From: Blastomyces gilchristii SLH14081
Taxonomy: Eukaryota; Ascomycota; Eurotiomycetes; Onygenales; Ajellomycetaceae
Length of the DNA: 64,000 bases
NCBI RefSeq assembly: GCF_000003855.2
Contig: NW_003101682.1
Coordinates: 7,331,314 to 7,395,313 of the forward strand
Direction of reading: 5' to 3'
Shown here: positions 1 to 64,000 of the stretch, piece by piece
How positions within the stretch are numbered: the stretch's first letter is position 1
Layout of the letters: every line of letters begins with the position of its first letter
Made by a program: the position numbers and the translations under genes
The notes under the pieces: model-generated
What the model was told of the DNA's origin: nothing
The model's input: the letters and a program-made list of their open reading frames with translations, nothing else
The model's database searches: none

Positions 1-887
1 TGAGTGAGATGAATGAAGAAGTTCTGTTAATTCTTTATACTCAGACTAGATAACTACAGAAGATGATCAAGTTCAAACTTGAAATCTCAAACACAGTTCA
101 AAAAACATTGAAAATTCCTAGTATAATCACTGACTCTTTATCTTACTCTTCTTCTTTCTTTTTTCCTACTTCTTCTTCTTCTTTGAATTAGAAGAAAACA
201 TATACTCAAGCAGCTGAATCTGCTGTCTCTAAATCTGCTGTCTCAAAACCTGCTTAAAATCCTGAGAAAACTGAGAAGAATACTGCTCATATCTCTATTC
301 ATAGAAAAGTGAAAAAGAAAATGTAAAAAGAGAAAAACTTCTAAATCTTCAGAAATAGAAGACTTATTCTCAAAGTCTTAAATCAGAACATTCTGCAAAG
401 AAACAATCTAAACTCAAATCTCATTTTCAGAATCAGAAATAAAATTAATCAGCAGTTCTTTTCTCAGTTAATAACTGATATTGAAGTTTAAAAACCAGTT
501 ATAGCTTTAATTAAGCTATCATTCTTTGAAAACTTCATCATTCTGACTACAATGCCTGAATTCAGTGCTGAATTCCTTATTTAGAATGCAAATCTCTGAA
601 AGTCAGCAGTAGAATCTTTGTTAAACACAACAATTCTATCTGAAAGAGATGAAAAGTGAGACAAATTCATTCTTCATAATATTTCAGTTGAAATTTTTGA
701 CTGTGAAGAAGAAATGCTACTTCTTAAAAATGAATTGAAAGAATACAACTCTATTCAACTGAGAAAGAAGCCTGTATGACTAAATTCAATTAAGTTCAGA
801 TAAAGCAGGAGAAATGCCTCTATTCTAGTATATATAAAAATACTTAAACAGTCAAAAATCTCTGAAGTAAGAGTAGCAGGTTTAAAA

Positions 888-1166
888 ATGAGAGTTCATG
901 AACACAAAGACTCAAGAATGAATCTCAAAGCTCAAACACAGTGTTTAAACTGTCAAAGATATGAACACTTTGCAATCTCATGTTTTAGAGACTCAAAATG
1001 TGCATTCTGTGTCAGAGATTACAAAACTAGTAAGTATAAATGTGAAATATGCTTAAAAAGAGATGAAATATATCAACACACTCTGCTTAAGTGCTCTAAT
1101 TGTAAAGAAAAACATGCATCTAGCTTAAAAGAATGTATGTTTACTTCTAGAACTCAAAAAAACTGA
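888..1166 (+). pseudogene. LINE-A ORF1 fragment with CCHC zinc knuckles
   Basis: A 92-codon open stretch of the nucleic-acid-binding ORF1 protein. It has a knuckle CLNCQRYEHFAISC (C-X2-C-X4-H-X4-C), then CAFC and further Cys pairs (CEIC, CSNC), a pattern typical of LINE ORF1/gag-like proteins that coat the element RNA. The first Met is probably internal: the same reading continues upstream with interruptions through about position 1 and downstream to about 1460. The surrounding DNA is RIP-like, so this is a remnant and not a working gene. Confidence 0.75.
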
Positions 1167-1469
1167 AGAAAAGATAAAGCTTAAAGTCAATCTAGAACTG
1201 AAGAGAAGAGTCAAGTCAGTAGACTTACAACTGCAAGCTTAAAAAGAAGAAACTCTCAACTATCTAAATCTTCACACTTCAATTCTTCAGCTAAATGTAA
1301 ACAGAATTTGAATTCTCAAACTTCTGTTAAGATTAGAGAATTGAGAAATAACTCTGATGATAAACTAGATATAATACAAGCAGTTGAGATCTCTACTTTT
1401 CAAAATAGTTGTAATCTACTATCTGATGATAGTAACTAGATTCTACTCTATCTCTACTCTCTTTTAGTA

Positions 1470-4400
1470 TGAATATACAACAAAAACAATAAAAAAAGTT
1501 TAAAAACTCTTCAAAAATCACATTTATTCAAAATAATGTAGATAGAAACTTAAATTATATTTATTCTTATCTTTAAATTGTATTTAAATAAAAAGTTGAT
1601 TTTATACTACTTCAGAAACTGAATTTTGATACTGAGTAAAATTATATTATTTCTCATTCAAGCTACTACTGCTTTCTATCTCAAAAGTCTGAGATAAAGT
1701 CAAGAGTAGTGATCTATGAAAGAAAGAGATCAAGATATCAATTTAATCTAAGATTTGATATCATGTCTGACTCTGATATTCTGATGAGTGATATTATAAA
1801 TAAAGAAAATGAGTTTAATACTATACAGCTTATAAATATCTATAATAAAAAGTCATTGAAGAAAAATAACAATATCTGAATAATTAATAGAGAACTTCTG
1901 AATATAACTTCATTAAGAAACTCTATAATTATAGAAGATTTCAATGCATATTATCTCTGATGAAATTCAGAATGCAAGAGAGCAGTGAGAGCTGATAATC
2001 TGATTGAATAAATCTTTGAGCATTTAATAGATTTGATTAATAAGTCTGATCAACAAACATTCTTTAGAAAAGATATGAAACAGAAATCTATTATAGATCT
2101 AATCTTCATATCACAAAATCTAATGAAAAGAAGACTTGTAAACTAGTTTATTAATTTGAATAAGACATTAGAATCAGATCATGAGATTATTCAATTTGAT
2201 ATTGAACTGAGTGAAAAATAAATAAGTGAAAATCCTCTTCTCTCTAATCAGTTTAACTTTGAAAAAGCTGATTGAAAAGCAGTTAAAGAAAGCATAAAAT
2301 TATTAAAATCTGAAAGACAGAATGAGCTATATTGAAATTCTGGTCAAGATATCTCAAATGAAATGCTTGAGAATAGAGTGAAGCTTATTATATCTATTAT
2401 TCTAATAAGTGTTAGAGATAATATTTCAAAGAGAAAATCTTCTAAGTATTCAAAACCTTGATGAAATGAGAATATCTCATCTAAAAGAAAAGAATTAGCT
2501 ACTGTTAGAAGAGATTGAAAGAATGATGTAATATCTGATAAAGAGTTCAAAGCTGTCAGAAATGAATATTTTTCAGATATTAAAAGAGCTAAAACAGACT
2601 GCTGGAATAAATTTCTTGAAGAAGTATAAGAGAAGGAAGTTTTTAAAGCTTTTAACTATACTAAAACAAGAAGTATAGCAAAACTTCCAGTCTTAGAATA
2701 TGAGTTTCAGAATGAATCATATACAGCAAACTCTTTTAAGAAAAAATGTCAAGCTTTCATGAGAATTCTCTTTCAGAACTCACCAGATTCAGATTCAGAT
2801 TCAGAGAAAGAGAATATATCACTTCTCAACTACATTGATGAAAATGACTGGAAATGACCTGATCTTACACAAGATGAATTAGAGTCAGCTATCTTCTCAA
2901 GTTCTGTTAAAACTGCTGCAGGGCCTGATTCAATTAATCACTTAATTATTCAAAATACATATTTCTACTTAAAGAATGAATATTTTGAGCTCTTTTTCAA
3001 TCTCTTGAAAAATGAATATCATTCTGAATGCTGGAGAGAAGTCACTGAAGTGATTCTTGTAAAACCTAATAGAAAAACTTCAATTTCTAAGTCATATAGA
3101 GTAATATCTCTATTAAACTGTCTCAGAAAGATTTTAGAAAAGATAATAGCTACTTAACTATCTTTTATAAGCTCTATTAATAACTCTCTTTTATTCAGTG
3201 AATAAATAAAAGATAGAAAACAATGTTCTGCAATTGACACTGTTCTCTCAGTTGTTCATGATATTCAAATAGCAAAGCATGAAGATCTGGTCTCAACTGC
3301 AGTTTTTATTGACATAAAAGAAGCATTTAATCATGTTTCAAAGTCAAAGTTAATTCAGACTTTGAAGATGTTAAAACTGTCACTTTCTCTAATAAAATGA
3401 GTTAACTGTTTTATATCTAAAAGAATCATACAACTTTTCTTTGATGAAATAAAATAAGACAAGACTGAGATAAAAATAGAAGTATTATAAGAATCTTCAA
3501 TCTCATCTATTTTATTTGCTATATACACTGCATATCTATTCAAAAATAGAAATATGAGAATAGTGTGATCTCTGAGTTATATGAATGATATTGATCTAGT
3601 CTACAGCTCAAAAACTATTAAAGAGAATTTGAAAGTGATTAAAGAAGCTGCAAAGAAAATCTTTATTAGAGCAGATATCAATTAAATTCAATCTGATATG
3701 AATAAAACTGAGTTAATTCATTTCTTTTCTAGATTCAATGAGAAAGAACTATCTCTAACTCTTTTAAATAGAGAGATTAAACTCAGTGTAAATGTTAAAT
3801 GATTAGAAGTATGATTAAACTCCAAGTTGAATTTTAAATATCATATTCAATAAAGAACTGTCAAGGCAGAAAGGCTATTGAACAACATAATCAGACTATC
3901 AAATACAGAGAGAGGTCTATTCTTCCAGGCTATGAGACAGTTATATGTAGCCTGTATTACATCAGTAGCTGATTATGAAGTTCAAGTTTGATGAAATAAT
4001 TAAGAGAATTTCACTGAACTCTTTCAAATTCTGCAAAACAGAGCCTTGAGAAGAATTCTAGAAGTATTTAAATCATCTTCTATTAAAGCAATGAAAATTG
4101 AAGCTTCAATTTCTTCTTCTGCTATTAGATTTGAAAAGGCCTGTATATACTATACACTGAGAGTTATAAAGATGAGCTTAAATTATATAATCAGAGAAAG
4201 AGTCTCTTCTTCATTTTCATCAATTAACTCTGGAAATGAACTGAATTGAAATAGATTTCTTGATTGAAATGAAAATAATTCTTCAAAGAAAATGTCTTCT
4301 CAACTTTACAGACTATACTCTCTGATTAAAAATCAATTTTCTTCTTTAAATGTTGAAAAAGTGAATCATGAGAAGTTATCTCTCTGAAGAGAAAAGCTTG

Positions 4401-5431
4401 AATCTCTTATAAACTTACAAATAAGTGAACTATTAAAAGAGAAAGAATATGAACAGCATTTAAAGAGAATTTCTATAATCAATATAAAAGACTCTATTCT
4501 GATTTATTCAGATGACTCAAAAAATGAGAATCTGAATAGATTAGACACAGACATTGCTTATACTGAAGATAATATCAATTTTATCTCAGATTTCTAAAAT
4601 CTAGGCTGTGAATCTGAAGTCTTTGATACTGAACTATTTGCAATAGTGAAAGCTTTTAAACTCATAGAAATAAAATCTTATAAAAGAGAAAATAGTTTAA
4701 AAGAGACATGAATATTCTCTGATAGTCAAGCTGCTTTAAAAAGACTTAGAAATAGTCAGATTTATAATGATCAAATGAATCTTGAACTGATCTTAAACTC
4801 TGTTTTAAAAATTCAAAAGAGAAGAATATCAAAGCTGATAATTCATCTACACTGGGTTTCTGCTCATATGAATATTCATGACAATGAATTGACTGATTCA
4901 GCTGTAAAAAAGGGTGCAGAATTAAACAGATCTATTCAAAAAATTGTGTTCTAGTCTTTTATAAAGAGAAAAATAAAAGAATCTTGTTTAGACAAGTGAA
5001 ATGAAAGCTGGCAGAAATAAATGAAGAGTATACATTATTCAAGATTTGAAACAAAACCCAAGTGGAAATCTTGTTTAATTAAATATAAAAAGAAAATATT
5101 CTCATCTATAATACAGCTGAAACTAGAACATGACTATTTTAAATCTTATATACAAAGATTTGATAATAGATTTAACTCAATAGAATGCTCATTCTGCAAT
5201 ATAAATAAGAATCCTGAGTATATTGTAATGCACTGTGCATTATACAATAGTCTCAGAGCCAGATTGAAAGAGAAGTATGATCTAAATCAATTAAATATAA
5301 GATTCTTATTCTCAACTGAGACAGGAATTAAATACTTAATAGACTTTCTATCAGAAACTCAAGCAGCTATAAGAAAATGGCTAAATTCAGAATTATCTGA
5401 ATATGAAGAGGAGAAAATCAATCATATATAG
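1470..5431 (+). pseudogene. LINE-A ORF2 remnant: endonuclease, reverse transcriptase, RNase H
   Basis: Conceptual reading in shifting frames shows endonuclease motifs (EDFNA near 1938; KSIIDLIFIS near 2087; SDH near 2175). Reverse transcriptase follows, with AAGPDSIN near 2920, FIDIKEAFN near 3308 and the catalytic box reading YMND at 3578-3589, where YxDD is expected. RNase H-like motifs follow (SDDS near 4507, DTELFAI near 4627, DSQAAL near 4722, HWVSAH near 4852). The last 136 codons (5021-5431) are open and end with CSFC..H....C. The catalytic Asp to Asn change is a single G-to-A transition, as RIP produces. Tens of in-frame stops rule out function. Confidence 0.85.
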
Positions 5432-5806
5432 TCTGTTAAAACAGCTATATACTATCTTTTAATAATTTGTTTTGTTACAGTCTTTCTTTACTTTATCTTT
5501 TTCTTTCAATTTCTTTCTGTCTATCTATTTAATGTGTCTATCTTTAAGACTGTGTTCTCTTTTCCTTTGTCATGATATTGTCAAATGATTTCAAAGTATT
5601 AGAAGATGTTAAAACACTGCAGTTTGTAAACAGTTTTTATATTCTGAGCTGAAATTTTCTGATTTTGCATATCTGAAATTGATGAATGTATAATAGTTAA
5701 CTTTACAGATATAGGAAAAACCCTGAGAACTAAAAGTTCTCAGGTAGATGTCATAGTCTCTGACTGTATACATCAATAATTGAAGAATAATAATAATAAT
5801 AATAAT

Positions 5807-7776
5807 TTATAAATATCACAGAGGCTTCTACAGAGATCTGTGAAGATCAGATAAAGTTATTCTTCAGATTCTTTTTTATATAGATCTGCAAGATCTCTGT
5901 CATATAATAAGAGAGCTTATAGATTGATTCTCAGAAGAGTTTCTACTCTTCTATTAAATCTATTATCAGATTCTTCTTATAGTGAGAAGAAAGCTTAACT
6001 GTCTTTACTAAGCTAAATATCTCTATAAGATCTTGATATTTCTCTAGTATCTGAAGCTCAGTTTTCATAATCATGAAGTTCTCAGATATTTATAAAGTCA
6101 TTATATAGATAAGCTTATCTTCTCTAATTAACTCTATAGTATTAACTGATTCTATCTTTATAAGTAAGTCTGTTAACACTGATTGAAAGTATAAACCTTA
6201 CTTACAGACAGCTATGTGTGAATTGTGTCTTTAAAGTTATATAAGTCTTAAGTACATGTTATCTGTGATATCTGTAATAATTATAGTTTCTATAAATCTT
6301 CTTCAGATTCTGAAGAGATCTTGTAATTCAAAGATAACTCTTATAAGTCTTTCAGCTCTCAGATCTGAGTTCTCATACCCTGCTTATTATAAGAGCAGAT
6401 TCTTAGTTTTCATTATTCAACTTATTCACTCTGTGAGCTTTAGAGACACTACAGTGACCTAAGATTCTAAGTTTATCAATACTTCTTATACTTACAAAGC
6501 AGTAGTACTGCAGTGTAATCTCTTCTTATAAGTAAGTATTTTCATTGAGAGAGTAACAGATTCAGATATCAGCTTTAAAACTCTTAAGAAGACTGTTACT
6601 GACTCTGTCTATAACTTCTCAAATTTCTATTTTAATTTATCTGAACAGTTTATACAGAGATGTTCTAATTTAAAATAGATAAAGTAGAGTCTCTTTTTCT
6701 TAGTCTCTCTATTATACACTCTGTTTATAGAAGTTTATAAAGCTCTCTCTTTCTACTCAGTAGTCAGATACAAATCTCTCTATATCTTATCATCTTTTTC
6801 TAATAAATCTGTTCTCTATTATTCTGACTCTTATAGAGCTGATTGATAATTCACTCTTTACAAGTCTATAACTCTCACAGTGATCTGTAAGTGATGAATA
6901 AGAGTCATCAGTTTCTTCAGAGTTAAGAGCTTAGAGTCTTACTCAATAAGCTTGTTCTATATATCTTTATTCAGCTTCTTTATAAATATCATTATTCAGA
7001 TCTTATTTCAGAGCTCTGTTTTCACAGATCTTAATTTATATTATAATTTCATGAAGTGCTGTGAGTAGTCTTTATCAGATTTCTTATCTCTTTTTGTAAT
7101 ATTAATAATCACAGCTCAGATGTTCTCTGTTCAGCTTGTAAAGTCTCTTAATTTATTCTCTAAATAGATCTTGAGAACAGATCAGTGAGATCTCTTGTAA
7201 TCATTCTTTAAATAATTTAGTCAGTTCTTAACTTCAGTGTAGTAGAGATCTGTTATTATATAGATAACAGCTTCTTTATCTTTCATATTACATAGTTAAA
7301 CTTATGAGTCAATTTCAAATACAAACTTATAAAAGCTTTTATAGATTGTGATTTGATAAGTAATCTTAAGTAATTACAGCTTAAGAAAGTTTCTTTTCAG
7401 TTCACAGATATCTCTGAAGATTATGTCTAGAGACTCAGTTCAAGAATGTTTACAGATAGTAAGCATTTCTTATAGAAAAATAGCTTAATTCTGTAAGAGA
7501 TACTCAAGAATATTCTTCACTGAGATAAGTTTATTCATGAATTTGAAGAGTTTCTCTATTACAGATATAGAGAATAATGTTCTGTGAGTAATTAATAAGT
7601 TCTCTGAAACTTCTTTTATAAGAATTATTCATGATTTGAGTAACTGCTTCTAAGTGTCTGCAGTAGAGTTTATAGAAATTGAAGTATATAAGTTTCTAAT
7701 TCTTTCAGTTATAATAAGTGATTGCTGACTGACTGAGCTTGAAATGTAAGAATAAGTACTTACAGATGATTATTCA
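5807..7776. other. AT-rich RIP-like DNA, origin unassigned
   Basis: About 2 kb with the same composition as the neighbouring transposons and no gene I can support. On the minus strand a stretch around 7000-7300 reads for over 90 codons if TGA is taken as Trp and looks loosely gag-like (Lys/Asp-rich, regularly spaced Tyr and Trp), but I recognise no diagnostic motif. It is probably an old transposon remnant and served as the target for gypsy-A. Confidence 0.5.
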
Positions 7777-7781
7777 GATGT

Positions 7782-8325
7782 TGTCACGCTCCCGGCCGCG
7801 CCAAGGCCCCATTGCGGTTCCACACGGCTCATTGCTTCCATGCGGATGATTCCATCCATCCCGCAGGCCGTCCGAACCGGTTTCCAACCACTCTATGACA
7901 TCATTCGGATATATCATAGAAAGATCCGATTGATGAATATGAGAACCTCACTTCTATATGAGGTCAGCAGATCACTCTTCCTTGGTAATGAGGCGCTGCT
8001 GAGGTATCACTTCAGCTATTCTCACTTGTGAAATGAGAGAAGAATATCCGCCCATTGTCTATATAGAATAGCTAGATGCTGACTTCTCATCAAAGAAGTC
8101 AGTGATTTATTTTTCTTCTACTGAAATATATACAAGAGTTACTGTGTGTCTTATACAATCTTCTTAGTATACTAAGTATCACATCTGTGATATTCTCACA
8201 ATAACTCTGTAGCCTACAAGCTCACTATTCAAGCAAGATAGTCAAGCTCACTTATACAGCTTCTCAAACAACTACTTCTATATAATATCACTAACTAGTC
8301 ATCACTTCAGTTCTGTTATATTACA
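7782..8325 (+). repeat. gypsy-A left LTR (544 bp)
   Basis: It aligns end to end without gaps to 17263-17806. In the stretches I aligned, all differences are transitions. The first about 280 bases are GC-rich and unmutated (CCGGCCGCGCC near 7793), while the rest is RIP-like. The right LTR shows the reverse pattern. The LTR would supply promoter and polyadenylation signals of the element. Confidence 0.93.
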
Positions 8326-8382
8326 ATTTGAATCACTCAATCTAATTATACATTTGAATCAGTCAAGCTCTAATAGATTAAT

Positions 8383-9410
8383 ATGATTTCATACATCTGC
8401 ACTGAAACTGACCTGATCTCATTCTCTGGAGAAAATACTACATCATTTTCTAGAGTGTGTACATCTCTATCTCAGCAGGAATCTGAGATTCCTGAATCTG
8501 CTGCACATTTTGACATGAGCTCTTCAACTGCTCTGCCATCATCACAGCCTCTACACACCTACATCTATTATGAAGATAGAGAGATTAAGATCAGAGATTC
8601 TCTGAAATATAAGAGAAATATCTTATCTGAATTTCACAGCTTTATCTGTACTCTTGAACAGAAATTCTGCCTTAATCTGAGTCAGTATAATATGCATAAG
8701 ATATAAGTAATATACACTGTCAACCTTCTTGAAGGCATCTCTGCAACTACTTGAGCTATTAAGAAGAGAAAACTTGAGTATATCAATACTGCTATGACTT
8801 GAAAAGAATTTAAGAACTTTCTACTGAATCAAATTAAAGATCACTGTAACTGCAGCTTTACAGTGATACAGCAGTTCAACTTATTATATCAATAAGATAA
8901 TGAGAATTCTTCTAATTTTAATACAAGATTTAAAGAATATTGAGAGGAATTAACTGATGATTTGAATCAATTAAAAACACAGCTTTATCTTATGAAGCTG
9001 ACTCACAAGGTGTGAATAATAATATTATAATATCAGAGTCTATCAATCAATCACACTGAGCTTGTTAACCTGGCTTTTCAGATCTATTTGAATAATCAAT
9101 TCTCTGAGAAAAAGATTAATAAGATCTCTTCTAAGTAATTAACAATGAGATTTAAACAGTACTGTAACAGCTTCAGTGTAGAGAAAGTAAAGAAGAATTT
9201 CAAGTATTCTGATTCTTCACTCACAGTGAAGAAATGTTAAAAAAGATTTGATAAAGATCTCTGTTTTAACTGCAGAGCTGATAATCACTATACTAGTAAT
9301 TATAAGAAGCTGAAGAAGAAAAGAAACTGAGAAGATATCTTCTCAAAGTTAACTTCTCTTCTGACAAATGTATCTGTAGAAGATAAAGAAGAGTAAGAAA
9401 TAAAGAATTG
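8383..9410 (+). pseudogene. gypsy-A gag remnant
   Basis: Starts 58 bp inside the left LTR. The first 107 codons (8383-8706) are open. The frame then continues with stops to a zinc knuckle at 9262-9303 reading CFNCRADNHYTSNY, a C-X2-C-X4-H-X4-C box whose last Cys has become Tyr (TGT to TAT, a RIP-type change). Gag would form the particle and bind RNA. It is not functional here. Confidence 0.7.
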
Positions 9411-9469
9411 ATAATTCTTACATCTCTAAGTTCATGTTATAATCACAATGTATACTCTGAATAAGAAGA

Positions 9470-12400
9470 TATCAGTGAGATATCTACTCAACTTCAGAGT
9501 GAATATTAACTTCATATTCTATTTCTTTTCTTTGATGAAGAGTTGAAAGAAGATAGATCTGTCAGATTATATGAAATTTACTGATGAAATGAAATACTAC
9601 TATTTTAGCATAATTCAAGCACAGTGTGTGATCACAGACTCAGAAGAAATCTTCAAGAAGAGCAGTCTGCTTCTTCATACAGTTAATATTATAGATAAGA
9701 ACATTATTCTAGATCTTCTATAATTGAGAGAAAACAATTCTCTCATTGACTGAGTTACTCAGATATAACAGTATTATCTCACTAATAAAGAGATAGTGAT
9801 AGAGAAATCTGAAGAGTTTCATTAAAAGAATCTTAAGAAAAAGATTAAGTCAATATACTGTGTAGTAGGTGACTGAGACTTGAGAATAGATGAAGAAGTC
9901 ATCACTCTCACTACAAGATTAGCAGCAGTATTCATCATTGAAGATGAATATATATAATATCTCTTTACAGATTTTAAGAATGTCTTTTCAGAAAGAGAAG
10001 TAGTGAAGTTTTCTGACATTAAGATATAATATAAGATTCATCTTGAAGACAGTGTAATAATGCTATACAGATCTCTTTACAACTTGTCTGTAAAGAAATT
10101 GAATGTTCTGTATAAATATCTTGAAGAAGCATAATCAAAGAACTGAATACATTTATCAAAGAGTCTGATAGAGACATCTATACTCTTTATACTTAAGAAG
10201 AATAATAGGCTATATCTATGCATAGACTACAGAGGTCTTAATAAGATGATAGTTAAGAATTGCTATTCATTATCATTAATTAACAAGATAATTGATCAAT
10301 TATCTGAAGCAAAGATATTCTCAAAGATTGATATACAGAATATCTATCATAGAATCAGAGTTAATAAAGACAACATTTGAAAAACAGCTTTTCATATCAA
10401 GTATAATAATTTTGAATATCTTGTTTTATCTTTTGATCTTTGTAACACTTCAGCCATCTTTCAAATCTATATAAATGAGACACTGCAGGGCCTTGTTGAT
10501 GTCTTCTGCATAGTATACTTGAATAACATTGTAATCTTCTCAAAAACAGAGGAAGACATATGATACTCATGTTCAAGAAGTGTTAAGTTACTTAAGACAG
10601 TATTAACTCTATACAAACACTGAAAAATGCTCATTCTACATGCAGAAGATTGATTTCTTAGATTATATTATTAAGATGAATGACATTTCAATGAACAGAA
10701 GCTGAGTCTCTGTCATTGAGAACTGACCAGCACCGCGGATGTATTATGAGATACAGATATTTCTAGAATTTATGAATTTCTACAGATAATTCATCTATAC
10801 ATATTTACAGATTACTGTTCTTCTTATAGATCTGTTAAAGAGAAGTGTGAAAGACAGAAAAATAGAACTGTTTACTCTCACTCAAGATATTATACAGACA
10901 TTTGTAGAATTAAAACAAGCTTTCACAGATGTCATAATACTGAATCACTTTAACTCTGACTTACTCAGTCAGTGTGAAACTGATACATCTGAGAATGAGA
11001 TCTATGAAATCTTTTCACAGTTGATATTAAAGATCTTTCAACATTGAAAGAATCAGAGAATAATTATCTCTGAAGAAATAGATAATGAATTATCTGTGAG
11101 AGAAGACTTTTTTACAGAGTCTATAAGATACTATAAATAAAGATCAGTGATCTTCTTCTTCAAGAAGTTATCACTCATGTAGAGAAGATATAATACTCAT
11201 AATTAGAAGATGTTAGTAATTATTGAATTCTTTAAGATCTAGTGATATTATCTTCAGAGTAGTAAGTACTCAGTGTAAGTTCTCACTCATTATGCAAATC
11301 TGCATTACTTCTTGATAACAAAGAGCTTGATAGAATGTTAAGCCAGGTGAGTGAAGCTGCTTTCAGAGTATAATTTCTATATCTGATACTGTTCAGATCA
11401 GCTTAATCTCACTGATACACTGTCTAGACAGCCTGATTATAATATTGTTAATACAGAGAAGAATTCTATAAAAGAATCTCTGTTATTACTGCAGAAGAAG
11501 CTGACTGCAGAGAGTTAAAATTCTCTGAAGCTCAGAAACAGCATTAGTAAGACAGCTGTATAACTTAGTATAGAAGATGAAAAAAAACCCAGATCTCTGC
11601 AGAGAACTGATACTGAAGATTATAAGCTTCTTATATTATATCTTACAATTATTGAATTAATAAAGAATGAAACAGTCTACAATCTTTCAATCTGACTACT
11701 TTTGAAATTCATTAATAAATTACAGAAGAGGGATATCTCTACTGCAGCTTAAATTCAGAAGTTGAAGAAGAAAGAATCTGATTTGAACTTGAAAGAGACA
11801 GACTCTGAGTGAGATGATATTGCTAAGAAATCAAGTTACTGATAACTAGAAGAATGTGAACTTCTACTGCTGAATAATTCAGTCTTCATCTCTCATAGCA
11901 GAGCAGTGTGTCAGAAGTTATTGAGAATTTATCATAATAATTTCCATATAGAGCACTTCAGGTTAGAGAAGACTGAGAAGCTTCTAAAATATAAATATAT
12001 TTAAGACAAGCTTCAGACAGATGTCAAAGAGTATATTAAGACTTATAATATCTGTTAAAAGATAAAGATTCTGCAGTATAAGTAATACAGTGAGTTGATA
12101 TCACTGCCTGTTTCAAAGAACTTATAACAGAATCTATCAATGAATTTCATAGTTGATCTGCTGAAGTCAACAAGAGTCAAAGAATATGATTCAATTTTAA
12201 TCATTATTAACTGCTTTACAAAGATAATCAGATATATCTCTATTTATAAAAAGATTAAAGCCTCTGAATTGACTGATCTGTTTTTAGATATTATTATTTA
12301 TAATTACAGTGCTTTGAAATTATTAATAACAGATTGAGAATTCCTCTTTATCAGTAAATACTGATCAGCTTTTTACTATTATCTTATAATAAGACATCTT

Positions 12401-13135
12401 CTCAGTACTGTATTTCATCTGCAGACAGATGATCAGACTGAATATCAGAATCAGATACTAGAACAGTATTTTTAAGTATTCTATTTATATTATCAGAATG
12501 ATTGACTTAAACATCTTCTAACTACTGAATTCATATATAATAATGCAAAGAATATAACTTTAAAGATATCTTCTTTCTATATTTATTATAAATATAATTC
12601 TTCATTACTCAGTGATGTTATGAATAATATTTTAAAGAGAGAGATAGACAGTCAGAATATTAAATAGATACAGAGAACAGAGTATTTCTCAGTATTAAAA
12701 GTAAAAGTGAGATTGAAACTTTTGAACAAAATTTATGAGAAGACAGTGAAAAGCATCTGTCATGCTCAGAAGTAGTAGATAAAATACTATAATTAAAAAT
12801 ATCTTTTAATAAAGTTCTTAATAGAGAATTAAGTACTACTTTCAGTAAAGAATATTAAGATAATAAGATTATATAAAAAGCTCAGTAAGTAGTGACTAAA
12901 ATCTTTCTCAGTAACAAGAGTGATGAATAAGCAGATATATAAGTTGAAATTACTCACAGAATTGAAATCAATGCATTCTGTTTTTCACATTTTCTATTTA
13001 AAACTCTATAAACAATGTCTCAGAGCAGAGCTGTCTCAGCTGAATAATATCAAGATTAAGAGTGATACTGAATATCTTGTAAAGAAAATATTGAATAAGT
13101 GAATATATTATAACAAGCTTCAATATCTTATTAAA
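9470..13135 (+). pseudogene. gypsy-A pol remnant: RT, RNase H, integrase, first half of chromodomain
   Basis: Reverse transcriptase motifs are LCIDYRGLNK near 10216, SKIDIQN near 10322 and the catalytic box YLNN at 10516-10527 (expected YLDD), followed by IVIFS. RNase H is suggested by CETDTSENE near 10975. Integrase shows YHNNFHIEH near 11930 (HHCC region), MNFIVDLLKS near 12140 (catalytic Asp position reading Asn) and HLQTDDQTE near 12411. From about 12920 the text KLKLLTELKSMHSVFHI leads into a chromodomain (SDTEYLVKKIL at about 13060) that breaks at 13135 and resumes at 15349. Loss of catalytic Asp in both RT and integrase, plus numerous TGA/TAA stops, shows an inactive element. Confidence 0.85.
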
Positions 13136-13138
13136 TAA

Positions 13139-13142
13139 GAAG

Positions 13143-13179
<37 letters not shown>

Positions 13180-14585
13180 TTCAATTATAGATGTATGCAG
13201 TCAGAGACTATGACATCTACCTGAGAACTTTTAGTTCTCAGGGTTTTTCCTATGTCTGTAAAGTTAACTATTATACATTCATTAATTTCAGATATGTAAA
13301 ATCAGAAAATTCCAGCTCAGAATACAAAAACTGTTTACAAATTGCAGTGTTTTAACATCTTTTGATACTTTGAAATCATTTGATAATATCATGACAAAGG
13401 AAAAGAGAAAAAGAACACAGTCTCAAAGATAGACACATTAAATAGATAGATAGAAAGAAATTGAAAGAAAAAGATAAAGAAAAAGATAAAGTAAAGAGAG
13501 ACTATAACAAAATAAATTATTAAAAGAGAGTGTATAGCTATTTTAACAGATTATATCTGATTGATTTCCTTCTCTTCATATTCAGATAATTCTGAATTTA
13601 ATCATTTTCTTATAGCTGCTTGAGTTTCTGATAGAAAGTCTATTAAGTATTTAATTTCTGTCTCAGTTAAGAATAAGAATCTCATATTTAATTAATTTAG
13701 ATCATACTTCTCTTTCAATCTGGCTCTGAGACTATTGTATAATACACAGTGTATTACAATATACTCAGAATTCTTATTTATATTACAGAATAAGCATTCT
13801 ATTGAGTCAAATCTATCATTAAATCTTTGTATATAAGATTTGAAATAGCCATGTTCTAGTTTCAGCTGTATTATAGATGAGAATATTTTCTTTTTATATT
13901 TAATTGAACAAGATTTTCACTTGAGTTTTATTTCAAATCTTGAATAATGTATATTCTTCTTTTATTTCTGCTAGCTTTCATTTCACTTATTTAAATAAGA
14001 TTCTTTTATTTTTCTCTTTATAAAAGATCAGAACATAATTTTTTTAATAGATCTGCTTAATTCTGCACTCTTTTTTACAGCTGAATCAGTCAATTCATTG
14101 TCATGAATATTCATATGAGTAGAAACTTAGTGCAGATGAATTATCAGCTTTGATATTCTTCTCTTTTGAATTTTTAAAATAGAGTTTAAGATCAGTTCAA
14201 GATTCATTTGATTATTATAAATCTGACTATTTGTAAGTCTTTTTAAAGCAGCTTGACTATCAGAGAATATTCATATCTCTTTCAAACAATTTTCTCTTTT
14301 ATAAGATTTTATTTCAATGAGTTTGAAAGCTTTCACTATTATAAATAGTTCAGCATCAAAGACTTCACATTCAGAGCCTAGATTTCAGAAATCTGAGATA
14401 AAATTGATATTATCTTCAGTATAAGCAATTCCTGTGCCTAATCTATTCAAGTTCTCATTTTTTAAGTCATCTGAATAAATCAGAATAGAGTCTTTTATAT
14501 TAATTGTAGAAATTCTCTTTGAATGCTGTTCATATTCTTTCTCTTTTAATAGTTCACTTATTTGTAAGTCTATAAGAGATTTAAG
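13139..14585 (-). pseudogene. LINE 3' segment (RNase H to tail) inside the composite insertion
   Basis: Reverse complement parallels LINE-A from about 4400 to 5806: the RNase H-like YSDD motif, the DNELTDSA-type motif, the terminal CX2C/H/C motif and the (TAA)n tail (about 13144-13178 on the plus strand). It has many stops and near-zero CG/CC/GG, so it was mutated like its relatives. Divergence from LINE-A and from 26926-28050 is almost all transitions. Confidence 0.85.
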
Positions 14586-15335
14586 ACTACAGGTGCTAGC
14601 CACCCGCAGGATGCATCTTAAGCTAATTACATTTAACCCTCTATAATTAACTGACCACCGTGTCTGTCCTCTCAGGCCAGCCACTAATTTCCAGGGGCAT
14701 TAGTTAGTGGCTGCCACCGCCCACTTGATGGCATACACATCAAGCTTCTGGTTGCTGATCTCGGCCTCATTAGATGCTCATAGGCCTATCAATCAGCTGT
14801 TGTGGCCTCACCCTGTGTTAGGGACTAATCATAGGCTTGATGACTGCAGTCCTCCCTGCCAGTATTAGGGCTTGGCAGGGAGCTTGCAGGCTCTAGCCTA
14901 TCAGAGTGCCCTGCCTAGGGTCTAGATGCGCGTCTAGGCCTGCTAGTCAGATGATTTTCAAAATCATTCCCTGTATTTGAGAGGGAGCTAGGCTCCAATG
15001 ATGGCCCTAGTTAGGGACTCACTTAAGTAGTGTATAATCACTACATTAGGCTTGACTCTATATCATTAGAACCTTGACAGGTGCACAGTAGAATAGTGAG
15101 ACATTGACACCTCATGCCAGCTCTGATGGGTGTTCACAGGATCTCACTTAACTAGTGGCATAGCTTGCAGTAGAGAGTTCTACCCCGCACCAAGCCTTAC
15201 TAATTAGGCTCAGCCCCTATTACATGGGGGCTTTCATGGGTAAGAAGTGGCAGATGCCAGTGGTGGGATTCGAACCCACGCACCTCTAATGTGTGCGGCC
15301 TTGGTTACCAGTCTTACCAACTGGGCCACGCTGGC
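14586..15335 (-). other. Unmutated 750-bp body of the composite element
   Basis: An abrupt GC-balanced stretch with abundant CC, GG and some CG, bounded on both sides by AT-rich mutated DNA. It contains no convincing protein frame of its own. Its left end joins LINE sequence at about 14585. I see no second copy in this window. Because RIP-type processes need repeated DNA, its intactness suggests a low-copy or recently acquired sequence, such as a Pol III transcript or read-through product captured by template switching. Confidence 0.7.
15255..15335 (-). other. tRNA-like sequence (SINE-type head) with A and B boxes
   Basis: On the minus strand the sequence starts GCCAGCG and closes with CACTGGC, pairing 6 of 7 in an acceptor-like stem, then A. 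An A-box TGGCCCAGTTGG lies at 15317-15328 and a perfect B-box GGTTCGAATCC at 15266-15276, within a 5-bp T-stem (GTGGG/CCCAC). A CGCAC/GTGCG hairpin looks like the long variable arm of a class II tRNA (Leu/Ser). The anticodon arm is too short and does not fold normally, so this is a tRNA-derived internal Pol III promoter and probably not a working tRNA gene. Confidence 0.75.
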
Positions 15336-15348
15336 TAAGAAGATTATT

Positions 15349-15445
15349 CATTATCAGAGAATTTATGAAAATCACTTAAGTATTTGAAAAATGCTAAGAA
15401 AGAGATTATAAGCTATAAAATAACTAGTAGAGACTGCTCTATTAC
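15349..15445 (+). pseudogene. Second half of the gypsy-A chromodomain
   Basis: After the right copy of the 13-mer target duplication the reading resumes with SLSEN, then KSLKYLKNAKKEI, the usual C-terminal helix region of a retroelement chromodomain. It is interrupted by a TGA where Trp is expected. This continuity with 13064-13135 is what fixes the insertion point of the composite element. Chromodomains of such integrases steer insertion to marked heterochromatin. Confidence 0.75.
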
Positions 15446-17262
15446 ATATCAGAGACATTGAGTAAGAAATACTACTTAAGACTTCTTATTTTTCTTAAAG
15501 AGTTTTTTAGAGATAATTTCACAGTAATAAGTTAGTGTCTTATCAACTCTGTAGCACTTTTCTTCTATTTTCTCTTAAAGAATTTTTAGAAGTTTAATAA
15601 GACTATATAAGTATAAAATTCCTGAAGTGATTAAAAAAAAGAAATATTTAAAATTAATAAAGATTAATATTATTAATCTGCAGACTGCTGCTATTCTAAT
15701 AAAACTACAGTCTGCTGAAAAAGTAAAAAGAAGAACCAGAGTCTACTCATTAATAATCATATTCTCATTAAACTCATTCTTCACTGTTGAAGTCTTCAGT
15801 ATCAGTATCTTTATCTACTGAGAAGTTAGTACTGCAGTGCTGTAGAGAAGTATGCTATAAAAGAGTATAAGAGATACTTAAAGTATTAACTTATTAATTT
15901 ATAAAGTATCTCAGTTATCTGTTTTAATTGAAGTGAGATTCTCTTTAATCAGTAATTAATCTCTGTAGTATTTTCAACAGCAGCACTGACTAATCTCTTT
16001 TTAAGATTAGTCATTCTGAGATGTTTTTTCATCTCAGAGACTCACACTTTCATCTTCTTTTACAGATAAGTAAGAAGAATCTTCTCAGTCTTGACAGAAT
16101 TCATCAATACTTAAAGCTCTGAGATTCTCACTCTGTACTGCTTGAGTATCTGAGCTTCTTATCAGAGTCAACATGACATCTTCTGATAGAGTAGATAATA
16201 CTTACAGAGAGATAGAAGTCATTGTTATGAATGTAACAGAAATAATAAGAGTGAGAGAAGAGATAGATATATAAGATTTCTCTCTTCTTCAGCTGCTTAA
16301 CACAGTGTAAACAAGTAGTAGTATCAGTCAGAGACTGCATCAGAGCCTTCTCACAGAGAGAAGACAAAGAAACTGCAGAACTCTGCAGACTTAACTTAGC
16401 AGTATTCTGAGCAGAGCTCAGATGTGCTGTGAAAGAGAAACTACAGATTAAGCTTCTCAGAGTCACTGTTCTCAGAATCAAGCTCTTTCCAGGTTCCTCT
16501 TCAAATGATCATACAGGGTTATATGCCACTGTGCTGGCTGGAAGAGAGGGCAGTGTTGCAACAGCAGTGAAGAGAGTAGAAAAAGAATCAGACACAGACA
16601 AACTAACTGACAGAAGGAACAACATCTCACTGTAAGATACAGTGACTATCACCACAGCTACAAGAGATGCAGAAGAAGGAGAAGATGTGACAATGAGAGT
16701 GATGCTTTTATAACTCATTGACACTGTCATCTTCACCTTCAACCTGGCTTTCTTGACAGTCATGAAGGCTGCAGCTGTATTATAAAGATATTTATTCACT
16801 AGAAAATATTAGAATAAGCTCTTTATTATTCTTCAAGAATAATACTCTCATATACTCACTGTTATAATTGAGAGAGAGAAGAAAGAAAAATATTTCACAG
16901 AGAGAGAGAATCTTTTTAAAAAAATTCTACTACTACTGTTAGCTTTGTCTCTAAAATATATTACTTTTACAGAGAATTTTATATATAGAATGAAATATAA
17001 TAAGAGATCTGCAAGTCACTTATTAACTACATTTTTCTCATCTCAAATTAATATATAAGAAACTCACTTATTACATGTTTGATTTGAATGAAAATGAGTA
17101 AAGAAAGATCTACACAGTCAGTAGAAAAACTCATCTATTTCTTTATATCACATGCAGTATATACACTGTCAATCAGTTAGTAACTATTGCTATATAACAA
17201 AGATAATTTCTAATTCAGTAATTTTAAGAGTATAGAGACTATACTCTTAAAGAAGAGAGTAT
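15446..17262. other. gypsy-A region between pol and right LTR, with a minus-strand open stretch
   Basis: About 1.8 kb, RIP-like, with no plus-strand domain I recognise. On the minus strand one frame stays open from 16799 to 16128 (224 codons) except for a single TGA at 16509-16511, which would be TGG before mutation. The predicted product is Ser/Thr/Val-rich with hydrophobic runs and matches no family I know. The plus strand is also fairly open in one frame if TGA is read as Trp, so either may be a shadow. Confidence 0.45.
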
Positions 17263-17806
17263 TATCATACTCTCAGCTGTGTCAAGGCCTTATTACAGTT
17301 TTATATAACTTATTACTTTCATATAAATGATTTCATTCATTCTACAGATTATCTAAACTGGTTTTCAATCACTCTATGACATTATTTAAATATATCATAG
17401 AAAGATTTAATTAATGAATATAAGAACTTCACTTCTATATAAGATCAGCAGATCACTCTTTCTTGATAATAAGATGCTGCTAAGGTATTACTTCAGCTAT
17501 TCTTACTTATAAAATAAGAGAAGAGTATTCACTCATTATCTATATAGAATAGCTAGATACTGACTTCTCATTAAAAAAGTCAGTGATTCATTTTTCTTCT
17601 ACTGAAATATATATAAGAGTTACTATGTGTCTTATACAATCTTCTTAGTATACTAAGTATCACATCTGTGATATTCTCACAATAACTCTGTAGCCTATGA
17701 GCTCACTATTCAAGCAAGATAGTTAAGCTCACTTATACAGCTTTTCAAACAACTACTTCTATATGATGCCGCTAACTAGCCACCGCTTCGGTTCCGTCAC
17801 ATTACA
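17263..17806 (+). repeat. gypsy-A right LTR (544 bp)
   Basis: Same length as the left LTR. Its 5' portion is heavily mutated (TATCATACTCTCAGCTG against TGTCACGCTCCCGGCCG on the left), while the last about 45 bases (from 17765, GATGCCGCTAACTAGCC) are unmutated and reveal the ancestral end. It ends ATTACA followed by the GGTGT target duplication. Confidence 0.93.
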
Positions 17807-17811
17807 GGTGT

Positions 17812-18026
17812 TTACAGCTTGATATAATATATACTATTAACTACTAAAAGTATTCACAGTAGAAAGATAAAATGTAGAGATTAAATATATAATAGTATTC
17901 AAGTTGAGTTATAAATAGTATTCACAGACTTCAGTCTATATAGTTATGTATAGTCAAGGGCTGCTAACTCTATTGATTACATGAGAGATAGAAATAGAGG
18001 TAAAGAATCCGTGAGAAGCGGGATTT
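17812..18026. other. Short AT-rich spacer between gypsy-A and a gypsy-B remnant
   Basis: No gene. It contains three similar phrases (AGTATTCACAG or AGTATTCAAG) and an imperfect hairpin at about 18000-18032 (GTAAAGAATCC against GGGATTTCTTAC). Its origin is unknown. Confidence 0.35.
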
Positions 18027-19059
18027 CTTACAGATCAAGATACTGTTTTAACAGATATAAGTCTGTTCTTTCTTACACACAGTTATTACATAAAGGTCTT
18101 AGATCTTCTAGAGATTACATAGTTCACACTGAACTCTTACAGTCTGATTCAGATCACTAATAATATAGTAATAAAACTTTAAGACATCTGTAAGTGAGTA
18201 AAAGTCTTTATAATAAGTATTAAACAGAATTAAGAAGATTAAATTAATATTCACTGAGATCTTATTAAATAATATAAGATAGAAGATCTAATATGATTGA
18301 ATCTTAAGAATATATAAATCACATGTTTATCTCATATACTAGATTACTATTATATCAGATATAAAGTGATAGAAGTTCTAGATAGTTATAATTACTATCT
18401 TAATATATTATTAGAGATTTATAATATCTTTTATACAAGCTTACTCTGTTATATTATCACTGATCTGTTCTCTTCTCAACTGACTTCTGACTGACAACTG
18501 TCAGAGATTATAGAAGAAGATAATAAGTTTGAGTAAGAGATTGAAGATATTCTTGATAAGAGACTATATAACTGCAGCTGATAATATCTTATAAGATAAA
18601 TTAACTATAATTAACTAATCTGAACTCTGAGTTCTGTATTATCTGAAACAGCAGTTCTTGACTGATAGAAACTGCTTCTGAAAGAGAGAAACTAATGTGA
18701 CAGACTGCATCTGATTAATTATATAGACTATTCTATTACACTTCACAGATTTCAATCACTTCATTCTCAAATATATATGCTCTAATTCTCAGTCATTCTC
18801 AATCATTAATTCTCAGCTGTTATGAACATGTACACTCTGATTCTCAGTCATTCTTGATCATCAATTCTCAGCTGCTATAAACACATATACATTCTTCTGC
18901 TCTGAAACCTCATTATATACATCATCACATACATGTATAAATATTCACTTCAATTGCTGATTTTCACACTTTCTCTTTCTTTTCCTCTCTAACATTTTTC
19001 TCTTTGTTATATAAGATTTATCAATATAATACTGATCTATTCAGCGTAGGCCTCTTACA
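18027..19059 (+). mobile_element. gypsy-B 5'-truncated remnant with 3' LTR
   Basis: From GATCAAGATACTG at about 18027 the sequence parallels, in opposite orientation, the 3' internal end of the complete gypsy-B copy (22965 down to 22314), then enters an LTR. Differences are mostly transitions. No 5-bp target duplication is visible around the LTR (ACTAA before, GATAT after), consistent with a broken 3' end of a larger element. Confidence 0.8.
18696..19059 (+). repeat. gypsy-B LTR, long variant with internal duplication (364 bp)
   Basis: Begins TGTGACAG and ends CTCTTACA, matching in reverse complement the two 309-bp LTRs at 22005-22313 and 28517-28825. It is longer because a block of about 55 bp (ATTCTCAGTCATTCT .. 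CTCAGCTG) occurs twice at about 18780-18890. Confidence 0.85.
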
Positions 19060-19480
19060 GATATTAGCAAGGTGTAAGCAGAATAAATAATCTATCTTGA
19101 TATAATCTTTACAGATTTATTTACACTCTTTTTACTATAGATTCATCTACACTCTTTTTACTATAGATTCATCTACACTCATTTTATTACAGCTTCATTT
19201 ACACTTTCATTTACATATTACATTCACTGAAGAGAGTGTGTCAAAAAGAGATTATACACTACTGAATGCTATTAACATTGTATTACTACAATATTTCTCA
19301 TCATTATCAGCTTACTATAACACTCATCTAATACTTGCTTATACTAGCTCTCTTGGCTCACACATATATTTTACTATAAATAGCTTTATCTTTTGTATGA
19401 AATAGATATATTAGATAGTGCATGGATAATATAACAAGCAGATCTTGATACACATAAGATTCATATGTCTTCAACATATT
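19060..19480. other. AT-rich tail of the transposon block with a 26-bp minisatellite
   Basis: No gene. A 26-bp unit (ATTCATCTACACTCTTTTTA then CTATAG) is repeated about 3.5 times at 19115-19215: two nearly identical units, one diverged unit and one partial. CG, CC and GG return abruptly after about 19480. Confidence 0.7.
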
Positions 19481-20007
19481 CATCCGTGACACTCATTCCG
19501 ACAGGTCACTTCTCCGGCTGCTAACAATATTTTGCGACCCAGCAAAATGGCTTCTAAAGTCATAAATAAGATATCATATTTTCTCTTCGGCAGTCCTCGA
19601 GTGCAGATTACCAAAGGAATCGGTTACACGGCATCGCTTTTCCAGAAGTTAAAAAAGACACATACGGATTATAATTTATAGACGGTGAAAAGGCAGCGAT
19701 CGAAATGGTCCAAAGTACAGTACAAATGATGTGATGTATGTATGTACAGGACAGGCTGTATTTGTGTATTATTAATTTCTTATTTAGCTGGGTTAGAAGC
19801 AAGGCACGGGGCATGAACCATGGAAACAACTCCGGCAGCTGCGTCTTGGCAAGGCTGAAGAAGTTTCATGGCTTGATGACGGCGCTGCTCCGATCCAATA
19901 GGAGGGGGGGATATGGCAAGAGCTCCGAACACGTAATTCTTGGCGCACGTACAATCCTGTTGTCAAAGAACAAGGTGGGTTTTAATAACCCATGTGATTG
20001 ATTAGCA
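19481..20007. other. Unmutated host-sequence island, left flank of the copia insertion
   Basis: GC-balanced DNA with normal CG and CC content, ending in TAGCA (20003-20007), which is repeated at 32024-32028 after the copia element. Before that insertion the island was continuous with the gene-bearing region to the right. A plus-strand open stretch at 19738-20001 (87 codons) has no features I trust as coding. Confidence 0.7.
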
Positions 20008-20111
20008 TCTTGGAGGATAACGTTGTTGTGTTGTAATCTAACTACGCGAGTTACACTAAATGAATAGGTTGGGGTGGCACGTGACTAGGGTAGGTGTAGT
20101 AATCACCAACA
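20008..20111 (-). repeat. copia 3' LTR (104 bp)
   Basis: Left copy of the pair: unmutated for its whole length, with the core ACTACGCGAGTTACACTAAA identical to 31920-32023. Only a few positions near the outer end differ (GGAGG against GAAGG, AACGTTG against AATGTTA), all transitions. In minus-strand sense it begins TGTTGGTG and ends CCAAGA, so the outer terminus is not the canonical CA. Confidence 0.88.
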
Positions 20112-20279
20112 CCCCCCCTTGCTACACCGTGGCCTATAAGCTGCCACCCGGGGCCTCCCTCATCCTCAAATCTTTCAAAAATGTAATAATAATTAATTAC
20201 ATCAATCAGACCCTGATTTCCTTATTAGGAAAGGCATCTGTACAGTAATAACTGTAAAAATCAAGGAATACATGCAAAA

Positions 20280-22004
20280 TTCACTGATTCACTGTATTAT
20301 TATTATCATTCAATCATTTCTTTCTAATCTCTTTCAAATCAATTCTTTTGATAAAATCTTCAAATGCAGGCTTCATCAGTGACTTGATGAGTTCATCAGC
20401 TATGTTTACTGTAGAATTAACATGTTTCATTATAATTTCCTCTTTTTCAATTAAATTGCAGAGAATATGATATCTAATCTCAATATAATATAATCTTTGT
20501 GTTAAGAATTCTCTCTTTGCTAGATCAATTGCTTTCTTATTATTAACTTATAGATGTGAGTATATTTTCACTTTTTCATCATTCATTAACTTAGTATTAT
20601 ATAACATATTATTCAATCAGATTATCTCACAAGCTGTCTTACTAGCTGCAATATATTCAGCTTCTGTGATTGATTTGATAATAGATGTCTGTCTCTGCAA
20701 CTGCTATGAGATTGGTAACTTATTAATCAATATAACATAGTCAGTAGTTGATTTGTATTGAGAATCTGTCTCTGCTCAGTTCAAATCACAGTATATTACA
20801 GAACTCAGACTCATATCATCAATCTTCTTTCTGTATAATATGCCATGGTTTTTCATCTTCTTAATATAATGTAGAACATGCTTCAACACTGCTTAACATG
20901 CTTTATATGAATATGAGTTAAAATGTAAGAGATAGTTGACTGTGAATGCTAGGTCTGACTGACTGCTTGAGACTAAATACTGCAATGATCTCAATTCTTG
21001 ATAATATCTTATAGCTGTAAAGTTATCATTCAATTCATTATTCTTATCAGGTGAAAACTTCAGTTATATATCTGTCATTATTAAGATCTCTGCAGGATTC
21101 ATCTTATTCATACTGAAATCTTCAAGAATCTTCTTAATATAACAGCTCTGTGTAACTGCTAGATTGTCATTTCTCTGATATTTGATCTTCATTTCAAGAT
21201 ATAACTTGATCTCTTTGACATTCTTTGTCTCAAATCTCTTTATAATCTCTTTCAATACTCAGTCTAATTACTGTTCTTGAGATCCTGTCACCTGACAATT
21301 ATTAACATGCAATGTCAGATAGATCTTGTAAACAGAGTGATATAGAAATTCACTATTATAAGATGATATCTTGAATTCTAATGTGATGAGATGTTTCATT
21401 GCTATGAAATATCATACTCTCACAGCTTGCTTCATTTTATATAGACTCTGATGAAGTAGTTTCATCAAGCTCTCTCTGCTATGCTTTACATCTGTGAGCA
21501 GTTGTATATAGATCATCTCATTCTGTGATAGTATGTCATTCAAAAATGTGAATACATAGTCAATCAATTTAACCTTTCATTCTTTAATAGTTAATATAGT
21601 GAATAGACTGTATGATGTAGGCCCTGATATCACTGTAGTATACAATCTTGTATAATAAATATTCTGCTATTGTAAGAACTCTCTAATTATTCAGTGAGCT
21701 CTAAAGTGAATGATTTCTCTCTTATTATTAAATTTCTAATCATATACTCATTTATCTGTAAGAATATTCATTTCCAGAGTCTTCTTAACAATAATATATA
21801 TCTTCTTCTATTCAAATATCTTAATCTTCTTTTTCATTGTCTTATATTAATAGTCTCAGTCTGAGCTTCTCTTGACTTCTGTCAGTGTAGTTAGTCAGTC
21901 TGTTAGAATACTTAGAACAGAATCATTCTTATTAACAGAGTCTTCAGACTCTTCATTCATAATAAGCTATATCTTATTATCTAGAAGATAGATTGAATCA
22001 ATTG
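20280..22004 (-). pseudogene. copia pol 3' part: reverse transcriptase C-terminus and RNase H
   Basis: The minus-strand frame at 21064-21255 (MKEIIKRFE .. YLEMKIKYQ .. YIKKILEDFSM) is the copia RT C-terminal region, normally written YLGM(K/R)I and YI..(V/L)L. Upstream the catalytic box reads HVNN (about 21299-21310), where an xVDD box is expected. Further 3', SITEAEYIAASKTACEII (about 20620-20690) is the copia RNase H signature. Stops are frequent. The N-terminal part of pol lies across the nested gypsy-B, to the right of 28825. Confidence 0.82.
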
Positions 22005-22313
22005 TGTAAGAGACCTACACTGAATAGATCAGTATAATATTGATAGGTCTTATATAACAAAGATAAAAACATTAGAGAAGAAAAGAAAGAGAAAGTGCAA
22101 GAATCAGTGATTGAAATGAATATTTATACGTGTATGTGATGGTGTACAAGGTGGAGCTTTGAGGCGGGAGAATATACACGCGTTTATAGTGGCTGAGAAT
22201 TAGCAATTGAGAATGACTGAGAATCAGAGCATATGCATTCAAGAATGAAGTGATTGAAATCTGTGAAGTGTAACAGAATAGTCTATATGATTGATCAGAC
22301 ACAGCTCATTACA
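22005..22313 (-). repeat. gypsy-B 3' LTR (309 bp)
   Basis: Plus-strand start TGTAAGAGACC, end CATTACA. It matches 28517-28825 over its full length. A small unmutated patch GCGGGAGAATATACACGCG (about 22164-22182) survives in both copies. Confidence 0.9.
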
Positions 22314-25300
22314 TTAGTTTCTTCTTTCAGAAGCAGTTCTCATCAGTCAAGAACTGCTGTTTCAGATAACATGAAACTCAGAGTTCAGGTTAATTAATTA
22401 TAGTTGACTCATTTCACAAGATATTATCAGTCACAGTCATGAAGTCTCTCATTGAGAATATTCTCAATCTCTTACTCAAGCTCATTATCTTCTTCTATGA
22501 TGTCTGATAACTGTCAGTCAGAAGTCAGTTGAGAAGAAAACAGATCAGTGACAGTACAGCAGAGCAAGCTTGTATGAAATACATTATGAATCTCTGATGA
22601 TATGTCAAGATAATAGTTGTGACTATCTAGAACTTCTAACACTTTGTACTTGATATGATAGTAATCTAGTGTATAAGATGAATGTGTGATTTATATGTTC
22701 TTAAGATTCAATCATATCAGATCTTCTATCTTATATTATTCAGTGAGATCTCAGTGAACATTGATTTAATTCTCTTAATCTTGTTTCACAGTTGTCATGA
22801 AGACCTCTGCTCAATCACAGATATCTCAGAGTTTCATTACTATATTATCAGTGATCTGAATCAGACTGTGAAGGTTCAGTGTGAACTGTGTAATCTCTAG
22901 AAGATTTAACACTTCTATATAATATTCATGTGTAAGAAAGAACAGACTTATATCTGTTGAAACAGTATCTTGATCATTGATAGCAATCTCTGCATGTAGA
23001 AGAAGATTATATCAATTATCTTATAAGTAGTTACAGAACTTACAGAGATAATTCTTCACAGTCTGAATTGTTCATTCTGACATATCATCAGTCTCAGAAT
23101 GATAGGCAGTTAATAGACAGTGTGTAATCTTGAGAACTTGACAGATTCTTGTTCAGAAAGTACTCACAAATTGACAGTCTCAATTCAATACTATAGATCT
23201 CAGTAATTCATGCATCTAATAGAACAGACTCTGTAGAAAAGCTTCAGTGACTTATTCAGCATTCATCTTATCACAAGATTTTAATATTATATTTTTACTC
23301 AGTCAATTCACAATAATTAGAATGTTTCTACAACTCTTACTCTCAGATAAATCAATAGTGAAGTTAATTACTACATCTCATCAGATTCTATCAGAGACAT
23401 TGAGTGATTTCAATAGATCTTTTCTACAGTTCTTTTATAAGATAATAGAAGAACAGTAATTGCAGTTTCAGATGAAGCATCTGATGCTATTTGATATCTC
23501 AGATCAGTAGAACTCTCAGAAGATCATTCTATATAGTTATTCACAGCCTGAATAATCAGTTATATATAAATCATACATCTCTTATATTATCTGAGTGTAT
23601 AAGAGTTTGAAGTGAGAGACTCAGCATTATTCATGAAATTGTAGAATGTTATTATCATTAATTAAACATTCTGAGATATCAGTTCTTATACATAGTTCTG
23701 AGAGAAATCAGAGTGCTTCTTGATATACTGCTTTGATGAGAGTCTGAAGAAGTTCATCTATCTGAGCTGCTGTATACCACAGTTCATTCAGTGTAGAAAA
23801 AGTGAAGATATCAATGACAGTTCTAACTGAAGAAGCATGTATAGTGTCATGAACTGTTTCATCTTGATCAACTAATATCTTCAGATTCAAGAGCCAGTGC
23901 TCTCAGTTCATTCAGTGAGTATCTGTTACATTAGATAATATATCTTACTCTCATTATAAGAGAGCATCTGCTATCAAGTTCTAGCTATCAGAATGATAGT
24001 GTATTGTAAAATGAAAGCAGTTTAAGAACTCAGATCATCACATCTGTTATTCAGTGAGTTTATAGATAGTTATAAAGTATTTGAGATTTTTATAATCTAT
24101 GACTATCTTAAATTCAGAGATACTTCAGAGTTCAGAGTCTCATTCTTCTAAATAGTATATAATTATAAGAAGTTTCTTATCATAGATCTCATAATTGCAT
24201 TCAATAGAACTCAGTTTCTTAGATATGAAGATATATGATTATAGAATATCTTCATCATCATATTACAATATCACTTCTTCTATCATATAGTCAGAGAAAT
24301 CAGCTTCAACAACTGTCTTATAATCAGAATTAAATATTATCAGTAAAGAAGTATTAATGAACATCTTCTTCATCTGTGTAAATGCAGCTTCAGTATTCAC
24401 TGATCATTGAAATACTGAGTCTTTCTTAGTAAGATCTGTAAGTGATCTCATGATATCTGAGAAGTTTTGTATAAATCACTGATAGAAGTTAGTAAATCTG
24501 ATGAAGCTTTATATATCTTTCACAGTACACAGAGCTTCTCATTCAAGAATGACAGAGACTTTCTCAGAATTCATTCAAATTCTCTTATCAGCTTCTATAA
24601 TAAAACTCAGATACTTGATACTCTTGACTTCAAAATCACACTTATCAATATCTATCAGTAGTTCTGCTTCTCATAGTTATTGTAATATCTTTCATACATA
24701 TTCTTAGTATTCTTTTCTGAATTCATTGATGAAGATGAGAATGTCATCTAGATAAGCAGATACAAACTCATTAAGAAAATTTCAAAGTGCTCAGTTAATA
24801 TACTTCTGAAATATACTGAGAATGTTAGTCAGTTCAAAGAGTGTGACTATTCATTCAAAGAGATCATAATATGTTCAGAATACTGTAAGTCATTCATCTT
24901 CTTCAGTAATACAAATCTTATGAAATACAGTGATAATATCTAGTTTTGTAAATTATTGAGCTCATCTGATTCATACTAGGATTTCATTGATAAGAGATAA
25001 GAGATATTAATCTTTCTTTATCAATCTGTTCAGATCTTGATAGTTCACACAGAATTGAAGTTCTTCATCTGGTTTTTTTACAAGGAGAATAGAGACTGTG
25101 ATGAAAGAGTTGCTAATGTGTATGAATTCTTTATTTAACAGATTATTGAGTGTCTTTTGAAGAAGAAGGAGTTTATCTTGAAACATGTTATAAAGAGAGC
25201 CTCATGACAGTTCAGAATTCTTATTATTCTTTTTCTCTAACTTGATACTGTGATTCACTTCAGAATCTCATAAGAAGAGTATATTTATAATATTGTCTTA

Positions 25301-26910
25301 TCAGAAGACATCTAAATATTCATGATATTATTAAGAGAGTTTTGTATGAGAATCTGTTATTGTAATATGAGACAATTTTTCTAGAGTCTTTTTAATATCA
25401 GTCAGACTGATGAAATAGATTGATATATAATTCTGCTATTAATGATTCTTTCAGCAACTTCTTTTTCTGAGATTTTATAGACATTGACAGAGATCTGTGT
25501 CAGATTAATAGTCTTATGAATATCATCTTCATGAATTCTATCATTGTTAGAGAATATCAAGCTTCTGTTTTAAGCATTTAATAAGATGTCTTATTCAGAT
25601 AGTCAGACAAGTTCTAATATAAGATTGTAATCAAGATTATCAACTTTATATATATAAACATCTTCATATTGATGTTCTCTCACATCTATAATCAGCTTCA
25701 TTATGTAATGAGTATAAATGTCTTTTGAATCATTAAATTCTGTGAGAAGTCAAGATTTTAATAAAGAAATACACTGAAGATTATAATATCTTACAACTGA
25801 AGATTTTATCATTGCATAGTGATATAGATCACTGTCTATCATGGCTTTTATATTATACATGTTATCAATCACAGTAGATATAAGAATTGCATTCATTGTT
25901 ATCTTCTCTTCAAATTATTATCATCTGATCTCTTCAAGCTCCTGTTTACAAATTTAAATAGAAGCTAATCTTTTTCCTGTTTCATCAGAGCATTCTCATA
26001 GTTATCTTCTGAATCTTTCTCTAATATAACATGATTGATGCGGACAGACACTGATTCATTCTTTAAATAAGAAGATACTGATCTTTCTCTTGAGTATGAA
26101 GACACATAGATTAATCAGCAGTTGAAAGCAATGTGTTCTGATCAGTTACAGTTGATATATACTTCACATTGATATCAATCAGCAACTTCTTCAGAAGTGA
26201 TCTCAGAGACTTAAAAGCCTGTTCAGATAGCAGAGACTCTTGCTTATGTGTAGATATTCAAGTCTATTCAATTCATGACATCTGCATCATTGTTATTCCT
26301 CAGTGTGAGTGTATAAGTCACTGAGATGTAACATCTTCTATCACTGTTCTGTATATTCTTAAGCTTAGTAAGACAGTCATTCATTGTTCAGAGCTGTGTG
26401 CAGAAGTCTTTATAAGTCTGATCTTTGTCTGCACTTACAAGAACTTATAAGAGTTCAAAAGTTAATATCTTCTTGAGCATGCTAATCTTCATTTAATTCT
26501 TTCAAGATTAATTACCTACTTCTAGAATCTTGATATTGAAGTCAGGAATAAATGTTGTAAGAGAAATATTTCTCTATTAAGTACTCTGTAGTCAATCTAA
26601 TGCTTTCTGTTGCATGGCAGTGTCTCAGAACAGAATATCAAGATATTTCATAATATTATCAGATATTCACAACACTGATTCATATACTTTTATTCATGAA
26701 TAAAACTTCTGTTTCATGTGATCTTTCAATTGTTCATTGATATATCAATCTTGATTGATTAATAAACTGATGATATCTTTATTTATACTCAGTTTTGCAA
26801 GCATTTCCATTCTTCATGATGAGTAGAGAGTGAAATCAGAAGTATTGAAATATGTAGAAGCATCTAAGTATTCTTTCAGTGCTTTTATATTTGATTCTGT
26901 AGGTGTTGAA
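22314..26910 (-). pseudogene. gypsy-B gag-pol remnant
   Basis: Minus-strand motifs from right to left: gag knuckle near 26140, reverse transcriptase LVKKPDEELQFCVNYQDLN (about 25030-25090; second last Asp kept), an intact catalytic box YLDD at 24743-24754 followed by ILIF, and integrase TAYHSETDDMSE (about 23075-23110; TAYHPQTDGQ in the family). Reading frames are broken by stops and shifts throughout. This is the only one of the four RT copies here whose YxDD is intact, so it may be younger or less hit by mutation, but it is still inactive. Confidence 0.82.
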
Positions 26911-26925
26911 ATTGCATGAGTTAGT

Positions 26926-28050
26926 TATTATTATTATTATTCTTCAATTATAGATGTATGCAGTCAGAGACTATGACATCTACCTGAGAACTTTTAGTTC
27001 TCAGGGTTTTTCCTATATCTGTAAAGTTAACTATTATACATTCATCAATTTCAGATATGCAAAATCAGAAAATTCCAGCTCAGAATACAAAAACTGTTTA
27101 CAAATTGCAGTGTTTTAACATCTTCTGATACTTTGAAACCATTTGACAATATCATGACAAAGGAAAAGAGAACACAGTCTTAAAGATAGACACATCAAAT
27201 AGATAGACAGAAAGAAATTGAAAGGAAAAGATAAAGTAAAGAAAGACTGTAATAAAACAAATTATTAAAAGATAGTATATAGCTGTTTTAACAGACTATA
27301 TCTGATTGATTTCCTCCTCTTCATATTCAGATAATTCTGAATTTAGCCATTTTCTTATAGCTGCTTGAGTTTCTGATAGAAAGTCTATTAAATATTTAAT
27401 TCCTGTCTCAGTTGAGAATAAGAATCTCATATTTAATTGATTTAGATCATACTTCTCTTTCAATCTGACTCTGAGACTATTGTATAATGCACAGTGCATT
27501 ACAATATGCTCAGAATTCTCATTTGCATTGCAGAATGAGCATTCTATTGAGTCAAATCTATCATCAAATCTTTGTATATAAGATTTGAAATAGCCATGTT
27601 CTAGTTTCAGCTGTATTATAGATGAGAATATTTTCTTTTTACATTTAATTGAACAAGATTTCCACTTGAGTTTTGTTTCAAATCTTGAATAATGTATACT
27701 CTTCTTTTGTTTCTGCCAGCTTTCATTCCACTTGTCTAAACAAGATTCTTTTATTTTTCTCTTTATAAAAGACCAGGACACAACTTTTTGAATAGATCTG
27801 CTTAATTCTGCACCCTTTTTTGCAGCTGAATCAGCCAATTCATTGTCATGAATATTCATATGAGCAGGAACCCAGTGCAGATGAATTATCAGCTTTGATG
27901 TTCTTCTCTTTTGAATTTTCAAAACAGAGTTTAAGATCAGTTCAAGATTCATTTGATCATTATGAATCTGACTATTTCTAAGTCTTTTTAAAGCAGCTTG
28001 ACTATCAGAGAATATTCATGCCTCTTTCAAACTATTTCCTCTTTTATGAG
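26926..28050 (-). mobile_element. LINE-C: 5'-truncated LINE insertion with 15-bp TSD
   Basis: The 15-mer ATTGCATGAGTTAGT lies at 26911-26925 and 28051-28065, immediately outside a LINE fragment on the minus strand whose (TAA)n tail is at about 26926-26941. It corresponds to LINE-A from about 4670 to the tail, so it lacks everything upstream of the late RNase H. It is the innermost level of the nest and the least mutated LINE copy, retaining Trp codons and some CC/GG. Confidence 0.93.
27296..27952 (-). CDS. LINE-C: intact C-terminal frame of ORF2 (RNase H end and Cys/His domain)
   Basis: An uninterrupted 218-codon frame, the longest in the AT-rich half. It starts inside RNase H, shows HWVPAHMNIHDNELADSAA (the conserved WVPGH..I.GNE.AD region, with Gly positions replaced) and ends with CSFCNANENSEHIVMHC, the C-X2-C-X8-H-X4-C motif typical of the LINE C-terminus. 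The first Met is internal, and there is no promoter or full protein, so the frame is simply unmutated remnant. TGG codons preserved here are TGA or TAG in the other two copies. Confidence 0.7.
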   Translation of the reverse strand: MNLELILNSVLKIQKRRTSKLIIHLHWVPAHMNIHDNELADSAAKKGAELSRSIQKVVSWSFIKRKIKESCLDKWNESWQKQKKSIHYSRFETKLKWKSCSIKCKKKIFSSIIQLKLEHGYFKSYIQRFDDRFDSIECSFCNANENSEHIVMHCALYNSLRVRLKEKYDLNQLNMRFLFSTETGIKYLIDFLSETQAAIRKWLNSELSEYEEEEINQI

Positions 28051-28065
28051 ATTGCATGAGTTAGT

Positions 28066-28516
28066 CATTGAATCTCTTTGTATTAATATTGTTGAGTTGC
28101 ATGCATATCAGCTATTTATTGTTATTATAGTTTCAACATTGCTCAGAGTCACTGTGACACTGCATCTATACTTGTGTTCAGAGGTTCTCTCATATTATCA
28201 TTAGATATAATTATATTGTTTATCAGATATGTGATATCTGTGAAATTTGAAGAAGTGTAATTATATGAATATCTTATATATCTGAGTGTCAGAACTCTCA
28301 GATCTTTTACTGATATTCTCTTTGTAAAATCTTATTATAAGGTCAGAGTGACTGACAAGCAGCTTTTATCTGAGAACTTAGTGTCTGTTTAACTGTTTCT
28401 CTATTTCTTATATATTATTACACATTCAGATATCTCTTGATAAATAATTGTTTCTGATGAGAAGATAATGTATGAATAATTATTTTCTAATAAGAAGATA
28501 ATGAATATTTTTATAG
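28066..28516 (-). other. gypsy-B 5' leader and start of gag region
   Basis: Between the LINE-C target duplication and the 5' LTR of gypsy-B on the minus strand. It is AT-rich and no clear frame survives. A primer-binding site should begin at 28516, but the mutated sequence there does not allow a tRNA assignment. Confidence 0.5.
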
Positions 28517-28825
28517 TGTAAGAGACCTATGCTGAATAGATCAGTATAATATTGATAGATCTTATATAATAAAGATAAAAACATTAGAGAAGAAAAGAAA
28601 GAGAAAGTGTGAGAATCAGCAATTGAGATGGATATTTATACATGTATGTGGTAGTGTACGCGGTGGAGCTTCGGGGCGGGAGAATATACACGCGTTTGTA
28701 GCAGCTGAGAATCAGTGATTGAGAATGACTGAGAATCGGAGTGTACATGTTCAAGAATGAAGTGATTGGAATCTGTGAAGTGTAACAGAATAGTCTATAT
28801 AATTGATCAGGCGCAGCCCGCCATA
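28517..28825 (-). repeat. gypsy-B 5' LTR (309 bp)
   Basis: Partner of 22005-22313. It retains more ancestral CG (TACGCGGTGG and TTCGGGGCGGG near 28660-28680; GGCGCAGCCCGCC near 28810-28822), showing what was mutated in the other copy. Followed directly by the AATTG duplication. Confidence 0.9.
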
Positions 28826-28830
28826 AATTG

Positions 28831-31800
28831 CATTCTCTAAGTTCTCATTTACAATCATCTTTAAAACATCTGACTTTTTCTTTATAAGATGTTATAGTAA
28901 GCAGTGCTGTCATCTCTCTCTGACATTCAGAATGTTCAATTTATTAGACAATTCATTGAATTCTCTCACTGTATTTACAGGTGTATTTGCACTCATATCA
29001 AGAGCTTCATCAAATATGACATCTTATGCAATCTCAAGATAACATGCAACAGAATCTCACACACAATATTAGTGTAATTCTTAATATTCAATTAGCTGTC
29101 ATTTCTTACTATCAGTTCTATCTGTGAGCTTATTCAATACTTTCAAATTCTTCTTATAGACCTTGCACTCTTATCTTCATATTCAATGAATAGAAGATTA
29201 CATCTCAGTTCACACTTTAAAAGATATAAGTGATATTTCTTTCTTATATTTAAATATCTTTATTGATATTGAGAATGTGTTGATCATTATAATTGTAACT
29301 TGTATTACTTCATTTCAAAGTTCTCTTTCTAATTCACTATTAAATAGTAGGCTTCATATCTTTTCTATAACTATTTGATTCACATATTTCACTGAGTCAT
29401 TTAATTGTAATATATCAGATGTAGTTATTTCATATGCTATTTCTTTACTCTGACACTAGATCTTAAGTTCTTGACTTTTGAACTCTTCTTCATTATTTCA
29501 GTGTAGAGTTTTAACTTAATATTGTGTAGTTATCTCAATATCTGTGATGAAATTCATTAATCTTACAGTAGATTCTCTCTTTCTTATCATAAGAATTACT
29601 CACTTATAATGAATTGTATTATTTATTATACTCAATCAGTAGCTTGTATTCTCTCTAGTGACAGTGTCATTTCTGTTCAAAAGTGTTTTTTCACTTTCTG
29701 TCAGATCAATGAAGAATCTCATTACTGATTTAACAGCTTATGTCATAGATATGAAGATTGAACATATTATTTTTATCTGAACACAGACTTTACAGAATGA
29801 TAAAGCTTGTTAATTAATAATTCTCATCTCTAGATATAAATCTGTTATCATTTTTATAATATCTGTGAGATTTAGATATTCTAGCTTTTAATGTTATTGT
29901 ATTATTGTAAGTTCTATAATCTTTGTATTATTTCTTTCATATAGTGTTAATATTATATCATCTTTCATCTATAATGTGTTCACAGGTTTAAAATCATTAT
30001 TAAGTATAGTAAACTGAATCCAGTCTCTGTATATAACTGATCTTTTCATCTTATAGATATCATTCTTAATTAATCTTGTTATAAATAAGAACATGCAGTC
30101 AGAAGACATAATCAACATAGTATAATTATTCTTATATATCAACTACTTATAGATATAACTCTGATATACAAGCTTACTCATACTTATGAGATTCACTTCT
30201 AACTTTGAAATATAGTGAATATTATTTAACAGTATATTCACTTCTTTCACTGAAATCTTCATATCTTCTATAGCTGCAGCAGAGATCACTGTTTTATCTA
30301 TCATTTTCAATATTACTTTCATCTTCTGAGATTTTACTATAACAAGATCTCTGTGAGATGTGATATAAGTGTCTGATTCAGAGTCTAGAATTCAGATATC
30401 TTTTTCTATCTAGTCACTCACATAGGCCTTTTCTTTGATATAAAATACTTACTTTATAATATTGTAAATAGAAGCAGTATCTGTATTCTCTACATTCTTG
30501 TCTTTATTCTTATTTCTATTAATATTGAAATTTAAATTTAAAGAATATTTCTCAGAGTATTTCTTTTAACAGTCAGTCTGAATATAATTAATCTTTTGAC
30601 AATAATAGTAGATTCTTATATTATTATCTCTATATTCAGATTTGAATTCAGTATTCTTATTCTTATTATTATCTTTCTCTTTATTCTTGTCTTTCTTATT
30701 CTTATCTTGTATATTATTAATAGAATTTCTAGATATATCAGTATTTACTTTATTCATAGCAGAGAGCTGTAAAAGAATATTATAGTATAGACTTATAAAA
30801 TCATTCTCTAAGAATTAAGTATTATCTTTATTAATTTGATTTATTTAATTTCTTATGAATAAGACTTAATCTCTGTTGACTTCTATAAGTAGTCTGTTGA
30901 AAAACATAATATTCAGAATCTTATATTTTAGACAGATATAATTAGTTCTTATAACAATTAGATATTCAATAAAAGCTCTGTTAGATTCTTTACTTTTAAA
31001 GATTATTTTAATAAACTTTTTAAATAAATAAGTTCTGTATATAGCAGATCTCTCAGAAAAGTTATTCTCTATAATAGTTTATAGAGTATAAACTGATAAT
31101 TTAAACTTCTTAAGTATAGTGAAATGAGTCTTGATCTGCAGAGTAATTACAGATTATATATAATTATATAATTAAAGATTGCATTCTTTTCAGAAATATT
31201 GTATATTTATAGTAATATTCTTATCAAGATTATTATCTTTAAGAATATTATTGATTTCAGACTGCTCTATAATTAAAAGAATTTTCTCTCTCTATATTAA
31301 GTAGTTAATGAATTTAGTGAGAACTATTAATTTTTTAATAAGTCTTACTTAGCTTCTGAATTCTTTAAGAACTTTTATTATAATAGATATTTTCTCTTTT
31401 CATTAAAGATATTCTATTAGATCTGCTTTTATCTTATTATCTACAGAGTTATCTCTACTAATCTTCATTCACTCAATCTCATACTGAAGTCTTATAATTT
31501 CTAGTCTTATATAAGTCTTCTTACTCACTGAGTTATTATTATTTCAGTTACTTAAACTCTCTGTATTATCTGACATCTCACTGATATCTTCAATCAGATC
31601 TTTATATATATTAAACTTATCAGACTATTTCTCTGTAATGATTTTATTTAGCTTAAATACTTCTGAGACAGTTACTTTTCAGTTCATTGCAGATGTTAAT
31701 AAGCTCACACTTAATTCTTCTTATACTTCAGATATTTGTGAATTTCTTCTTCTATATATTAATATGTAATTCTTCATTAAGTCAGGCTTTTTACCTGATC

Positions 31801-31919
31801 TCAGGTTCACCATGAGTTCAATTAATTAATAAAAAACATCTAGGCACATGTAACAATACATGGAGACATAGTTGACATGTTATTATGGTTATTTGTTGCT
31901 TATGAAGGGCTTCATAACC
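28831..31919 (-). pseudogene. copia gag, protease and integrase remnant
   Basis: The 5' portion of the copia element. A short open stretch at 30566-30757 is Lys/Asn/Asp-rich and ends YYYCQKINYIQTDC, a CCHC box in which the first Cys and the His appear replaced by Tyr (C-to-T type changes). The rest, leftwards to the gypsy-B insertion, is gap-free AT-rich sequence with dense stops; I infer protease/integrase from position only. The final about 120 bases before the LTR (31800-31919) are partly unmutated. Confidence 0.6.
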
Positions 31920-32023
31920 TCTTGAAGGATAATGTTATTGTGTTGTAATCTAACTACGCGAGTTACACTAAATGAATAGGTTGGGGTGGCACGTGACTAG
32001 GGTAGGTGTAGTAATCACCAACA
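31920..32023 (-). repeat. copia 5' LTR (104 bp)
   Basis: Right copy of the LTR pair, followed by TAGCA at 32024-32028. It marks the right boundary of the transposon block. Confidence 0.88.
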
Positions 32024-32035
32024 TAGCACAGTAAA

Positions 32036-32116
32036 TGTTGGGGGTCCCGGGGGTTGATCGGCCCTTCTACCAGCAGCGCTGGTGGTGACTGAGCTCTTTT
32101 GCCCCAGTAGCCTACA
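32036..32116 (-). repeat. Tiny LTR-like element (81 bp) with perfect TSD
   Basis: Runs TGTTGGGGGTCCCGGGGG to GTAGCCTACA on the plus strand, with GTAAA immediately on both sides (32031-32035 and 32117-32121). Its reverse complement is about 90 percent identical to 55969-56050, which has its own different 5-bp duplication. TG..CA ends and 5-bp duplications are the marks of a solo LTR or of a very short terminal-repeat retrotransposon. Confidence 0.8.
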
Positions 32117-32121
32117 GTAAA

Positions 32122-33522
32122 TTGGAGAGCTGGGAATAACCGGGGCCGTGGATGATTAGTAAGCTACCGCTCAACCTCACCCACCTGCAACAATTTTGCT
32201 GAGCTTCCTTTGAATATTTCTCTTGAGAATGGTGGGAAATCCTTGTCAAGCATTTAATCGCCAGTACAAATCCTTTGTCCGTTTCCTATTTCACGGATTT
32301 AATGAATATTATCGTTTCACCTGATGCAATATTGTCGTCGACATCCATGAAGATTCTTCCTACTCCATCCTAGGGTGCAGAACCACAAATCGGTTCCGAG
32401 TTTGGCAAACTTGCCGATAAAGCAAATGAGCATTGAGCACATCTTACAAGATAGAAAGGGCGGATCGGCTGGGACTCCCACACGAGCTGACAGAATTCCA
32501 ATGTTTTAAGCAGCACGCACATATTGTTTGGGCCCATGTTTGCCTTGCTAGGTGAAGCTGTGGCAATGTACACCGTAAGGAGTCCTAAGCTTCATCCCCA
32601 AAGAATTCGCGCCTAGAGAGAGGTATGGAATTATCCCTCCTGATTGTGGAAGAAGCACGTACTATACACATGTTTTGCTTTATTCTATTAAGGGTCGTAT
32701 ACACGAAACCGGTCGATAACCCTCAGGAAAAGAAGCTCGGAAACCTATCGAAATACGCCATCTAATATTTTGAGCCGTTCCTGTGCCCGGTCTACGCTTT
32801 CCTCTCTTCCTTCCTACCTTTTTAAATTTCGAAAGAAGTTCAGTTCAGTACAGGCGAGGGATGAGACAGGAATGATAATGAAAGCGCCACGGACCGACTT
32901 CTTTAACAGACTCGTCATCCCGATTAGTGCTCCGACGCTCTGTGGTTGCTAAACTCCCGATCTGCGCAGCTCGGGGTGAGAGTTAGGTTTTTATTAACGA
33001 GATTTAAAAAGTTGCGGATTTACAAATTACGTACAGCCCCTACGACTCTGAAGGGATGTGAAATGGTCGGTGGTAACAGCTAGCTAGACCAAAGACATCA
33101 ACTCGAGTCGCACACCAGCTTGATAGTTCTGAAGAAGCCAAAGCGGAGTCTGAGATCTGAGAAGGATGCCCGGCAGACTAACTTTGTCCAGACCATCCCC
33201 TATGCCGATCCTCGGCACATTTCCGTGTCAAATCTGCACTACTCTGTGTTCTGTGGCATAAGCCACCCGGATTGGGAATGTGGTACATACTACATACGTG
33301 TACCCAGTCGAAAAATAAGACCGGGATCTGCACTCTACACTTTCTGTTCAGAGGCCAGTATGCCAATGTTCGTGTGCAGAGTAGAGTGTGAAAGAATTCG
33401 TCAGCCGCCGGTCAATGAGCTACCTACAGAGGTATTCATTTCATTGGTGTTTTGTTGGCCAGCTGGCCAACAAACTACTCTTTCTATTGGTTGTGAAATC
33501 TCTATTCAGACGCATACTGTCA
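32122..33522. other. Intergenic, no supported gene
   Basis: GC-balanced. Open stretches exist on the plus strand (32770-32952; 33120-33746, 208 codons) but show no domain, biased composition or splice context, and the longer one overlaps the minus-strand candidate below. I see no RNA gene here. Confidence 0.5.
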
Positions 33523-33994
33523 CTACCGAGGTGCGGGGATCCCCAGGCAGTAACGACGGCCGGCGTGAGGCCACCCTAGCCAGCCGTGACCACTGTGATG
33601 AACCTGGAGGTTGGCGACCTGAGCCCATGAGCCGAACTTCCGGGACTCAACCCGTTGCAGCATCTTTGGTTCGCAATCTTGTCCCTGATGCTGCGGCTGC
33701 CCGCTTCTGGGGGATTGCAGCACTGAGCTTGCAATTTTCTGTATAGTCACGCAACTCGTTAAAATTAATCAGGGTGAGGTTGGTAATTGGCTTTCCATGA
33801 ATGGAGTACGGATAACGGAGTACAAATGGAAAGCAACAGAAACTCTTTTGTGCACGCAGAAGTTCAAGTTGTGCCTGTTTGGCTGAGGTTGGTGGCTGTG
33901 GTGCCTGTGGTGCCTGTAGTTTCGGATTTAGAATGGAAAACTGGCCGTGCTGCACCTTCTCATAGATCTGCTGCCCCGTCTGCTCTGGCGGCAA
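33523..33994 (-). CDS. Possible small hypothetical protein with one intron
   Basis: The minus-strand frame from 33994 begins MPPEQTGQQIYEKVQHGQF, then SILNPKLQAPQAPQPP and a Gln/Leu/Arg helix (AQLELLRAQK), which looks like real protein sequence. A plausible intron begins GTTTCTGTTG at about 33844 and ends CTATACAG at about 33740, after which RAAAASGTRLRTKDAATG or an alternative frame down to 33523 could follow. I do not recognise the family. It stands next to the transposon block boundary, upstream of an AT-rich patch. Start, splice and end are all uncertain. Confidence 0.35.
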
Positions 33995-34019
33995 AGATCT
34001 TGATCTACTATTATCAGTG

Positions 34020-35553
34020 CTAACTGACAGAGGTTGCAGAATAATATCATCTGATGAGCTCGGTTTAAGATGTATTAATGGGCAATTCTTTGAAGAGATC
34101 CGTACTTCAACTGATAATGGAAGCTTTTCTATTCTAACTCTATTATCTTAGGATATACAACAGGCAAAACGGGTGGTTTTGAAGAATTCATGAAAGAATG
34201 AGGATTAACTATTTGAGAGATAGTTATAGACTGTAGATTTGATGCAGACGGAGAAGCTTAAAGTGTCACAGAGCACTGATTTAGACATTTTCATTTTAAT
34301 CTTCTAATCACTACAGACTTACTTTTTTTTCATTTCTTTTAGCCACTTATTTTTTCACATGTTTCATATTAATATTGTAGATATAAGATTTTTTCTTTTC
34401 TACATACTAACTAATAGAAAATCAATTACCGAGCCGTGCATGTCAATATAAAACTCCCGCGCCACATAGTACGGTACATACGATCGGCTTCAACATCCGG
34501 TCCAACTATGTGCTCGAACGTATTCTGGATCCCGATTTCCGGGCCCGAAGTAGTTACACGACTTTTCTGCATCCGGGTTCTGTTACCTCCCTGCAGCATA
34601 GCAAACAGATCGGACGTGATATTGCAATAAGCCACCCGATCCCAACCCTGCACCTGGGGGTTGTAAAAAGCAGTGCTCGCCTTGCCAGCTGGTGCCGACT
34701 AGTTGCCCGCTGCCATAGCCGGCATTTACACAGGGATCGGAGATTGGGGGCGGATAGTTCTTTCTAGGATAGCATTGGGAAAAGAAAGAAAAGAAAAAAA
34801 CCGAATATATATATAAATATAAATATAAATAAAGAAAGGAATATGGAGAACAATAATATATGGTCCGATAAACATATGATACAATAGCCGCGAGTGATAC
34901 GTCATCAACTCGAAAGAAAGCTGGTTGAAGAAGAGAAAAGGATAAAGCATAGCAACAAATAGTAATAACCCTCACAGGCTTGAAATGCAAGGCAATCGAG
35001 TGATGCAAGAAAACACAGTAAAAGAAATAAAACCCCCAAACGTAGGTTAAAACATCTGATGCCCCAGGAAACGCCATTATCAACCCCTTTCCCATAGATA
35101 ATACGGAGTTACATTGCATCTATCATGTAGATCTTGGGCCCTTCCGTCCCCCGACTCCTCAAAACGGAAAAAGGAAAACAAAACATAGAGATACAAATTA
35201 CAGTATTTCATCCAAGCTGGACATAAAATAGAAGATTGCTCTACAGCAAAAATAAAAAAATAAAAAATAAACAAATCAAGGGTACCGAGACGCAACCATG
35301 TCTCTGCCTCCTTGAAAATTCTATCCCTCAGCACCACAGCCATTACTTTCTGGGGGATTCTTTGTATGTCTATTATAACCCGAAGCGCCGTAGAGAAATG
35401 CAGACACAGAAGTGAGGATTTGGAATGGCGGCGAAGAAGTGTTAAGAAATATAGACATGCCATCCGGTTCGTCGTGAGATATTATAGAAGCAGTTTGGGA
35501 GGGAAATGCGGCCGATCTGGCAACGAATAGGCGGACATGGCAGTGGAGAGCAA
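34020..35553. other. Intergenic with an AT-rich patch and the carrier-gene 3' flank
   Basis: 34030-34430 is AT-rich with few CG, intermediate between host and RIP-like DNA, perhaps an old decayed repeat. 34430-35553 is normal and lies downstream of the minus-strand carrier gene, with A/T-rich stretches such as the ATAAATATAAATATAAATAA run near 34812 that could hold its 3' end. No gene is supported. Confidence 0.45.
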
Positions 35554-36907
35554 TTATGCTGTAGCACCAAGGAGCCGCACAATCATTTCATACCTAAGGT
35601 TTGGATGAGAATGTCAGCAAAGGAACAGGATAGATAGACCCCTCAAAATACCAAAAGAGTAAATCGTGAATGTTGGCTGTTCAATACTTACATTCCAAAC
35701 ATGATCGCAGCACTTGGGACAACTCGGAGGAGGTGTGGTGTCAGACCCCCGTATAGGCCTGCCATTCCTTCCTCCTTGAATATCAGTCGGAAGCACTGGA
35801 CTAAACCGGTATACTTCATCTTAGCCTTGTCCCCTGATACCGACACCGTAGGAGCCAACCGTAGCCTTGTGCGGACAACTTCATGCGGGTACGTGGCGGC
35901 AGCAGCGAAGAGCTTGGCGAAGCCCGCGGCAAATATTTTTCCTCCCCAGGCCCCAGCATCATCAACCCAACTCGGTACATGTGTTGGATCAGCAAGCCTA
36001 CGGGCCTCCCTTGTAGCGAGTATCCTTTTCATCTGTTCATACATCACCCAATGAATCGTGCTCTCCGTGACTCCGAGATACGATGCGGACAGTCCACGAT
36101 AGAGCCCTCGAATTCCTTCGTGGCGCACAGTCTGTCTAATGCAGTCCCAGCTATTTTTATACTGACGCCCTCTGCCAGGTACGCTGGAAGCGTTCGATTT
36201 GTCCAGTTGCAACCGCGTTTTTACTAGCCAGACGGGGTTTGTCGCTGTTCCCGTCGCAATACCAGCCATCGCCGCAGCTGTCAAGTGAACGCCCATAGGT
36301 GAAGTGGCCGGGTCATATTCGAAATACTCATTCAATAAACGTTTTCCATTTCCGTAGACATAGAAGTTGATAGCCCTTGCTGGGACTACGCCTATTAGGT
36401 TGGGTCCCAGACCTTTGAACAAGCCCCGCCACCCCTCATGGACGTGTATTGTTCTAAGCATTTGAAGAGTTTCTGTGAAATGGAGTAGAGCACTTCGAGG
36501 GACGGTAAGAATAGAGGTTGACTGAGGCAAGGGATGAGCCTCGCGCAGGGCGCGGAGTTGGGCTTGATAAAAGTCTGATTGCAGGCGGGTTTTTAGGACA
36601 TCAAGTGGACAGGTGAGAGTAGCTGCGGTCATCCCGCCAATACTATTAAGTCTTGGTTAGCAACGTTCATTCTATTTTTGACATCTAAAAATTCAAAGGA
36701 AGATGAGGTACGGAGTTGAAATACATACCCTCCGGCGAGGAAGTGAGCCCATGATTTCGCGTCAGGCTTTTCTGTTTTTTGAGGACCAGCTTCCACCACA
36801 TCGTCAGTTTCTCGCTGTTATGGCAGTATAGACTGTCGCGAACCTTGTTTCTCATTTTCAAGGCGAGTGCGCCCAGTAGGGTCCTGGGTATGTGAAGAGA
36901 AGGACAT
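35554..36907 (-). CDS. rim2: Mitochondrial pyrimidine-nucleotide carrier, Rim2 family
   Basis: A six-helix inner-membrane carrier. All three signature motifs are visible: PLDVLKTRLQ, NPVWLVKTRLQ and YPHEVVRTRLR, with EGWRGLFKGLGPN, EGIRGLYRGL and EGMAGLYGGLTPHLLR after them. The Trp in NPVWLVKTR and the phrase GNGKRLLNEYF/TNPVWLVKTRLQLDK fit the Rim2/PYT1 branch, which exchanges pyrimidine nucleotides across the inner membrane for mitochondrial nucleic-acid synthesis. Exons I place: 35554-35593, 35692-36642, 36729-36810 and 36844-36907, giving 378 aa, near the yeast Rim2 length. The intron at 36643-36728 (GTATGT..TTAATAG) and that at 35594-35691 (GTAAGT..CCTTAG) are good. The first (36811-36843) would be only 33 nt, so the N-terminus and start are uncertain. 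Confidence 0.9.
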
Positions 36908-37126
36908 TGTGTTCGGGAGCCGGAGCTTTGGTATGTAAAAATTAACACTCCCAAATTATTCACATTGATGGGTAACAATGAGACGACGATACAAGAAAGG
37001 AAAGAAGAAAAAAAGAATTAATAATATGAAAGCAAGGGTGTTATCATGATATCAAACTTGGAGGTGTGTTCTTCTGGGAATATCAGTGAAACCGCTTCCA
37101 GAGATCGCAGAATCTTTGTCCTGAGA

Positions 37127-37160
<34 letters not shown>

Positions 37161-38058
37161 CGTTCTTGGGAGACGCGAAAGCTTCGAGGTCCAAAGAGGT
37201 TTAGCGCGTGGACTTACCATCGACCGGGCGCGTTGAGTATGATCATGTGATCTACAAGTTTGGTGTCGAATTGGCCTGAGGGAGTAGAGAAAGATATCAG
37301 GGGGGAGACTAACATATGAGAGCATTCACTACACTAAGATAATCATGGTGCTGAACAGTATGAGTGAATGGATTGAAGCGTCAGGATGTAATAGTTCCCA
37401 TTGACTAGCAAGTGAACCGCTTGAGGCCCCGGGCCGAATTCAGCTACACAGCGCATCTTCATTGAACTTCAAAATTCCCTCTTCACTAGCGGCGTCCAAA
37501 AGAGAAGTATACTAACTTCGAACGCTGTCAACTTGTAGCTCATCAAACTAGTCATTCACATGTATACGAGAGCCTTGAAAAGTTTACAACAGTACGTATC
37601 TTAAGGAGATGGCACCGACCTGGAGGTGTTGGCCGACAAGATTTCATAATGCATGAGGCTATGAAGCCAGAGGAAATCCACTGGGGTTGGTTTCCGGGTC
37701 GGATAGGTGTCGGTTAAGTCGCCAGCAGAAAGAGTAGGCCAAGACCGCAAAGTCCTGTAGCAACCGAACCGATGTTGGCCACGAAAAACATTGTGACAAT
37801 AAAGTGATATGGCCCTCCCCACTGATGAAGCAAAATCTCAACGGATATGAATCACACCATTGATTGGCAAAAAAATTGATTTCCTCATTTGTCGTGGATG
37901 TATGGTTGTATTGATACCATGTGTAGAGGCTGCGCTCCTCCACGCCACCAAGTGCAATACACTAATTCACCGTGACATAAAAGGAAAAATAGTCGTAAAA
38001 GGGAAAAAAAAAGAACCCAAACCCCGTACAACACAGATAATTGAATTTTTGTCTTTCT
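36908..38058. other. Intergenic: carrier promoter side and eL21 3' flank
   Basis: No gene supported. A 30-T run lies at 37129-37158 upstream of the carrier gene, and the stretch 37330-38040 has only chance open frames. An A-rich tract near 38003-38013 lies close downstream of the eL21 stop. Confidence 0.5.
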
Positions 38059-38798
38059 TTAGATAGTCGTCTCGTATGCAACAGGTGTGATCGTCTCGGG
38101 CATATTTCCCTCCGTGCTCACTGTTCTCGCCTCCCGGGGTCCGACAGGTTGTCTCTTCAGGTGGACGTGGATACCCTCCTCCTTGGCCTTCTGTCTCTTA
38201 AGGGCATTCTCCTTGACTCGGCGGAGGAACTCTTCTCTGGATCGGGAGTGGGAAACGTGCTCAATGCGGACGTTGACGCGCTTCTCCATGTATCTGTTTC
38301 CAACGCGCTTGTAGATGATGACACCAACGGCGGACTTGGTCACGTTGTAGACAACACCAGTCTTGCCATGGTAGACCTTATGTGGCATACTATAAATATC
38401 ACAAATGTCTCAGCGCATCGATCTATTTTATCGTAGAGGGGGGAATTCTTTATAGCGGTGATCGATTCCACAGTTATCGCGGTCCGACGTTGAGGAAATA
38501 CTTGGTACTCACCCCTTGTGAACTGCTCCATTGACTTTGATATCCACGATGTCGCCAACCCTATATACCCGGAGTTAGATCCAAATTTCCTAAAACAGCA
38601 TCAATCAGAGTATATTCTTTCGTACCGGTAAACTCTCAGATAGGTGGAGAGAGGGATAACGCCATGTTTCTTGTATTCGCGGGAGAAGGCATACTATAAA
38701 ACATCACATCCCTATGTTAGTAACTCATTAACGGAGAGAATAAACAGTAGAGAAAAACCTACGCGAGTGCCCTTCCTCAGACCGTGAGAGTGACCCAT
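38059..38798 (-). CDS. rpl21: 60S ribosomal protein eL21
   Basis: Component of the large cytosolic ribosomal subunit. Four exons join in frame to 160 aa, exactly the family length: 38763-38798 (MGHSHGLRKGTR), 38626-38693 (YAFSREYKKHGVIPLSTYL..), 38513-38560 (VGDIVDIKVNGAVHKG) and 38059-38389 (MPHKVYHGKTGVVYNVTK .. ). Splice sites are GTAGGT, GTACGA and GTGAGT donors with TATAG-type acceptors. The GMPHK..HG.TG.V and the basic C-terminal helix (ALKRQKAKEEG) are diagnostic. Several short early introns are usual for fungal ribosomal-protein genes. It is divergent from uS4, with a 309-bp shared spacer. Confidence 0.97.
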
Positions 38799-39107
38799 CT
38801 TGACGGATGTGAGGTAGTCAGATGGCGATGGCGATTGTCGACGTCGAAAGTGCTTCTTCCTACGGACAGACTGCAAAGAGCTTGTCGTCGTCGGGCTGCG
38901 ATGGTTGGGTTTTTCGCTTAGCCGGACGGTGTGCGGGCTCAACCCTAATTCTGGCCCAAACAAGTAATCGCCCACCGACGTCTTAGCGAGCCCCATAGAG
39001 CCGCATCAAAACTTCCAACATCGACTTTATTTTTCTGATTCCTTACTTCCGCACCCCGACAACGACACACCCTCGACAAACCGGATTGCGCTGCCGTCTC
39101 CTCAGCC
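38799..39107. promoter_or_regulatory. Shared divergent promoter of eL21 and uS4 genes
   Basis: The 309 bp between two ribosomal-protein start codons must serve both. It holds AACCCTAA at 38941-38948, the telobox-like element known from fungal and plant ribosomal-protein promoters, and a pyrimidine-rich leader before the uS4 start (CACACCCTCGACAAACCGG and CTGCCGTCTCCTCAGCC). Coordinated expression of the two genes is an inference from this layout. Confidence 0.6.
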
Positions 39108-40071
39108 ATGGCCCCGTGAGTATTTGGATGCTCGTCTTGTGCTGGATAAAATGAGCGATTCTCTAATATTTGAGTTGTTTCTAGTCGCTCCTACTCCAAG
39201 ACCTACAAGGTCCCTCGTCGCCGTATGTAACCACTTGCAATCCTTGACATATGGAGATTCGTCGATATACTGACAATTGCGCTTTCTTTCAATTCTAGCA
39301 TACGAGTCGGCGCGTCTGTTAGTATCCTCAGGCCACTGAGCAGCAGCTTGTCTCTGCTTATGTCGTTGTGTCAGATCTCCTAACATGATTCCCTCGCTAG
39401 TGACTCCGAATTGGAAATTATCGGCAAATATGGCCTCCGTAACAAGCGTGAAGTCTGGCGTGTCCAGCTTACCTTGTCCAAGATTCGACGTGCTGCTCGG
39501 TATGGAAGCACCCACTCAGGCAATTAGAAAAGTTATGGATGATTATCTTGCATTGAGAGCGTCCGCTAATAGGCATTCTTTTAATAGTGAGCTCCTCACT
39601 CTTGACGAGAAAGACCCCAAGCGCCTGTTCGAGGGCAACGCCTTGATTCGCCGTCTTGTCCGCGTTGGTGTGCTCGACGAGTCCCGCATGAAGCTCGATT
39701 ACGTCTTGGCGCTCAAGGTCGAGGATTTCTTGGAGCGCCGTCTGCAGACCCAGGTCTACCAGCTCGGTTTGGCCAAGTCCATTCACCACGCCCGTGTCCT
39801 CATCAGACAGCGACACATCCGGTATGTGTATTCCATTCGATTCTGTCTGGTGTATTGTCTTGCACTTTCTAACTAGTGTTAAACGTTTTGCAGTGTTGGA
39901 AAGCAAATCGTCAATGTTCCTTCTTTCGTCGTCCGTCTCGACTCCCAGAAACACATTGATTTTGCTCTTACCTCGCCATTTGGTGAAGGACGCCCTGGCC
40001 GTGTCCAGAGAAAGAAGAACAAGGCTGGTGAGAAAGGAGATGTGGATGAGGAGGAAGAGGACGAGGAGTAG
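39108..40071 (+). CDS. rps9: 40S ribosomal protein uS4 (S9e)
   Basis: Small-subunit protein important for decoding fidelity. Six exons join to 191 aa: 39108-39115, 39185-39222, 39299-39317, 39401-39499, 39588-39821 and 39894-40071. The product starts [23 protein letters not shown], continues [20 protein letters not shown] and carries the S4 RNA-binding region around [24 protein letters not shown], with an acidic Glu/Asp tail. Each donor is GTNNGT-like and each acceptor (C/T)AG, and the phase fits at every joint. The first exon is only 8 nt, a common arrangement in fungal ribosomal-protein genes. Confidence 0.97.
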
Positions 40072-40345
40072 ATGTGTGCGTGGAGTTAATCATGAAAGGG
40101 AGGCGTTATTTGCTATCCGGCATACCCTAATGTATGATCAAATAAATATCGGAAAACTATTTCATGAGAATGAAGAAAAGCTAGCCATTCTACCTTATAA
40201 TGTGAATATGACACCAATGAGTCCTAATTATGCCAACTCATAAAGCATAAGCGCCTGAAAAGTAACCCTGCTAAAGTTAAAACAACCTGGAACACCATTC
40301 AGAGTCGTGAATGTAGCCACCCAGGAGAGAACCTTTCCGCTTCAA
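40072..40345. other. Convergent intergenic between uS4 and Sos7-like gene
   Basis: 274 bp with the 3' ends of both genes. An ATAAATAT at about 40143 may belong to the uS4 polyadenylation region. Confidence 0.5.
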
Positions 40346-41418
40346 TTATCCTTTAACTCCCACTAAATCTTTCAACCCCTTCTCCGCGCCCCTATACCAC
40401 CTCCCCATTTCCTCCAGCCCATCACTCTCCCCTTCCTGCTTCTTCCTGTGAGCCTCTGTAGCCTGCGCCACGCTCTTGACCTTCTTTCTCTCCAGTCTCA
40501 CCAATTCCCTCTCAATCGCGTCAGCTTCTCTAGTACTCCGTGGCAATGACGAGTTGACCGAGGCAAGCTGCCGGTCTATGGCAACCAATTCTGCTTCACG
40601 TTCCGCAATCAGTTCAAGGGTGGCTGGTAACGAGAGAGTCTGGGACGAAGGAAGGGTAGAGTCAGGCTGGTACCCATTTGACGCTTGCGAAGCTGCAGCG
40701 CGTAGTGTAGATATCGTGGATTCGAGGCTTTCAATTGAGGCCGGAAGGTCGGATAATTGTGTTGTCTGAAGCTGGACTTTCTTGTATCCTAGACAGGAGA
40801 GAATGTTTTGTTGTCAATATCTCAATAAACGCGCTTATGAAAATAGATCGGACAACGGAGAGTATTATTTACGCGTCGCCAGCGCCCTCCCCATCTTCTC
40901 CATTCCCTCGATCATCAGTCTAACATCCTCCTTCCGCCGTTGCAGTTCTTCCTTCACCTTTGCTAACTCGGTTTCGAGCTCGATATTTTCTTGGTGCCCA
41001 ACAACCAATGGCGGGTCCCCGACGATTGCGCGCAGGAATTTCTCCTTCGTGACTTGCTCGATGTATGAAAAACGAAGTTTCGCGAAAAGTTCCTAAACCC
41101 CACGATACATAACATATCCAGTCAGGTCATGGAAGTTTCTTTTCTCTACAATGGCACATTCTGGGATTATGTGTGGGCGTGCCTACGTACCTTGTAATGA
41201 GTTAAATCTTCTTCCAGCGACGCAGGAGTTGGATTATCAAACGCATCTGTAGACACGTCAGAGCGCCTGTTGGACGGCGACTGGGCTGATCCGGTTGGGT
41301 TTGTTGTTGTAGAAATTGGTTCGCTGATTTTGAGAATTGAGAGGCGCGTGTCGGGGCCTATTTGCTTGAGAGCGGCTAGCGCTTTCGAGGGGGATGTAGT
41401 GGACATGCTATCTTCCAT
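40346..41418 (-). CDS. Sos7-like kinetochore coiled-coil protein
   Basis: Three exons (41191-41418, 40873-41092, 40346-40788) join in phase to 296 aa. The N-terminus is Ser/Thr-rich (MEDSMSTTSPSKALAALKQ). A conserved block LFAKLRFSYIEQVTKEKFLR follows at about residues 79-98, then AIVGDPPLVV. The rest is almost all coiled coil (heptads of Glu/Leu/Lys, e.g. ELETELAKVKEELQRRKEDV and AIERELVRLERKK). The block resembles the N-terminal domain of fungal Sos7, the Spc7/KNL1 partner at the outer kinetochore. I am fairly but not fully sure of the family. An alternative start 12 nt downstream (41406) is possible. It is divergent from the next gene with 355 bp between. Confidence 0.75.
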
Positions 41419-41773
41419 CGTTTCCAGAAGCAAGTAGCCGATATACAGAGATAAGTGGTTTATATTCCATTCAAAGACCAACGAAATCATCCAATGGGAT
41501 TTGAGCTATGGTCGAAAACATGATGTTCCCGCGTCAGCGTCATTCTAGTAATTATGTAGATAGATGTAACCACTCGAGGAGAGATAATCAGTAATGTTTG
41601 TCATGTTTGCATCAACTTCGCAATATCAGCCGTCATAAACCAACCAGCGACATCAACCCGCCGAGCCCAAGGCTGCAACTTGACCCCTCCTTACATACGT
41701 CAAGGTGCAGAGGTGATATATATCTCCTCCCACTTGAATCATCTATTTTATACATGGCCTGTCAGTTTGTATA

Positions 41774-43396
41774 ATGTCTACGAAGAACGGGGCGGACTCT
41801 ACGAATGCTCCCGACCTCGACGACGACGAATATGTCGCCCAGCTCCTTGCGAAGGATGCACGCGATAGTTCCCTACGATATTCTACCCTGGGAATGAATG
41901 CTTTCATCCCACTCCAGAGGTATGTGTGGCTGTCTTCTTTTAAAACTACCTTTGTTTCTATCTGTGTCGTTTTCTGACTATTGCGCGGGAATGACCTTAA
42001 TTGTAGACCCTCCGCACGTGCCCCAAAGCCTAATACCCGATTTCTGAGGAATATACTGCGCGAAACGGACAGCCATAATGCGAGTCTGAAAAGAAAGGAG
42101 GAGGAAGAGGCTCGTGAGAGAATGAGGGCGTTGCGACATGGGCATGAGCCTTCGTCTGGTTCGACGGCAGCTCGCGATCTATATGATGTCAGAGCGGCGA
42201 AGCGACGCAGGGTTGAGGCTTCCACAGACAAAAAATACGAAAGTGGGGGACACTCTAGACGACAAAAAGGAAGGGAAGAGGAGAGTAGACATACTTCGCA
42301 TGATCGAGAGAGGGAGGGACGGAGGGAACAGAGAATGAGGAGAACGGAGAATGATGAGAGCAGCGACGATGAAGAGAGGGCGAGAAGACATAAATCGTCG
42401 AGATCGAGACGCCATAAGAAGGAAGACGATCGGTCTCACCGCAGTCATAGCCGGCGGCATGCGGAACATAGCCATTCCTCAGACAAGCACAGGTCGAGCG
42501 ATGACGATCGAGAACGCCGTTCTCACCGGCGTCAAAAACGCCACCGCAGTCATTCTAGCTCCCCGTCACGAACTAGACGTCGCCCACCAGAGCGCTCCAG
42601 TTCCCGAAAGGGAAGTCTAAAGGGTAAAAATGAATCGCATGGCGAACAGCACCACCCCCGCAAACACCGCACATCTACTACATCCCGAGAGACACGGGCC
42701 GCTGCAGAGGCGGGGAAATCCCCACCCCTTCCCCAAACTTCACCACGTCACAGCAACCCCGAACCCCGGTCGCGAGATGTTGATACCATAGACCCGTCAG
42801 TGCCAGGTTCGGCTTCAGCTTCAGCTTCAGATTCAGATTCAGACCCGCTAGAAAGTCTCATCGGCCCACTCCCCCCCTCGGCAGAAAACGACGATACCCC
42901 CCCACTCCGCTCCCGAGGCAGGGGCGCCTACAAGAAGAACAAAAGCAATAATATCGACGCCCACTTCGCATCCGGTTACGATCCGGCCCTCGATGTCCGC
43001 CCAGATGACGAGGACGAGGGCGAGGGTAACACGGCCAACACCTCAAAAAGCCCCAGCAGGCCACGACGCCGGCCGGTGGCCGGCCTGGCGACTGCAGAGG
43101 ACGATGACTGGGACATGGCTCTTGAGGCGTTGCGGGATCGTGCGTTGTGGAGGCGGAAGGGTGCAGATCGGCTTCGCGCGGCTGGGTTTGATGAAGGGGT
43201 TATTGAGAAATGGGCTGGGAATGGGGCGTTTGCGGGGTTGGATGGTGGTGCTGGTGGCGGGGGCCACAGAGATATGGGGGGCCGTGATAGGGATGTGGAG
43301 GATGTGAAGTGGGTGAAGCGGGGGGAGAAAAGGGAGTGGGATCGTGGGAAGGTTTTGACGGATGATGGGCATGTTGACGTTAGGCCTGAGTGGTAG
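41774..43396 (+). CDS. RS/SR-rich nuclear protein, probable pre-mRNA processing factor
   Basis: Two exons (41774-41919, 42007-43396; intron GTATGT..TTGTAG) give 511 aa. An acidic N-terminus with DDEYVAQLLAKDARDSS (residues 18-34) is followed by a conserved-looking motif KPNTRFLRNILRETDSHN (56-73). Residues about 90-260 are dense in Arg/Ser/His/Lys/Glu dipeptides as in SR-type splicing proteins. Next come an SASASASDSDSD tract, DPLESLIGPLPPS, YDPALDV and a C-terminal DWDMALEALRDRALWRR region. The LRNxIRxTDxHN core recalls the NKAPD1-type motif of nuclear proteins, and some fungal relatives are labelled splicing factor 38B-like, but I would not name the family. It presumably acts in the nucleus. 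Confidence 0.85.
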
Positions 43397-45495
43397 CCTT
43401 AATTATTTTATTTTATTTTTTTATTTTTTTGCGGTTTTCCTTCTTCATTTGGATGTTTCTTTTTTGCAATCCTACGCCTACAACACTGCGTTGTTTTGGA
43501 TCATATCGGCATGCGCCGCATGCTACTGGTCTTGGGTTTACCTCTCTACTTACCCCATATATCACCCACACATCCCGAGGCAAGCTGAGTCTCCCTTTTG
43601 CTTTTTTTTTTTCCCCATGTCTCCAATGTTTCCCTTATGTTACTGTGTCTGTTATGCACATCATATGCAAAAAGGGGGTTGGTTGTCAGCTGTCGAGATA
43701 AAACCGGGTGTGGGGGGGGTAGTTAGCGTCAGAGGGAGGTGTGAGGGATGGCGCTGTGCTGCCTGGGTGGACTATGTATGTATGTATGTATGTAGTGTCC
43801 GTATATGGAGGCGGAGAGCTCTCTCGGGTGAAAAGATGTTGTGTTGTGTTAGCCGGCTGGGTAAGGCATGCTTTTATTATTTATTAAATGTTAATATATT
43901 AGACTATGTATATAGGCATGTGTATGTGATGTGTGGGTGTATATATATGTGTGGTGTGGGAGGGTGGTGGTGTATGCAGGTAATTTGCAAAAACTGATAT
44001 AGGTATAGGTATAGGTATGGGTACAATTTCTGTGTTAAAAACTTCTTGGATGTGTCGTTTCGTTTGGATTCGGATATCTTGTCTGGCAAAAAGCAGAAGG
44101 AAAAAAGAAACAAAAGAGAAAAGTAGGAAGGAAGCAATTGGGGATAAAAAGGGAGATAGATAGAAATTGAATAGTGGGAAAAGAGATAACACAAAATAAA
44201 TAAAACGGAAAAATAAATATATATATATTATTTTGCTTTCTCTTTAGTTTGGTTGTCATAGCGCGGCGCGGGTAGTTTAAAACCCCGTTTTTAAGTAAAC
44301 GAGGTGTTAAAAAAACTTGTTTGGTAGAAAACTAAATGAGCATGGGATTATATTTTGGAAAGATATAAAAAAAATAAGAGGAAGGAAATGCTGTGGGGAT
44401 CTGCGGGGCGGGCCGGTGGTGTGTGTGTGAGTGTGTGTGGTGCGGGGGGGTATAAAAAAAGATATTAAGTATAGCTAGCCTTGGGAAAGAAGCGAGACAA
44501 AAAAAAATCGAGAGAAACGGGTGAAGAAGCCAGGCAAAAAAACAAAAATTATGGAGAAAGAGAAAACGCTGAGATGTAGGGGAGAGGGAGGACAGCAAGA
44601 GAAAAAACGACGCAAATGCGAAGAAGACACCAACATGCATGCAACCTTAGGGGACTGGCAAATCCGTCCAATTCTTGAAACACGTTCCGTCCACTGGGCG
44701 ACGGAAGTCTACTTCTTCTTTTTTTCTTTTTTTCTTTTTTTCTTTTTCTTCCCACCCCTCCTTTCAACATCACATCCTATTCCTGATCAACGTTACCCGT
44801 GGGCCCTGAGATTCTATCAACAACCATTCTCCCGTCCTCTAGGAATCTGATTTTTGAGCGTTGCGTTTCCAAGGTCTCTTAGGTCTCTTAGTGAAGTGGT
44901 GATTTCGTTGCTCAGTCAGTCGTTGCAGAGCGCGAGAGAGGGAGACGATGGATGGGAAATCGTTGTTGTGCGTCAGTCGTTTCGTAGGCTGCGTTTCCAA
45001 ATATATCCAAAATATCCAACAACTCCAATCTTCAATTGTATGGTCGGTGTCCCAGGTATTATAGGTATGATCCCAAGAGAGTTAGTTATCTGGCGACAAC
45101 ATCCACATGAGTAGCACCATGGGTTCGAAAGCAGGGGGCGCTCAATCAACGGGGGGGGGGGGGGGGGGGGGGGTGCGTATGGGCGTCGAGTTTTCTCCAA
45201 CGATTTCCGGGTAGTTCGAGAAGGGAAAAAAAATTTATCGAGGGAGACATTAGATATTATTCATGTCCAAAAATTCTTGAATAGTCCGCCCATTCATCGT
45301 ATTATATTTTATGTAGGTCATGACTCATTTGAGGGAAAGATTGACAATTTTAATTTGTTGTCCGTCTGTTCACTTCTGCAAAATTCCCTTAGCCAATAAA
45401 CCTCCTGTAAATCCGTTTTCGCTTTGCCAATTGACAGCCGCGATACATAATAGCTTATGTCAGTTAGATAAACAATTCATATATGTCAAACTTTC
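43397..45495. other. Intergenic with simple repeats
   Basis: No gene supported. Convergent 3' flanks. It contains T-rich runs (43408-43430), a (GTAT)n block (about 43771-43797), a GT-rich stretch near 44410-44440, a directly repeated AGGTCTCTT near 44870-44890 and a 23-G run at 45151-45173. Confidence 0.55.
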
Positions 45496-46953
45496 TCACG
45501 CTCTCGTCCTCCGCCGGTGCCAGAAGCGGGCGGTATCGGAGTCCAACGGAATTTGTGCTTGCTCCATGGCCGTGAAAAGGCGTAATAACGATCCTGGGGG
45601 CTGAACAGAGGCAAATTCAGGCGGTCTTGCACCCACTGTGGTATCTCCCTGGTTGTTGTTAATAGCCTCCAAATCTGGGACGGTAACTCCGAGGGTTTCG
45701 TTCAGCGTATCGAGTTGTACTTCTTTTGCGAATTCAACCAGGCTCGCGAGTAATCTGACCCAGTGGATTAATATCTCAGGATCTACCACCAAGTTGCTTG
45801 GAAGGCGGAATTGGACGGTTTTTCGTTTCGAATGTGTTGGCTGTGGAGGAGCGGGATGTCCGTTGGGCTGGTTCGTGGTTGGGGTTGGTTCGTCCGTGGG
45901 GTCTAGAAGGGAGGAGAAGTCGTATTTATAGTAGGAGTGGGTATTGGGCCGGCAAAATTCGGTAAGACTTGGGTTCATGGCACGGACGACTGATCGCAAA
46001 TCGGGGCATGTGTTTAGGAGATGAGAAGCTAACATATCAGGAGGGCATGAATGGGGGAGATTCGGCGGCCGAAAGTGTGGGCTTTGAAGCGGCGTTAACC
46101 ATCGTCTCTAATATAAGTATAAGTCCGCGTTAATTATATGTATAAAGGTAATAACGAATGGCCATCGATGAGGAAACGGGAACATGGGAGGAACTTACGG
46201 GATTGTTTTGATGAGCAGGGAAGGTATGAAGGCGGAGCATTCTGTCTATCTCTGGTTCATATACCAGCAAGATCATGGCAAGGTTGCGGACAATGTGAAA
46301 GGGGAAACCTGCGCCGGGATTTGTGCCGTTTCCTATGCGTACGTTGAGACTTGTGCTGGGGTTGTACTCAGTGTACATGATTCCGTAGCGCACGATGGGG
46401 TTATAGTGCTCTGATCGTTGTGAGAATACTCGCTGGAAATCAGCCTCCCACCCAGGTCCGTGGATAAAATAGGGCGGGGAGATGATTTTAATCGATTGAG
46501 TTACGTCTGTATATACGAGTTAGCAAGCACTACCACATAACCTGACCCAAGACTAGTTGCTCCTCCTCCTCCTCCTCCTCCTCTAATACCACCACCACCC
46601 CACCCACCGCGGACGCAGCAAGGCAGACAGACAGAGAGGGGATGAAAGGAACATTGGTGCTCACATTCATCGAACCATTCCGGGTTATTGGGGTATATGG
46701 TAGGATCCGTTGTTAGAGTCCAGCATTGATTGTCGACGCCCTGATCTGGGTCATCGTCTATATTGGGGATGACTCTGACGGGGGACCATTGTCCTCTTGG
46801 GCCTTGAGGCTGAACTCGATCGAGACGAGCTGCCAAAACGTGTGCGAGAGTGTCGCCGGGGTATGTGCTAAAAGCGGTGGCCTTCATCGCCGTAAACAGA
46901 TTGGCCTCCACCCGGACGGATAGAGCCATATTGTCCGGAGCTCTTCGTGGCAT
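45496..46953 (-). CDS. Amidoligase-like protein (ATP-grasp-related amide ligase family)
   Basis: Three exons (46665-46953, 46199-46506, 45496-46107) join in phase to 402 aa. Family marks of the Amidoligase_2 group are seen: an N-terminal beta strand LSVRVEANL (FGVEIE-like), WTLTTDPTI (W.V..D.SI), KIISPPYF (VEIVSP.L), LNVRIGNGTNPG in place of the usual HVH.G, then an R(N).YC-like EFCRPN and VQFRLPSNLVVDPEILIHW (IEFR...GT.D...I..W). The family forms amide or peptide bonds, and the role in fungi is unknown. Loss of the His pair in HVH suggests altered or lost catalysis. The first intron carries a (TCC)n tract (46559-46582). No signal peptide. Confidence 0.72.
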
Positions 46954-47275
46954 GATTCTGGACGGTTTAAGGTAAGGGGGATTAAGGTGAAAATTCGGAG
47001 AACAGTGTCAAGGTTCGACAAATAGTCATTATAAAGAGTGGTGATGCGTGTTGGAAGGGTATATTTTTTTTGGTTGAGAGAGAGAGAGAGGGCTGGTCTG
47101 TGTTCCCAAGTGAAAATGATGACAACCAACCCATAGAAAGAAAAGCAAAGTTGTTGAGGATTTATCGAAGCATTGACGTGTTTATTGTAAGGCAAACGAA
47201 TGTTTATTATTATTATTATTATTATTTTCTTTTTTTCTCCGGGGGCGGGCGCGAGAACGGAATATGCATGCAACT

Positions 47276-47319
<44 letters not shown>

Positions 47320-48692
47320 GTCGGGAGGAGAAAAGAGTCCGAATTGTGCATCGCGAGGCAGCGAGGGTTTCTTTCGTAAGGCAACCAACTAACTGTAATT
47401 ATTTTTTTAACTGTTTATCTCGGGCAGCGGGCTGATTCGAAACCCAAGGAGCCTAGATTGTGTCTGTTTTCTGACTGTTATTCAATTTATCCAACGTTTT
47501 CTACGGAAGTAAAAAAGTGCGAACACACACACCAACAAGTCTGGATGTTCCCCCGCAATGCCGTTTGCAGAGAGAGATACAACAAGACTGGTTGAAATGG
47601 TTGTTTCCCCCCCTTTTTTTGCCTTGAGAACGGAAAGAAAGAGGGAATGGATAAGAAGGAGAAGACGAAGAGAGGGGAATGAGTGAAATAATGGAGGAAG
47701 AAGGCCTAGGAATATAAATCGAAGGGAGGGAAAAAATAAGTAAAGAAAAAAAGAAAGAAAGAAAGAAAAAGAAAAAAGAAAAAGAAAAAAAGAAAAAAGA
47801 AAAAGAAATGCCAGCAAAAAGAAAGATGATCGCAAAGTCAGCACAAGATTCGACGATGAAGCCGCAGCGCACGCACTGACTGTGGAATACAAGGCACAAG
47901 GCGCGGGATCTCGCAGGGTCTAGCCCTTTCATCACGTTTGGTAGCTAAAATGCAGCCTGATGCAGAAAACCCAAGCACCAGGTTCGTCGTCTTTCTTGGG
48001 TTTTGGGTTTTGGGTTTTGGGTTTTGGGTTTTGGGTTTTGGGTTTTGGGTTTGGTCTTTTGGATTGATGGAGGTCAGGCTAGACAATTACTGTAACTGAG
48101 GGATGTTGTCGTCGTATGTAGCATGGAATAAATAATAAATAATGGAGAAACACCAAAAGGCCAAAAAGACCAAAAAGACCAAAAAGCGCCCCCCAAAACC
48201 AGACTCTCACGGTGTCAAAAAGCTGTCAACACGGCCGGCGGAAGCGTGGATATTTATTGGGTGGAAATTTTGTTTTGTCGATCGCGAGACTCTTTGGATG
48301 AATGGAATTTACATTTATTTTATATTATTTTTTTGTTTTCTCTCTCTCTCTCTCTTTTATTTATTTATTTTAACTTTTCCTCTCTATTTTTCACTTCTTT
48401 TTTCCCCTTCTTTTCCTGTCTGCCCTCCGTGAGATAGAGATAGGAGACAGAGACAGGAGACAGAGAAGAAGAAGACTCCAAACTGCAACACAGCGCAGGG
48501 CTAATTGTGTGAGGAGACACAGCACTAGTATTAATAATAAATAACTGACTTCTGGGCGAGGAAGGTTTTCTTGACTTCAAATCTGTCAGGTGATAAAAAT
48601 AATAAAACAAGAAGAAGGAGAAAGAAGAGGGGAGAAATCGACAGCAACGAGACAACACAGGGAAAATAATAATACTGCTGCTTACTCTATGC

Positions 48693-48727
<35 letters not shown>

Positions 48728-51259
48728 TAGAGGAGAGGAGAAGAGAGGATTGTCGAGCCGCACCGCGCCGCGCCGCACGAAACGCACGAAACGCCCGGAA
48801 AAGCGGGGAGTGAGAGGAACGGTCTAGAATCCAGACCTGCGTTGATGGCTTCAAGGGAGAGTCAAGGGTTTTGATTTTCGGCTGTGAGTCTGCGATGATT
48901 CGACTGGCCAGCGCAGAGCAACAAGCAAAGCCGCCTCCTGCATATCATTCTGATTGCATGGCTCTTGGACTCTTGGTCTCTTGGACTCTTGGAGCAGCCC
49001 AGTCCGAGGCTAATAATAAGTCTGTCCAAGCCTAGTCCAGTAATCAGTCCCATGATGATAATAATAGTAAGGCACCGAACTACTGACTGACTGCCACCAG
49101 CTGTTGTCTCTGCTTTCTCTGTGTGTCAGGGACGGATTGACTGACTGCTTGGACTAGCCAACCGACTATTTATTATTGGGGGGATTTCGGGTGTTGCTGC
49201 ATAATTATTAAATAATATTTGGGGGGTCCTTCAAACCCCTTCAAACCCTGCCCTGTCCTTGGCCGCGGTGGATTCCTGCAGCTGCGAAACAGACCAAGAC
49301 GAGGTCGTGGCCTGTGGTGGTGTGGTTGTTTTTCTCTTTCTCTTTCTTTTCCTTTCTTTTTCTTTTCTTTTTTTTGCTCTCGTTTTGTGTTGGATGAAAC
49401 CCGGGCCAATCTTTGCTTTTGTCCTGCCCAGACTGCGTTTTGGCCTCGTCTGATACTCTTCATATATGTATGTACTGTACTCCGTACATGGTTTAAGATG
49501 ATAGAGACACACCGAATAAGAATAAGAATAATAATAATAATAATTTGTAGAAAGTCACGCCACAAAAACCGAAGCTAGCATTTTCCTAGACAGCTGACCT
49601 TTCGAGACACTTCACTTGCACAAGGCCCACCCCTCGCCCCTTCCACCCAACCCATATTAATAATTGCGGGCTCTGTCTCTGTCTCTGGTAACTAGTCTGG
49701 CAGATGGCATAAGTTACTATACTATAACTTTACTACGACAGACACGGTTGACATCGATTTGGCGCTGACCTGACCTGACCTGACTCGGGAAGTCGATTAT
49801 CACCAACAACACCACAACCACCACCGGCACAGCTAAACACAACGCCTGAGGAGTTTATATATATATATATATAATGTCATACAAGTCATACAAGAATTAT
49901 TGACGGTCTCTGATTCCGGAACGATACTTCGAACTGTCAAGGAGCCAGCCAGCCTCATGATTTTGGGACTGGAATCCCGCCACGTGCTGGCCTCTGCTGA
50001 AACTCTATCCAAGCCCCTCCAGTTCTGCACGCTCCCGTGCGCACTGTCGAAATATACCCCGTATTTGTACATATATATATATAAAATATATATATATATA
50101 TATGTATATGTATATATGTATAATAAAATAGAGAACCAATCTCCAGCCCGTTCGTCCCCTTCCGGCTATTTAACATTACTTTATTTATCATGACAGACCA
50201 GTTTGCGTTTTCCTACCCTTCGCTACTGGAGGGCTATGAGAACTGAACCTCCCCCGCCTGTTTGATTCTGATTGATTATTATTCTTTTTTCTTTCCCCTC
50301 TGATTTCAGGCTAGGGAGCAATAATAATGAAGATGGCAAATCGTTCAGGGAACCCCGCAGCATGGGATCCTAAGCAAGGCCATATCACGAATTCCCATTC
50401 CCCGCAACCCGCTAGAGATGGGACGTCGTGGTTGGCTTTTGATATTCATATCTATCACTATCAGGTTGGTCTGCTGCTGCTGCAATAACTATGAACACAG
50501 GACAACAGGTATGTATGGAAGCGGGTTACACTCGCTACACATGAAGGGGGCAAAAACGATGGCTTTGTCTTTTTTTTTTTTTTTTTTGCTTGGTGTAGAG
50601 ATCGTGGAGGGGAGGGATGGGGGATGGGATTTGTGACACTACATCACATACATGTGTAAACGACCATGGGGGTCTGCTCTATGATTACACACCCGCGTTT
50701 AACCCCTCTGGTGATGCTGGAGCTCTCAGCAGGGGAGGGGAGGGGAGAGGGGGAAGGGGTTCAGTGATAGATATTTTGACTGCGTGTAGTTTGTGGCTAC
50801 ATGGCACAGCAGCAGAGCATGGCATGGCATTGAGTGCATGCACATCTCATCAAAAATTTTATAGAGTGTACAGATCTTCAGCTGCTCTATCAGTGCTGCA
50901 ATATTGATCCCTTACACACTTTCTTCTATACACATGACAGGGTATATATATGTGCATACAGCACGTACATATTCAATCCCATCCTAATGTGATATAATAG
51001 TCGTCCTCCCCTCCCATACCCCCCCCCCCCCCCCCGAGAATAAGATGACGGATGAGTATATAACTCAAGAGATGATATTGTCAAATATGAGGGTGATAAG
51101 GAGGAGAAAGATTTTATATTTTTTTTTTTACAGTAGGGGGAAGGGAGTATAGCACCGGGGAGGGGAGCTTTTTTTTTTGCTCGTACAGTGCATAGTAGCC
51201 TATTCCGATCAATATCACAACAGCATGGTCCTCGCGTATTTTCTATCTATGTAGCTGGG

Positions 51260-51293
<34 letters not shown>

Positions 51294-52980
51294 CCGACAA
51301 TGCATATTACATTTGTGGTAGTTCATGGGGGGTATGCACACAGGGTAGATTAGGTATGCGTGTGGGGGCTATGGGACGAGATAGTTATGTCGGGCGCTTT
51401 GCGCAGGGGGGGGGGGGGATTTTCCTTCTTTCTATATAAGTTTGGCAATTATTGCAGTATCTAGGTTGCATGTGAGGTGTACTCCGTATTGAATGAAGCC
51501 TTTGAGATAGATAGGTAGTTAGCCCGGTCTGCGTTTACAGATCTCAATCGCTACCATCCATATCGTTATCTAGATCTGATCTAGTATTAACAGCCGCCCC
51601 CGCCCATGGCCATACGGCGGACGGAGTTCAATCAGCTGGGTTAAAGTTTAGTCATAGGTAAAATATGCATTGTAAGTTATATATATCTAACTTTACTGTC
51701 ATGGGCACAATGCAGTGTTTTCAGATATTTAGATACATTCATGAGCACGCCGCGGCCATCAACTATTTAAGCCATCAACTATTTAAACGAAATACTCTTT
51801 CTTCCAACCCTCCTCCCCTGATCTCGCTGGGATGATAGCTGGACACCTTGATGTAACCTTTTTCAGTTTAGCCCTGTATTTAAGATCGGTGCTTGTCTCT
51901 TCCAAGATTTGAGTGTTCAGGGGCCGACCAGTCTGTCTCCTCAGTACGGAGTACTGCAGGAGTCTAAAATGGAGGAGGTTTTCTGACCAGGGGGATCAGA
52001 GTTAAACCTTGAAAGTATTGTACATGTACGTGTGTGATGGTGATGGTGAGTGATCTTAGGTTGGCCTCAAGGATTTCTGTTGTCATGAAATGGGAAGAAA
52101 TGACAATATCTAGATATCTACTACGGAGTACTAGGGACGTTGTTCTATGCTCTTTATATATAGATATATATTTCATCAGGAGAAATTTTCTGCGCGATGC
52201 TGGGAAGTAATAATGTGATGTAATGTACAGTACAAGATAATATCAATCTCGGCAGTTTCAAGATGGCTTAAATACTGATGATTTACACACCGCGGACCGA
52301 GAGAAGAAAGAGCCTTGATAATTCGATCCTTACTTTAGACGTTTCCCTCAACCCAGCAAGTAGTGACTGACCACGGGGGGTTGGGGGTTGTGTGTGTGTG
52401 CGCATGGCACAGGACCTTCCTCCCTCCCCTAGCAAACTACGATGCGGACATATTTAGATGGATTCCAGATGATCTTCTTTCCCATCATTCGCTTCCTCGC
52501 TTCCTCGCTTCCTCGCTTCCTCGCTTCCCTCCTCGTTTCTCTTTACTCTGAGTAGTTACCCCGGGCAAGCCACTATTTCCTATTTCCCATGCCCGTCGTC
52601 GTCGTCGCCTGTCGCTCTTTTAAACACCCCATCATTTTCAGCACAATACGAGGTGGAGATAAGACACTTCACACAGACAAACAAACTGCGGAGCTTTGGT
52701 GGGCTCGCCATCAGGCTAGTTGTAGTTACACACGCCCCGGCGCCGCTTTTCGAGTGGAAGAGGGTACGGGAGTGAGAGAGAGAGAGAGAGAGAGAGTGGG
52801 AGCCAAAGAGCACACATACATATATATATATATACCCTTTCAACAGATATCGAGGGGGAAACCGATATTTGAAAAAAAACAAAAGATTCGACGGCGGAGA
52901 GAGAACCTCGGATGACAAAACCTTCTCGCAACTGCTAGTTAACTTAATTTAAAGTTAAATATCCGACGAAGGTTGCCGAG
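46954..52980. other. 6-kb gene desert rich in homopolymers and microsatellites
   Basis: Only chance open frames. It lies between two divergent genes (amidoligase-like and Vps62-like). Contents: 40-T run (47278-47317), A/G-rich tract (47650-47815), TTTTGGG array (47998-48054), (TTA)n at about 48692-48725, CT/GA tracts, (TA)n at 49857-49873 and about 50076-50126, 17-C run (51019-51035), 33-T run (51261-51293), (GA)n at about 52774-52796. Four TACGGAGTA/TACTCCGTA motifs lie in it (49478, 51480, 51945, 52122). Untranslated leaders or non-coding RNA could be here, but I cannot show them. Confidence 0.6.
47998..48054 (+). repeat. (TTTTGGG)n array, about 8 units
   Basis: A clean 7-bp tandem array, G-rich on the plus strand, flanked by unique sequence. 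Four or more GGG tracts spaced by TTTT could form a G-quadruplex. It is not the usual TTAGGG fungal telomere repeat. Confidence 0.9.
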
Positions 52981-54496
52981 ATGTGGCGGAGATCGCACCG
53001 GACCCTGTCCACGGTCGTGGCATCGCTCCTGATCCAATGTCTCAGATACGCTCTACTGGTCGATGCAACTCCCGCCTCAACTTGCCCAGCCCAACACGAC
53101 AGTCTCCCGGACTTTGTGCTTGAATATGGTAGGTTGATGAAGTGGAAGAGCTTTTCTTCTTCTTCTAACTTTATTTCCCACTTTATTTCTATTTTTATTT
53201 CTATTTTATTTCTGGTTCAGTGCTATACTGCCAGTCATTGTATGCCCCTATGAACGGAAGAATGAGCGAAAAATGGTAGCATCAATATATTCTCGTCACT
53301 CTTTCTAACAAAATATTTCCCATAAACTACCACCACCATGTAGCCCCCCTGATCTACCTGCACAGCGAAGACCCATACATGCCCTCCGCGTTCGCGACGC
53401 TGCTTGAAAACTCAATCCCCACAATCAACTATACGCCTGTCGCAGATGTCCCGTCGCCCCTGACGCTCGGCAATCTTGATTCGCTGAATATTCTGGGCGG
53501 TGAGGATATCTTCCTCACCTCGAAAGAGGGCATCAGAGCGCTTCCGGAGTGGTTCAGGGGCACCAGACCCGATAGGACTGGAAAGACTGTGGACGCTGTC
53601 TCGTCCGTCATTGTTGTGAGGGACCATGGTGATGGGAAGACGGTTGATGTGTTTTATTTTTATTACTTTGCGTAGGTTCTCTTTTCTTTCTTTTGGTTTC
53701 TGTTAATTTTTCGGGGAAAGAGTTGATAAGCCGCAATATGATAATTGACGATGATTGACCCTAGGTATAACCAAGGAAACACGGTCATCGGGATCCAATT
53801 CGGCAACCATGTCGGGGACTGGTGAGTTTACCTTTCCTTTCCCGATGGATGTATGAATGAACTAGCGGGAATGACGTACCTGATCCAGGGAACACAACAT
53901 GATCCGCTTCGAAAATGGGGCGCCACAGGCTATCTGGTACAGCCAGCATTCAGCCGGTCAGGCATTCACCTACGAAGCTACGGAGAAGCAGGGTCTCCGT
54001 CCAGTGGGGTATAGCTCCAATGGATCGCATGCTGTCTATTCAACTCCTGGGTAAGTTTCGCCGTTCTTACCTTCCGCTTCTCCAGACAAGAGAATGCGGA
54101 ATAATAAACCTGACTGAAAACCCCAACCCAAGAACCCACGACCACACCATCCCAGGCTTCAACCTGCCGGGCGGCCTCCTCGAAGACGAAACAGACAGAG
54201 GCGTCCTGTGGGATCCCCTCCTGAGCGCGTACGCATACAGCTACGACAACGCCACCGAGATATTCACGCCGTACGATGCCAGCACGCCCACGAGCTACCT
54301 GTATTTCGACGGCAGGTGGGGTGACCAGCAGCTGCCCGATGATGCGGAGGGGCAGATCGTCCTGTTTGGACAGCGGAAGTATGTCTCTGCACCTAATGGG
54401 GTGAAGTTCAAGCGGCTGGTGAGGGAGGAGGTTTGTCCTGGGGATGGGGAGTGTGTTATTTATGATGAGGTTAGGGTGAAGAGGAGGGGTGTGTAA
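52981..54496 (+). CDS. Secreted Vps62-family protein
   Basis: Five exons (52981-53128, 53344-53671, 53765-53821, 53889-54050, 54133-54496) join in phase to 352 aa. Residues 1-30 form a signal peptide (MWRRSHRTLSTVVASLLIQCLRYALLVDA minus the end, i.e. basic start and hydrophobic core). The family body follows: EYAPLIYLHSEDPYMPS (48-64), SPLTLGNLDSLN, a FYFYYFAYNQGN strand, GNHVGDWEHNMIRF (about 172-186) and NGSHAVYSTPGTHDHTIPG, then a WDPLLSAYAYSYD end. These are marks of the Vps62/DUF946-type fold found in fungi. Yeast Vps62 is linked to vacuolar protein sorting, but the molecular role is unknown. The signal peptide suggests entry into the secretory route. Confidence 0.9.
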
Positions 54497-55963
54497 GAGT
54501 GGAGGGGCGTTTATATACATACCTACTTAATGAGGGCATTCTAATTCTATCTGTTACGAGGTTCAATGGTGAATGCGGAGGCGAGTGGTTTCCTTTTTCT
54601 GTGTGAGGATATGACATGAACCTGCGTTGATTGATTGCCTTGATTGTTTTGCGCTGGCTTTCCTTTGTGTGTTTCCCCTTGAATGACTTAAAATTTATGA
54701 TACCCCTGCCATGGACGAATGAGGAACTTGAAGGCGCTGCGGGGGATTGAGGTAAGGAAGGAATTATGTATTTTTTCTCTCAGGAAACAATAGTTATAGC
54801 CTCGGGCTCTCTCTTTTCCCAAAGCGGCCGAGAACCTTTCTTTCTTAGCTTCAGCGAATGTACTCCGTAGAGTTAGTTATATCCCTCCATCGCCTCAATG
54901 GCCAACGGGCAGACGAGCGGGGGTGGGTTGTTGTTGAGTTGCAATGTTCCTCCCACTTAGATGTATTCAGTCATGGGTCGATCTCTATGTATGTATGTAG
55001 GAACCACATTTTCCCACCAGCCACATCTCCCTTGACGCCCTGCTTCCTGCTTTCCTGCAGCTTTTAGAGAGGCAGGCCATAGCAAGAGCTGACTCGGGAT
55101 GAGCTTGTTCTGGGAGTGGTTGGTTGAACGTGTTTGGTTTGTGCGGGTATTTCTCCCTTGCTTTTCTGAGGAGAGAGACTCTCTCCTCTTATATTTTTAG
55201 AGATCAGCACATGAAAAAATAAAAAAATTAAAAATTAACAAAAAAGAGAAGAAACGCTGTTTCAAAGCGAATAATATCAGCGTGTGTACCGTATCAAATG
55301 AAGCTTGTTTGACCGAGCCTCCGTGCTGAAATTATCAGAATGCAATGTCTGGAAGGTTGCAAGCGCTATTCCCAGCTAGCCGCGCGCGACTAGCCATTAT
55401 TATTATTCCTTTGGAGGGGGGTCACTCAGATGCTTTTCGAGATTGTTGATGGGAACCTGCATTTGTATCTGCAGGTATGGTATTGTCTCCTCTCTTAAAA
55501 AAATAAAAACAATAGAAATAAAAAGGGCAGTAGGGGGTTTGGTTATTGAAAATCTACCGACTGAAATTCAAGCAGGACACTCCACGAAATCCGGAGAGCT
55601 TCCAAATGCTTGCTACTAGCTTGGAAAGCCAAAGACAAAACTAATAAACCAAACCAAAAACAAAATTCGCCCTCGAACTGGAACCGTGCGGATCCTCGGG
55701 GGGGAGACAAACCACATCCATATATTTATATCAGCGTGTGTGCAACGACAACACAACCCAATAATGCCAACCCAAGGCACAGCGCAGGAGGGTGTGACAG
55801 CTCCAGGTATGAGTCCGAGCTCACTTGACTCGGATGGCCTCGATTCCATGTTGGATTGATTGTTTCTGCGTCAGGCGAAAGAGCAATAAATAATATTAAA
55901 CCATCCAATGCGACATTGAATGAGAGCTAAACCAATAATAAATAACTGACTCTCTGGTGATAA
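54497..55963. other. Intergenic, no supported gene
   Basis: 3' flank of the Vps62-like gene and further non-coding DNA, with a TACTCCGTA at 54861-54869, A-rich stretches near 55210-55250 and 55498-55525, and chance open frames only. Confidence 0.55.
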
Positions 55964-55968
55964 CTAAC

Positions 55969-56050
55969 TGTAGGCTACTGGGGCAAAAGAGCTCGATCAC
56001 CACCAGCGCACTGCTGGTAGAAGGGCCGACCAACCGCAGGACCCCCAACA
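55969..56050 (+). repeat. Tiny LTR-like element (82 bp) with perfect TSD
   Basis: TGTAGGCTACTGGGGCAAAA .. GACCCCCAACA, flanked by CTAAC at 55964-55968 and 56051-56055. It is the inverted relative of 32036-32116. An internal hairpin CACCACCAGC..GCTGGTAG is shared. There is no internal coding DNA. Confidence 0.82.
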
Positions 56051-56055
56051 CTAAC

Positions 56056-58127
56056 CAGGTAGTTAATAATGTAATAATGTATGGAGCGAGTACCTCCGTA
56101 CCTTGATACAGAAATCCCCACGGGCTTGGCAACTGTTTCGACTAAGGCGTGATACGTCCTGTACTGTATGGACTGTGTATCAGTCCTGTGTACTGTACTG
56201 TACATTACTCTGTACTGTACATACATGTGCTGTACAGAGTATGCAGGGAAATGAAGGGGAAGGAAAATTATCGGACCGTATTATCGTATTGCTAGTGTTC
56301 TTACCCCTGAATCGGGGCTACAAGAGACAGAGACAGAAAAAAGGGGGCAGCATTGATGGTTAACTACGGACGGGGGTAGAGTTGAGGGATAGAGTGAGGG
56401 TGAGGTGAAGGTGAAGGTGATGGTGATGAAGAACTGCTACTGATTCTTCTTCTTCTTCTTCTTCTTCTCCTCCTTCAGTTGGTGGCTATCTAACTACTAA
56501 CCATGCGTACAGAATAATGTGCTATTCCCTGTGATATTATTCCTGTGGCGCGGAAGGGGCTTTGTTTGAGGCTTGTGAAACAGCGGAGAAAAGAGCTACG
56601 CAGCGGTAGGGTAGTTAGGTAGATATACAAAAAGTGGAAAAATAAAATAAATAAATAAAAATAATGTCCAAAGAGGCCTAACGCGGTAATTTCGTTCATC
56701 TTTTCGCCTGCTTGCTCGCTGTATCGTATCTTCATCTCCTTCATCATCTTCCCTCCCTCCTCCCAGTCCGTCCATCCTTTTCTCTTCTTTTTCTCTTTCT
56801 CTCGTTCGTGTGCGCTGTTAGTGACGCATCCCCTTTTCTCTGCCAACCCTTGCTCTGCCGGGTTAGTTATTATTATATCACCAACCCCCCTGCGACGTTC
56901 GTCGAGTGAGACTTGGTTGGCGCTCTTCGCAGTGAGTGCAGTGGTTAGTGCCTCTGTTGGTCTCCTGTGGCTTAAGGGGGTTCTCCTCATCTGCTTCACG
57001 CAGCAAGCCAGGCTCGATCGACTTCGACTGGGACGTCCCTCTCTCTCCTCTCTCTCTCTGTTCTCCCTCCTCCCTCTAAAGTTACCTCCGTTCCTTTCAC
57101 TATTCTTCGCTTCGATCTCTCTCTCTCTCTTTTGTATCTATCCCTTGTGCTCCCGCCGTCTGCGTGTTATTATTGGGGGCGATCGGCACACCAACTCTCG
57201 AACGATCGAAATTTACATACCCGGAGCTCTTCCTCTTTTTCAAGGCTGGTCTACTTTCATTGACAATCGCTTGCTGGGCTTGTTGATGTCGTCGTCTCCT
57301 ACCCACCCTTTAGTTCTTATATCTCAATCCCATCGTTCATCTCCTTCTCCTCTGCCGGGTGATTGATTGATCTCGTTGGCTGTACGTTTTTGCCTTTGCT
57401 TTGTCTTTGTCCTGACCCCGACGGGTTTCTGTGTTGTTGTCATTGGACTGACCCCTTGCCCTCCCCCCCCCTCCCAGTTGCGCCAGTTGGACCGACCTTA
57501 GAAACTCGCACACCCTGTACGATCTCACGTATCGCATCCATCGCTTCGCATCGAATATCCTGTCGCCCTCCGTGGTGCTGTTGGCTATCCTATTCTGCTT
57601 CCGTCCATAGGGTTTCCCATAATTCCACGTTATTCTAACTCTACATTTCTCCCCACTCAAAACTACTGTTCGGTACCAAAAGGAGCAAGTGAAGTCATCG
57701 CAAAGGTGACTGAGAAGCTGGGGTTACAAGGCTTTCAAACCAGCCCGACGGGGAAAAAAAACAAGTTCCTTAAAAATCGCCCGTGAGTACTTTTTTTTTA
57801 ATCCCCTTAATCATCTAACTTGTAATGCCTCGTGCAATGCATCCCACAATCAACGCGATTGGAGACATGTTTTCTCACCTCAGCTGCACGCACATACATG
57901 TACCATTGGGCCTGGGAACCAACCAACCAGAACCAATCCCCCGTTATTCTAAAAACATTTACTTTGACAACTCACTCGTCAGGGTTCCTTCTTCTCTTTG
58001 TCATTTTCTGTTATTTCTGTCAAAGTTGGAACGAAAAATTTGTCTGCCAATTGTTTTTTACTAGCCGCAAACTCACGTCCCACTGTTTTCTAGATACGGT
58101 TTACATTGGCAAGGCACTAAATCCAAC
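56056..58127. other. Septin gene promoter and long pyrimidine-rich leader
   Basis: No protein gene supported. 56155-56245 is crowded with TGTAC/GTACA words. 56443-56475 is a CTT tract. 56700-57650 is pyrimidine-rich (TCTCTCC runs at 57041-57075 and 57115-57132), typical of fungal promoters and leaders. A candidate leader intron runs 57783-58093 (GTGAGT..TTTTCTAG), placing the start codon 34 nt after its end. Several upstream ATGs in the region would be removed with that intron. Confidence 0.55.
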
Positions 58128-60047
58128 ATGTCTAGTCCAGCGAGCCCACCAACCCCTGGACACAGCCCGCACCCGGACGCCCTTCCAACTGTCACTGAGA
58201 ACGGTACCGCCAATGCCAATTCTCAAACCGCAAGACGAACATCTCTAGGTTTCCTTCGTCGTTCAAAGTCCACTGAACCTCTCAGTGCGGATCGCAAAGC
58301 TTCAGGAGGGAGAATGAGCAAAAGGATGCAGAAGGAAATGGCTAAAGAAGAGATGCTACGACGTCAGCGCGAAGCTGCTGCTGTCCCGAAACATGCCCCA
58401 CGTCTTCCAGACCTGCCCGCCCCTCCCCAGCTCAACACTTTTGGCGGCGAAAACGCTCGACAGGAGCACCTGACCGTTACGTCAAATCGCGGTGGCAGTT
58501 ACATTGATCCAAACGCACCGGCGTCTCCGTACGCCAGTGCAGCTGGAGTGAGGAATAGCGAAATTGTTGACCCATACGCGAGAACAGAGAGCATGACACA
58601 CCGTGGCCGATACAGCTATGCGAGCAGCGCCGTCAGTACCATCAATAGCCCACGGAGAGTGCGAAGACGCAAGGACCCAACCCCGTACAAGTAAGTTCTC
58701 ATTTATTCCCCCCCCCCGGCTTTTCTTTGGCTTTTTCTTTCCGTGTCGTAAACCCTACTAGTGAATCGAGGCACTAAACCACCCCCGTTAAATAGCATTC
58801 TTGTCATTGGTGCTCGTAAATCCGGAAAGACGTCCTTCCTCAATTTCCTGCGTACCTCCCTCCAGCTTCCACCGAAAAAACGCCCCACGCGAGCTCCAGA
58901 TGAATTCGACGAGCCCCAGCAAGTGTCAGCAGCTAATAACAATTTCACCTCGCACTACCTGGAAACTGAAATTGACGGAGAGCGCGTAGGCCTTACACTG
59001 TGGGATTCGCAGGGATTGGAGTCTAATGTTGTTGATCTGCAGCTGCGTGGGATCACGACCTTTTTAGAGAGTAAATTCGAAGAAACCTTTAACGAAGAGA
59101 TGAAAGTAATTCGCGCGCCTGGCGTGCGCGACACTCACATTCACTGCGCGTTCCTCATCCTCGACCCTTCGCGGCTGGATGCCAATATTGCCGCTGCCCA
59201 CGAGTCAATGGAAGATCCGGAGAAATCGTCGAGTGTGCGTCTTATTGGAGGGCTGGATGAAAACCTGGACATCCAAGTGATCCGTACCATGCAAGGAATG
59301 ACCACCGTCGTGCCAATCATTAGCAAAGCCGATACCATCACCACCGGCCACATGGCTTTCCTCAAAAAGACAGTATGGGAAAGCCTCAAGAAGGCTGGCT
59401 TGGACCCGCTGGAGGTCTTGACGCTTGAGGACCAGGATGATACTTCTTCGTCCGACGGTTTGGACAAATTCGATGAGCAGGATGAAGACGAGTTGATCCA
59501 ACGTGAAGACGCCGAAGCTGAAGCTGATGCCCAAGCCCAAGCTCACGGCGAAGCGGGAGCCGGAATGGATGGCGGGGCCGTAAAACCAACGACTGGCCGC
59601 CGCACCCCTGATTCAGACACAGTCCCCATGTCCCTCCCAATCACACAATCGCCCTCCTCCCGCCAGAACAACGGTGGAACACGAAAATCCTCCACGTCCA
59701 TTTCTAGCATCAACGCGAACATCAACGCAAACCCGGAATACCCCTTCCTGCCGCTGTCGATCCTCTCACCCGACCCGCACTCTCTCGAGGATAACAACGG
59801 ACCCATCGGTCGCAAGTTCCCCTGGGGTTTCGCCGACCCTTATAATCCCGAACACTGCGATTTTGTAAAGCTGAAGGACACCGTGTTTGGGGAGTGGCGC
59901 GGCGAGTTGCGCGAGGCCAGTCGGGAGGTGTGGTACGAGCGATGGAGAACTAGTCGCCTTAACAATAATGGTAATGGACCTGGTAGATCCTCGAATAAGA
60001 ATGGTGTCCGTGGTGGTTCGGGGAGGAGTGGGCGTGCAACTCGATGA
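58128..60047 (+). CDS. Septin GTPase, divergent filamentous-fungal type
   Basis: Two exons (58128-58690, 58796-60047) give 604 aa. The acceptor at TTAAATAG|CATTC (58795/58796) restores the frame as PYNILVIGARKSGKTS. The N-terminal 185 residues are Ser/Pro/Arg-rich and disordered. The GTP site follows: P-loop GARKSGKTS (193-201), DSQGLE (258-263, G3) and SKAD (G4). A long acidic and Ser-rich insert (about 400-510) separates these from the septin unique element GRKFPWGFADPYNPEHCDF. Septins polymerise at septa, hyphal tips and branch sites. DSQG for DTPG and the large insert set it apart from the Cdc3/10/11/12 groups. An AspE-type (group 5) identity is possible. No C-terminal coiled coil. Confidence 0.88.
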
Positions 60048-60674
60048 TTTTCTTCCCTTTCTTCTTCTTCTTCGTTCATTCTTTCCTTTCCTTTTATTTT
60101 TGATTTGATTCGAATTGATCTGGACATTTTGAGAGAGTGTTGTTGTGCCAATTTTTGTTTTTGATGCGACAGGCTGCTGACCCGTCAACAATATGTTTCT
60201 TTCTTTCTATCTTGCAGGTCTTGAAAATATCTCCACCATTGCTGCGTTATCGCGCGAATTTCAATCGAGAGGCTGAAGAAAGAATAGGAGAGCTTGCGTC
60301 GACTGGCAAGTTTTGGTCGAAAGAAATTTTTTGAAAAGAGATAAAAAAAAAATATAAATAAAATAAAGGAGAGAGAGGAGGAAGAGGCAGTGGGCATGTC
60401 GCTCAGTTATCTGAGGGGTGACCCTGCCTTCCTTTCTCACACAGTTTGTTTTGTGTAAGATGATGGACGGATATTTTCTTTATTTGCTATTCTATTCTCC
60501 TTTCCGTTTCTACTTCTACTTCTGCTTTCTACTTCCACGCTTTAACCAACACATATATCCCCCAAATCTTTCCTTTCGCTTGTCCTGTTTTCTTTTATTC
60601 ATATTGGGTTTTTTTTTTTTTTTTTTCCCTTTACTTCATTTCACCTCTTGTCTTATTTCCCCCCGTCCCCCGCA
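60048..60674. other. Septin 3' flank
   Basis: T-rich and C-rich DNA with no supported gene. A T run lies at about 60609-60626. Confidence 0.5.
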
Positions 60675-61007
60675 ATGCGTTTCTCGTTGAGGCGGCCTTT
60701 GTTTTTACTTACTTTCTCCTTCTTGCTTTTCGCGTATCCAACGCTGCTCTGGGCTGTATGTTTCAAACATGAATTTTTACTTCCAACTTCCTACTTCCAT
60801 ACTACTTCTTCCTTGATTCCATCCCCCCTTATTTCTTTCACCCCCTACTTTTCTTGTTCTCAGCGCTCTTCGAACGGGTCTCACATAGCTTGCCTGGGCT
60901 ACTGTCTGCCTCTATCCCTATTTTACATTTCCTTTTCTTTTTTCTTCTTTTATTTCCCTTTCGTCCTGGAATGCCAGCAAGTCTTTTTTGTCTTTTCAAA
61001 ACGATGA
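60675..61007 (+). CDS. Doubtful small secreted or membrane protein
   Basis: ATG at 60675 opens MRFSLRRPLFLLTFSFLLFA, a good signal-peptide shape, ending YPTLLWA. A candidate intron 60756-60863 (GTATGT..TTCTCAG) leads to RSSNGSHIACLGYCLPLSLF and a very Phe-rich tail. The region is pyrimidine-rich on this strand, which by itself yields Phe/Leu/Ser codons, so this may be a chance frame. Confidence 0.25.
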   Translation: MRFSLRRPLFLLTFSFLLFAYPTLLWAVCFKHEFLLPTSYFHTTSSLIPSPLISFTPYFSCSQRSSNGSHIACLGYCLPLSLFYISFSFFFFYFPFVLECQQVFFVFSKR

Positions 61008-61888
61008 AGAACTCTTCAAATCTGATTGATACGTCCATCCATTCCATCTACCATAGTCTTCTTCTACTACATACAGCCTTTGGCTCAAACAAACTCCAAT
61101 TACCTAGGTACTACTACCCCCACCCTTAGCTCAGTTTAGCTTTACCTAGCTTAACCCGTTGACAATCTTTTATGTCTGATTTTTTTTTTTTATCTTCACC
61201 CATTGGGACTTAAAAAAGAAAACTCAAATTTTCTCATTTTTCATATCTGTTTCTTTGCGTAGCGAGTAGTTTTTCGCTCTTCTACTTCCTACCACATGTG
61301 AGAACAAACAACTGTGTGCATGGATATGTAGATGTACGTTGTTGTTCTATCTATCAAGAGTTATCGGGTTTTCCATCGTCCCCCGATTTGCGGACCACAC
61401 GGTATTACATACACCCCATCTAGCCTTTCAGCGACACAGATAACACAACAGAAAAACGAAATAGGCATCTATGCGCAATGGATGGAATCCACAAGACGCG
61501 TCGACTATGGGCAAAATTCCCCTCTTTTTCACTAGTTATCTATCCCCCCAAAAATAAAACACAAAGGATTCGCTCTAAAACTAAATCGTAAAACCAGCGG
61601 TGTATATTCATTGATCCCTCCCTCTCCCCTCCTTCTTCCGTTAGAAAGTTACATAAGTTAAGTATATAAGTTAAGTATCCTATCACCAGCCCGTGTGCAG
61701 GCAGGCAGTCCTTGGTCCCTGTTCCCGGCTCATACCAAACCCTCGTGTCTCCGAGTAGGTACCCGGGGGGGGGGAGGGGGGGGTGTCATCATGGTTTATA
61801 GGGTACGCAGTAACCGCTCTGTATGTTGAGGAGGGGGAGGGGTTTGTTAGTCTTGCATGTGGACAGTTTTCGAGATTGAGAGCCTCCA
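61008..61888. other. Intergenic, no supported gene
   Basis: Pyrimidine-rich, with short G and C runs (for example the GGGGGGGGG near 61768 and 61780) and a direct repeat AAGTTAAGTATA near 61655-61678. Confidence 0.5.
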
Positions 61889-62246
61889 TCAAAAAGTAAA
61901 AGAGGGGGGGGGGAATCCAATGCTCACAAATCGGTTACATCTACATCCCTCCTCCCAGCATTTTCCGCCCCTTTGAACGCATGTCCCCGTGCACTGTAGT
62001 AGGTTTATCTGATTAGCCGTGGCGTGGAGGGGTTTGACTGAGCGCAAATACACTAAATGAAGGGGGGGAGGGATGAATGGAAAGGTAGGTTGAGTGAAAT
62101 TGATTGGAAAAATAAAAATAAAAAAAAATAACAACCTTCCTGCTGGGACTTAAGACATCCCGCGCCTCATTGGGGGACGCTGGCATGGCGGCCACTGCTG
62201 TCATGAGGCCTATGAATGTCACGCAGAGGGCCCAGGTGAGCTTCAT
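61889..62246 (-). CDS. Predicted small secreted cysteine-rich protein
   Basis: Exon 1 (62136-62246) encodes MKLTWALCVTFIGLMTAVAA, a textbook signal peptide, followed by MPASPNEARDVLSPSRK, where RK could be a processing site. A donor GTTGTT at 62135 and a strong acceptor CCTACTACAG at 61994 keep the frame into exon 2 (61889-61993), coding CTGTCVQRGGKCWEEGCRCN and a short tail. The mature part has five Cys in about 20 residues, spaced C-X3-C-X6-C-X4-C-X-C. Total 71 aa. An alternative acceptor at 62009 adds INLLQ in the same frame. Such genes include effectors, antimicrobial peptides and surface ligands; I recognise no family. The GTTGTT donor is not the usual GTRNGT. Confidence 0.55.
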
Positions 62247-63243
62247 GATGTAGATTGGCTGGGGGGGTTCAAATGATAGAAAGAGAATGAGATAGGGTGA
62301 GATGAGAGGTTATGGGGATTCTGAGAGGAGGGGGATTGTGGATTCGGAGTTCGGGAATAGAGGAGAAAAGTTGGCCCCTAGTGGGTGGGTGTTGAGTTTT
62401 CTTGAGATCGTGGATGGAAGAGAGGAGGTGGGAGACTGATAATAAGCTAACTTTTGTGTGTTTTGCTAGCCGCTGGTTAGTTGGAATTAGTTAGGGGTGG
62501 TGGTATCCATGAAAAGGTTTGTTATCTGTCATGCAAGGAACTGTTGAGATGGAGAATGGAAGTCGAAGATCTTCCTTTTGTTAAGATGCCTTGGGATTGA
62601 ATGCAGATGCAGGCGCACTCTTTATGGTATGCCGGATGTCTGTACAAAAATGCCAAATAAACCAAATATCGCTGTGCAGGACAGAGGCAACACTTTGTGT
62701 GCCATTGAGCCTGGCTGTGTTTGCAAAATCATTGATTCACACAAAGATTGATGAGCAGACAAAATTATGCGTAGATGCATAGCATAGTTAAGCTGGCTGG
62801 GATGGAACGTTGCATTGCAGGCGTGATCTTTCAGATCCAGAGTACACATTAGAAATGCACTTTTGAAGCGAGTGAACATTTTGGTCTGGTTTCCTTCTTC
62901 CTCCATCCTTTGTTGAATGTATGTATGTCACTTTATATCATTGCGACCAGCAGGCGGTTTTGAACATAGCTCAGTGTGCGACGTGCCCTGGCATTTAGCC
63001 TCGATCCTGCGCGAAATGTAAAACTGCAACCCGCGTGGCTTTCGGGGGTAACCTCGGATGAGGTTCTATGCTCTTTGTCACCATCTCAACCTGAGGGAAA
63101 CATAATTGGGCCATGTTAAAAATGTTTGGATTTCTGGGACGCATATATCTTCCGATTGACAATGCAAAGCAACGGCTGAAAGTTTACACCCTTTGTAAAC
63201 AGCCTTCCATTAACTGAGATTCTTTGTACCTCATATATACCCT
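62247..63243. other. Intergenic: promoter side of the small secreted gene
   Basis: Purine-rich upstream stretch (about 62270-62420) and unremarkable DNA to 63243. Chance frames only. Confidence 0.5.
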
Positions 63244-63478
63244 TCAAACGGGCCTCGTCGTAGATGTGGGACGGGGTGTGCGATTGTGATCAGGATTGAA
63301 AATGCCAGCTTGACAACAAAGAAAATTAAAAAGGACCAAGGAATATGGAAGAAATGTCGCATGAAGCCAGAGAGCGGAATCCAATTTAATACCGTTGGAC
63401 AAGGCAACGTAAACCGAAAGGGAGAAACATTGGTTTGCACTGCCGGCATAACACACTTTAGCTTAACATTATCAAACA

Positions 63479-64000
63479 TTACCAAACATCTCGAACTTCC
63501 CCTCCCATACCAAACTGTAGTGGTAAATCCAGACACCAAGCGCGGGGAAATTGCATGCCCCATTTCCTCATAAGCTCTCTTAACTCCTCCTCCCGCCCAG
63601 GGACCACATTGACAAATATCCGATCGCCATGGCACGGAGGTTCTGAATGTACCGCTCCCTCATCATCCCCGACGCGGAAAAATGTACACTCGCCCGGTCC
63701 CGCTTGTACATATCCATGGTCTCGAAATTCTTCAGCTAAACGCTGGCGAACTGATTCTGCAGCCGTGGCGCATCCGACGCATCGGACAGGCGCACAGAGA
63801 TGTTCTTCGGTTTCATCACGGACCGACTTTCTTATTCGGTTGTGGATGGAGCGTGCGCGGGCGGGGGAGGTCAAGAAGAGCGTGCCGGGGCCGAGGAGAG
63901 CTGTAGCGAGCTTCCATTTCGTTTCATGTACCTTAGTTATGGGGTCCACGTCGCCCTTGCTGTAAAAGAGGTCATCGGTATGCCATCGTGGCGTATCAAA
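63479..64000 (-). CDS. Conserved hypothetical protein, N-terminus beyond the right edge
   Basis: An open minus-strand frame runs from the window edge to a stop at 63479 without interruption (over 170 codons). It reads TPRWHTDDLFY, then KWKLATALLGPGTLFL, a central region with CAPVRCVGCATAAESVRQRL, and a C-terminal VHSEPPCHGDRIFVNVVPG and ELMRKWGM. The W/F-H-x-D ... GPGTLF arrangement looks like a cupin-type, possibly DUF1826-like, protein with metal-binding His/Asp, and PPCHGDRI could supply another His. Codon use matches the neighbouring host genes. Function unknown. Confidence 0.7.
   Translation of the reverse strand, partial: FDTPRWHTDDLFYSKGDVDPITKVHETKWKLATALLGPGTLFLTSPARARSIHNRIRKSVRDETEEHLCAPVRCVGCATAAESVRQRLAEEFRDHGYVQAGPGECTFFRVGDDEGAVHSEPPCHGDRIFVNVVPGREEELRELMRKWGMQFPRAWCLDLPLQFGMGGEVRDVW

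Follow-up and report, generated by a model that had tools for sequence, protein, structure and literature searches.

The insertion at positions 13136-15348 of the window, by which we mean the whole 64,000-nucleotide stretch of Blastomyces gilchristii SLH14081 that was analyzed, is very probably one member of a large MINE-type family of chimeras made by a LINE, in which a second RNA has been captured repeatedly at breaks of the LINE. A single insertion spans this interval, with a 13-bp target-site duplication (TSD), a GC-rich body of 749 nt and then a 5′-truncated LINE. The family reading is supported directly by this architecture, by the TSDs, by the constant ends of the body, by the variable and motif-bound ends of the LINE and by repeated independent events. 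The parts of the window insertion are as follows.

13136..15348, no strand: whole insertion including both target-site copies, from the TSD comparison
15336..15348, no strand: TSD copy on the body (5′) side, TAAGAAGATTATT
13136..13148, no strand: TSD copy on the LINE tail (3′) side, TAAGAAGATTATT
14587..15335, minus: body, a 749-nt GC-rich non-coding unit, both ends constant in other copies
15255..15335, minus: tRNA-like head (RF00005, 29.9 bits), with a good acceptor stem and T arm and degenerate D and anticodon arms
15317..15328, minus: A-box-like word TGGCCCAGTTGG, exact in 32 of 37 bodies
15266..15276, minus: B-box-like word GGTTCGAATCC, exact in 28 of 37 bodies
14587..14609, minus: 9-bp hairpin whose base is the body 3′ end, -14.2 kcal/mol in the window copy
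13149..14586, minus: last part of a 5′-truncated LINE with a (TAA)n tail, 96.6% identical to copy L004
14064..14489, minus: LINE RNase H domain, approximate and with stops, transferred from the Pfam match on L007
13220..13242, minus: perfect hairpin close to the LINE 3′ end, found by eye

The 13-bp length of the window TSD was recovered by mechanical comparison of the flanks, and the body, placed at 14586-15335 by the sequence-only reading, was corrected to 14587-15335, which gives 749 nt. The assembly has 74.8 Mb in 75 contigs, and the window is AT-rich up to about 32 kb and GC-richer after that. One septin encoded in the GC-richer part shares 93% identity with a septin of Blastomyces percursus. 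Judged by eye, the target may well be a gypsy chromodomain; the 43-aa piece of it that was searched gave no Pfam match.

In total 92 distinct body copies, none of them within 800 bp of another, were examined, and all 92 adjoin the same LINE, in sense, at the GTAG which ends the body. They are composed of 34 copies from the initial window-derived searches, 37 found with the 3′-terminal 200 bp of a single body and 21 others (3 by sequence pattern, L054 by a LINE query and 17 from further body matches), and they include the best 40 of the 265 matches of the window body and all 40 top matches of a hardly mutated body query. They are a minority of the first-look candidates, which are unverified and number 242-269 for the body queries and 2042-2389 for the LINE queries. 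No solo body was present among the 92 examined copies. A source copy in the form of the body end followed by TTTT was also looked for and rejected, as the three loci that matched (L110, L111 and L113) are all joined to the LINE. The joint of L110 rests on 24 nt, of which 20-22 are identical, followed by another repeat that is LTR-like by eye, and in L113 the body stands before the LINE's own 5′ end.

Where both ends of a composite were in hand, 17 of 18 had their own TSD of 12-17 bp round body and LINE together, whereas 306 mismatched pairs of flanks, taken as control, gave 9 bp at most; the window TSD is therefore not a chance match. For the exception, L017, the LINE end that was compared is that of a small piece inserted within the LINE. 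Two claims of the sequence-only reading are thus borne out, namely that the 13-bp duplication is real and that one event carried head, body and LINE end. Its proposal that other copies would be found was upheld as far as their own TSDs are concerned, so that the body is a mobile family and single-copy DNA is ruled out; the further expectation of one and the same LINE position was not, since the junctions fall on 59 sites.

The body has about 50% GC and starts, on the minus strand, with the tRNA-like head. Against the Rfam tRNA model RF00005 the window head scored 29.9 bits (E 0.0012, gathering score 29) and the heads of the less mutated copies L034, L110 and L019 scored 34.3 bits, the higher-scoring heads belonging to copies in which more C and G are preserved. 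The covariance check thus agrees with the tRNA-like head proposed before. ARAGORN called no tRNA in the whole window, and in the head it called one only with an implausible intron. By its sequence the head is tRNA-like and has promoter-like words that resemble the A- and B-box consensus, and these boxes suggest that the body RNA is probably a transcript of RNA polymerase III (Pol III). A weak T4 run occurs near nt 373 of the body in 37 of 37 bodies and could end such transcription early.

Both ends of the body are sharply defined. The 3′ end is constant in the 92 copies and forms the base of the 9-bp hairpin, which reaches -16.0 kcal/mol in L034, L023 and L024 and could halt trimming at this end. 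All 34 first copies begin exactly at body nt 1, in a set that consists of full-length matches, and the exact 5′ end was also found in 33 of 37 copies picked by their 3′ end only; two of the four exceptions lack some 15 nt, the third sits at the end of a contig and the fourth in low-complexity DNA. No match to an Rfam ribozyme was obtained at the body end with E up to 5, and the word CTGATGA, checked for the same purpose, is absent there. The longest open stretch in a hardly mutated body has at most 54 codons and the body is non-coding. The frame 14684-14385 (minus), earlier noted as crossing the junction into RNase H, turned out to be an unconserved accident of one junction, because the LINE copies inspected are stop-ridden, the junctions differ from copy to copy and the hardly mutated body has no stretch above 54 codons.

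On the LINE side 91 of the 92 junctions were mapped (L106, with 28 of 40 bases matched, was left out), and they fall on 59 LINE positions from 159 to 7570 of about 7880. The busiest sites in this map are 6736 with seven junctions, 6133 with six and 6243 with four. The junctions have the motif AAA|TC, with A at -3 in 51, A at -2 in 39, A at -1 in 40, T at +1 in 44 and C at +2 in 30 of the 59 sites, against a base background of A 0.39, T 0.32 and C 0.15. At least four of the five motif bases are present at 33 of 60 sites (merged slightly differently) versus 4.5% of LINE positions. The AAA side of the motif is not copied and simple homology does not account for it. Pairing of a U tail with the A run, considered as its cause, was weakened by the fall from 51 of 59 sites with A at -3 to 29 of 59 at -4.

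A census of site 6736, restricted to copies lacking A at -1, yielded 25 matches, of which 14 are joined to a body, seven of them known from 14 bases of upstream sequence alone, 10 are uninterrupted LINE and one is neither. At least 14 body copies thus share this one base. The copy that is neither, C20, is a truncated LINE lacking a body; its TSD measures up to 16 bp, of which the first TAA may be tail, and since this copy was found via the hot spot it is no random control. A second body-less copy, in the window at 26925-28053 (minus), is flanked by a 15-bp TSD, and its start lies no more than about two bases from 6736. These two copies indicate that some 5′ breaks at the hot spot need no body. 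The body-less copies L053 and L059 start elsewhere and without the motif, and the TSDs of the three body-less copies that were met otherwise than via the hot spot are 12-15 bp; the body-less control copies with a TSD are only four in number and mixed in outcome. At site 6133 the census gave 43 matches, six with a body by eye and almost all of the rest LINE carrying G at -1.

We propose that target-primed reverse transcription would start on the LINE RNA at its (UAA)n tail and that the LINE RNA would be cut, or the enzyme stalled, at preferred AAA|UC places. The full-length 749-nt tRNA-headed body RNA would then be added from its exact 3′ end at the base of the terminal hairpin, copying would reach the exact 5′ end (tRNA position 1) nearly always, and the product would be sealed in with a duplication of 12-17 bp. 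Within this scheme the joining is rather likely to be a template jump of the reverse transcriptase and not a prior RNA ligation, and template switching has been argued for the same anatomy in MINE, in the parts of that report at hand (PMC2104539). The alternative, in which an RNA ligase joins the body RNA to a cut LINE RNA and the LINE machinery copies the chimera in one run, is the less favored course and seems to us rather doubtful. Both routes lead to an identical product, and the sharp LINE-side motif suits ligation equally well, as do the base-exact end of the body and the bodies which are nearly always complete; ligation is also one of two routes proposed for U6-LINE-1 chimeras in the available part of PMC13174262. 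Against it, no known nuclease cutting AAA|UC was identified, and the published reading for MINE, in the same parts of the source, is template switching (PMC2104539).

The variants of the body show whether the chimera was made once or many times. Pairs among 37 bodies differ on average by 53 transitions and 2.7 transversions, and of 1380 deviations from the majority base 1082 are C>T or G>A changes, a pattern as would be expected of RIP-like mutation. Six columns with transversions or indels divide the bodies into six haplotypes. Two CpG-rich haplotypes coexist (mean CpG 28.2 and 25.6), and others look old, with mean CpG of 7.0 and 12.0 and two copies each. When pairs of copies with the same LINE site were compared, the haplotypes differed in four of five, only L033 and L034 sharing one. 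The haplotypes and these pairs together imply that several body sources were active and that the same LINE sites were used repeatedly, and, with the 59 junction sites, that the body was fused to LINE pieces again and again and was not part of one travelling chimera.

It is accordingly improbable that one or a few body-LINE chimeras served as masters in the manner of SINEs and multiplied as complete units. The promoter-like boxes preserved in most bodies and the junctions held in common (at least 14 at 6736 and six at 6133) could be taken for such spreading, and L033 and L034, which agree in both site and haplotype, make a limited spread of a ready-made composite possible. The 59 different LINE sites and the differing haplotypes in four of five same-site pairs speak against it, as does, in a weak test, the visible 5′ shortening within the body in only two of 37 copies. 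The SINE-like element of fixed structure put forward by the sequence-only reading was given up on the same grounds, the LINE junction being variable.

The partner LINE is about 7.7 kb long, and the piece in the window is its last 1.43 kb or so. With stops read as X, copy L007 matched the Pfam families RVT_1 (E 1.9e-16) and RNase_H (E 1.3e-10), and stops are abundant in the LINE copies examined. The earlier description of the window piece as a LINE end including RNase H stands for its length, and the domain is confirmed on L007; the window piece itself gave no Pfam match and short LINE pieces gave none above the cut-off. Tad1-like non-LTR elements have been reported from Blastomyces (PMC4595289), and the portion of that paper at hand makes no mention of a chimera. 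Further copies of the partner LINE are present in the window at 26925-28053 (minus) and at about 3076-5804 (plus, the strand inferred from base composition).

Several long LINE copies begin, without a body, at a different GC-rich 5′ end (A158-166). Among the 30 LINE 3′ ends most similar to the window copy, a sample biased towards its close relatives, a 5′ limit is visible in nine and the rest run on; four of these limits are bodies (one of them the window copy), two are plain with a TSD, two are N runs and one is a contig start. A reading in which the LINE normally begins with the body, so that the copies would be internal deletions, is highly improbable: the body does always lie 5′ of the LINE in sense, and in L113 it precedes the LINE's own 5′ end, but long copies begin at the other 5′ end, truncated body-less copies with a TSD exist, and internal deletions would not combine an invariant body end with 59 different LINE ends. 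Two unrelated insertions side by side by chance, in favor of which there is nothing but the abundance of repeats in this region, are most unlikely, as all 92 copies adjoin in sense and one TSD encloses the pair in 17 of 18.

Returning to repeated capture at LINE breaks, we tentatively suggest that the body may be a retroposon that has no 3′ end of its own and no solo locus and that reproduces only via capture at LINE 5′ breaks. The composites would then be the source genes, Pol III would transcribe the body from the tRNA-like promoter, trimming would remove the LINE stub as far as the terminal hairpin, and the trimmed RNA would be fused to a fresh LINE break. The absence of a solo copy among the 92 and the six haplotypes, two of them little mutated and coexisting like subfamilies of a transposable element, are in its favor; against it, no old LINE stub was seen by eye behind the body in 34 loci, so the trimming would need to be exact. 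Assembly gaps could conceal source genes, and, gaps aside, several active variants without a solo copy are difficult to reconcile with a single conserved host gene in the assembly.

tRNA-derived SINEs with LINE-type tails have a tRNA-like head with A and B boxes, depend on a partner LINE, end in a fixed 3′ tail and move as a unit. The present element is like them in its head, which scores above the RF00005 gathering score and has the boxes, with ARAGORN negative unless an intron is allowed. It is unlike them in that the body ends at GTAG and the LINE piece differs between copies (59 sites).

The closest known system is MINE (WEIRD-MGL) of Magnaporthe grisea, which the sequence-only reading had named as precedent and whose architecture indeed matches. 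In the parts of PMC2104539 at hand MINE has, as here, a constant full-length non-coding 5′ part, a 5′-truncated LINE 3′ part of varying length in the same sense, junction hot spots with a short motif and no solo 5′ part, and its TSDs are 10-20 bp against 12-17 bp in 17 of 18 here. The 5′ part, the LINE part and the flanking repeats all agree, and the insertion is a MINE-type chimera in which the body is set beside WEIRD by architecture. The differences, within the same parts of the source (PMC2104539), are that WEIRD is 1.1 kb with no tRNA head mentioned whereas the body is 749 nt with a head, that the MINE motif is GCC*A/U against AAA|UC, and that 31 MINE copies compare with 92 examined here; body haplotypes and a hot spot also used by body-less copies were found in the present family. 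That work left the WEIRD RNA without an assigned function and found no solo copy of it (PMC2104539). The U6 snRNA-LINE-1 chimeras of mammals, in the available portions of PMC13174262 and PMC4476161, likewise have a full-length small Pol III-type RNA 5′, mostly in sense, a 5′-truncated LINE and TSDs, and template switch or RNA ligation is discussed for them; their partner has functional genes, in contrast to the 749-nt partner with a tRNA-like head here, for which no solo locus was found.

In the open-access literature, subscription papers being mostly outside its scope, MINE was the sole fungal precedent among the titles listed and no tRNA-headed partner was noticed. As far as searched, the tRNA head, the body subfamilies, the AAA|TC hot spots and the copy number are new relative to MINE. 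A second fungus with this architecture provides material for telling template jumping from RNA ligation, and it raises the questions whether such partners are parasites that exploit the 5′ breaks of LINEs rather than their 3′ tails and whether 5′ truncation of LINEs is partly sequence-directed.

Some minor observations were also made. The coding part of the LINE is almost without CpG in two long copies, and bodies beside the LINE keep up to 33. This contrast between body and adjoining LINE piece is seen in the window (13149-15335), in L034 and in L113; it may go back to mutation or to the composition of the template, although both repeats lie in one insertion. Near the composite of L034, positions 1-537 (minus) of that locus are a piece of small-subunit rRNA decayed by C-to-T changes. 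GC-rich stretches, tRNA- or SINE-like by eye, are located just past the LINE tail in L059 and L070 and ahead of a 5′-shortened body in L131; these three loci had no Rfam match at the gathering score. Another GC-rich stretch, antisense and tRNA-like by eye, adjoins the LINE near 6133 in L170 (G000:C28:221210-221700), with no TSD in the stretch fetched. Finally, about 30-40 bp of the LINE 3′ end, ending at 7882-7884, lie behind unrelated sequence in L025, L070 and L037, and these pieces are possibly SINEs or another LINE with a common tail.
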